33,850 nt of DNA from Lachnospiraceae bacterium. GTDB lineage: Bacteria > Bacillota > Clostridia > Lachnospirales > Lachnospiraceae. The position numbers and the translations under genes are program-made. Of the stretch, positions 1 to 33,850 are shown one piece after another (position 1 is the first letter of the stretch; each line of letters begins with the position of its first letter). The notes beneath the pieces are model-generated. The model saw nothing but the letters and a program-made list of their open reading frames with translations, was not told the origin of the DNA and did no database searches. The stretch is taken from contig JAFXGR010000149.1 in the NCBI GenBank assembly GCA_017520155.1, forward strand, positions 1-33,850, read 5' to 3'.

Positions 1-213
1 ACGACGTTCGGTAATGAAGTGAGATGTTATGATGCTGAACGTACCATATGTGATTTGCTACGTTCCAGAAACCGTATGGATGAAGAAACAGTAATAAGTG
101 CGATAAAAAATTATGCGGCGTATAAAGATAAGGATTTACATCGTCTGGCTGCTTATGCAGAAAAGTTTAGAGTAAGCAAAATTTTGAAACAATATATGGA
201 GGTGTTGCTATGA
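1..213 (+). CDS. abiEi: AbiEi-type antitoxin, C-terminal fragment (cut by window edge)
   Basis: The reading frame is open from base 1, so the gene starts upstream of the window and only about 70 C-terminal residues are visible. The segment CYDAERTICDLLRSRNRMD matches the conserved C-terminal part of AbiEi-family (type IV) antitoxins, where a 'DxERTicDllR' stretch precedes a helical tail. In the known family AbiEi has an N-terminal winged helix that represses its own operon, and it counteracts the nucleotidyltransferase toxin AbiEii; that winged helix is not visible here. The stop codon overlaps the next start as ATGA, so the two genes are translationally coupled. This overlap and the identity of the partner make the call firm despite truncation. 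Confidence 0.82.
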   Translation, partial: TTFGNEVRCYDAERTICDLLRSRNRMDEETVISAIKNYAAYKDKDLHRLAAYAEKFRVSKILKQYMEVLL

Positions 214-1037
214 GTTCCAAGGCTATGAGTTTAAAAGGAAGAATAAAAAATTATGCGAAGAGTAATAACATAGCAGCCCAGGTAGTTCTCCAAAATTATA
301 TGTTTGAATGTTTCCTTGCAAGGTTATCAGTTTCCGAATATAGTGAGAAATTTGTTGTGAAGGGTGGAATATTGATAGCGGCTATTGTCGGATTGGACAC
401 CAGATCTACGATGGACTTAGACACCACGCTCCGTAATTTGCCGTTGACAGAGGAAAAAATCACAGAAGCAATTGATGCAATCTGTAAAATCGATATGAAA
501 GATGATGTTATATTTATAGTAAAGTCTATTGAGCCAATTCGCAAGGATGATATATATGGCGGGTATTGTGTTCGCTTGGACGCAGTATATGATACAATAG
601 TTACACCATTATTCATTGATGTTTCTATAGGAGATGTAATCACACCGGATGCAGTAAAATATGAGTTTAGCGGTATTTTCGATGAAGATATTCGAATTAG
701 TTTATGGGGATATAATATTGAGACGGTTATAGCGGAGAAAGTGGAGACAATTTTGCGTAGAGGTGTGTTTACCACAAGACCAAGAGATTATTATGATGTT
801 TACATACTTGGAACAACGCAGGAATATGATAAGGAAATTTATAAGGAAGCACTGAAAGCCACCGCAGAACATCGCGGAAGCATAGAACAGATTTCTGATG
901 TAGAGGGTATTTTGAAACAGATTTCAGAGAGTGATGATCTTAAGGACATGTGGAGAAAATATCAGAAGAAGTTCGCATATGCCAGTGATATTTCGTATGA
1001 GAATGTTTTGAAAGTGTTGAGGAAGATTGTACTTTAA
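210..1037 (+). CDS. abiEii: AbiEii/AbiGii-family nucleotidyltransferase toxin
   Basis: 275 residues, a usual length for AbiEii. The nucleotidyltransferase core is visible: KGG at residues 51-53 followed by STMDLD (about 66-71), giving the two metal-binding aspartates D69 and D71. A second conserved block, from IAEKVETIL to TRPRDYYDVYIL (about residues 174-197), is typical of the family. By family knowledge AbiEii is a nucleotidyltransferase toxin; characterised relatives modify tRNA or bind GTP, and phage infection can unleash growth arrest. It overlaps abiEi by 4 bp (ATGA), so the pair forms one operon. It is the only clear defence or plasmid-maintenance module here and sits next to housekeeping genes. 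Its promoter lies outside the window. Confidence 0.88.
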   Translation: MSSKAMSLKGRIKNYAKSNNIAAQVVLQNYMFECFLARLSVSEYSEKFVVKGGILIAAIVGLDTRSTMDLDTTLRNLPLTEEKITEAIDAICKIDMKDDVIFIVKSIEPIRKDDIYGGYCVRLDAVYDTIVTPLFIDVSIGDVITPDAVKYEFSGIFDEDIRISLWGYNIETVIAEKVETILRRGVFTTRPRDYYDVYILGTTQEYDKEIYKEALKATAEHRGSIEQISDVEGILKQISESDDLKDMWRKYQKKFAYASDISYENVLKVLRKIVL

Positions 1038-1042
1038 AATTC

Positions 1043-1085
1043 ATAGTAGTAGGAATTTTCGATTTACTACGATTTTTACTACTAT
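1043..1085 (+). terminator. Inverted repeat after abiEii, possible weak terminator
   Basis: Nine-base arms ATAGTAGTA (1043-1051) and TACTACTAT (1077-1085) are perfectly complementary and enclose 25 bases that hold another TACTAC. There is no T-run after the right arm, so this is either a weak terminator or an unrelated repeat. Confidence 0.3.
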
Positions 1086-1110
1086 TAGATCGCAACAACT
1101 TGCAAAAATA

Positions 1111-1119
1111 TGCTATAAT
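1111..1119 (+). promoter_or_regulatory. Candidate extended -10 promoter for the phosphatase gene
   Basis: TGC-TATAAT is a perfect -10 hexamer with the TG extension, about 105 bases before the start codon of the downstream phosphatase. No good -35 box lies 17 bases upstream, which extended -10 promoters can tolerate. Confidence 0.45.
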
Positions 1120-1223
1120 TTGCCCAGTGACCGAAATTTTGAGGAAAAATATAACTGCCTGGAAGTGCCTTAAAAACTGGCTAAAATACGGCATTTCTTG
1201 GTAAATCAAGGAAGGAAAATACA

Positions 1224-1688
1224 ATGATAAAAGTTCTTTTCATTTGCCACGGCAACATATGCCGAAGTACCATGGCTGAATCAGTGTTCACACAGATGGT
1301 AAAAGATCATCATGTGGAGCATTTATTTGAAATAAATTCTGCGGCTACCAGTAGGGAGGAAATCGGAAATCCTCCCCATTATGGAACCGTTAATAAACTT
1401 CGTCAAATGGGAATTCCCGTAATTCCCCATCGGGCAGTGCAAATGACGAAAGAGGATTATCAGTATTATGATTATCTTATTGGCATGGATACAGCCAATA
1501 TCCGCAATATGAATCGCATTGCAGGAAGTGATCAAGAACAAAAAATATATAAACTGTTATCCTTTGCAGGCAGCGGGCGGGATGTGGCAGATCCCTGGTA
1601 TACCGGAGACTTTGATGCTACCTATAACGATGTTACTGCTGGGTGTGAAGGCTTTTTAAATGAATTAAAAAAACAAGGTAAACTGTAG
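1224..1688 (+). CDS. Low-molecular-weight protein-tyrosine-phosphatase
   Basis: 154 residues, the normal length of the LMW-PTP family. The catalytic P-loop C-x5-R is at the N-terminus (CHGNICRS, nucleophile C8 and R14), and the general-acid DPWY motif is at residues 123-126, as expected for the class. Such enzymes dephosphorylate phosphotyrosine on cytoplasmic proteins. In Gram-positives they are linked to capsule synthesis or stress responses, but no capsule genes or tyrosine kinase lie nearby, so the substrate cannot be guessed. An AAGGAAGG-like ribosome binding site precedes the ATG. The next gene, tldD, follows after about 107 bases that contain an 8-bp inverted repeat (TGACATAG 1735-1742 with CTATGTCA 1760-1767). 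Confidence 0.9.
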   Translation: MIKVLFICHGNICRSTMAESVFTQMVKDHHVEHLFEINSAATSREEIGNPPHYGTVNKLRQMGIPVIPHRAVQMTKEDYQYYDYLIGMDTANIRNMNRIAGSDQEQKIYKLLSFAGSGRDVADPWYTGDFDATYNDVTAGCEGFLNELKKQGKL

Positions 1689-1795
1689 GAAAAACAAAAG
1701 CAATTACAGGAGTAAAAGCTTTCAAGAAATATTTTGACATAGATGCCAAAGGAGAAAAACTATGTCATAAGAGAGAAATAGAAAGAGGAAAAACA

Positions 1796-3175
1796 ATGAT
1801 TTCAACAACAATTTTAAAAGAGGTACTTTATCAAGCGCTGTCTACCGGAGCAGATTTTGCTGAGGTATTTGTGGAAAATACTAAAGAAAATGTGATTAAT
1901 ATGATAGATTCTAAGGTACAGACCATTAACGATAAAGTCATTTCCGGTGTGGGAATTCGAATTTTTAAGGGAACACGGTCTGTTTCCGGCTCTGTATCCT
2001 CCTTAAAAAGAGAGGATTTATTGGCTTGTGCAGCTAAAGTAGCATCTGCCATGGATGGACTAAGAGAGGGAAAAGAGATTATCTTACGAGAGAGAATATT
2101 TGGAGATATCCATCCCATTATGGTGGTACCTTCTACAACAGAAAAAAGCTATAAAGCAGAATTGTTAAAAAGAGGATATTTTGCGGCAAAGGAATATCAT
2201 AAGGATATTGCCCAGGTAAGTGCCAGCCTTTTAGATGTGGATCACAATATTCTTATTGCCAACAGCGAGGGTTTACTTACCAGAGATCGTCAGATTCGTA
2301 CCAGAATGTCTATTTCTGCTATTGCCAGTAAAAATGGGGAAAATCAGACCGGCTCCCATAATCCGGGAAAACGTATGGGCTTAGAATTATTTGAGGAAAT
2401 AGATCCAAAGGATATTGGGGAAGAAGCGGCCAGACAGGCCATTACTATGATCAATGCAGGATATATTAAAGGTGGGAAAATGCCGGTAGCGATTGAAAAT
2501 GGCTTTGGGGGAGTAATTTTCCATGAAGCCTGCGGTCGCTCCTTGGAGGCAGCAGCAGTAGCTATTGGGCAGTCTCAATTTGCAGGAAAGATTGGGCAGC
2601 AGATAGCCTCTTCCAAGGTTACTGCCATTGATGACGGAACAATTCCTAATGCTTGGGGGTCTATTAATGTGGATGATGAGGGAAATCCTTCCCAGAGAAA
2701 AGTATTGATTGAGAAGGGGATTTTAAAAGATTACATGATTGATAATCTTAACGGACGCCGTATGGGAAGAAAGGGAAATGGTTCTTGCCGCCGTCAAAGC
2801 TATCAGTATGCGCCAACCTCACGAATGACTAATACCTTTATTGATAACGGAACGGATAAAAATGAAGATATTATTAAATCCATTGAATATGGTCTTTATG
2901 CAAAAAAAATGGGCGGAGGTTCCGTAAATCCGGCAACAGGAAGCTTTAACTTTGTAGTTACCGAAGGCTATGTAGTGAGAAATGGAGAGATTTGTGAGGC
3001 AGTACGAGGAGCCAGTTTAATTGGTAAGGGTTCCGATATTTTAATGGATATTGATATGGTTGGACAAAATCTGGACAGAGGACAGGGGATGTGCGGAGCT
3101 TCCAGCGGAAGTATTCCCACGGATGTGGGCCAGCCTTTGCTTAGGGTATCCTCCATTACCGTTGGCGGAAGATAA
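1796..3175 (+). CDS. tldD: TldD-type peptidase subunit (TldD/PmbA family) with altered zinc motif
   Basis: 459 residues, full length for TldD. Together with TldE (PmbA) it forms a heterodimeric zinc protease; in E. coli it matures microcin B17 and degrades unfolded peptides. The glycine-rich C-terminal half is well conserved, with YAPTSRMTNTFI, GGGSVNPATGSFNF and the terminal GQGMCG segment that supplies a zinc-ligand cysteine in E. coli TldD. The family HExxxH motif reads HEACGR here (H243, E244, R248; codons 2522-2539), so the second zinc-ligand histidine is arginine. The reading frame is otherwise intact, so this is not an obvious pseudogene. Start: ATG with GAAAGAGGAAAAACA upstream. Its partner pmbA follows after 75 bases. 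Confidence 0.9.
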   Translation: MISTTILKEVLYQALSTGADFAEVFVENTKENVINMIDSKVQTINDKVISGVGIRIFKGTRSVSGSVSSLKREDLLACAAKVASAMDGLREGKEIILRERIFGDIHPIMVVPSTTEKSYKAELLKRGYFAAKEYHKDIAQVSASLLDVDHNILIANSEGLLTRDRQIRTRMSISAIASKNGENQTGSHNPGKRMGLELFEEIDPKDIGEEAARQAITMINAGYIKGGKMPVAIENGFGGVIFHEACGRSLEAAAVAIGQSQFAGKIGQQIASSKVTAIDDGTIPNAWGSINVDDEGNPSQRKVLIEKGILKDYMIDNLNGRRMGRKGNGSCRRQSYQYAPTSRMTNTFIDNGTDKNEDIIKSIEYGLYAKKMGGGSVNPATGSFNFVVTEGYVVRNGEICEAVRGASLIGKGSDILMDIDMVGQNLDRGQGMCGASSGSIPTDVGQPLLRVSSITVGGR

Positions 3176-3250
3176 GAGTACAGGATTAAGTGTTTAACTA
3201 AGTAAGAAAAGGCTTAGAGAAAATAAATTAGAAAGTATAGAGAGAATAAG

Positions 3251-4600
3251 ATGAAATATACAGAGTTTAAAGAGCTTGTAATCAAAAAAGCAAAGGAAGC
3301 ACAGCTTTCGGAGTACGAATTGTATTATATGGAATCAGAAGATATCAGTGCAGAAGCCTCAATGCATGAACTTACTAAATTTTCCACAGAAGATAACAGG
3401 GGAGCTTGTTTCCGTTGTATTTATCAAGGGAAAATGGGATATGCTTCCACAGAACTTTTTACCAGAGAGGAGGCTCAAAGACTGGTTTTAGATGCAATGG
3501 AAAATGCTGCAGTGATTGAGTCAGAGGATAAGGTATTTATCTACCATGGTGCATATAACTATGAAAAAATAGAAGAAAAAGAGACTACAGTTCCTCAGGC
3601 AAAAGATTTGGTAAATCTTTGCTTAACGCTGGAAAAAGGATTTTTTGAACAGGATGAAAGGGTACTGGAGGGGTCTATGGCAGGAGTAGGTTATGGAAAG
3701 GTTAAGGTTGCCCTTTGCAATTCCAAAGGACTGGATTTATCCCATTCCTATAATTATTCCCAGCTGGCAGCTGTTGTATCGGTAAAAGAGGGGGAGGAAG
3801 TTTACAACGGTTATAAGATAGTCACCGAAGATTTTAACAATTTTAACGTAGATTTACTGGCACAAGAAACAGTAGATAAGGTAGTAAAGACCATTGGTGC
3901 CGATACGGTGGAAAGCGGAACCTATGATTTGATTTTTTCTTCGGAAATGATGGCTACCATGTTATCCACCTTCTTTACTGCTTTTTCGGCAGATGCAGCA
4001 AGAAGAGGCTTATCTTTATTAAAGGGAAAAGAAGGAGAGCAGGTTGCCTCTGCAAAGGTTACGATTGTGGATGATCCTTTTTATTCAGAATCCTTTATTA
4101 AGATGCCCTTTGACGGGGAAGGGGTAGCAACCTATCGAAAGAAAGTAATAGAAGAGGGAAAATTAATTACGCTGCTCCATAATCTTACTACAGCTTACGA
4201 AGCAGGAGTGGCCTCCACAGGAAATGGAAGAAAATTGAATTATTCCTCCGGAGTAAATGTACTTCCTTATAACTTCCTGCTGGCAGCAGGAGAGGCCGGA
4301 GAAAAAGAGGAAGTGTTTAAAGCAGTAGGAAAGGGAATTTATATTACTGCACTTAACGGACTTCATGCAGGAGCCAATCCGGCAACCGGTGATTTTTCCT
4401 TATCTGCAGAGGGTTTCTTAGTGGAAGAAGGAAAGCAGAAAAGGCCGGTAAAAAACTTTACCGTATCCGGGAATTTTTATGAGCTGCTGCAGAAAATCAC
4501 CTTAGTAGGAAGTGATGTAAAGCTGAATAATCCTGAGGGAGGCGTTTGTTTTGGAGCCCCTACTACCGTAGTAAAAGAAATTTCAGTAGCAGGAAAATAG
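3251..4600 (+). CDS. pmbA: TldE/PmbA-type peptidase subunit
   Basis: 449 residues, matching the TldE (PmbA) half of the TldD/TldE protease. It lacks the HExxxH motif, as expected for the non-catalytic partner, and shows the shared C-terminal pattern ITALNGLHAGANPATGDFSLSAEGF followed by FTVSGNFYELL and a closing GAPTTVVKEISVAGK. It lies directly after tldD on the same strand with no promoter or terminator visible in the 75-base gap, so the two are almost certainly co-transcribed and form one complex. No client peptide, such as a bacteriocin or RiPP precursor, is visible nearby. It ends convergently with the MATE gene, with only 37 bases between them. Confidence 0.92.
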   Translation: MKYTEFKELVIKKAKEAQLSEYELYYMESEDISAEASMHELTKFSTEDNRGACFRCIYQGKMGYASTELFTREEAQRLVLDAMENAAVIESEDKVFIYHGAYNYEKIEEKETTVPQAKDLVNLCLTLEKGFFEQDERVLEGSMAGVGYGKVKVALCNSKGLDLSHSYNYSQLAAVVSVKEGEEVYNGYKIVTEDFNNFNVDLLAQETVDKVVKTIGADTVESGTYDLIFSSEMMATMLSTFFTAFSADAARRGLSLLKGKEGEQVASAKVTIVDDPFYSESFIKMPFDGEGVATYRKKVIEEGKLITLLHNLTTAYEAGVASTGNGRKLNYSSGVNVLPYNFLLAAGEAGEKEEVFKAVGKGIYITALNGLHAGANPATGDFSLSAEGFLVEEGKQKRPVKNFTVSGNFYELLQKITLVGSDVKLNNPEGGVCFGAPTTVVKEISVAGK

Positions 4601-4637
4601 GAAAAGCACGATTAAGAAAAATCTCTGGTAATATTTT

Positions 4638-5981
4638 TCAGCCATTTTTTACTTTGATAAGCTTCCACACCCAGGGCAGTTTAACAAATTCATCGGTGCA
4701 TAAAAGAAGGTAGACTAAAAGAGGAGGAAGCTTCCATACAAAGGCAGCGAAAAGTCCCAAGGGAACGGCATAAACCCACATATCAATAATGTCGCAGATA
4801 AGGCCAAAGCGGCTGTCTCCTCCTGCACGAAAGATTCCGTTGATTAGGGTTCCGTTAAGAGCACCTCCCATAATATAAATACAGTTAATATAAAGCATAC
4901 TCTTTAGGTAAAGGGAGGCCTGAGAAGACAGGTCGGTAAGCTGAAGAACAAGGGGAGTGATGAGAAAAATAATAAATCCTCCCAGAATACCGGTAATCAT
5001 CACTAAAATTAAAGCGCGGCGGGAGTCTTCTTCCGCCTCTTTTAATTTGCCTGCACCTAAATCCTTTCCAATATAAATTCCTGTAGAGCCGGCAACGGCA
5101 TAACAAAATACGGCACCAAAATTGCGAACTACGGTAACGATGGAATTGGCAGCCACTAAATCAGAGCTGATGTGCCCCATAATAGCCGTATAAATGGAAA
5201 AGGCCACACCCCAGATAAGGCAGTTTCCCAAAGCCGGCAGGGAAAGATGAATAAAGTCATGCATAAGAAGAGGATGTTTTTCCCCAAGTTTTCTCAGATT
5301 TAGGGAGATATATTTCTCTTTATGGGAAATTATGATACAAAGGATAAATTGGATAAATCTTGAAATTGCGGTGGCCAAGGCAACACCGGCAACTCCCATT
5401 TTGGGAAGTCCCAAAAAGCCAAAAATAAGCAAAGCATTCAGGCTGATATTTAAGAGGAAGGTAAAGATATTAACAGCAGTACAAATCTTAACCTTTTCAA
5501 TACTGCGTAAAGTATAAAAATATGTTTCGGAAATGCCCCAGAATAAATGGCTCATACCTAAAATTCTAAGGTAAGAAGAGCCCAAGGCAATTAAATGGGA
5601 ATCACTGGTATAAAATCCCATCATGACTTGAGGAAAAAATAGGGAGGGCAAAGCAAAAATCAGGGAGGCAGAAAGGGTAAAACGAAAAGCGATGTTTTGT
5701 ACTCGTTCAATAGTCAAAACATCTTTTTTACCCCAATACTGAGAGCTTAGCATGGATACTCCGGAACCTAATCCCACAAATATAGTCAGGAGAATATTGG
5801 AATACTGGGAGGCAAGGGAAACTGCGGAAATGGCATCCTGGCCTACAGCATTTAACATAATAACGTCAGCAGAGCTGACAGCAGAATTAAATATATTTTG
5901 AATAACAATAGGTAACGTCAGGCGGATAATATATCCATAAGCCCGGCGTTCTTTTTCGTTTTTTACTAAAAGTGAGAGCAT
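4638..5981 (-). CDS. MATE-family multidrug efflux transporter
   Basis: A polytopic membrane protein of about 447 residues with two internally similar halves of six hydrophobic segments each, the MATE (NorM/DinF-like) layout. Typical features are LPIVIQNIFNSAVSSADVIM near the N-terminus, GLGSGVSMLSSQYWG, and the second-half equivalent YAVAGSTGIYIGKDLGAG. MATE proteins export cationic drugs or metabolites using Na+ or H+ gradients; the substrate cannot be told from sequence. I chose the ATG at 5979-5981 because GGAGG lies 5 bases upstream of it (5987-5991). An in-frame ATG 48 bases further upstream (to 6029) has no such site. It is divergent from the PadR gene, which may control it. Confidence 0.9.
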   Translation of the reverse strand: MLSLLVKNEKERRAYGYIIRLTLPIVIQNIFNSAVSSADVIMLNAVGQDAISAVSLASQYSNILLTIFVGLGSGVSMLSSQYWGKKDVLTIERVQNIAFRFTLSASLIFALPSLFFPQVMMGFYTSDSHLIALGSSYLRILGMSHLFWGISETYFYTLRSIEKVKICTAVNIFTFLLNISLNALLIFGFLGLPKMGVAGVALATAISRFIQFILCIIISHKEKYISLNLRKLGEKHPLLMHDFIHLSLPALGNCLIWGVAFSIYTAIMGHISSDLVAANSIVTVVRNFGAVFCYAVAGSTGIYIGKDLGAGKLKEAEEDSRRALILVMITGILGGFIIFLITPLVLQLTDLSSQASLYLKSMLYINCIYIMGGALNGTLINGIFRAGGDSRFGLICDIIDMWVYAVPLGLFAAFVWKLPPLLVYLLLCTDEFVKLPWVWKLIKVKNG

Positions 5982-5995
5982 AATATCCTCCATAT

Positions 5996-6059
5996 AAGTA
6001 GCCAATATAAGAGTATTAATTATTCCCATTTTAACATAAAAGTAAAATGATGGCTACTT
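5996..6059. repeat. Nine-bp inverted repeat in the MATE gene leader
   Basis: AAGTAGCCA (5996-6004) and TGGCTACTT (6051-6059) are perfect inverted copies 46 bases apart, just upstream of the MATE ribosome binding site. They could form a long-loop stem in the leader RNA or serve as a bipartite protein site. I do not recognise a known riboswitch. Confidence 0.4.
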
Positions 6060-6127
6060 TTCACACCTACGGGGCACCTGATGATTAGCAAAAGATATTT
6101 TTGATTCTTAAAAATTTATTAATAGTA

Positions 6128-6156
6128 TTGACGTATAATATTATACAGAATATAAT
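6128..6156 (+). promoter_or_regulatory. padR promoter (TTGACG-17-TATAAT)
   Basis: TTGACG at 6128-6133 and TATAAT at 6151-6156 with an exact 17-base spacer, about 65 bases upstream of the PadR start codon. The spacer is almost filled by a palindrome described separately, which argues for repression of this promoter. Confidence 0.75.
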
Positions 6157-6194
6157 AATTTCAAATATAATACTATACAACATATAATATAATT
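6133..6194. promoter_or_regulatory. Putative PadR operator array
   Basis: GTATAATATTATAC at 6133-6146 is a perfect 14-bp palindrome lying between the -35 and -10 boxes. ATATAATACTATAC at 6165-6178 matches it at 12 of 14 positions and starts exactly 32 bp (about three helical turns) downstream. A weaker copy begins near 6182. PadR proteins usually repress their own operons through AT-rich dyads, so this is a likely autoregulatory operator; the binding protein itself is inferred. Confidence 0.5.
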
Positions 6195-6222
6195 TGGAAT
6201 AAGATATAGAAGGAGGAAAGAA

Positions 6223-6543
6223 ATGGTTTTTAATACAGGAGCAGCATTGCTTGATGCCATTGTACTGGCAGCAGTTTCCAGAGAAGCAGAGGGAACCTAT
6301 GGATATAAGATAACCCTGGATGTAAGAGAAGCCCTGGAGGTTTCTGAATCTACTTTATATCCTGTACTGAGAAGATTATTAAAGGATGGATGTCTTGAAT
6401 CCTATGACAGGGAATTTGGAGGAAGAAACAGAAGATATTATAAGATTACGGAAGCAGGACGGGCTCAGCTTAATCTTTATACTTCAGAGTGGCTGATTTA
6501 TTCAAAAAAGATTACCGGCTTCTTTACGCCCTTGATAGAATAG
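6223..6543 (+). CDS. PadR-family transcriptional regulator
   Basis: 106 residues with one winged-helix domain: TYGYKITLDVREALEVSESTLYPVLRRLLKDGCLE is the recognition region, followed by the wing GGRNRRYYKITEAGRAQL. This is the compact PadR-s2 type with a short C-terminal helix for dimerisation. It leads a cluster with a DUF1700 membrane protein, a combination widespread in Bacillota and thought to respond to envelope stress. The promoter carries an AT-rich palindrome consistent with self-repression. A strong AGGAGG precedes the ATG by 8 bases. It is divergent from a MATE exporter, so joint control of both directions is possible but not shown. Confidence 0.92.
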   Translation: MVFNTGAALLDAIVLAAVSREAEGTYGYKITLDVREALEVSESTLYPVLRRLLKDGCLESYDREFGGRNRRYYKITEAGRAQLNLYTSEWLIYSKKITGFFTPLIE

Positions 6544-6601
6544 GAAACAAAAAGAACAGTGGAGAAAAATAAAGTATGGTAAGAAGCAGTAGGAGGAGAC
6601 A

Positions 6602-7366
6602 ATGAGAAAACAGGAATTTTTAGATAGCCTTGAGCAGTTTTTATGGGATCTTAAGGAAGAAGACAGAAGAGAAGCTATACAGTATTATATTGATTATTTT
6701 GAAGATGCAGGAATTTCAGAGGAACAGGATGTAATTGAAGAATTTGGAAGACCGGAAAAGGTAGCAGCCAGAATTAAAGTGGAAATGACAGAAGAACACA
6801 GCGAGTATTCAGAACAGGGATTTGAAGATATACGATTTGAAGAAAACAGCAGAACCATGCTTAAGCCTGCAGAAGATGCTTTTCAAAAGGAGGAATGGGA
6901 AACGGTAGGAGAAGATGTTATACAAAAGAAGGAGAAAAAAGAGAAGAAAAAGCTCAAGCCGGGAATCCTTATTTTGATTGTTGTTCTGGCCGTGTTTGCG
7001 GCCCCTGTTCTTCTTCCCTTAATTTTGGGAGCAGCTGCCTTATTGCTGGGACTTTTACTGGGAGCAATTGCATTAATAGGAAGTTTACTTCTTGGAGGAC
7101 TTGCAGTAATTTTATCCATTGCTCTGGGAGGATTGGCAGCAGGAGGGATTTTAATTGTCCATGGAATAATCCGGTTATTTACCCTTCCTGCCATGGGCGC
7201 TATTTCTCTGGGAGTGGGAAGCTTATTTTTTGCTGCAGGAATTATTGCAGCCTTGGCACTTATCTGGATGACATTAAATTTATTTCCGAAGGTCTTAAAA
7301 GGAACAAGGAATCTGTTTACCAAGCTTACACATAAAGGAGGGAAAAGGGATGAAGAGATTTTATAA
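6602..7366 (+). CDS. DUF1700-family (HAAS domain) membrane protein
   Basis: 254 residues. The N-terminal 60 or so residues (RKQEFLDSLEQFLWDL...YYIDYFEDAG...EEFGRPEKVA) form the HAAS/DUF1700 helical domain. An acidic linker and a lysine-rich stretch (about 109-119) follow, and then three or four Gly/Ala/Leu-rich membrane segments from about residue 121 to 226, ending in a basic cytoplasmic tail. DUF1700 proteins typically sit directly after PadR regulators and may signal with them, but the molecular function is unknown. AGGAGGAGACA precedes the ATG. The gene overlaps the next one by 17 bases. The antisense and alternate frames are long here only because of low-complexity codons. Confidence 0.88.
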   Translation: MRKQEFLDSLEQFLWDLKEEDRREAIQYYIDYFEDAGISEEQDVIEEFGRPEKVAARIKVEMTEEHSEYSEQGFEDIRFEENSRTMLKPAEDAFQKEEWETVGEDVIQKKEKKEKKKLKPGILILIVVLAVFAAPVLLPLILGAAALLLGLLLGAIALIGSLLLGGLAVILSIALGGLAAGGILIVHGIIRLFTLPAMGAISLGVGSLFFAAGIIAALALIWMTLNLFPKVLKGTRNLFTKLTHKGGKRDEEIL

Positions 7367-7598
7367 GATCAGCCTGATTACAGCCGCAATATTTGCTCTC
7401 ATAGGAGCAATGTCTATTTGTATTGGCTGGGCCATGGGAGGTTCTCTCCATGATTATAATCAAATAGGAATTTTTTATCATGATGGAGAATTAGAACTTT
7501 ATCCTGAATATAGAGAATTTGAAGATAGGGAAGACAGATGGGAAGAGAAGTGGGATCATCTGGAAGAACACCTAGAAAATCATTTTGGGGACCTGTAA
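7350..7598 (+). CDS. Small acidic single-pass membrane protein, possibly a shortened DUF4097-type partner
   Basis: 82 residues: a basic start (MKRFYK), one transmembrane helix (about residues 7-30, ending GWAMGGSL) and a strongly acidic tail with many Glu/Asp and Trp. It overlaps the DUF1700 gene by 17 bases and has AAAGGAGGGAAAAGGG before its ATG, so it is probably translated. In related clusters PadR-DUF1700 is followed by a much longer DUF4097 protein whose N-terminus looks like this one. Here the frame stops after the tail and I see no beta-helix repeats downstream, so it may be a reduced version. This comparison is from memory of the cluster type, and the function is unknown. Confidence 0.68.
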   Translation: MKRFYKISLITAAIFALIGAMSICIGWAMGGSLHDYNQIGIFYHDGELELYPEYREFEDREDRWEEKWDHLEEHLENHFGDL

Positions 7599-7763
7599 GT
7601 GCTTAAGGAGATGATGAAAAAAATAACGGCTTATCAGAGGGAAGAGAATACCATAAGAATAGGCAAAAATAAAAATTTTGTGGCTAAAGGCAATTTAAAA
7701 TGAAATATTGCCTTACCATGATAAAGGCAGTAAATAATTACGAAAAAAGAATATAAAACAAGG

Positions 7764-7821
7764 AAAAACTGTGCTAGAATAGGTTTTGGAAAAAAGGCAA
7801 AACTAAAACAGCACAGTTTTT
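7764..7821 (+). terminator. Perfect 12-bp inverted repeat ending in a T-run upstream of murT
   Basis: AAAAACTGTGCT (7764-7775) and AGCACAGTTTTT (7810-7821) are exact inverted copies with a 34-base loop; T22 extends the T-run to 7822. It could end transcription arriving from the padR operon. The left arm overlaps the extended -10 (TGC-TAGAAT, 7772-7780) of a candidate murT promoter, so only incoming transcripts would form the whole stem. Confidence 0.45.
7772..7780 (+). promoter_or_regulatory. Candidate extended -10 promoter for murT-gatD
   Basis: TGC-TAGAAT lies 60 bases upstream of the murT start and has no convincing -35 box. The rest of the gap 7599-7763 holds only an 8-bp hairpin (AAGGCAAT 7687-7694 with ATTGCCTT 7707-7714) and no supported gene. 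Confidence 0.4.
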
Positions 7822-7840
7822 TATCCTTAGGAGATACAAA

Positions 7841-9166
7841 ATGAAAAAAATAAGCACCATATTACTTTGTAAAATTTTAAGATGGATTGGCAAAATATTA
7901 GGTAAGGGAAGCTCCCTTCCGGGAAAAATTGCGTTAAAGATATGTCCCGATATTTTGGAAAGAATTAAGCTTCCTCCCTATATTATTGCCGTAACGGGAA
8001 GCAACGGGAAAACCTCTACGGTGGAAATGATTGCTCATATTTTAACGGAAAATGGAAAGAAGGTAGCCTGGAACAAGGAAGGCAGCAATCAGATTGAAGG
8101 GGTAACTACCTTGGTATTAAATAGTGCTACCCTTGGAGGAAAGGTTAAAGCCGATATTTTACTGATTGAAAGTGATGAGCGATTTGCCCGTTACACCTTT
8201 CGCTACATCAAGCCTACTCATTATGTAATTACTAATCTTTACCGAGATCAGCTCACCAGAAATGGACATCCCAAGTGGGTATACGATGCCCTAAAAGACA
8301 GTATTTATCCCCAGGTAAAGCTGATTTTAAATGCAGATGATCCTTTGGTTTCCTGTTTTGGGAAAGATCATAAAGAGGTGATATGGTTTGGAGCAGGAAA
8401 GCTGGAGCAGGATGAGAGCTCCTTTAGCGGAATTTATCATGATGGAAAATATTGTCCTGTTTGCAGTCATCCCATGGAATACAGCAGGTTCCACTATGAC
8501 CATATTGGCCATTATGCCTGTACTCATTGTGACTTTAAACGGCAGGAAGCAGAATTTGAGGTAACTAACGCCGATTTAAGACAGGGAACCATTACCATTA
8601 ACGGAAAGTATGATATTAGCCTTCAATTAAAGTCCTTATACAATATTTATAATATTTTGGCAGCTTTTACGGTAGCCTCACTGGTGGGAATAGAAGAAAA
8701 AAGTATGGTAAAGGCTATTAATGGCTTTGTGGCAAAAAATGGAAGAGTGGTAACCTTTCGGTTAGGAAACAGAAAAGGCACATTGCTTACTTCGAAGCAT
8801 GAAAACAGTATTTCTTATCATCAGTCTCTAAGAATTGCAGCAGCCTGTGAAGCAGGCTGTGACGTCTTGATTATTGTAGATGCTGTAAGCAGAAAGTATT
8901 TTACCTCCGATGTTTCCTGGCTGTGGGATATTAATTTTGAACGTCTCAATTGTGAAAATGTAAAAAGGATTATTTTGGCAGGAACCTATTGTCACGATTT
9001 GGCAGTGAGATTTTCTTATACGGGAATACCCGCGGAAAAAATTCAGGTGCTGGAGACGGTAGAGCAGGCCCATGAGGCATTAAATAATGACAGAAAAGAA
9101 GAAATCTATGTGATTACCTGTTTTTCAGATAAGGATAAATTTTTGCAAAGGGTAACTCAGCAGTAA
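7841..9166 (+). CDS. murT: MurT-like Mur ligase (lipid II isoglutaminyl synthase, ligase subunit)
   Basis: 441 residues. The Mur-ligase ATP loop TGSNGKTST is at residues 52-60, and the central domain holds a four-cysteine zinc ribbon (C205, C208, C227, C230) typical of MurT. The C-terminal DUF1727 domain includes DVSWLWDINFE, whose aspartate aligns with the MurT residue said to assist GatD catalysis. In staphylococci and pneumococci MurT/GatD amidates the D-glutamate of lipid II. The segment before DVSW (VDAVSRKYFTS) departs from the usual NDxxADG pattern, so this is a divergent branch. GatD follows after about 20 bases in the same operon. AGGAGATACAAA precedes the ATG. Confidence 0.87.
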   Translation: MKKISTILLCKILRWIGKILGKGSSLPGKIALKICPDILERIKLPPYIIAVTGSNGKTSTVEMIAHILTENGKKVAWNKEGSNQIEGVTTLVLNSATLGGKVKADILLIESDERFARYTFRYIKPTHYVITNLYRDQLTRNGHPKWVYDALKDSIYPQVKLILNADDPLVSCFGKDHKEVIWFGAGKLEQDESSFSGIYHDGKYCPVCSHPMEYSRFHYDHIGHYACTHCDFKRQEAEFEVTNADLRQGTITINGKYDISLQLKSLYNIYNILAAFTVASLVGIEEKSMVKAINGFVAKNGRVVTFRLGNRKGTLLTSKHENSISYHQSLRIAAACEAGCDVLIIVDAVSRKYFTSDVSWLWDINFERLNCENVKRIILAGTYCHDLAVRFSYTGIPAEKIQVLETVEQAHEALNNDRKEEIYVITCFSDKDKFLQRVTQQ

Positions 9167-9187
9167 GGATTGAAAAGGGAAAAGAAG

Positions 9188-9940
9188 ATGAGAATACTAC
9201 ATTTATATCACGATGTAATGAATCTGTATGGAGAATACGGAAATATTGCCATTTTAACAAAAGTGTTAAAAAGCTGTAACATAGAAACAGAAGTGATCTG
9301 CTGCGGTCTTTGGGAAAAGCCGGATTTTTCTTCTTTTGATTTTGTCTATATGGGAGCCGGTACAGAGGAGAATCAGAAGCTTGTCCTAGAGAAACTTTCA
9401 GAAGAAAAGGAAGCATTTCAGGAATACGTCAATAAGGGAGGGGCTGCTTTATTTACAGGAAATTCCTTTGAAATATTGGGAGATATGATTACAGAGGAGA
9501 CAGGAAAACAGTGGCAGGGACTGAAAATACTCCCCTTTAGGGTAAGGCAGCAAAAGAAAAGCAGACTTACAGGAGATGCAGTTTTTAGCACCTCTAAGAT
9601 AAGGGAAGAGACAGTAGGCTTTATTAATAAATGCAGCTGTATTGAGGGAATAGAAATACCCTGTTTTCAGGTACTTATGGGAATGGGAAATGAAGATAGA
9701 GGAAAAAAGGAAGGAATTACCTTTAAGAATCTTATGGGAACCCATTTAACAGGTCCCCTTTTAGTAAAAAATCCTTATCTTTTATTAGCGCTGGTCAATG
9801 ATTTGATCAAAAAAGAAAGAAAAGAAGGTCTCACCCTAGAAGAAAAAGAATCCCTGGAAAAGGGAGTACTGGCAGAAAGTATTGCCGCCTATGAGGTGAC
9901 CTTAAGAGAGTTAAAAAAGAGAATGGAGAAGGAAAAATAA
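9188..9940 (+). CDS. gatD: GatD-like class I amidotransferase subunit lacking the usual Cys and His
   Basis: 250 residues from the ATG at 9188, which has AAGGG 8 bases upstream; a TTG at 9170 is a less likely start. The fold signature fits GatD/CobQ-type amidotransferases: LHLYHDVMNLYGEYGNI at the N-terminus, GAGTEENQ at 57-64 in place of GGGQDxEQ, and GPLLVKNPYL near 189. GatD would feed ammonia to MurT. However, where active GatD proteins have the nucleophile (CGGYQLLG) this one reads FTGNSFEILG (T90), and where they have LHGP it reads HLTGP (H186, T188). It may therefore be non-catalytic or use another chemistry. The tight pairing with murT still supports a joint role. Confidence 0.78.
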   Translation: MRILHLYHDVMNLYGEYGNIAILTKVLKSCNIETEVICCGLWEKPDFSSFDFVYMGAGTEENQKLVLEKLSEEKEAFQEYVNKGGAALFTGNSFEILGDMITEETGKQWQGLKILPFRVRQQKKSRLTGDAVFSTSKIREETVGFINKCSCIEGIEIPCFQVLMGMGNEDRGKKEGITFKNLMGTHLTGPLLVKNPYLLLALVNDLIKKERKEGLTLEEKESLEKGVLAESIAAYEVTLRELKKRMEKEK

Positions 9941-9960
9941 AGAAAAGATTTTTCTCCTAT

Positions 9961-10473
9961 TTATATTCTTTTCATCATAATATTGCGAAGAACACCTTCA
10001 TATTTTTCTTTGGTAAGCATAACCTCATAACCCAACTTAGTTAATGTTTTCATACTGGGGATATTCTGGGGAGATACTGTGGCCAGCAGGATACTGTATC
10101 TGGTAGGGTCAATAAGATTTTCCGCATAACGGATCATTCTGGCCTCCAAATGGTTTCCCCTTGCCTGAGGTAAAACAGAACAGGAATCCATATGAGCCAC
10201 TTCGGATAATTGACTAAAGTCAAAGGAAAGATCGTAGCCCAGATTTTCTTCCTCCATTCCCGGATATTTTACCAACAGATTGCCTACGATTTTACCGTTA
10301 AAATCGCAGGCTACCACGCCAAAGCCGGAGGTGGTAAGAACATCCGTGACATAATATTGGTTATCACAGATAAAATAATTTTGATTTTCCAGCTGTTTTT
10401 TACAGGTATCCATTATCTGCCAGATTTCTATGGCATCCTGAGGATTGGCAATTCTTAAAGTATATTGATCCAT
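9961..10473 (-). CDS. GNAT-family N-acetyltransferase
   Basis: 170 residues from the ATG at 10471-10473, chosen because GGAG sits 5 bases upstream; a longer frame to 10509 would run into the rqcH stop. The GNAT core is visible: FGVVACDFNGKIVGNLLV (beta strands 2-4), SVLPQARGNHLEARMIRYAE (acetyl-CoA loop, with Q-x-R-G-N matching the Q/RxxGxG/A pattern) and NIPSMKTLTKLGYE in the C-terminal part. The substrate is unknown. It lies 28 bases after rqcH on the same strand and may be co-transcribed with it. It ends tail to tail with gatD. Confidence 0.8.
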   Translation of the reverse strand: MDQYTLRIANPQDAIEIWQIMDTCKKQLENQNYFICDNQYYVTDVLTTSGFGVVACDFNGKIVGNLLVKYPGMEEENLGYDLSFDFSQLSEVAHMDSCSVLPQARGNHLEARMIRYAENLIDPTRYSILLATVSPQNIPSMKTLTKLGYEVMLTKEKYEGVLRNIMMKRI

Positions 10474-10501
10474 AAAAGCTCCTTTTTGCTTTTGGTAAAG
10501 T

Positions 10502-12238
10502 TTATTCAATCAAGGTAAGGGCGCTGATGTCTGCGTCCATAAATAATGAATAATTAGTATAGTAGACAACGAAGCCCGGTTTAGCTCCTGCGGGCTTTTT
10601 TATATTTTTTTTCAAGGTATAGTCAATTTCTATTTTTTCCTGATCACGTCCCTTGGAATAGTAGGCTGCCAGCTTTCCCGCTTCTTCAAAGGCAAGATCT
10701 GTTAATTCCCGTCCTTCCGCTTTTACAATGACGTGGGAGCCGGGAACTGATTTTGCATGAAACCACCAATCATTTCCTGAGGCAAATTTAAAGGTGAGTT
10801 CTTCATTCTGATAATTATTTTTTCCCACATACATATGAAAACCGTCACTGCTGACATAATGAAAGGGTTTACTGGTAAAACGCTGTTTTTTGGTATTTCC
10901 CTTCCTTTTTATATAGCCGGTTTCCATAAGTTCTTCCTTAATCTGAATTAAGTCTTCTTCCTTAAGGGCAATGTCTAAGGCATTGCTGATGGACTCCAGA
11001 TGATCGATCTCCTCCTTTACTTGAACCGTCAGGGTAGAAAGGGCTTCATAAGTACGTTTAAGCTTATTATATTTTTCGAAATATTTTTTAGCATTATCAA
11101 TGGCAGAAAGATCGGGATCTAAGGGAATGGTAATATCTACACCGGTGTAGTAATTATTTACCACCGTATTCTTGCTTCCCTGGGGAACCTGATAGCCATA
11201 GGCGGTAAGCAGTTCACCGTAAACCTTATAGGTCTCCCGTTTTTTTGTATCTTCCATCTGACGCAGCTGAAGATCGTATTTTTTTATATTTCTTTCTAAA
11301 GCAGTCTGTACAATTTTTCGTAAATCTACCGATTTTTGCCGGATTCTTGTTACCACAGATTTTTCCTCATAATACTGCTCTAAAAGGGCAGAAATAGAGG
11401 AGATAAAACGACATTGCTCCAGGGGATAGGAGGTAATCAGTACAGCACTGTATTCCTTGGGCTGATTATGTTCATAAAGAATTACGGGCTGATAATTTCC
11501 TTCCTTTATCTGTTCCATTAAAGAAGTAAACTGCAGATATAAGGATTCTTTGTCGGTCTGGGTTAAGGAGAAAGAAGAACCCTGACAATTTCCTCCTCCC
11601 CGGTAGCAAAGTTCATGGGCCATAAAGGGAGAAAGACCGGTATAGGAAGAATAAAGGGCTTTAAAACAATCTGCAGGCTGATCATAAATTAAGGAGAAAA
11701 ATTCTTCCTTTGTGGTGGAAAGAGGGTCTGCCTTTTGGGAAGTTTCGGGGATAAAGTATTCTCTTCCGGGAAGAACCTCACGCAGGGAACTTACGGCAGA
11801 AGAAATGTGTTTAATACTGTCAAGGATAGTTCCGTCCTCTTTACAAAAAATAATATTGCTGTGCTTTCCCATCAGTTCCACAATCAGCTTTTTTTTACAT
11901 AAATCTCCCATCTCATCCAGATGTTCTATGGTAAAGATAAGAATACGTTCCAAAGAGGGTTGGGTAATGTCTGTAATACGCCCGTTTTGCAGATGCTTTC
12001 TTAAAAGCATACAAAAGCCGGGAGCAGTAAGAGGACTGGGTTTATTTTTATCCGTAAGATAAACTAAAGGCAGAGAAGCGCTGGCAGAAATCACCAGACG
12101 ATGCTGTCCGCCGGAGGTTTTTATGGTGAGCAGCAGCTCGTCTTTTTCCGGCTGTGCAATTTTATAGATTCGTCCTTGCAGAAGGGTATTTCTTAATTCA
12201 TCTTTTAAGCATGAAATTGTAATTCCGTCAAATGCCAT
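10502..12238 (-). CDS. rqcH: RqcH/NEMF-family ribosome quality-control factor (NFACT protein)
   Basis: 578 residues, full length for bacterial NFACT proteins, often misnamed fibronectin-binding protein FbpA. Order: NFACT-N domain from MAFDGITISCLKDEL, a helix-hairpin-helix region, long central coiled coil (about 300-430) and the NFACT-R domain with FHYVSSDGFHMYVGKNNYQNEELTF and DWWFHAKSVPGSHVIVK. RqcH binds stalled 50S-peptidyl-tRNA complexes and adds C-terminal alanine tails that mark the nascent chain for degradation. In B. subtilis D97-R98 are required; here that position reads E97-R98, a conservative change. AGGAGG lies 7 bases upstream of the start. Its promoter is back to back with that of yicC. 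Confidence 0.92.
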   Translation of the reverse strand: MAFDGITISCLKDELRNTLLQGRIYKIAQPEKDELLLTIKTSGGQHRLVISASASLPLVYLTDKNKPSPLTAPGFCMLLRKHLQNGRITDITQPSLERILIFTIEHLDEMGDLCKKKLIVELMGKHSNIIFCKEDGTILDSIKHISSAVSSLREVLPGREYFIPETSQKADPLSTTKEEFFSLIYDQPADCFKALYSSYTGLSPFMAHELCYRGGGNCQGSSFSLTQTDKESLYLQFTSLMEQIKEGNYQPVILYEHNQPKEYSAVLITSYPLEQCRFISSISALLEQYYEEKSVVTRIRQKSVDLRKIVQTALERNIKKYDLQLRQMEDTKKRETYKVYGELLTAYGYQVPQGSKNTVVNNYYTGVDITIPLDPDLSAIDNAKKYFEKYNKLKRTYEALSTLTVQVKEEIDHLESISNALDIALKEEDLIQIKEELMETGYIKRKGNTKKQRFTSKPFHYVSSDGFHMYVGKNNYQNEELTFKFASGNDWWFHAKSVPGSHVIVKAEGRELTDLAFEEAGKLAAYYSKGRDQEKIEIDYTLKKNIKKPAGAKPGFVVYYTNYSLFMDADISALTLIE

Positions 12239-12279
12239 TTGTAGGCCTCCTATTATCCTGTTAACTAAGATTCCCTAGA

Positions 12280-12308
12280 AGTATATCAAGAGAAGCTCCA
12301 TTGGTCAA
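12280..12308 (-). promoter_or_regulatory. rqcH promoter (TTGACC-17-TATACT, minus strand)
   Basis: On the minus strand TTGACC (12303-12308) and TATACT (12280-12285) are separated by exactly 17 bases and stand about 40 bases upstream of the rqcH start. Confidence 0.7.
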
Positions 12309-12313
12309 ATAGC

Positions 12314-12342
12314 TTGACGTTAAACTTTCCATGAATTATAAT
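12314..12342 (+). promoter_or_regulatory. yicC operon promoter (TTGACG-17-TATAAT)
   Basis: TTGACG (12314-12319) and a perfect TATAAT (12337-12342) with a 17-base spacer. Its -35 is only five bases from the -35 of the divergent rqcH promoter, so the two polymerase sites probably compete. The direct repeat AGTATGCA (twice between about 12380 and 12400) follows in the leader. Confidence 0.78.
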
Positions 12343-12416
12343 AGGGACACTTAGGTTGATACTTATGGTAACGTTAGGAAAGTATGCATTGAAGTATGCA
12401 AGAGGTAAAGAGATTT

Positions 12417-13295
12417 ATGATTAAGAGTATGACGGGCTTTGGCAGATGCGAGGTCAGTGAAAACAATCGTAAATTTACGGTGGAAATGAAGTCCGTAAAT
12501 CACAGATATCTGGATGTAAATATTAAAATGCCCAAAAAGCTGAATTTTTTTGAAGCAGCAATCCGTGGCCTGTTAAAGGATTACATTCAGAGAGGAAAAG
12601 TAGATATTTTTATTTCCTACGAAGATTTGACAGAAAATAACGTATGTGTGAAATATAATCAGGATATTGCAGGAGAATATCTGAAGTATCTAAAACAGAT
12701 GGCGGAACACTTTCAGCTGGATGATGATATTCGTGTTTCCACTTTGTCACGCTACCCGGAGGTATTTACCATGGAGGAACAGGCTATTGATGAAGAGGGA
12801 ATTTGGAAAACCTTGGAGAAGGCCCTAAAGGGTGCTTGTGAAGGTTTTGTGGAAAGCAGAATCAGGGAAGGAGAGCATTTGAAAAACGATCTGGTACAAA
12901 AGCTGGATATGATGCTTTCTCATGTGGATTTCATTCATGAAAGATCTCCTCGGATTATTGCAGAATATAAGCAAAAGCTTCAGGAGAAGATCAGAGATCT
13001 TTTGGAGGATACCAAGGTGGACGAGAATCGTCTTTTAATGGAGGTTACCATTTTTGCAGATAAGGTATGTGTAGATGAGGAAATTGTCCGTCTGCGAAGT
13101 CATGTGGAAACCACAAAAGCTACTTTGCTTGCAGGAGGAAGTATGGGAAGAAAGCTTGATTTCATTGCCCAGGAGATGAATCGTGAGGCCAATACCATTC
13201 TTTCCAAGGCCAGTGATTTGGAGATTTCTAACCGTGCCATTGAGCTGAAAACAGAAATCGAAAAAGTAAGAGAACAGATTCAGAATATTGAATAA
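12417..13295 (+). CDS. yicC: YicC/YloC-family endoribonuclease
   Basis: 292 residues from MIKSMTGFGR, the near-invariant start of this family. An in-frame ATG at 12396 lacks a ribosome binding site, whereas GAGG precedes 12417. The N-terminal domain carries MTGFGRCE and KSVNHRYLDVNIKMPK, and the C-terminal DUF1732 domain ends with GRKLDFIAQEMNREANTILSKA and a glutamate-rich helix. E. coli YicC has been reported to be an endoribonuclease acting on small RNA. It opens the conserved yicC-remA-gmk-rpoZ cluster, with a strong promoter directly upstream and only a 12-base gap to remA. Confidence 0.92.
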   Translation: MIKSMTGFGRCEVSENNRKFTVEMKSVNHRYLDVNIKMPKKLNFFEAAIRGLLKDYIQRGKVDIFISYEDLTENNVCVKYNQDIAGEYLKYLKQMAEHFQLDDDIRVSTLSRYPEVFTMEEQAIDEEGIWKTLEKALKGACEGFVESRIREGEHLKNDLVQKLDMMLSHVDFIHERSPRIIAEYKQKLQEKIRDLLEDTKVDENRLLMEVTIFADKVCVDEEIVRLRSHVETTKATLLAGGSMGRKLDFIAQEMNREANTILSKASDLEISNRAIELKTEIEKVREQIQNIE

Positions 13296-13307
13296 AGGGA
13301 ATGGCAA

Positions 13308-13568
13308 ATGAAACAATTTATTCATATTGGATTTGGTAATTTAGTAAATACAGACAAAATCATTGCTGTGGTAAGTCCTGATTCCGCACCCATTAAAAGG
13401 CTGGTGCAAAATGCCAGGGAGAAGGGCACAGCAATTGATGCAACCCAGGGGCGAAAAACAAAGGCAGTACTGGTAATGGAGGATAATCAGGTAGTGCTTT
13501 CTGCACTGCTTCCAGATACTATTGGCAATCGTGTACAGTCAGAAAGGATAGATGAAGATGAGTCATAA
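13308..13568 (+). CDS. remA: RemA-like DUF370 regulator
   Basis: 86 residues with the DUF370 signature: HIGFGNLVNTDKIIAVVSPDSAPIKRLVQ, then ATQGRKTKAVLVMEDNQVVLSALLPDTIGNR. B. subtilis RemA is a DNA-binding protein that activates biofilm-matrix genes and osmoprotection, and forms ring-shaped oligomers. In many clostridia the gene sits, as here, between yicC and gmk, so a local role in that operon is possible. Its end overlaps the start region of gmk. GGGAATGGCAA before the ATG is a modest ribosome binding site, which fits translational coupling with yicC. Confidence 0.92.
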   Translation: MKQFIHIGFGNLVNTDKIIAVVSPDSAPIKRLVQNAREKGTAIDATQGRKTKAVLVMEDNQVVLSALLPDTIGNRVQSERIDEDES

Positions 13569-14211
13569 AGGATTGTTAATCGTAATTTCCGGCTTTTCCG
13601 GAGCAGGTAAGGGAACCCTGGTAAAAAAATTAATGGAGGAGTATGGTGATTATGCTCTATCCATTTCCATGACAACAAGAAGCCCCAGACCAGGGGAGGA
13701 GCATGGAAGAGAGTATTTTTTTGTGACTAAGGAAGCGTTCGAGGATAAGATTGCAAAGGATGGTTTCATTGAATATGCAGCCTATTGCGAGAATTATTAC
13801 GGAACACCTAAGGATTACGTTGTTTCCTGTCTGGAACAGGGGAAAAATGTGATTTTGGAAATTGAGATTCAGGGAGCCATGAAGATTAAGGAGAGATTTC
13901 CCCAGGCAGTATTGCTGTTTGTGATGACTCCTTCCGTAGAGGAACTGAAGCGACGTCTTTTAGGCAGAGGAACGGAAACGGAAGAAGTAATTATGAAGAG
14001 ACTGTCCAGAGCAGCACAGGAATCTGAGGGAATTGAATCCTATGATTATATTATTGTAAATGATGATTTAGATACTTGTGTAAAGGAATTACATGAGTTA
14101 ATGGAAAAAAGTCGTGATAAGATGCAGGCATCTCATCATCCTGAGAATTATAAAGAATTAATTGAAAATTGCAGAAACGAGCTAAATGCTTTGGTGAAAG
14201 GAGAAAAATAA
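13558..14211 (+). CDS. gmk: Guanylate kinase
   Basis: 217 residues from the ATG at 13558 (MSHKGLLIV). An ATG six bases earlier leaves too little room after AAAGGA. The P-loop GFSGAGKGT lies near residues 12-20, followed by the GMP-binding stretch SMTTRSPRPGEEHGREYFF and EYAAYCENYYGTPKDYV, and the lid region RRLLGRGTETEEVIMKRL. It phosphorylates GMP to GDP in purine salvage and synthesis. It overlaps the end of remA, and its stop shares a base with the rpoZ start (TAATG), so the genes are translationally coupled. Confidence 0.96.
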   Translation: MSHKGLLIVISGFSGAGKGTLVKKLMEEYGDYALSISMTTRSPRPGEEHGREYFFVTKEAFEDKIAKDGFIEYAAYCENYYGTPKDYVVSCLEQGKNVILEIEIQGAMKIKERFPQAVLLFVMTPSVEELKRRLLGRGTETEEVIMKRLSRAAQESEGIESYDYIIVNDDLDTCVKELHELMEKSRDKMQASHHPENYKELIENCRNELNALVKGEK

Positions 14212-14444
14212 TGTTACATCCATCTTATTCTGATTTAATGCAGGTTGCAAACAGTGAGGTTGAACCGGGAGAGAACAAGGTAGTAAATAGTCGTTACTCT
14301 ATTGTTATGGCCATTGCAAAAAGAGCAAGACAGATTATTGACGGTGATGAACCTATGGTTTACACTACCATCGATAAGCCTCTTTCTATTGCAGTGGAAG
14401 AAATGAATAAAGGCGAAATTAAAATTGTAAGTGATGAGGAATAA
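14211..14444 (+). CDS. rpoZ: RNA polymerase omega subunit
   Basis: 77 residues starting at MLHPSYSDLM, with AAAGGAG 8 bases upstream; an upstream in-frame start at 14169 lies inside gmk and is not needed. The omega signature is SRYSIVMAIAKRARQII followed by the conserved C-terminal SIAVEEMNKGEIKIV. It assists folding of the beta-prime subunit. It directly follows gmk (TAATG overlap), the classic gmk-rpoZ order, and ends just before a terminator-like hairpin. Confidence 0.95.
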   Translation: MLHPSYSDLMQVANSEVEPGENKVVNSRYSIVMAIAKRARQIIDGDEPMVYTTIDKPLSIAVEEMNKGEIKIVSDEE

Positions 14445-14449
14445 AGAAG

Positions 14450-14494
14450 AGGCTGCCCGTATTCGAAAGTATTTCAACTATAGGGCGGCTTTTC
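14450..14494 (+). terminator. Terminator after rpoZ
   Basis: AGGCTGCCC (14450-14458) pairs with GGGCGGCTT (14483-14491) with two wobble pairs and a 24-base loop, then TTTTCTT. A second short hairpin, GGCAGCT/AGCTGCC (14508-14531), lies between it and rimO. Confidence 0.6.
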
Positions 14495-14560
14495 TTATTA
14501 TAGATTTGGCAGCTTAGTTAAAAGAGCTGCCTTTGCAGAAAAAGAGAAAGGAATAATAGA

Positions 14561-15904
14561 ATGAAGATTTTATTTGTATCACTGGGATGTGATAAAAATC
14601 TGGTAGATTCTGAAATGATGCTGGGAATGCTTTCAAGAGAAGGATTTACTTTTACGGATAGAGAAGATGAGGCAGAGATTATTGTAGTAAATACCTGCTG
14701 CTTTATCCATGATGCCAAGGAGGAGAGTGTAAATACTCTTTTGGAAATGGCAGAGCAAAAAAAGACAGGAAAATTAAAGGTACTGGTGGCTGCAGGATGT
14801 CTGGCACAAAGATATCAGGCAGAAATCAGAGAAGAGATTCCGGAAGTGGACGTGATTATCGGTACCACGGCTATTGATCAGATTGTGGAAGCAGTAAGAG
14901 AAGTATTGGCAGGGGAAGAGACCGGTCTTAAGCATATTGAAGATATTGACCGTGCCCCTGTTTTTGGGAAAAAGCGTATGGTGACCACAGGAGGACATTA
15001 TGCTTATTTAAAAATTGCAGAGGGATGTGATAAACGCTGTACCTACTGTATTATTCCAAAGCTACGAGGAAACTTCAGAAGTGTGCCCATGGATGCACTG
15101 GTTAATGAGGCTAAGGAACTGGTAGAGCAGGGAGTAAAGGAATTGATTCTTGTGGCCCAGGAAACTACAGTTTACGGTCAGGACTTATACGGAAAAAAAT
15201 CTCTTCCGGAATTGTTGGATCGTCTGAATGAAATTCCAGGACTTTACTGGATTCGTATTCTTTACTGCTATCCTGAAGAGATTACAGATGAGCTGGTGGA
15301 AGCAATAAAACGAAATGAAAAGGTTTGCCATTATCTTGATATGCCCATTCAGCACGGCTGTGATGCTATTTTAAAACGAATGGGAAGACGCACTACAGGA
15401 GCAGATCTTCGTCGGATTATTGCCAATTTAAGAAAAGAAATCCCGGATATCTGTCTTAGAACCACTTTAATTACCGGCTTCCCCGGAGAAACGGAAGAAT
15501 ACCATGAACAGCTTATGGAATTTGTAGATGAATTGGAATTTGACCGACTGGGAGTATTTACTTACTCCGTGGAAGAGGATACTCCTGCAGCTCTTTTTGA
15601 AGATCAGGTGGAAGAAGAAGTAAAAGAGGAAAGAAAAGCCTGTCTCATGGAACTGCAGCAGGAGATTGCCTATGAAAAGGCAGAGGACATGGTAGGAAAA
15701 CATCTTATGGTAATGATTGAAGGAAAAGTAGCTGATGAAAATGCTTACGTGGGAAGAAGCTATAAAGATGCACCCAATGTGGATGGCTATGTCTTTGTAA
15801 ATACCCACAGAGAACTGATGACAGGAGATTTTGTTCCGGTAAAAATTACCGGTTCCTACGAATATGATTTAATAGGAGAAATAGATGATGAATTTACCCA
15901 ATAA
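14561..15904 (+). CDS. rimO: Ribosomal protein S12 methylthiotransferase RimO
   Basis: 447 residues, standard length. The N-terminal UPF0004 domain holds three cluster cysteines (C10 in SLGCDKNLVDSE, C46, C80). The radical-SAM motif CDKRCTYC follows with C156, C160 and C163. The C-terminal TRAM domain ends with FVPVKITGSYEYDLIGEI. The SLGCDKN start and the CIIPKLRGNFRS stretch distinguish RimO from the tRNA enzyme MiaB. RimO methylthiolates an aspartate of ribosomal protein S12. AAAGGA lies 7 bases before the ATG. It overlaps pgsA by 20 bases. Confidence 0.95.
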   Translation: MKILFVSLGCDKNLVDSEMMLGMLSREGFTFTDREDEAEIIVVNTCCFIHDAKEESVNTLLEMAEQKKTGKLKVLVAAGCLAQRYQAEIREEIPEVDVIIGTTAIDQIVEAVREVLAGEETGLKHIEDIDRAPVFGKKRMVTTGGHYAYLKIAEGCDKRCTYCIIPKLRGNFRSVPMDALVNEAKELVEQGVKELILVAQETTVYGQDLYGKKSLPELLDRLNEIPGLYWIRILYCYPEEITDELVEAIKRNEKVCHYLDMPIQHGCDAILKRMGRRTTGADLRRIIANLRKEIPDICLRTTLITGFPGETEEYHEQLMEFVDELEFDRLGVFTYSVEEDTPAALFEDQVEEEVKEERKACLMELQQEIAYEKAEDMVGKHLMVMIEGKVADENAYVGRSYKDAPNVDGYVFVNTHRELMTGDFVPVKITGSYEYDLIGEIDDEFTQ

Positions 15905-16427
15905 GTTGACCGTACTTAGAATGATTATGATTCTGCCCTTTGTTGTGTTTATGCTTCTTCCGGATCTTATACCGGGAGGAAAATGGATCGCTCTTATTTT
16001 ATTTATTACAGCAAGTATGACAGACTGGCTGGATGGCTATTTGGCAAGAAAATATCATCTGGTAACAAATTTTGGGAAATTTATGGATCCCCTGGCAGAT
16101 AAGCTTTTAGTTTGTGCAGCCATGATTTGTCTGGTGGAAACAGGAAAAATTCCTTCATGGGTAGTGATTGTGATTATCAGCAGAGAATTTATTATCAGTG
16201 GATTTCGGTTAGTGGCCTCTGATAATGGAGTAGTAATTGCCGCCAGCTACTGGGGAAAATTCAAGACTGTTTTTCAAATGTTTATGATTATCTTTATGAT
16301 TGCGGATCTGGGAGGAATTTTTACGTTAATCTCTCAGGCTTTGATGTGGATTGCTTTGGCATTAACCATTATTTCTCTTTTAGACTATCTTTATAAAAAT
16401 AAAGAGGTAATGAAGGAAACAAAATAA
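15885..16427 (+). CDS. pgsA: CDP-diacylglycerol-glycerol-3-phosphate 3-phosphatidyltransferase
   Basis: 180 residues with several transmembrane helices. The CDP-alcohol phosphotransferase motif is complete: DWLDGYLARKYHLVTNFGKFMDPLAD, giving D-x2-D-G-x2-A-R-x8-G-x3-D-x3-D. This membrane enzyme makes phosphatidylglycerol phosphate, the first committed step to anionic phospholipids. It begins inside the end of rimO, with AGGAG 6 bases before the first of two adjacent ATG codons. Its place before cinA and recA is conserved in Bacillota. Confidence 0.95.
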   Translation: MMNLPNKLTVLRMIMILPFVVFMLLPDLIPGGKWIALILFITASMTDWLDGYLARKYHLVTNFGKFMDPLADKLLVCAAMICLVETGKIPSWVVIVIISREFIISGFRLVASDNGVVIAASYWGKFKTVFQMFMIIFMIADLGGIFTLISQALMWIALALTIISLLDYLYKNKEVMKETK

Positions 16428-16470
16428 ATTTTTTTAACGTTGTCTTATAAAGGAAAAAAGAAGGATAGAG

Positions 16471-16502
16471 TACCGGTGTTTTGTAAAAACAAGGCACCGG
16501 TA
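16471..16502 (+). other. Long hairpin between pgsA and cinA without a T-run
   Basis: TACCGGTGTTTTGT pairs with AACAAGGCACCGGTA around a three- or four-base loop, about 14 base pairs including two wobble pairs, and the outer eight are perfect. No U-run follows, and the cinA ribosome binding site begins some 17 bases later. It is more likely an RNA-processing or stability element, or a translational control, than a terminator. Confidence 0.55.
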
Positions 16503-16535
16503 TCCTCATATCTTCTTATAGGAGGATAGAAACTT

Positions 16536-17774
16536 ATGATTACAGAATTGATTTGTGTGGGAACGGAGCTATTACTGGGCAATATTGTAAATACTAATGC
16601 CGCTTATCTGGCACAGCAATGTGCCAATTTAGGACTGTCCTGTTATTATCAAAGTGTGGTGGGGGATAATGAGAATCGCCTTTGCCAAGTAATAAAAAGA
16701 GCACTGGAACGAAGTGATATTGTTATTTTATCCGGAGGACTGGGTCCTACTAAGGATGATCTGACGAAGGAATGTGTGGCAAAAGTTATGGGACTTGAGC
16801 TGATAAAGGATGAACATTCCGCCAAGCGTATTAAAGCTTATTTTCAGGCCAGAGGAATGGAGATTACGGACAATAACTGGAAGCAGGCTTATGCTCCCCA
16901 AGGGGCTCTGATTGTGGATAATCATAACGGAACAGCACCGGGGCTGATTATAAAGCAAGAGGAAAAGAGTGTTCTTCTTTTGCCGGGGCCTCCTATGGAA
17001 TTATATCCCATGTTTGAGCAGCAGATGATTCCCTATTTAAGAAGTCTTCAGCCGGGAATTATTTACTCTAAAACAGTAAAGCTTTGCGGAATAGGAGAGA
17101 GCAAGGCGGAGACCATGATTTTAGATTTGATTGAGGGACAGACTAATCCCACCATAGCTCCCTATGCCAAAACGGGGGAGGTACACTTTAGAGTAACGGC
17201 CAAGGCAGAAAGTCAGCAGGAGGCAGAGGAAAAAATGGAGCCTTTGTTGAAAACTCTTTTTGAACGCTTTGGGGATAAGATTTATACCCTTAAGGAAGAA
17301 GAAGCTCTGGAGCATAAAATAGTACAGCTGCTGGAAGAAAGAAATCTGCACCTTGGATTGGCAGAATCCTGTACAGGAGGACTGCTGGCAGGAAGGATTA
17401 CCAATGTGGCCGGTGCCTCCAAGGTGTTTACTACAGGGCTGGTAACCTATACCAATGAAGCAAAGGAGCAGCTTTTGGGAGTAAAAAAAGAAACCCTGGA
17501 GACTTACGGAGCAGTAAGTGCCAATACTGCCCAGGAGATGGTACAGGGAGTAATGGATAAATACGGTACTGAGGCAGCAGTAGCCATAACCGGTATTGCC
17601 GGTCCCGGAGGAGGAAGTGAAGAAAAACCGGTAGGTTTGGTGTATATTGGCTGTCAGGTAAAAGGAATCAGAAAGGTAAAAGAGTATCATTTTTCGGGAA
17701 ATCGGGAAAAAATAAGGCAGAATACGGTAACGGCAGCCTTAATTTTGCTTCGCCGCTGTATTTTGGAATCTTAG
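16536..17774 (+). CDS. cinA: CinA: competence/damage-inducible protein, nicotinamide-nucleotide amidohydrolase
   Basis: 412 residues in two domains. The N-terminal molybdopterin-binding-like (COG1058) domain has GTELLLGNIVNTNA, ILSGGLGPTKDD and LLLPGPPMEL. The C-terminal PncC-like domain has LAESCTGGLLAGRITNVAGASKVFTTGLVTY and ITGIAGPGGGSEEKPVGLVYIG. CinA proteins deamidate NMN and hydrolyse ADP-ribose in pyridine nucleotide repair; the name comes from competence operons where it precedes recA, as here. GGAGG is 10 bases before the ATG. In some bacteria cinA and recA are co-transcribed. Here over 500 bases, including a mobile element and a recA promoter, lie between them. Confidence 0.94.
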   Translation: MITELICVGTELLLGNIVNTNAAYLAQQCANLGLSCYYQSVVGDNENRLCQVIKRALERSDIVILSGGLGPTKDDLTKECVAKVMGLELIKDEHSAKRIKAYFQARGMEITDNNWKQAYAPQGALIVDNHNGTAPGLIIKQEEKSVLLLPGPPMELYPMFEQQMIPYLRSLQPGIIYSKTVKLCGIGESKAETMILDLIEGQTNPTIAPYAKTGEVHFRVTAKAESQQEAEEKMEPLLKTLFERFGDKIYTLKEEEALEHKIVQLLEERNLHLGLAESCTGGLLAGRITNVAGASKVFTTGLVTYTNEAKEQLLGVKKETLETYGAVSANTAQEMVQGVMDKYGTEAAVAITGIAGPGGGSEEKPVGLVYIGCQVKGIRKVKEYHFSGNREKIRQNTVTAALILLRRCILES

Positions 17775-17836
17775 ATAATTCCTTATCCGTCAGTTTGGAG
17801 AAAAAGAAGAAATAACATCAGGGAAATGTCTGGCAG

Positions 17837-17857
17837 GTTAAGAAAAATTATCTTAAC
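17837..17857 (+). other. Short hairpin in the cinA-recA gap
   Basis: GTTAAGA (17837-17843) and TCTTAAC (17851-17857) form a 7-bp stem with a 7-base loop, without a T-run. The gap from 17775 to 18029 holds nothing else I can support; a GCTTTG/CAAAGC inverted repeat (about 17929-17966) encloses an unplaced stretch. Confidence 0.35.
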
Positions 17858-18021
17858 TTACTGGACAAGAGCCTGAAAACACAGTAAAATAAAGAGAATT
17901 CATAAGCTTTGTTCAATAAAAGCACATCGCTTTGCATATCCGGCATTTCGCCACTATTTCAAAGCAAAAGAATAAAAAAATAAGGGGGGATGCCTATGGG
18001 GGAGGTTTATGGGAGATTATC

Positions 18022-18029
18022 GGTAAGTG
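18022..18029 (+). repeat. Target-site duplication, left copy (GGTAAGTG)
   Basis: GGTAAGTG directly abuts the left end of the mobile element and recurs exactly at 18174-18181 directly after its right end. Confidence 0.85.
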
Positions 18030-18173
18030 GTAACAGTTCAGCCTTCGGCTTTCTGTTACAGGCGACACCCACATTTAAAGTCGCTTACAGCGAGGCGGGT
18101 GTCGCTTTAGTTTTATTTACTCTTTCTTCCATGCCCAATCAGCAAAGTGATTGGGCATGGGGTGAACTGTTAC
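18030..18173. mobile_element. IS66-type MITE, copy 1 (upstream of recA)
   Basis: A 144-bp non-coding element. Left end GTAACAGTTCAGCC and right end ending GAACTGTTAC form terminal inverted repeats (11 bp perfect, 13 of 14). Perfect 8-bp duplications GGTAAGTG flank it. Internal hairpins: GCGACACCC/GGGTGTCGC (18062-18105) enclosing TCGCT/AGCGA, and CATGCCCAATCA/TGATTGGGCATG (18130-18159). The left 30 bases also fold alone, since GTAACAG recurs inverted at 18053-18059. Ends beginning GTAA with 8-bp duplications are characteristic of IS66-family elements, so a trans-acting IS66 transposase is inferred; none is in the window. A 62-codon frame across it is incidental. About 30 bases separate it from the recA -35 box. 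Confidence 0.85.
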
Positions 18174-18181
18174 GGTAAGTG
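18174..18181 (+). repeat. Target-site duplication, right copy (GGTAAGTG)
   Basis: Exact repeat of 18022-18029, immediately after the right terminal inverted repeat. Confidence 0.85.
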
Positions 18182-18202
18182 TTCTCAGTAGAGAAAAGAT
18201 AG

Positions 18203-18231
18203 TTGACAAAAACAAACAAGTGTTTTATATT
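18203..18231 (+). promoter_or_regulatory. recA promoter (TTGACA-17-TATATT)
   Basis: A perfect -35 TTGACA at 18203-18208 and TATATT at 18226-18231 with a 17-base spacer. The LexA box starts 14 bases after the -10, so repressor would cover the start of transcription. Confidence 0.8.
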
Positions 18232-18245
18232 ATGACTAAATAAAA

Positions 18246-18257
18246 GAACGTTTGTTC
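18246..18257. promoter_or_regulatory. LexA (SOS) box of recA
   Basis: GAACGTTTGTTC is a perfect match to the Gram-positive LexA core GAAC-N4-GTTC, placed between the recA promoter and its start codon. LexA repression relieved by RecA filaments is the expected control. Confidence 0.9.
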
Positions 18258-18298
18258 TGAACTGATATTAATACAGTTAAGTAAAAAGGAGAATGAAA

Positions 18299-19366
18299 AT
18301 GGATAGAGATGATAGATTAAAAGCACTGGATGCAGCTATTGGCCAATTGGAAAGACAGTATGGAAAAGGAACGGTAATGAAGCTGGGAGACCCTTCAGCT
18401 CAGATGCAGGTAGAGACCATCCCCACCGGTTCCCTTAGTTTAGATTTGGCTTTAGGACTGGGAGGAATCCCTAAGGGAAGAATTGTAGAGATATATGGTC
18501 CTGAGTCCAGCGGTAAGACAACCGTTACCTTACATATGATTGCAGAAGTACAAAAAAGAGGAGGAATTGCCGGCTTTATTGATGCAGAGCATGCCTTAGA
18601 TCCTATTTATGCTAAGAATATCGGAGTAGATATTGATAATTTATATATTTCTCAGCCGGACTGCGGAGAACAGGCTTTGGAGATTACAGAGACCATGGTA
18701 CGCTCAGGTGCAGTGGATATTGTGGTAGTGGACTCTGTTGCCGCCCTGGTACCTAAGGCTGAGATTGATGGGGATATGGGAGATTCTCACGTGGGTCTGC
18801 AGGCCAGATTAATGTCCCAGGCTCTTCGTAAGCTGACAGCAGTAATCAGTAAGTCAAATTGTACCGTAATCTTTATTAATCAGTTACGAGAAAAGGTAGG
18901 GGTAATGTTTGGAAATCCGGAAACCACTACCGGAGGTCGTGCATTGAAGTTTTATTCTTCCGTACGTCTTGATGTAAGAAGAATTGAATCCTTAAAGCAA
19001 AGCGGAGAGGTTGTAGGAAACAGAACCAGAGTAAAGGTAGTAAAGAATAAGATTGCTCCTCCCTTTAAGGAAGCAGAGTTTGATATTATGTTTGGAGAAG
19101 GAATTTCCCGTGTGGGAGATATTCTGGATCTGGCAGCAGAAAATAATATTGTAAATAAAAGCGGTGCTTGGTATGCCTATGATGGCAATAAAATTGGACA
19201 GGGACGGGAAAATGCAAAGAATTATTTAAAAGAAAATACACAGATTTGCGAAGAAATTGAAACCAAGGTAAGAGAGTTATTTGGTCTTACCGATGTGGTG
19301 GCAGCGGAAGAGGAGGAAAGTGCTTCTGCAAAGAAGTCCGGTAAAAGTAAGGCAGCAGAAGAATAA
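18299..19366 (+). CDS. recA: Recombinase RecA
   Basis: 355 residues from the ATG at 18299, which has AAAGGAG 8 bases upstream; an ATG six bases earlier is too close to it. Walker A is GPESSGKTT (about residues 67-75), Walker B is [12 protein letters not shown], and the DNA-binding loops follow ([19 protein letters not shown], then [26 protein letters not shown]). RecA carries out strand exchange in recombination and repair and triggers LexA self-cleavage. It has its own SOS-controlled promoter. The short tail is rich in acidic and Ala/Lys residues. recX follows after only five bases. Confidence 0.98.
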
Positions 19367-19371
19367 AGGGT

Positions 19372-20007
19372 ATGGGGATCATCACCAAAATAGAACCCTT
19401 GGATGGGAAGAGAAGTAAAGTCTTTTTGGAAGAGGAATTTGCCTTTGTTTTGTATAAAGGAGAAATTAAACAATACAAAATTAAGGAAGGGGAAGTTCTC
19501 CCCCGGGAAACTTATGAAGAGATTATGCAGGTACTTCTTCCCAAAAGAGCAAAAAAACGGGCTTTATATTTACTGCAGAAAAGGTCATATACAGAAAAGA
19601 AGCTGTGGGATAAGCTACAGGAAGGCTGGTATCCAAGAGAAAGTATTGAACAGGCCATAGAATATGCAAAATCTTATCACTATCTGGATGATTATGCTTA
19701 CGCTTTAGACTATATTTTTTACCGTAAGGAAACCTTATCCCGAAAAATAATAGAAGAAAAGCTAAGACAAAAAGGAATTTCCTCCCAGATTCTTCAACAG
19801 GTTATGGGAGAAGCTTACAGCTGCAGAGAGGAAGAAGAAGAACTTCAATTACAGCAGGCACTAAAGCTTTTGAAAAAAAGATCTTACCACGGAGAAAATG
19901 AAGATCCTAAGGAATGGCAGAAGCAATATGCATACTTAAGTAGAAAAGGAATTTCCTCCGCTGTAATAAAAAAAGCCTTATCTCTATCAGTAGAATTTTT
20001 TGAATAA
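19372..20007 (+). CDS. recX: Regulatory protein RecX
   Basis: 211 residues made of tandem three-helix RecX repeats, visible as RAKKRALYLLQKRSYTEKKLWDKL, YLDDYAYALDYIFYRKETLSRKIIEEKLRQKGIS and YAYLSRKGISSAVIKKAL. RecX binds RecA filaments and inhibits or remodels them. It starts five bases after the recA stop with AAAGGG close to the ATG, so its translation is probably coupled to recA and its expression follows the SOS response. An N-terminal beta-rich extension (ITKIEPLDGKRSKVFLEEEFAFVLYKGEI) is common in Clostridia homologues. A strong hairpin terminator follows. Confidence 0.92.
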   Translation: MGIITKIEPLDGKRSKVFLEEEFAFVLYKGEIKQYKIKEGEVLPRETYEEIMQVLLPKRAKKRALYLLQKRSYTEKKLWDKLQEGWYPRESIEQAIEYAKSYHYLDDYAYALDYIFYRKETLSRKIIEEKLRQKGISSQILQQVMGEAYSCREEEEELQLQQALKLLKKRSYHGENEDPKEWQKQYAYLSRKGISSAVIKKALSLSVEFFE

Positions 20008-20019
20008 ATAAGAAGAATG

Positions 20020-20063
20020 AAAGAGTTAAATTGTATAAATATTTATACAATTTGACTCTTTTT
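20020..20063 (+). terminator. Terminator after recX
   Basis: A nearly continuous stem of about 20 bp: AAAGAGT...AAATTGTATAAAT pairs with ATTTATACAATTT...ACTCTTT, ending in TTTTT. The stem abuts the rny promoter, separating the recA-recX and rny transcripts. Confidence 0.85.
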
Positions 20064-20067
20064 CATA

Positions 20068-20096
20068 TTGACAGTTATATTTTTTTTGTATACAAT
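20068..20096 (+). promoter_or_regulatory. rny promoter (TTGACA-17-TACAAT)
   Basis: TTGACA (20068-20073) and TACAAT (20091-20096) with a 17-base spacer, starting five bases after the recX terminator. A possible second promoter is the extended -10 TGG-TACAAT at 20161-20169. Confidence 0.78.
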
Positions 20097-20181
20097 TAGT
20101 TTGTTGTAGATTGCTAAGGTGAGCGAACAAGAGAGTATGTTCGAATCTTATTTTAGATTATGGTACAATGAAAATTAAATA

Positions 20182-20194
20182 AGGAGGTGCTCCT
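20182..20194 (+). promoter_or_regulatory. rny ribosome binding site inside a small hairpin
   Basis: AGGAG-GTG-CTCCT is a perfect 5-bp inverted repeat whose left arm is the Shine-Dalgarno sequence. The AGGAGG also fixes the start at the ATG of 20199 rather than the in-frame GTG at 20187, which lies inside it. Confidence 0.55.
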
Positions 20195-20198
20195 GTAC

Positions 20199-21743
20199 AT
20201 GATGACAGTAATCAGTGTAGTAGTAGCTCTGATCGTTGCCATACCTGTAACCATAGCGGTGACTACTTCTTATCAGAAAAAGTCAGCGGCAAGTACAATT
20301 GGAACTGCAGAAGATAAGGCAAGAGAGATTATTGATGAAGCTCTGAAAACAGCGGAAAGTAAGAAACGTGAAGGCTTACTGGAAGTGAAGGAAGAATCTA
20401 TCCGTACCAAGAATGAATTGGACAAGGAGATTAAAGAGCGTCGTGCTGAGGTTCAGCGTTATGAACGAAGAATTCAGCAAAAAGAAGAAAATATCGATAA
20501 GAAATCAGAAGCTATTGAGAAGAAAGAGGCAAGCTTAAATGCTAAGGAAGAAGAACTTTCCAAGCAAAAAGAAAAGATTGCCAGACTGAATGAAGAACGA
20601 GTACAGGAACTGGAACGAATCTCAGGATTAACCACCGAACAGGCAAAAGAATACTTATTGAAAATTGTTGAAGAAGATGTAAAACATGAAACCGCCATTC
20701 TGATTAAAGAATTAGAAACAAGGGCAAAGGAAGAATCCGATAAGAAAGCAAAGGAATACATTGTTGAAGCCATTCAAAGATGTGCCGCAGACCATGTTTC
20801 CGAAAGTACTATTTCTGTAGTACAGCTTCCTAATGATGAAATGAAGGGAAGAATTATCGGTAGAGAGGGACGTAATATCAGAACTCTGGAAACCCTGACA
20901 GGTGTGGATCTTATTATTGATGACACACCGGAAGCTGTAGTCCTTTCAGCATTCGATCCAATCAGAAGAGAAGTGGCAAGAATTGCTCTGGAAAAACTGA
21001 TTGTAGACGGTCGTATTCATCCCGCAAGAATCGAAGAGATGGTTGAGAAGGCTCAAAGAGAAGTTGAGAGCATTATCAAAGAAGAGGGAGAGGCTGCAGT
21101 ACTTGAAGTTGGTGTTCACGGAATTCATCCGGAGCTGATTAAGCTTCTTGGTAAGATGAAATTCAGAACCAGTTATGGTCAAAATGCGTTAAAACATTCC
21201 ATTGAAGTGGCTCATTTAACAGGTTTGCTGGCTGCAGAATTGGGACTGGATATTCGTATGGCAAAACGTGCAGGTTTGCTTCACGATATCGGAAAAGCAG
21301 TTGATCATGAGATGGAAGGATCCCATATTCAATTAGGGTCAGAGCTTTGTCATAAGTATAAAGAGTCTGCAATTGTTATAAATGCAGTTGAATCTCATCA
21401 TGGAGATAAAGAACCAACCCATCTTATTTCTTACCTGGTACATGCAGCAGATGCTATTTCTGCAGCTCGTCCCGGTGCAAGAAGAGAAACACTGGAAACA
21501 TATACCAGTCGTTTAAAACAATTAGAAGAAATAACAAACAATTTCAAAGGTGTAGAAAAATCTTTTGCTATTCAGGCAGGTAGAGAGGTTCGTGTAATGG
21601 TAGTTCCGGATCAGATTACAGATGCTGACATGGTATTACTGGCACGTGATATTGCAAAACAGATTGAAACTGAATTGGAATATCCCGGACAGATTAAAGT
21701 AAACATGATCAGGGAAAGTCGTGTAATCGATTATGCTAAATAG
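20199..21743 (+). CDS. rny: Ribonuclease Y
   Basis: 514 residues from the ATG at 20199. Layout: one N-terminal transmembrane helix (residues 3-24), a long charged coiled coil (about 30-200), a KH RNA-binding domain with GREGRNIR (221-228), and an HD phosphohydrolase domain with the catalytic LHDIGK pair (H362, D363). RNase Y is the membrane-anchored endonuclease that starts bulk mRNA decay in many Bacillota. Its position after recA matches B. subtilis (ymdA). It has its own promoter and a clear terminator, so it is monocistronic here. Confidence 0.97.
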
Positions 21744-21760
21744 TATTAATTAGTTGAAAT

Positions 21761-21793
21761 AAAGACCGAAAATCTTAGATTTTCGGTCTTTTT
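21761..21793 (+). terminator. Terminator after rny
   Basis: AAAGACCGAAAATC and GATTTTCGGTCTTT pair perfectly around a TTA loop, followed by a T-run. Confidence 0.92.
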
Positions 21794-21811
21794 CAATTAA
21801 GGTTAATCTGT

Positions 21812-21840
21812 TTGCCATGTATATAGCCAATTTTTATGGT
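21812..21840 (+). promoter_or_regulatory. Candidate promoter for the NUDIX gene
   Basis: TTGCCA (21812-21817) and TATGGT (21835-21840) with a 17-base spacer, just after the rny terminator. Confidence 0.4.
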
Positions 21841-21956
21841 GTAATGATGAAATGTTCAATAAAGAATTTGGAAAGGTATACACGGAAAACCATTTTGCAT
21901 TTTTAAGAATATTTATATTGCCGGGTAATTTTTTGGGAAATCTGGAGGAAAAAGGA

Positions 21957-22502
21957 ATGGAAAAATTTGAACGTTTAGAAAGAAAGATTATCGCTAAGGG
22001 AACCATTATTGATTATTGTCAGGATACTATAAAAACGCCTTCCGGTCATATTGTCACCTGGGATTTTATTGATAATAAGGGGGCATCAGCCGTAATTCCC
22101 GTGAGAGAGGATGGAAAGATTTTTATGGTACGCCAGTATCGTAATGCACTGGAACGGGAAACACTGGAAATACCGGCGGGAGGATTAAAGGATAGAAATG
22201 AGGATCCAAAAGCGGCAGCAGCAAGGGAGCTGGAGGAGGAAATAGGATATACTTCAGATTCTTTAACCTGGCTGTTGAGCCTGCGGACTACCGTAGCCTT
22301 TTGTAATGAGAAAATCGATATTTATGTTGCAGATAACTTAAAGAAAAGCAGGCAGAATTTGGATGAGGATGAGGTGATTGAAGTGGAAGCTTATTCCTTA
22401 GAAGAACTTTGCTCCATGATTTATGAAGGAAAGATTGAGGATTCCAAAACGATAGCGGCAATTATGAGTTATAAAAATTTGGTAAGCAGACAGGAAAGAT
22501 AA
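21957..22502 (+). CDS. nudF: NUDIX hydrolase, ADP-ribose pyrophosphatase type
   Basis: 181 residues from MEKFERLERK, with GGAGG 8 bases upstream; a longer in-frame start at 21852 has no such signal and an atypical N-terminus. The NUDIX box is complete, from GGLKDRNED to AAARELEEEIGY, matching G-x5-E-x7-REUxEExGU. The upstream stretch VRQYRNALERETLEIPAGG is the usual ADP-ribose pyrophosphatase context. It hydrolyses ADP-ribose to AMP and ribose 5-phosphate. In B. subtilis nudF lies next to spoIIM, and a SpoIIM-like gene follows here after about 50 bases, which supports the assignment. Confidence 0.9.
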   Translation: MEKFERLERKIIAKGTIIDYCQDTIKTPSGHIVTWDFIDNKGASAVIPVREDGKIFMVRQYRNALERETLEIPAGGLKDRNEDPKAAAARELEEEIGYTSDSLTWLLSLRTTVAFCNEKIDIYVADNLKKSRQNLDEDEVIEVEAYSLEELCSMIYEGKIEDSKTIAAIMSYKNLVSRQER

Positions 22503-22555
22503 AGAAAAAAGAAGCATATACTGTACTAAGATGGAGATGAGAGGCAGTAAATTTT

Positions 22556-23128
22556 TTGAAAAAACTTACGTTAAAAAGGGTTCCTCCCACACTATGTTTA
22601 GGGTGCATTTTTTTACTGGGATTTATTATGGGGGTTGTGTTAACTGTACAAAGAGGACAGTCAGCTTCCTTGAATGAGGAAATATTCAGCCCTGATTTTT
22701 TTTACCGGTTAAAGAATGTATCTATAGACAGTAAAGCATTAATGTTTATATCTTTATGGAAGCGTTTTTGTGTTTTCTTTCTTCTGTGGTTTATGGTAAC
22801 CTCCAGCTTTACCCCATGGTGCTATGGAGCATATGCCTGGGGAATGGGATTTTTTACAGGAAGAACAATGGAAATATTAATTCTGTACTATGGATTGACA
22901 GGAATAGGAATTTATAGTCTGCTGGTTCTTCCCCATGGTTTTTTCTATTTTCTGGGTTATAGTATTCTTTTGATTCAGGGGATGAATAGAAAGAAAGAAA
23001 GAGGGGGGTTTTTGGAAACAGAAGAAAGAAGAGAAAGGAAAAAGAAAATCCTGATGGCCATGGTTCTTCTCTTTTTTGGCTGCTTTTTAGAGGGATATTG
23101 TAATTTGTTTACTTTAATTTATTTGTAA
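22556..23128 (+). CDS. spoIIM: SpoIIM-like membrane protein
   Basis: 190 residues from a TTG codon, the first possible start after an in-frame stop; GAGG lies 11 bases upstream. Five hydrophobic segments are visible: about residues 13-31, 63-83, 88-100, 104-140 and 163-189. The overall plan, a central HG motif (LPHGFFYFLGYSILL) and the closing GCFLEGYCNLF, fit the stage II sporulation protein M family, part of the DMP machinery for engulfment. Sequence conservation is modest and the neighbourhood (nudF) carries much of the weight. If correct, it supports a spore-forming lineage. The stop codon lies inside the terminator stem. Confidence 0.62.
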   Translation: MKKLTLKRVPPTLCLGCIFLLGFIMGVVLTVQRGQSASLNEEIFSPDFFYRLKNVSIDSKALMFISLWKRFCVFFLLWFMVTSSFTPWCYGAYAWGMGFFTGRTMEILILYYGLTGIGIYSLLVLPHGFFYFLGYSILLIQGMNRKKERGGFLETEERRERKKKILMAMVLLFFGCFLEGYCNLFTLIYL

Positions 23129-23168
23129 CGATTCAAAGCCGGTCCGGCTCTGAATCGTTACTTTTTTT
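23125..23168 (+). terminator. Terminator after the spoIIM-like gene
   Basis: GTAACGATTCA (23125-23135) and TGAATCGTTAC (23151-23161) are perfect inverted copies enclosing an inner AGCCGG/CCGGCT stem, then seven T residues. It includes the stop codon. The T-run serves the plus strand only. Confidence 0.9.
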
Positions 23169-23182
23169 ATCTGTTTATGAAG

Positions 23183-24211
23183 TTAATCATATTCTGCGAT
23201 ATCATAAATTAATTTTTCGGTAGCTTCCCAGCCAAGACAAGGATCGGTAATGGATTTACCGTAAATACCTTCTCCGATTTTCTGACAGCCTTCCACCAGG
23301 TAGCTTTCGATCATAACCCCTTTTACCAGCTTATAGATATCAGAATTCAGCTTACGGTTGTGCATAACTTCTTTCGTAATACGTACCTGCTGTTCATACT
23401 GCTTGTTGGAATTGTTGTGATTTACATCGATGATACAGGCAGGATTTTTAATCTCTCTTTCTGCGTAAAGAGAAAGAAGCAGGCTTAAGTCTTCATAATG
23501 ATAGTTGGGAAGACTTCTTCCGTATTTATTTACTGCACCGCGAAGTACGGTGTGAGCCAAAGGATTACCTGTAGTTTCCACTTCCTGTCCGCGGAAGATA
23601 AAGGAATGTTTTTGCTGGGCAGCATAAACAGAGTTTAACATTACGGAGAAGTCACCACTGGTGGGATTTTTCATTCCTGCAGGAACATCAAAACCACTGA
23701 CAGTAAGACGATGCTGCTGATCCTCCACGGAACGGGCGCCAATAGCGACATAAGAGAGAATATCAGAGATATAAGGCCAGTTTTCCGGGTAAAGCATTTC
23801 ATCTGCAGCAGTTAGTCCTGATTCTGTCATACAACGAATATGCATTTTTCTCATGGCCATTAGTCCCTGAAGAAAGTCAGGTTTTTTTTCAGGATCGGGC
23901 TGAGAAACAATTCCTTTATATCCTTCTCCTGTAGTACGGGGCTTGTTAGTATAAATTCTGGGGATAAGAATTAGCTTATCTTTTACCTTTTCATTCACTT
24001 TGGATAAGCGATTAATATATTCGCAAACAGACTCCTCGTTATCAGCAGAGCAAGGTCCCACAATGACCAAAAACTTTTTGCTTTCTCCTCGGATTACCTG
24101 TGCAATTTCCCTGTCACGTTTTTCTTTTAGTAAAGCCAATTCCTCGGGGATAGGTAGATCACGTTTGATTTCCTCGGGAGTAGGCAGTGTTCTTACAACT
24201 TTAAAACTCAT
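23183..24211 (-). CDS. aroF: 3-deoxy-7-phosphoheptulonate (DAHP) synthase, class I
   Basis: 342 residues from MSFKVVRTLP; this start is set by GGAGG 5 bases upstream, and a Met four codons earlier is less likely. The AroF/G/H-type signatures are present: VIVGPCSADN (about 51-58), LIPRIYTNKPRTTGEGYKG (about 82-100) and the C-terminal DPCLGWEATE. The enzyme joins phosphoenolpyruvate and erythrose 4-phosphate, the first step of aromatic amino-acid synthesis. It is monocistronic. Its upstream region carries a 26-bp palindromic site, so transcriptional control is likely, probably by an unidentified repressor; feedback control cannot be told from sequence. Confidence 0.94.
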   Translation of the reverse strand: MSFKVVRTLPTPEEIKRDLPIPEELALLKEKRDREIAQVIRGESKKFLVIVGPCSADNEESVCEYINRLSKVNEKVKDKLILIPRIYTNKPRTTGEGYKGIVSQPDPEKKPDFLQGLMAMRKMHIRCMTESGLTAADEMLYPENWPYISDILSYVAIGARSVEDQQHRLTVSGFDVPAGMKNPTSGDFSVMLNSVYAAQQKHSFIFRGQEVETTGNPLAHTVLRGAVNKYGRSLPNYHYEDLSLLLSLYAEREIKNPACIIDVNHNNSNKQYEQQVRITKEVMHNRKLNSDIYKLVKGVMIESYLVEGCQKIGEGIYGKSITDPCLGWEATEKLIYDIAEYD

Positions 24212-24266
24212 AATAACCTCCATAGTATTCTGAACAGTTACGTTTATCTTATTTAATAAATTGATG

Positions 24267-24292
24267 CTTTAAAGTGATACATCACTTTAAAG
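24267..24292. promoter_or_regulatory. Palindromic operator candidate upstream of aroF
   Basis: CTTTAAAGTGAT and ATCACTTTAAAG are perfect 12-base inverted copies separated by AC. The right half overlaps the palindromic 12-mer CACTTTAAAGTG (24283-24294), and the left half is a near copy of it. A candidate extended -10 for aroF on the minus strand (TGA-TAAAAT) lies at 24313-24321, placing the dyad just downstream of the transcription start. Confidence 0.5.
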
Positions 24293-24358
24293 TGAAAAAG
24301 TAATATTGATATATTTTATCATATTTAAAAAAAAAGAAAAGTAGTAAAATTAAATTTT

Positions 24359-25669
24359 TTAAGATAAATATTTTCGTAAGAAAAATAAACATAAGAAGGA
24401 GGAAATAAGTTCACTAAGGATTAAGCCGTAAAGATAGCTGTTGATTCCGTAACGGGGAATCAGAAACATAACAAAAAATAAGCGAATTAAAAGCTCGGTA
24501 ACATTAATTAATAAAGTAAGAGAAGAGCGTTTTAACCCATTTAAAATACTGGAAAGTGTAGTGTGAAGATATAAAAAAGGACAAAGAAAGCTTAATCTTC
24601 TGATAAAAATACCTGCCAGCATACTGTGAAATAAAAGGTTTCCCAATAAAGGAGCAAGGAAGAAAAAGAATGAGCCGAAAATAAGTCCAAGAAAAAGACT
24701 TGTTCCTATGGTTTTATATAAGGTGGAGCGAATTTTAATTTTGTTGTTTTCCCCTGCAGCTTCAGATACGGTAGGAAGTAAAAGAACAGAAGCAGAATTG
24801 GTAAAGGTGGAGGAGAAAAAAATCAAACTTAAGGCCATTCCTGTAAAAACTCCGTAAATGCTTAACGAAGCGGAGGTAGAGTAGCCAAATTGTTTCAGGG
24901 CCTGAGGGATAGAGACAGACTCCAGACTATGAAGGATATTTACCATTACCCGGTTAAAGGTAAGGGGAATACTGAAGGTTACCATAGGCAAAATAGAAAA
25001 GTGAGCAAAGGAATGGAAAATAGAGGGTTTTTCCCATTTAAAATAAAAAAACAGCAGGGTTAAAAAGGAAGCCCCCTCTCCTATCAAGGTTCCGAAGCAG
25101 GTAAGAAGAATAGTGGGGGTAATTCCTCTAGAAAGAGAATAATAATACAATAAGATAATGCTTGTGCACCGGGTCAGCTGTTCAATGATTTGAGAAAAGG
25201 CAGGAACCACAGTTTCCTTTTTTCCGTAGTAGTAGCCGTTAAAACAGCCATGTAAAGCAGAAAGGGGGAAACTGAAAGCAAGAATTTTTAAAAGAGGGAT
25301 ACATCGTTTCTCCTGTAAAAAGGTAAGAGAAATAAATTCTGCCTGTCCATAGATTAAAATACTGTAGCCTAAAGCAAGAAGAAAACAAAAGGCAGAGCCT
25401 CCCAAAAGGTAAAAACGGCACAGGGTATGTTCTTTTTTTTGACAGGCATAGGCTACAAAACGAGAAATGGCAGTCTGCATGCCGGCAGTGGTAAGAGAAT
25501 AGCCCATCATGAGGACAGGAGTTATCAGCTGAAAGATTCCCATAGCCTCCTCGCCAAAGGCCTGAGCCACAAAAAGGCGGTAAAAAAAACCAATACCTCG
25601 ACAGAAAAGACCGGAAAAGCTAAGCAGCAGTGTTCCGAAAATAAGAGGATTTTTTTTAGGATTAATCAA
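24359..25669 (-). CDS. spoVB: SpoVB/MOP-family polysaccharide (lipid II-type) flippase
   Basis: A polytopic protein of about 436 residues with 12-14 hydrophobic helices. The N-terminal NPLIFGTLLLSFSGLFCRGIGFFYRLFVAQAFGEEAMGIFQL is typical of stage V sporulation protein B and related MurJ-superfamily flippases, which move lipid-linked precursors for cell wall or spore cortex. I prefer the TTG at 25667-25669 because AAGGTG lies 6 bases upstream. An in-frame ATG at 25696 has no ribosome binding site and would sit at the predicted transcription start (TATACT, 25700-25705). It points away from mnmA. SpoVB and other family members are hard to separate by eye. Confidence 0.83.
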   Translation of the reverse strand: MINPKKNPLIFGTLLLSFSGLFCRGIGFFYRLFVAQAFGEEAMGIFQLITPVLMMGYSLTTAGMQTAISRFVAYACQKKEHTLCRFYLLGGSAFCFLLALGYSILIYGQAEFISLTFLQEKRCIPLLKILAFSFPLSALHGCFNGYYYGKKETVVPAFSQIIEQLTRCTSIILLYYYSLSRGITPTILLTCFGTLIGEGASFLTLLFFYFKWEKPSIFHSFAHFSILPMVTFSIPLTFNRVMVNILHSLESVSIPQALKQFGYSTSASLSIYGVFTGMALSLIFFSSTFTNSASVLLLPTVSEAAGENNKIKIRSTLYKTIGTSLFLGLIFGSFFFFLAPLLGNLLFHSMLAGIFIRRLSFLCPFLYLHTTLSSILNGLKRSSLTLLINVTELLIRLFFVMFLIPRYGINSYLYGLILSELISSFLCLFFLRKYLS

Positions 25670-25719
25670 TACAGTCACCTTAAAAAATAGTGTCATAACA
25701 GTATATGTAATTGCCTTGG

Positions 25720-25748
25720 TTGACAGAACAAAGGACCGATGTTATATT
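25720..25748 (+). promoter_or_regulatory. Promoter toward mnmA (TTGACA-17-TATATT)
   Basis: TTGACA (25720-25725) and TATATT (25743-25748), 17-base spacer. Its transcript would carry a leader of about 260 bases that contains the whole second MITE. Another TTGACA at 25798-25803 lacks a strong -10 but would start transcription near the MITE edge. Confidence 0.68.
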
Positions 25749-25826
25749 GTGAATACTTTGAGAAAGGGTAAAATATCCTTTTAAAGAAGAACCATAATTG
25801 ACAATTGTTAAAACAATAGAATAAAT

Positions 25827-25834
25827 AAGTTATT
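25827..25834 (+). repeat. Target-site duplication, left copy (AAGTTATT)
   Basis: AAGTTATT abuts the left end of MITE copy 2 and recurs exactly at 25978-25985. Confidence 0.85.
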
Positions 25835-25977
25835 GTAACAGTTCAGCCTACGGCTTCCTGTTACAGGCGACACCCACATTTAAAGTTGCTTTCAGCAAGG
25901 TGCGTGTCGCTTTAATAACACTTACCTTTTCGTCCATGACCAATCAGTAAATGATTGGTCATGGGCTGAACTGTTAC
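25835..25977. mobile_element. IS66-type MITE, copy 2 (in the mnmA leader)
   Basis: A 143-bp element with the same plan as the copy at 18030. The terminal inverted repeat GTAACAGTTCAGCC is perfect over 14 bp, flanked by an 8-bp duplication AAGTTATT. Two inner stems differ from copy 1 by paired changes that keep pairing: TTGCT/AGCAA for TCGCT/AGCGA, and CATGACC/GGTCATG for CATGCCC/GGGCATG. The GCGACAC/GTGTCGC stem keeps 7 bp. No reading frame spans it. It ends 40 bases before the mnmA start, downstream of the likely promoter, so it should be transcribed as part of the mnmA leader. Confidence 0.85.
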
Positions 25978-25985
25978 AAGTTATT
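25978..25985 (+). repeat. Target-site duplication, right copy (AAGTTATT)
   Basis: Exact repeat of 25827-25834, immediately after the right end of MITE copy 2. Confidence 0.85.
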
Positions 25986-26017
25986 TACACCAAAAGAAAC
26001 AAAAGGAAGAAAATAAA

Positions 26018-27097
26018 ATGGGAAAAAAAGTAGTAGTAGGAATGTCCGGAGGAGTGGATTCCTCTGTGGCAGCATATTTATTAAAAAAACAGGGCTATGA
26101 TGTGGTGGGAGTTACCATGCAGATCTGGCAGGAAGTAGATGAACTTAAGGAAGAAACAGAGGGAGGCTGCTGTGGTCTTTCGGCAGTAGATGATGCCAGA
26201 AGAGTGGCAAGAGCATTGGATATTCCTTATTATGTAATGAATTTTAAGGATGTGTTTAAAGATAAAGTAATGGATTATTTTGTAGAGGAGTATTTGCAGG
26301 GAAGAACGCCTAATCCTTGTATTGCCTGTAATCGTTTTGTTAAATGGGAATCCTTGCTTTCAAGAAGTCTGGAGCTGGGAGCAGATTATATAGCTACTGG
26401 TCACTATGCCAGAATTATTCGCTTGGAAAATGGTCGCTATGCCATTCAAAATTCTGTTACTGCAGCCAAGGATCAAACCTACGCCCTTTATAATTTGACG
26501 CAGCATCAGCTGTCCCATACGTTAATGCCGGTGGGAGATTACACAAAAGAGGAAATCCGAAATATTGCAAGGGAGGCGGGACTTCCCGTAGCTCATAAAA
26601 AGGATAGTCAGGAAATCTGTTTTATTCCGGATAATGATTATGCAGGATTTATTGACAGGGAGGCAGGAGAGAGAGTGCCCGGTCCCGGAAACTTTGTAGA
26701 TAAAGAAGGAAAAGTGTTGGGAAAACATAAAGGAATTACCCATTATACCATTGGTCAAAGAAAAGGATTAAATCTTTCCATGGGTCATCCTGTTTTTGTT
26801 ACCGGAATTTGTCCAAAAACAGGTCAGGTAGTAATTGGAGAGCATGAGGATGTGTTTACCTCCCATTTGCTTTGCGATACCTTGAACTTTATGGGAATGG
26901 AAGATTTACGTGAGCCAAGACGTGTATTGGCAAAAATCCGCTACAGCCATAAAGGAGAGTATTGCCTCCTGGAAAGAATTGCAGAAGATAAGATTCGCTG
27001 TACCTTTGAAAATCCTGTTCGCGCAGTGACACCGGGACAGGCCGTTGTCTTTTACGAACAGGATTATGTACTGGGGGGAGGGACTATAGTGGAATAA
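26018..27097 (+). CDS. mnmA: tRNA-specific 2-thiouridylase MnmA
   Basis: 359 residues. The PP-loop [13 protein letters not shown] (8-20) binds ATP. The catalytic cysteines are C101 ([12 protein letters not shown]) and C201 ([18 protein letters not shown]), matching C102/C199 of E. coli MnmA. The C-terminal domain carries the IGQRKGLNL and YSHKGEYC stretches. It thiolates U34 of the wobble base in Lys, Glu and Gln tRNAs. AAAAGGAAG precedes the ATG. Its leader is unusual in containing a MITE. Its end overlaps the convergent histidinol phosphatase gene by 14 bases. Confidence 0.96.
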
Positions 27098-27899
27098 ATT
27101 GGGAAGTTCTGTTTTGGAAAACAGTATGGTAGCGAAAGCCGCAGTCTAACAGTACATTTTGGGCAAGGGAAAACTCATGCTGAAGGTTTTGGGGCTGATG
27201 AGCATCAGAACCTATGGTGATGATTTCACCTCCCAGACTTCGATAACGTTTTAAGATATCGGTAATGGGATGAAGCTGGCGAAGCCCGTATTTTAACCCG
27301 CCGGTATTCACCTCTAAGCCTTTGCCTCTTTCAATAAGAGCAATCAATAACTGATCAAAAATGTCCCGGTATTTCTCATAAGAGTACCGGGCATCTTTAT
27401 TTGGACCGTAACGAACGATATAGTCCAGATGTCCGTATACATCAAAGGAAGAAAAGGCTTTGATATTGTCAGTAATTTCCTTAAAGTAATCTTCATAAAC
27501 CAGATCTTCATTTCGTGTTTCAAAAAAAGAAGGATAATAGGGATCTTCGCCATAGAGAAGATGGGAAGAAGCAATAATAAAATCAAAAGGATGCGAAGAA
27601 GTATATTCTTCCAGCCTTTGGTTAAGGTGAGGCTGAATGCCCAGCTCTACACCCCAAAGTAAGGTTAACTGCTCTTTATATTTTTCCTTCAGGGTAAGAA
27701 AGGTATTTCTGTAGGCTAAGGTATCCAAAGAGAAGGTTAATCCATCCTTAGGATTGACAGGATAATCAAAATCCATATGTTCCGTAAAACAAAGATGGGT
27801 CATGCCAAGTGACAGAGCCCGTTTAATCATTTCCTCCATGGGAGTGGAGGAATCTGAAGAAAAATCAGTGTGACAATGATAATCAGTAGTAATTGCCAT
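27084..27899 (-). CDS. hisJ: PHP-family histidinol-phosphatase (HisJ type)
   Basis: 271 residues with the PHP metal-binding motifs in order: DYHCHTDFS (H8, H10), CFTEHMDF (E40, H41), a WGVELGIQ glutamate, [21 protein letters not shown] and the terminal GSDAHQP. This is the Bacillota-type histidinol-phosphate phosphatase of histidine synthesis rather than the HAD-type enzyme. No other his genes are near, so a related phosphoesterase role remains possible. AAGGAG is 7 bases before the ATG. A perfect 7-bp hairpin (GGAAGAA/TTCTTCC, 27953-27971) lies upstream near the probable promoter. Confidence 0.86.
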
Positions 27900-28064
27900 G
27901 GTATAACTCCTTAATTATGATATTTTATTAATGTTATTGGTATATTTTTATAGGAAGAATACTCTTCTTCCACGCTCCATTATATAAAAATAACAGTAAA
28001 AAACAAGGATGAGAGACAAAAAACAAAAATAGTAGGGAATAAAGAATAAATTTAGAAATATGGC

Positions 28065-28093
28065 TTGTATTTTATAAGTAAATTAGTTACAAT
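28065..28093 (+). promoter_or_regulatory. gap promoter (TTGTAT-17-TACAAT)
   Basis: TTGTAT (28065-28070) and TACAAT (28088-28093), 17-base spacer. The leader contains TTTTGAC/GTCAAAA (28110-28138), a 7-bp stem with a 15-base loop, about 30 bases before the start codon. I see no other gene in 27900-28170. Confidence 0.7.
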
Positions 28094-28170
28094 GAATGTG
28101 CTGATAAAATTTTGACAAGGTTTTTGTGCCCGTCAAAAAAATATAAATTCATTTTTAGGAGGAATTAAAA

Positions 28171-29184
28171 ATGGCAGTAAAAGTAGCAATTAATGGTTTT
28201 GGCCGTATTGGTCGTCTTGCTTTCAGACAGATGTTTGACGCAGAAGGATATGATGTAGTAGCAATCAATGACTTAACAAGTCCTGACATGCTTGCACATC
28301 TTTTAAAGTATGACACAGCACAGGGTCCTTACAAATATGCAAGTACTGTTGTAGCTGGTGAAAACTCCATTACTGTAAATGGAAAAGAAATCACAATTTA
28401 TGCAAAAGCTAATGCAGCAGAGCTTCCTTGGGGAGAATTAGATGTAGACGTAGTTCTTGAATGTACAGGATTCTACACATCTAAAGCAAAAGCACAGGCT
28501 CACATCGATGCAGGTGCTAAGAAAGTTGTTATTTCTGCACCGGCAGGAAATGATCTTCCTACAATCGTTTACAATGTAAACCATGAAACATTAAAAGCTG
28601 AAGACAACATCATTTCTGCAGCTTCTTGTACAACAAACTGTTTAGCTCCTATGGCTAAAGCATTAAATGATTTAGCTCCTATCATGAGCGGTATCATGAC
28701 AACTGTTCATGCTTACACAGGAGATCAGATGATTCTTGACGGACCTCAGAGAAAAGGCGATAAGAGAAGAAGCCGTGCAGGTGCTTGCAATATCGTTCCT
28801 AACTCTACAGGTGCTGCAAAAGCTATCGGTTTAGTTATTCCTGAATTAAACGGAAAATTAATCGGATCTGCTCAGCGTGTTCCTACTCCTACAGGTTCTT
28901 CTACAATTTTAGTAGCTGTTGTTAAAGGTGCTGTTACAAAAGAACAGATCAACGACGCTATGAAAGCAGCTGCAACAGAATCTTACGGATACAACACAGA
29001 TGAAATCGTATCTTCTGATATCATCGGAAGTACTTTCGGTTCTATCTTTGATGCTACACAGACAATGGTAGCTCCTATGGAAGATGGAAATACACAGGTA
29101 CAGGTAGTTTCTTGGTATGACAATGAAAACTCCTATACAAGCCAGATGGTTCGTACAATCAAATACTTTGCTGAATTAGCTTAA
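28171..29184 (+). CDS. gap: Glyceraldehyde-3-phosphate dehydrogenase, type I
   Basis: 337 residues. The Rossmann start [17 protein letters not shown]34 in [10 protein letters not shown] (NAD preference) and the active site [12 protein letters not shown] with C153 are all present, as are the phosphate-binding [20 protein letters not shown] and [15 protein letters not shown]. It converts glyceraldehyde 3-phosphate to 1,3-bisphosphoglycerate in glycolysis. Codon use is visibly biased (few rare codons, many GCT, ACA, GAA), typical of a highly expressed gene, and TTTAGGAGGAATTAAAA is a strong ribosome binding site. It has its own promoter and terminator, separate from pgk. Confidence 0.97.
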
Positions 29185-29303
29185 TTTTTGAAATTAACTC
29201 TCCGGAATATAAATTATAGATTTGGAGAAGAAGGCAAGGCTGATTAATCTGCAAGTTATTGTCAGGTTAATGATGTGTAAGAATCATGAATAAAAGGCCT
29301 ATC

Positions 29304-29338
29304 AAGGTCCGGTCTTATGGGACCGGACCTTTTGTTTT
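29304..29338 (+). terminator. Terminator after gap
   Basis: AAGGTCCGGTC (29304-29314) and GACCGGACCTT (29321-29331) pair perfectly around six bases, followed by TTTTGTTTTTT. A second short dyad (ATTGACC/GGTCAAT, about 29361-29382) lies before pgk. I cannot settle the pgk promoter: TTGACC at 29362-29367 could be its -35, but the matching -10 is weak. Confidence 0.9.
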
Positions 29339-29432
29339 TTGGATAAAAGTCATAGGTGGGATTGACCTGTTTTCGGGTCAATTGGTACAGGAATTTTATA
29401 GTTAAACAGATTAGCAAAAGGAGCATATGATT

Positions 29433-30656
29433 ATGTCATTAAATAAAAAAAGTGTAGATGATTTCAGTGCAAAGGGAAAAAGAGTTTTAGTAAGATGTGA
29501 TTTTAACGTACCGTTAAAAGATGGTGTAATTACAGACGAAACACGTATTAACGCAGCTCTTCCCACAATCAATAAATTATTAGCAGATGGAGGAAAGGTA
29601 ATTCTTTGCTCTCACCTTGGAAAAGTAAAAGAAGGTCCTAATGAAAAAGAATCTTTAGCACCTGTAGCAAAAAGACTTTCTGAAAAATTAGGAAAAGAAG
29701 TTAATTTCGTTGCTGATTATAACGTAACAGGAGAAGCAGCTACAGCAGCTGTTGCAGCAATGAATGAAGGTGATGTAGTTTTACTTCAGAATACACGTTT
29801 CCGTGGAAAAGAAGAAACAAAGAACGGAGAAGATTTCTCTAAAGAATTAGCTGAACTTTGTGATGCTTACGTTTGTGATGCTTTTGGTTCTTCCCATAGA
29901 GCACATGCATCCGTAGCAGGGGTAACAGAAGTTGTTCGTGCAAAAGGCGGTGACTGTGCAGTTGGATACTTAATGCAGAAAGAAATCGATTTCCTTGGTA
30001 ATGCAGTAGAAAATCCGGTAAGACCTTTCGTGGCAATTCTTGGTGGTGCTAAGGTTGCAGATAAATTAAATGTTATTTCCAACTTACTTGAAAAATGTGA
30101 TACTTTAATCATCGGTGGAGGTATGGCATTTACCTTCTTAAAAGCTCAGGGAATGGAAATCGGAAAATCCTTAGTAGATGATGAAAAGTTAGATTATTGT
30201 AGAGAAATGCTGGCAAAAGCTGAAAGCTTAGGAAAGAAATTATTACTTCCCGTAGATGCTGCAGTAGCAGAAGCTTTCCCTTCACCAATCGATGCTGAAA
30301 TTGCAGTTGATTATGTAGCAGCAGATGCAATTCCTGCTGATAAAATGGGACTTGATATCGGACCTAAATCTGCTGAAATGTTTGCAGAAGCAGTAAAAAC
30401 CGCAAAAACTGTTGTTTGGAACGGACCTATGGGTGTATTTGAAAATCCTGTTCTTGCAAAAGGAACAATCGAAGTTGCTAAAGCATTAGCAGAAACAGAT
30501 GCAACAACAATTATCGGTGGTGGTGACTCTGCAGCAGCTGTTAACCAGTTAGGATTTGCTGATAAGATGTCTCATATTTCTACCGGTGGTGGAGCTTCTC
30601 TTGAGTTCTTAGAGGGTAAAGCACTTCCCGGCGTAGTAGCAGCTGACGATAAGTAA
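29433..30656 (+). CDS. pgk: Phosphoglycerate kinase
   Basis: 407 residues from [15 protein letters not shown] lies 9 bases before this ATG and only 3 before the ATG at 29427. Hallmarks are [15 protein letters not shown] at the N-terminus, [36 protein letters not shown], the hinge region [12 protein letters not shown], and the nucleotide-binding [17 protein letters not shown]. It makes ATP and 3-phosphoglycerate from 1,3-bisphosphoglycerate. Codon bias is that of a highly expressed gene. tpiA follows after 43 bases with no terminator, so pgk and tpiA form an operon. Confidence 0.97.
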
Positions 30657-30699
30657 AGCACTAAGCGAAAACAAAACAGAAAAAGTGAGGATAATAAAA

Positions 30700-31446
30700 A
30701 TGGCAAGAAGAAAGATTGTAGCCGGAAACTGGAAAATGAATATGACTCCCAGTCAGGCATTAGCATTAGTAGAAGAATTAAAACCTTTAGTAGCAAGCGA
30801 AACAGTAGACGTAGTTTTCTGTGTACCTGCAATTGATATTGTACCTGTTGTAGAAGCAGTAAAAGGAACAAATATTGCAGTAGGTGCTGAAAATATGTAC
30901 TTTGAAGATAAAGGTGCATATACAGGAGAAATTTCTGCAGATATGTTAGTAGATGCAGGAGTAAAATATGTTATCTTAGGACACTCTGAAAGACGTGACT
31001 ACTTCAAAGAAGATGATGTTTTATTAAATAAAAAAGTGAAAAAAGCTTTTGAAAAGGGCTTAACTCCTATTCTTTGTTGTGGAGAATCTTTAGAGCAGAG
31101 AGAAATGGGTGTTACTATGGATTGGATCAGATTACAGATTAAATCTGATTTAGTAGGTGTAACAGCTGACCAGGTTGCTTCTATGGTTATCGCTTATGAA
31201 CCTATCTGGGCTATCGGAACAGGAAAAACAGCTACTACAGAGCAGGCACAGGAAGTATGTAAGGGAATTCGTGAATTAATCGCTGAAATGTATGATGATG
31301 TTACAGCACAGGCAGTTCGTATTCAGTATGGCGGATCTGTAAATGCAGGCACAGCTGCTGATTTATTCTCTCAGGCTGATATTGACGGAGGATTAGTTGG
31401 CGGAGCTTCCTTAAAGGCTGAATTTGGTCAGATCGTAAATTATTAA
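30700..31446 (+). CDS. tpiA: Triosephosphate isomerase
   Basis: 248 residues from [14 protein letters not shown], with GTGAGGA 8 bases upstream; an earlier in-frame GTG at 30685 is unlikely. Catalytic residues are in place: N10 and K12 (GNWKMN), H95 (ILGHSERR) and E167 ([15 protein letters not shown]), and the phosphate-binding YGGSVNAG lies near the end. It interconverts dihydroxyacetone phosphate and glyceraldehyde 3-phosphate. It completes the gap-pgk-tpiA set, but no phosphoglycerate mutase or enolase gene follows here. Confidence 0.97.
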
Positions 31447-31517
31447 TATAAAAATCCTATCTTAGTGGATAATCTTTAAAATATTACACTGAAAAGGATT
31501 AGCTTTTAGAATATTAT

Positions 31518-31575
31518 AATAGCACCTATTCTGTAGTATGTTATACACAATAAACACAGACTGGGTGCTATTTTA
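31518..31575 (+). terminator. Probable terminator after tpiA
   Basis: AATAGCACC (31518-31526) pairs with GGGTGCTATT (31563-31572), followed by a short TTTT. The loop is long and holds a CTGT/ACAG inner pair. TATAAT also occurs at the left edge (31515-31520) and at 31616-31621, so promoters for the next gene may lie here. Confidence 0.6.
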
Positions 31576-31649
31576 TGATGAATTTGGGAATCAGGGGATA
31601 ATCTTCGTATCTTTTTATAATATAATCAGGAGATTGAGGAGGGGATAAA

Positions 31650-32549
31650 GTGAATAATATTCAAGAGATAAAGCATTTATTGGGTGGTTTGGAAAAATAT
31701 GGCCTTGATGAGGAAACAGTCCAAAAGGCTTTTGACGATACAGGAAGGCATATAGAAAGAAAAAAGGAAATACAAGAAAAAAAAGCAGTAGCTTTGTCAG
31801 AAGAAGATTTCCTTTTGTTAAAGTCGGTGGTATGTCCTGTATGTGATAATGTATTTAGTACGATGACAGTAAAAACAGGAAAGGCAAGAAGAATGCAGCC
31901 TGACTTTGACCTTAGACCAAGATATGAGTGCATTGATGTGAATAAATATGATGTTATTTCCTGCAGAAAATGTGGTTATACAGCCTTAAGTAAAGATTTC
32001 AGTCATGTCACACCCGGTCAGATGCAGCTCATTAGTGAAGGAGTAAAGAAGAACTATAAGCTGATTGATGAAGGACTTTCTGATTTTGCACCGGGATACG
32101 ATGTTTCCATTGAAAGATATAAATTGGCTTTATTGAACGCTATGGTAAAAAGGGCAAGAGTAAGTGAAAAGGCTTATATATGCTTGAAAATTGCATGGCT
32201 GTACAGAGGAAAAATAGAGGAATTAATAAAAGAAGGAGAGTTGATCGCAGCTGAATTGGCAGTGAAGCTGGAAGAATGTAAAGCAGAGGAAATAAAATTT
32301 TACCAAAGTGCATATGAAGGCTTTATTGAAGCCAGAGCAAAGGAGTCATTTCCAATTCGAGGTATGGATTCCAATACTTTTGAAATATTGTTGGCTGCCA
32401 TGTCCTTTAATCTTGATAAATTAGATGATTCAGCACGCTTTGTATCTACACTTTTAGTATCACATTCTGTGAATCGTGCTATAAAGAACAGAGCATTGGA
32501 CTTAAAGCAAATGATATTAGAGCGTAGGAAGGAAATTGGAGAACACTAG
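31650..32549 (+). CDS. DUF2225-family zinc-binding protein
   Basis: 299 residues from a GTG with GAGGAGGGG upstream. After a charged helical N-terminus come paired cysteines: VCPVC (C62, C65), YEC (C94) and SCRKCGY (C105, C108), the DUF2225 metal-binding arrangement. LRPRYECIDVNKYDVISCRKCGYTAL is diagnostic of the family. The C-terminal half is helical, with tetratricopeptide-like spacing (ALLNAMVKRARVSEKAYICLKIAWLYR). The biochemical role is unknown. It is flanked by a terminator on the left and followed after about 108 bases by an unrelated-looking gene. Confidence 0.87.
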   Translation: MNNIQEIKHLLGGLEKYGLDEETVQKAFDDTGRHIERKKEIQEKKAVALSEEDFLLLKSVVCPVCDNVFSTMTVKTGKARRMQPDFDLRPRYECIDVNKYDVISCRKCGYTALSKDFSHVTPGQMQLISEGVKKNYKLIDEGLSDFAPGYDVSIERYKLALLNAMVKRARVSEKAYICLKIAWLYRGKIEELIKEGELIAAELAVKLEECKAEEIKFYQSAYEGFIEARAKESFPIRGMDSNTFEILLAAMSFNLDKLDDSARFVSTLLVSHSVNRAIKNRALDLKQMILERRKEIGEH

Positions 32550-32657
32550 TGCACTTTTTATCTTAACCTAAAACAAGTAAGAAAAAACGAACATTTATTA
32601 GTTTATTTTTTGATGTGTCATTACACCGGGAGAGGTATACAGGAGGGATAATGTTCG

Positions 32658-33464
32658 ATGAAGGATATCAATAATAATTTATCAGCAAATCCTCAAGCAC
32701 AGTCAGATGGGATTCTTTCTACTTTTTTTTCAGCATATGGAAGAATTGGAATTGATACAGAGGAAGGCAATAGTAGCTTACCATTGGGAAAATTACGGGG
32801 CTATGAAAAGAATAAAAATATAAATTTAGGTGATGAATTTAAAGAAGCAAAAAGAAGAAGAGAGTATTTAAACGAATATTGGAAAAAGTATATGCCAAAA
32901 GAAAAGTATTTAACTATATTTTTTTTCAGGCAAAGGATGTTTCAGGATTTTTTTGAAGAGATGTTTAAAGAGTGTGAAAGAAAGTGGGTGAAAAAAGAAG
33001 GTATTTCCATTGAAAAACTTCTTTGTAGGGAAAGCTTTTTTTCAACCGGGGATTCTATTTTATCTTCTCGTTCTTTCCGAGATTATGAATCAGGAAATAA
33101 GATTATCGATAATATAAAAAAGGGATTTTTCGTTCCATGTATGTCATATTTTGTTCATGAAGAGGGAGATTTTGATTCTTTAACTTATTATGTATTAAAA
33201 AATAATACAGAAAAACAGAATAATGAATATATTATTTATTATTTTGAATTTGGAGATTTGTTTTTTAAAAAAGCAGATTGGTTTGGGATTTCGGAAGAAA
33301 TGGTCAGACGGATGTGGACAGATTCTTCTTTGATGAAAAAAATTAAAGTTAAAATGGCAGAAGAAATTTTTGAAAATCAAAATATCAGATGCAGTCCCGC
33401 CATATTGGATGATTTGATCAAAAAAGAAATTGAAAGTAGAATAAACTCTTGTACGAAGGAATGA
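32658..33464 (+). CDS. Hypothetical protein, no family recognised
   Basis: 268 residues, rich in Lys, Glu, Phe and Tyr, with no signal peptide or transmembrane segment. Segments that stand out are a hydrophilic N-terminus (NNNLSANPQAQSDG), a cluster of basic residues (KEAKRRREYLNEYWKKYMPKE), an aromatic run (LTIFFFRQRMFQDFFEEMF) and a helical lysine-rich C-terminus. Two cysteines (near 86 and 102) show no pattern. AGGAGG precedes the ATG by about 10 bases, and a hairpin terminator follows, so it is probably an independent expressed gene. The sequence is more A/T-rich than the glycolytic genes. I can assign no function. Confidence 0.72.
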   Translation: MKDINNNLSANPQAQSDGILSTFFSAYGRIGIDTEEGNSSLPLGKLRGYEKNKNINLGDEFKEAKRRREYLNEYWKKYMPKEKYLTIFFFRQRMFQDFFEEMFKECERKWVKKEGISIEKLLCRESFFSTGDSILSSRSFRDYESGNKIIDNIKKGFFVPCMSYFVHEEGDFDSLTYYVLKNNTEKQNNEYIIYYFEFGDLFFKKADWFGISEEMVRRMWTDSSLMKKIKVKMAEEIFENQNIRCSPAILDDLIKKEIESRINSCTKE

Positions 33465-33496
33465 TACAGTATTTTTATATTTGAGAAAGGAAGACT

Positions 33497-33531
33497 ATCC
33501 TCATGATGAAAAATGCATGGGGATATTTTTT
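33497..33531 (+). terminator. Terminator after the hypothetical gene
   Basis: ATCCTCATG (33497-33505) pairs with CATGGGGAT (33516-33524) with one wobble, then ATTTTTT. Confidence 0.8.
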
Positions 33532-33604
33532 ATGTTATATATTAAAAAAATTAAGACGAAATGGGCAGCATGTGATAGATAGAACAAGTGAATAGGAATA
33601 TATA

Positions 33605-33850
33605 ATGAATAACAAGATACAGTATATGACGGGAATTGCTCTCATGAGCGCAGTAATCTGCCTTTTGGGACCTATTGTAATTCCTATAGGAATTGTCCCT
33701 ATAAGCTTTGCGGGAATAGGAATTTATTTATCGCTATTTCTTCTTGGGAGAAAAAGAGGGGCGGCAGCAGTATTAATATATTTATTTCTGGGCTTTATGG
33801 GACTTCCCGTATTTTCGGGATTTACTGCAGGACCGGGAAGACTATTGGGG
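33605..33850 (+). CDS. bioY: BioY biotin transporter S-component, N-terminal part (cut by window edge)
   Basis: 82 codons are visible and the frame is open at the window end. The sequence MTGIALMSAVICLLGPIVIPIG, then VPISFAGIGIYLSLFLLGRKRGAAAVLIYLFLGFMGLPVFSGFTAGPGRLLG, matches the start of BioY, the substrate-binding membrane subunit of ECF-type biotin uptake: alternating hydrophobic helices and the conserved GLPVFsGftaG loop. AGGA precedes the ATG by about 5 bases. No BirA-type operator (paired TTAAC/GTTAA) was seen in 33532-33604. It is too short at the 3' end to judge the rest. Confidence 0.88.
   Translation, partial: MNNKIQYMTGIALMSAVICLLGPIVIPIGIVPISFAGIGIYLSLFLLGRKRGAAAVLIYLFLGFMGLPVFSGFTAGPGRLLG

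Follow-up and report, generated by a model that had tools for sequence, protein, structure and literature searches.

Ordinary IS66 elements carry a PF03050 transposase, duplicate 8 bp of their target and start with GTAA. Within the IS66 type, the ISBst12 group includes ISDge4, with ends GTGACTACTCAGCA and GTAACTGCTCAGCA and an 8-bp repeat, which was caught transposing in what the source calls the first report of active transposition in that subgroup (PMC12898284). Plasmid elements labelled ISGst1 and ISGka4 are also of ISBst12, 1.6 kb long with one transposase gene. Among bacterial MITEs, MITEPsy1 is short and gene-less; its ends are inverted, it duplicates its target, and an IS with near-identical ends is presumed to be its partner (PMC3189936). 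MITEAba12 is likewise short and gene-less (PMC6382973). By title, we found no literature on IS66-type MITEs or on MITEs of Lachnospiraceae, and no paper matching GTAACAGTTCA was on mobile elements; the term IS66 has 0 occurrences in the available part of a 2024 review of prokaryotic MITEs (PMC10969869).

The window, a stretch of 33,850 nucleotides from a Lachnospiraceae bacterium, contains two gene-less elements of 143–144 bp, at most 48 codons, with inverted terminal repeats. Their end GTAACAGTTCAGCC agrees in 12 of 14 letters with the end GTAACTATTCAGCC of the ISGst1- and ISGka4-labelled elements, and both have 8-bp duplications, whereas the latter are far longer and carry their gene. Ordinary IS66 differs in its GTAAG ends and in belonging to another clade. 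The likeness to MITEPsy1 covers all the features given above, but MITEPsy1 has a 4-nt duplication and a resident candidate partner, ISPsy2, whereas the window elements have 8 bp, are of ISBst12 type and have no such partner in the assembly. They also differ from MITEPsy1 in combining several interiors with one kind of end and in carrying an inverted third copy of the end.

The two elements of the window

Copy 1 is 144 bp long and occupies 18030–18173 on the plus strand, with the first kind of ends (TIR1) and core A. Its left terminal inverted repeat, GTAACAGTTCAGCC (18030–18043, plus strand), is followed by an inverted third copy of the end's first seven letters (18053–18059, minus strand), making the left end a palindrome. 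Then come a core hairpin (18061–18106, plus strand), with arms at about 18061–18072 and 18095–18106 and a small hairpin within its loop, a right hairpin CCATGCCCAATCA..TGATTGGGCATGG (18129–18160, plus strand) and the right terminal inverted repeat (18163–18173, minus strand). The octamer GGTAAGTG stands on both sides (18022–18029 and 18174–18181). Just downstream is a predicted recA promoter (18203–18231, plus strand), recognized by consensus match only, in a stretch that is conserved among relatives.

Copy 2, of 143 bp and again with TIR1 and core A, occupies 25835–25977 on the plus strand between two copies of AAGTTATT (25827–25834 and 25978–25985). Since a predicted promoter (25720–25748; consensus match only) precedes it and an mnmA-like gene begins beyond it at 26018, it may lie within the leader RNA of that gene. 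Both copies have GTAACAGTTCA ends, are rich in palindromes and have exact octamers that differ between the two sites; aligned with their flanks, they show 86% mean column identity. An Rfam search of the window gave no match at gathering scores. The coordinates, ends and octamer pairs of the original prediction were all recovered as claimed.

Copies, octamers and spread

The 144-mer finds 36 BLAST matches (E ≤ 0.01) in the source assembly, which is 81% complete and has 37 exact occurrences of GTAACAGTTCAG, against 0 for the same pattern read backwards; this bears out the expectation of many genomic copies. Exact octamers flank 11 of its 14 complete-looking copies of the first kind, the others being at L015, L031 and L014:1721–1864. 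Elements of a second kind have ends GTTACTTTTCACACC around a core homologous to that of the first kind, and all eight full-length copies have exact octamers. These octamers are specific to each locus, as the original prediction required of insertions, and copies lacking them, which would have spoken against it, are the minority. Five copies are 98–100% identical and lie at unrelated sites, each with perfect octamers; they therefore moved recently. The placement of 18 of 19 copies is between predicted ORFs.

Across all collected loci there are 295 inward-facing end pairs that span 20–450 bp and are unique by sequence including 20-bp flanks; some rows may nevertheless represent one locus in several related species, which means that not all are independent. 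An exact octamer directly abuts the ends in 93 of the 295, and in a further 44 it has a single mismatch. Control octamers taken 20 bases further out from the same pairs gave 0 exact and 0 one-mismatch cases, and chance is therefore excluded. The pairs without an octamer include ends of different elements paired together, old copies and chance ends. In a set of 80 loci selected on a pattern at one end, an octamer flanks 36 of 250 pairs and 0 of the controls. There are three clear nested insertions, namely L012, L014 and, within the end of a MITE, L491. Of 105 octamers, 5 are within one mismatch of an end octamer (one of these five rows counts two tandem copies twice), as compared to 2 of 105 outward controls. 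Together, the nested cases and this count are suggestive of a target preference for older ends.

A site without the element is available for copy 1. The nearest relative by RecA, G002, conserves both flanks at recA and has no element at that point, a comparison between species at one of the two loci; a related fragment lies at a different place there, about 400–450 bp upstream of recA. Both window repeats are confirmed as real insertions of very small mobile DNA.

The 12-bp end is found 9–183 times each in 34 of 298 other genomes, apparently of the family Lachnospiraceae, where it surrounds differing interiors. Some elements are as short as 28–31 bp, with exact octamers. In viral contigs, a 14-base end pattern appears in at least 120 stretches, and the loci collected include a single complete element whose octamer is exact, L208; no relatives of the subgroup transposases were found in searches of the viral contigs.

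Transposase-bearing elements and the search for a partner

Similar ends are found on elements that encode IS66-type transposases, ISDge4 among them. L491 in Lachnospiraceae bacterium IMSAGC_002 is 2287 bp long with perfect 24-bp ends (GTTACAATTCAC...), the octamer AACGGTTC twice and a 565-aa protein matching PF03050 at 6.6e-18. The 2308-bp element L543 has ends GTTACTTTTCAC, the letters of the second kind in the source genome, and the 1824-bp element L544 has one end GTAACTGTTCAG (the other reads GTATC) and matches NF033517 with 222.6 bits against a cut-off of 180; neither has matching octamers. L298 and L541 are also of IS66 type with matching ends, one end having been examined for each (the left for L298), and so are plasmid elements labelled ISGst1 and ISGka4. 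When eight plasmid elements were searched for inverted ends and octamers blind to their letters, seven had GTNAC ends with exact octamers, four of these seven with TTCA further inside; L563 and L566 share identical ends. The right end of the Chlorohelix plasmid element L565, which has an 8-bp duplication, is GTAACAGTTCAG, agreeing with the window end in 12 of 12 letters. By eye, the similarity between the window elements and the transposase-bearing ones stops about 14 bases in.

The original prediction of an IS66 assignment from GTAA ends and 8-bp duplications stands as to type, but those two features alone would not separate the ISBst12 subgroup from ordinary IS66. The window ends read GTAAC, and five ordinary IS66 elements with resolved ends read GTAAG. 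In a tree of 25 transposases, the seven with GTNAC ends and the five with GTAAG ends fall on opposite sides of a 100/100 branch, and a single 100/100 clade, apart from ordinary IS66, unites the seven of IS66 type whose ends read GTNAC..TTCA. This places the window ends in the ISBst12 subgroup and not with the ordinary GTAAG-ended IS66 also present in this genus. The window repeats are thus very probably gene-less MITEs with ISBst12-subgroup ends, mobilized in trans by an IS66-type DDE transposase. Such a transposase, made elsewhere, would recognize the short ends (GTNAC..TTCA) and join the element to target DNA, AT-rich and mostly intergenic, that has received a staggered cut. Repair would then leave the 8-bp duplication; the movement could be by cut-and-paste or by copying.

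No transposase between two GTAACAGTTCAG ends was found among the elements examined, and no ISBst12-subgroup transposase was found in the 81% complete source genome. Its three PF03050 matches are broken pieces at two places; both places give matches to ordinary IS66, and three proteins of the subgroup match neither. Several long exact end pairs were considered and rejected. A 1.84-kb pair in G298:C9 (L335) is two MITEs flanking a gene, and its second occurrence (L336) is apparently an element of IS4 type (PF01609) lying within a MITE. Pairs of 0.8 and 3.3 kb in G097 (C7 and C3; L337, L338), 1.9 kb in G002:C101 (L373), and 2.0 and 5.1 kb in G314 (C37, L419; C2, L423) match none of five IS66-type proteins, and one of 1.86 kb in G314:C24 (L417) holds a 613-aa ORF and no transposon. 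The end listings behind this screen are complete for G000, G097, G298, G086 and G170 and cover about 80 of 107 degenerate matches in G002 and about 100 of 104 in G314; the screen passed over G298:C39:14580–18469, where another partner lies closer to the left end. A check of ordinary IS66 as partner covered 30 of 59 PF03050 match rows and 20 further stretches, the source of L543 and L544. In three of the 30 rows the 11-base end recurs with one mismatch: outside the element's own GTAAGCG ends (L276), inside the gene (L291) and 1.3 kb beyond the gene (L279).

The missing exact partner would fit mobilization of the MITEs by some other, unrelated family of transposases whose ends and 8-bp duplications are similar by coincidence. 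PF03050 above cut-off is absent from G314 (104 end copies, 99% complete), G298, G035 and G104, and its presence in 15 of 30 genomes rich in the ends and in 9 of 29 free of them gives no clear link. The IS4-type gene in G298 does lie within a long end pair, but apparently as an element with its own ends inside a MITE; IS256-type loci in two end-rich genomes have other ends by eye, and the end motif recurs on IS66-type elements from several sources. We consider this explanation improbable. The ISBst12-type assignment does not need a resident transposase for past mobilization in trans; the partner would be a sister element absent from the source assembly. The three conditions named as refuting the original prediction all went its way, within the limits given, and its trans-mobilized IS66 MITE is supported, the exact partner and movement of these copies in trans by its transposase being presumptive.

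Hairpins and meaning

Four features of the elements are unusual: an additional, inverted copy of the end in the interior, two types of ends around one core, hairpins preserved through paired changes, and lengths of only 28–31 bp in some elements. Over 20 sequences, 97.3% of cells are paired, and 15 of 39 pairs have changed on both sides. This pairing, like the location between predicted ORFs, is what one would expect of extragenic structured repeats retained for an RNA role, as a terminator or leader structure, after an ancient spread of which the octamers are relics. That history is less probable still, given the five near-identical copies with perfect octamers; moreover, a terminator-like pattern is present in only one window copy, palindromes are also maintainable by hairpin-templated repair, and an RNA role is compatible with mobility. 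For mobile ISBst12-ended elements, either selection or such repair might maintain the hairpins and the third end copy. Finally, movement by the ordinary GTAAG-ended IS66 of the genus is hardly credible, since its ends diverge from the fifth base (GTAAGCG and GTAAGTA versus GTAACAG) and its transposases lie across the 100/100 branch, although it shares the 8-bp duplication and first four end letters, and G004 and G002 have full-length PF03050 matches without stops.

A bolder extension, which we regard as possible but doubtful, is a superfamily across Lachnospiraceae in which the mobile unit is barely more than an end pair. Elements of 28–31 bp with exact octamers would then transpose in the form of extruded hairpins, with an active role for the inverted third end copy, and concerted conversion of the three end copies together could give one core new ends suited to a second transposase.

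The ISBst12-ended MITEs amount to a large repeat set of gut Lachnospiraceae, which also breaks assemblies, tied to one transposase subgroup. They offer a natural test of what the transposase needs, since the same ends occur with differing interiors, down to 28–31 bp, and one interior occurs with two kinds of ends. Because one window copy lies immediately upstream of recA and the other in what is presumably the leader of an mnmA-like gene, effects on expression are measurable.

Copies in the window and in the source genome

The original prediction placed two repeats in the window, at 18030–18173 (144 bp) and 25835–25977 (143 bp), each with its own perfect 8-bp target duplication (octamer), and the window sequence bears this out. 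The two are 86% identical in alignment and fold strongly on both strands (z −8.3 to −9.4). Going by the translated gene products, we take the gene at 18293 to be recA and the gene at 26018 to be mnmA-like. The expectation of many copies in the source genome also held: the 144-mer finds 36 matches there, and the 12-base end occurs exactly 37 times versus 0 for the reversed pattern. The assembly is 2.57 Mb and 81% complete, in 189 contigs of which the window is one. Since several contigs stop inside a copy (C145, C139, C125, C47, C184 and C123), the copies are under-counted and the assembly is broken by them.

One kind of copy, that of the window, has GTAACAGTTCA ends and core A; another has the same ends around a different core B (153–154 bp); and another has GTTACTTTTCACACC ends (TIR2) around a core homologous to core A (154–155 bp). 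Below, first and second kind refer to the ends. When the flanks were tabulated, exact octamers appeared at 11 of the 14 first-kind copies that look complete, namely 8 with core A, 2 with core B and 1 bare 31-bp end pair, and at all 8 full-length second-kind copies; these counts cover neither the more decayed copies nor those truncated where a contig stops. The exact octamer is absent at L015, L031 and L014:1721-1864 among the complete-looking first-kind copies. The other rows of the end-pair table join an outer end to an inner or neighboring end, or are chance. Of the octamer-bearing copies, 18 of 19 lie between predicted ORFs (at least 80 aa, those running off the stretch left out), and one interrupts an ORF.

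The 144-bp element at L014:1721-1864 has the left end GTAACTATTCAG, identical over 12 letters to the end of the Geobacillus elements labeled ISGst1/ISGka4. At L002/L003 (G000:C44:20439-20734), two near-identical copies stand in tandem with the octamer ATGAACTG between them and on both sides, as if the second had entered the octamer duplication of the first. At L012, L014 and L491, an insertion sits inside an end that belongs to an older member of the same superfamily; comparing octamers over all loci did not show an overall enrichment for such insertion.

The recA site and the spread of the ends

The comparison with relatives covers the recA locus, one of the two window loci. In G002, the nearest relative by RecA score, the upstream block and recA promoter region of the window are kept, with nothing at the insertion point. 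An empty point between kept flanks agrees with the original prediction, here in a comparison between species. Counting against the simple reading, G002 has a related fragment, 81% identical along 58 bp, about 400–450 bp upstream of recA, which is a different site because it lies beyond the conserved block. In five other relatives (G001, G003, G004, G005 and G006), the 1.5 kb upstream of recA yielded no hit at E ≤ 0.01, but the alignment there is poor. The promoter region (window 18203–18260) contains what we take to be LexA-type boxes. Most relatives preserve the upstream box well, for example as CGAACAAATGTTT; in the window, where it adjoins the insertion, it reads CAAACAAGTGTTT.

In a sample of 299 family genomes, one per genus, 133 have at least one exact end, and 34 of the 298 other than the source have at least nine. 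The counts reach 183 (G035), 166 (G283), 119 (G104), 107 (G244), 104 (G314), 99 (G306), 97 (G201), 88 (G097) and 85 (G068), with the reversed pattern found 0 or 1 times in each. The ends are common and the interiors are not, since 144-mer matches were confined, among 61 genomes searched, to the source and two of the same genus. Records named in a scan for palindromic left ends were almost all labeled Lachnospiraceae, among the matches listed, which suggests that this is the family concerned. Counted over all loci, 93 of the 295 first-kind end pairs are flanked by exact octamers, as are 12 of the 84 pairs of the second kind, with 0 in both controls; these are not genome-wide rates because many loci were fetched for holding an end. 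The flanked pairs span 28 to 389 bp (one 296-bp row being two tandem copies), and their octamers are 71% A+T.

Several variants were seen. L449:511-809, L478:6297-6595 and L521:5793-6181 are longer gene-less elements (299–389 bp) with exact octamers, one end GTAACAGTTCAG and the other GTTACAGTTCAG. A second-kind element, L377 (G002:C42:15000-15500), has unlike ends GTTACTTTTCAC and GTTACTGTTCAC and the exact octamer ACTCAGCC. G298 holds fold-back elements of ~230 bp with the same 12-bp ends (L335, L345-L359), whose arms differ among copies and look complementary inside each.

Exact octamers also flank end pairs of only 28–31 bp, seen in the source genome (C186, GAACAGGA), in G170 (L415, L425), G097 (L321) and G201 (L126), and in L473, L505, L509 and L526. 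The search pattern that turned up these last four was this very palindrome. G097 also has near-identical 42-bp elements at several sites, some with exact octamers. Such small units may move as they are, or they may be what is left of larger ones that shrank where they had inserted; the octamers fit both equally.

Transposase-bearing elements and the tie to ISBst12

Long pairs of exact ends opened in G002, G097, G298 and G314 enclosed no transposase of matching type. The palindromic-left-end scan gave at least 114 stretches, and among the 80 tabulated is L491. It carries an element of 2287 bp that has perfect ends of 24 bp (GTTACAATTCACGGCCTAGCCGAT), is flanked by exact octamers and encodes an IS66-type transposase. 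Searching the collected loci yielded one further relative, L298, with left end GTTACTGTTCACACCCG and cut by the contig end. Revisiting weak matches to PF03050, the IS66-type transposase domain, added two elements, both without matching octamers: L543 spans 2308 bp between ends GTTACTTTTCACGGGG, and L544 spans 1824 bp between GTAACTGTTCAGAACCCCC and GTATCTGTTCAGAACCCCC. L541, on a faecal contig that is phage by label only, has one end GTTACTGTTCAG. All five exceed the Pfam cut-off for PF03050; against the NCBI IS66 cut-off of 180 bits, L544 scores above (222.6) and the others below (102–156). L336:500-2100 proved to be an IS4-type element (PF01609, 438 aa; ends TGCCATTAAGTTAAG) that appears inserted inside a MITE.

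Plasmid elements annotated as ISGst1 and ISGka4 family (IS66-like), their proteins being IS66 by record annotation, have the end GTAACTATTCAGCC; the octamers beside them are exact and read AAAAGAAC and AACTCGTC. The proposal of IS66-type ends is thereby upheld, the motif being shared by L491, L543 and these plasmid elements. In PMC8024623, ISGka4 names an ISLre2 element, differing from the record label, and pHTA426, the plasmid of L564, is listed with one IS66/ISBst12 copy. A letter-blind end search over eight plasmid elements recovered GTNAC ends with exact octamers in seven and nothing in L570. The inner TTCA is confined to L563-L566 (L563 and L566 having identical ends), and L567, L568 and L569 have other letters there. 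The Chlorohelix element, L565, ends in GTAACAATTCAGCC on one side and GTAACAGTTCAG on the other. PMC12898284 assigns ISDge4 to ISBst12, with ends GTGACTACTCAGCA and GTAACTGCTCAGCA and an 8-bp repeat, and describes its transposition being caught. In a tree of 25 transposases, 13 of them without determined ends and six later plasmid elements left out, the seven with GTNAC ends form one side of a 100/100 branch, and the five with known GTAAG ends, including the long-branched L557, fall on the opposite side.

A common scaffold and its meaning

Twenty core A elements selected from full-length copies in the source genome and G002 (14 first-kind, 6 second-kind) align on one scaffold: an outer left end, then its first seven letters repeated in inverted orientation, and a right end closing the element. 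In 18 of 20 rows this inner copy agrees with the outer left end at all seven letters, and the three end copies differ together between the kinds. The consensus fold has 39 pairs with 97.3% of cells paired, and two-sided changes at 15 pairs. The covariation score is 0.347, where shuffles give 0.107 and no slid version exceeds 0.084; the numbers of pairs with two-sided changes and of pair types are not exceptional (33 and 257 of 500 shuffles as high). The two-sided changes may represent few events, because many merely separate the two kinds. Palindromes can be repaired on a hairpin template, and the outcome would look no different from that of selection acting on RNA or DNA structure.

The window repeats are real and recent, and are well explained as IS66/ISBst12-type MITEs. 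They are notable for their reach, their tiny members and the coordinated end difference on one core.
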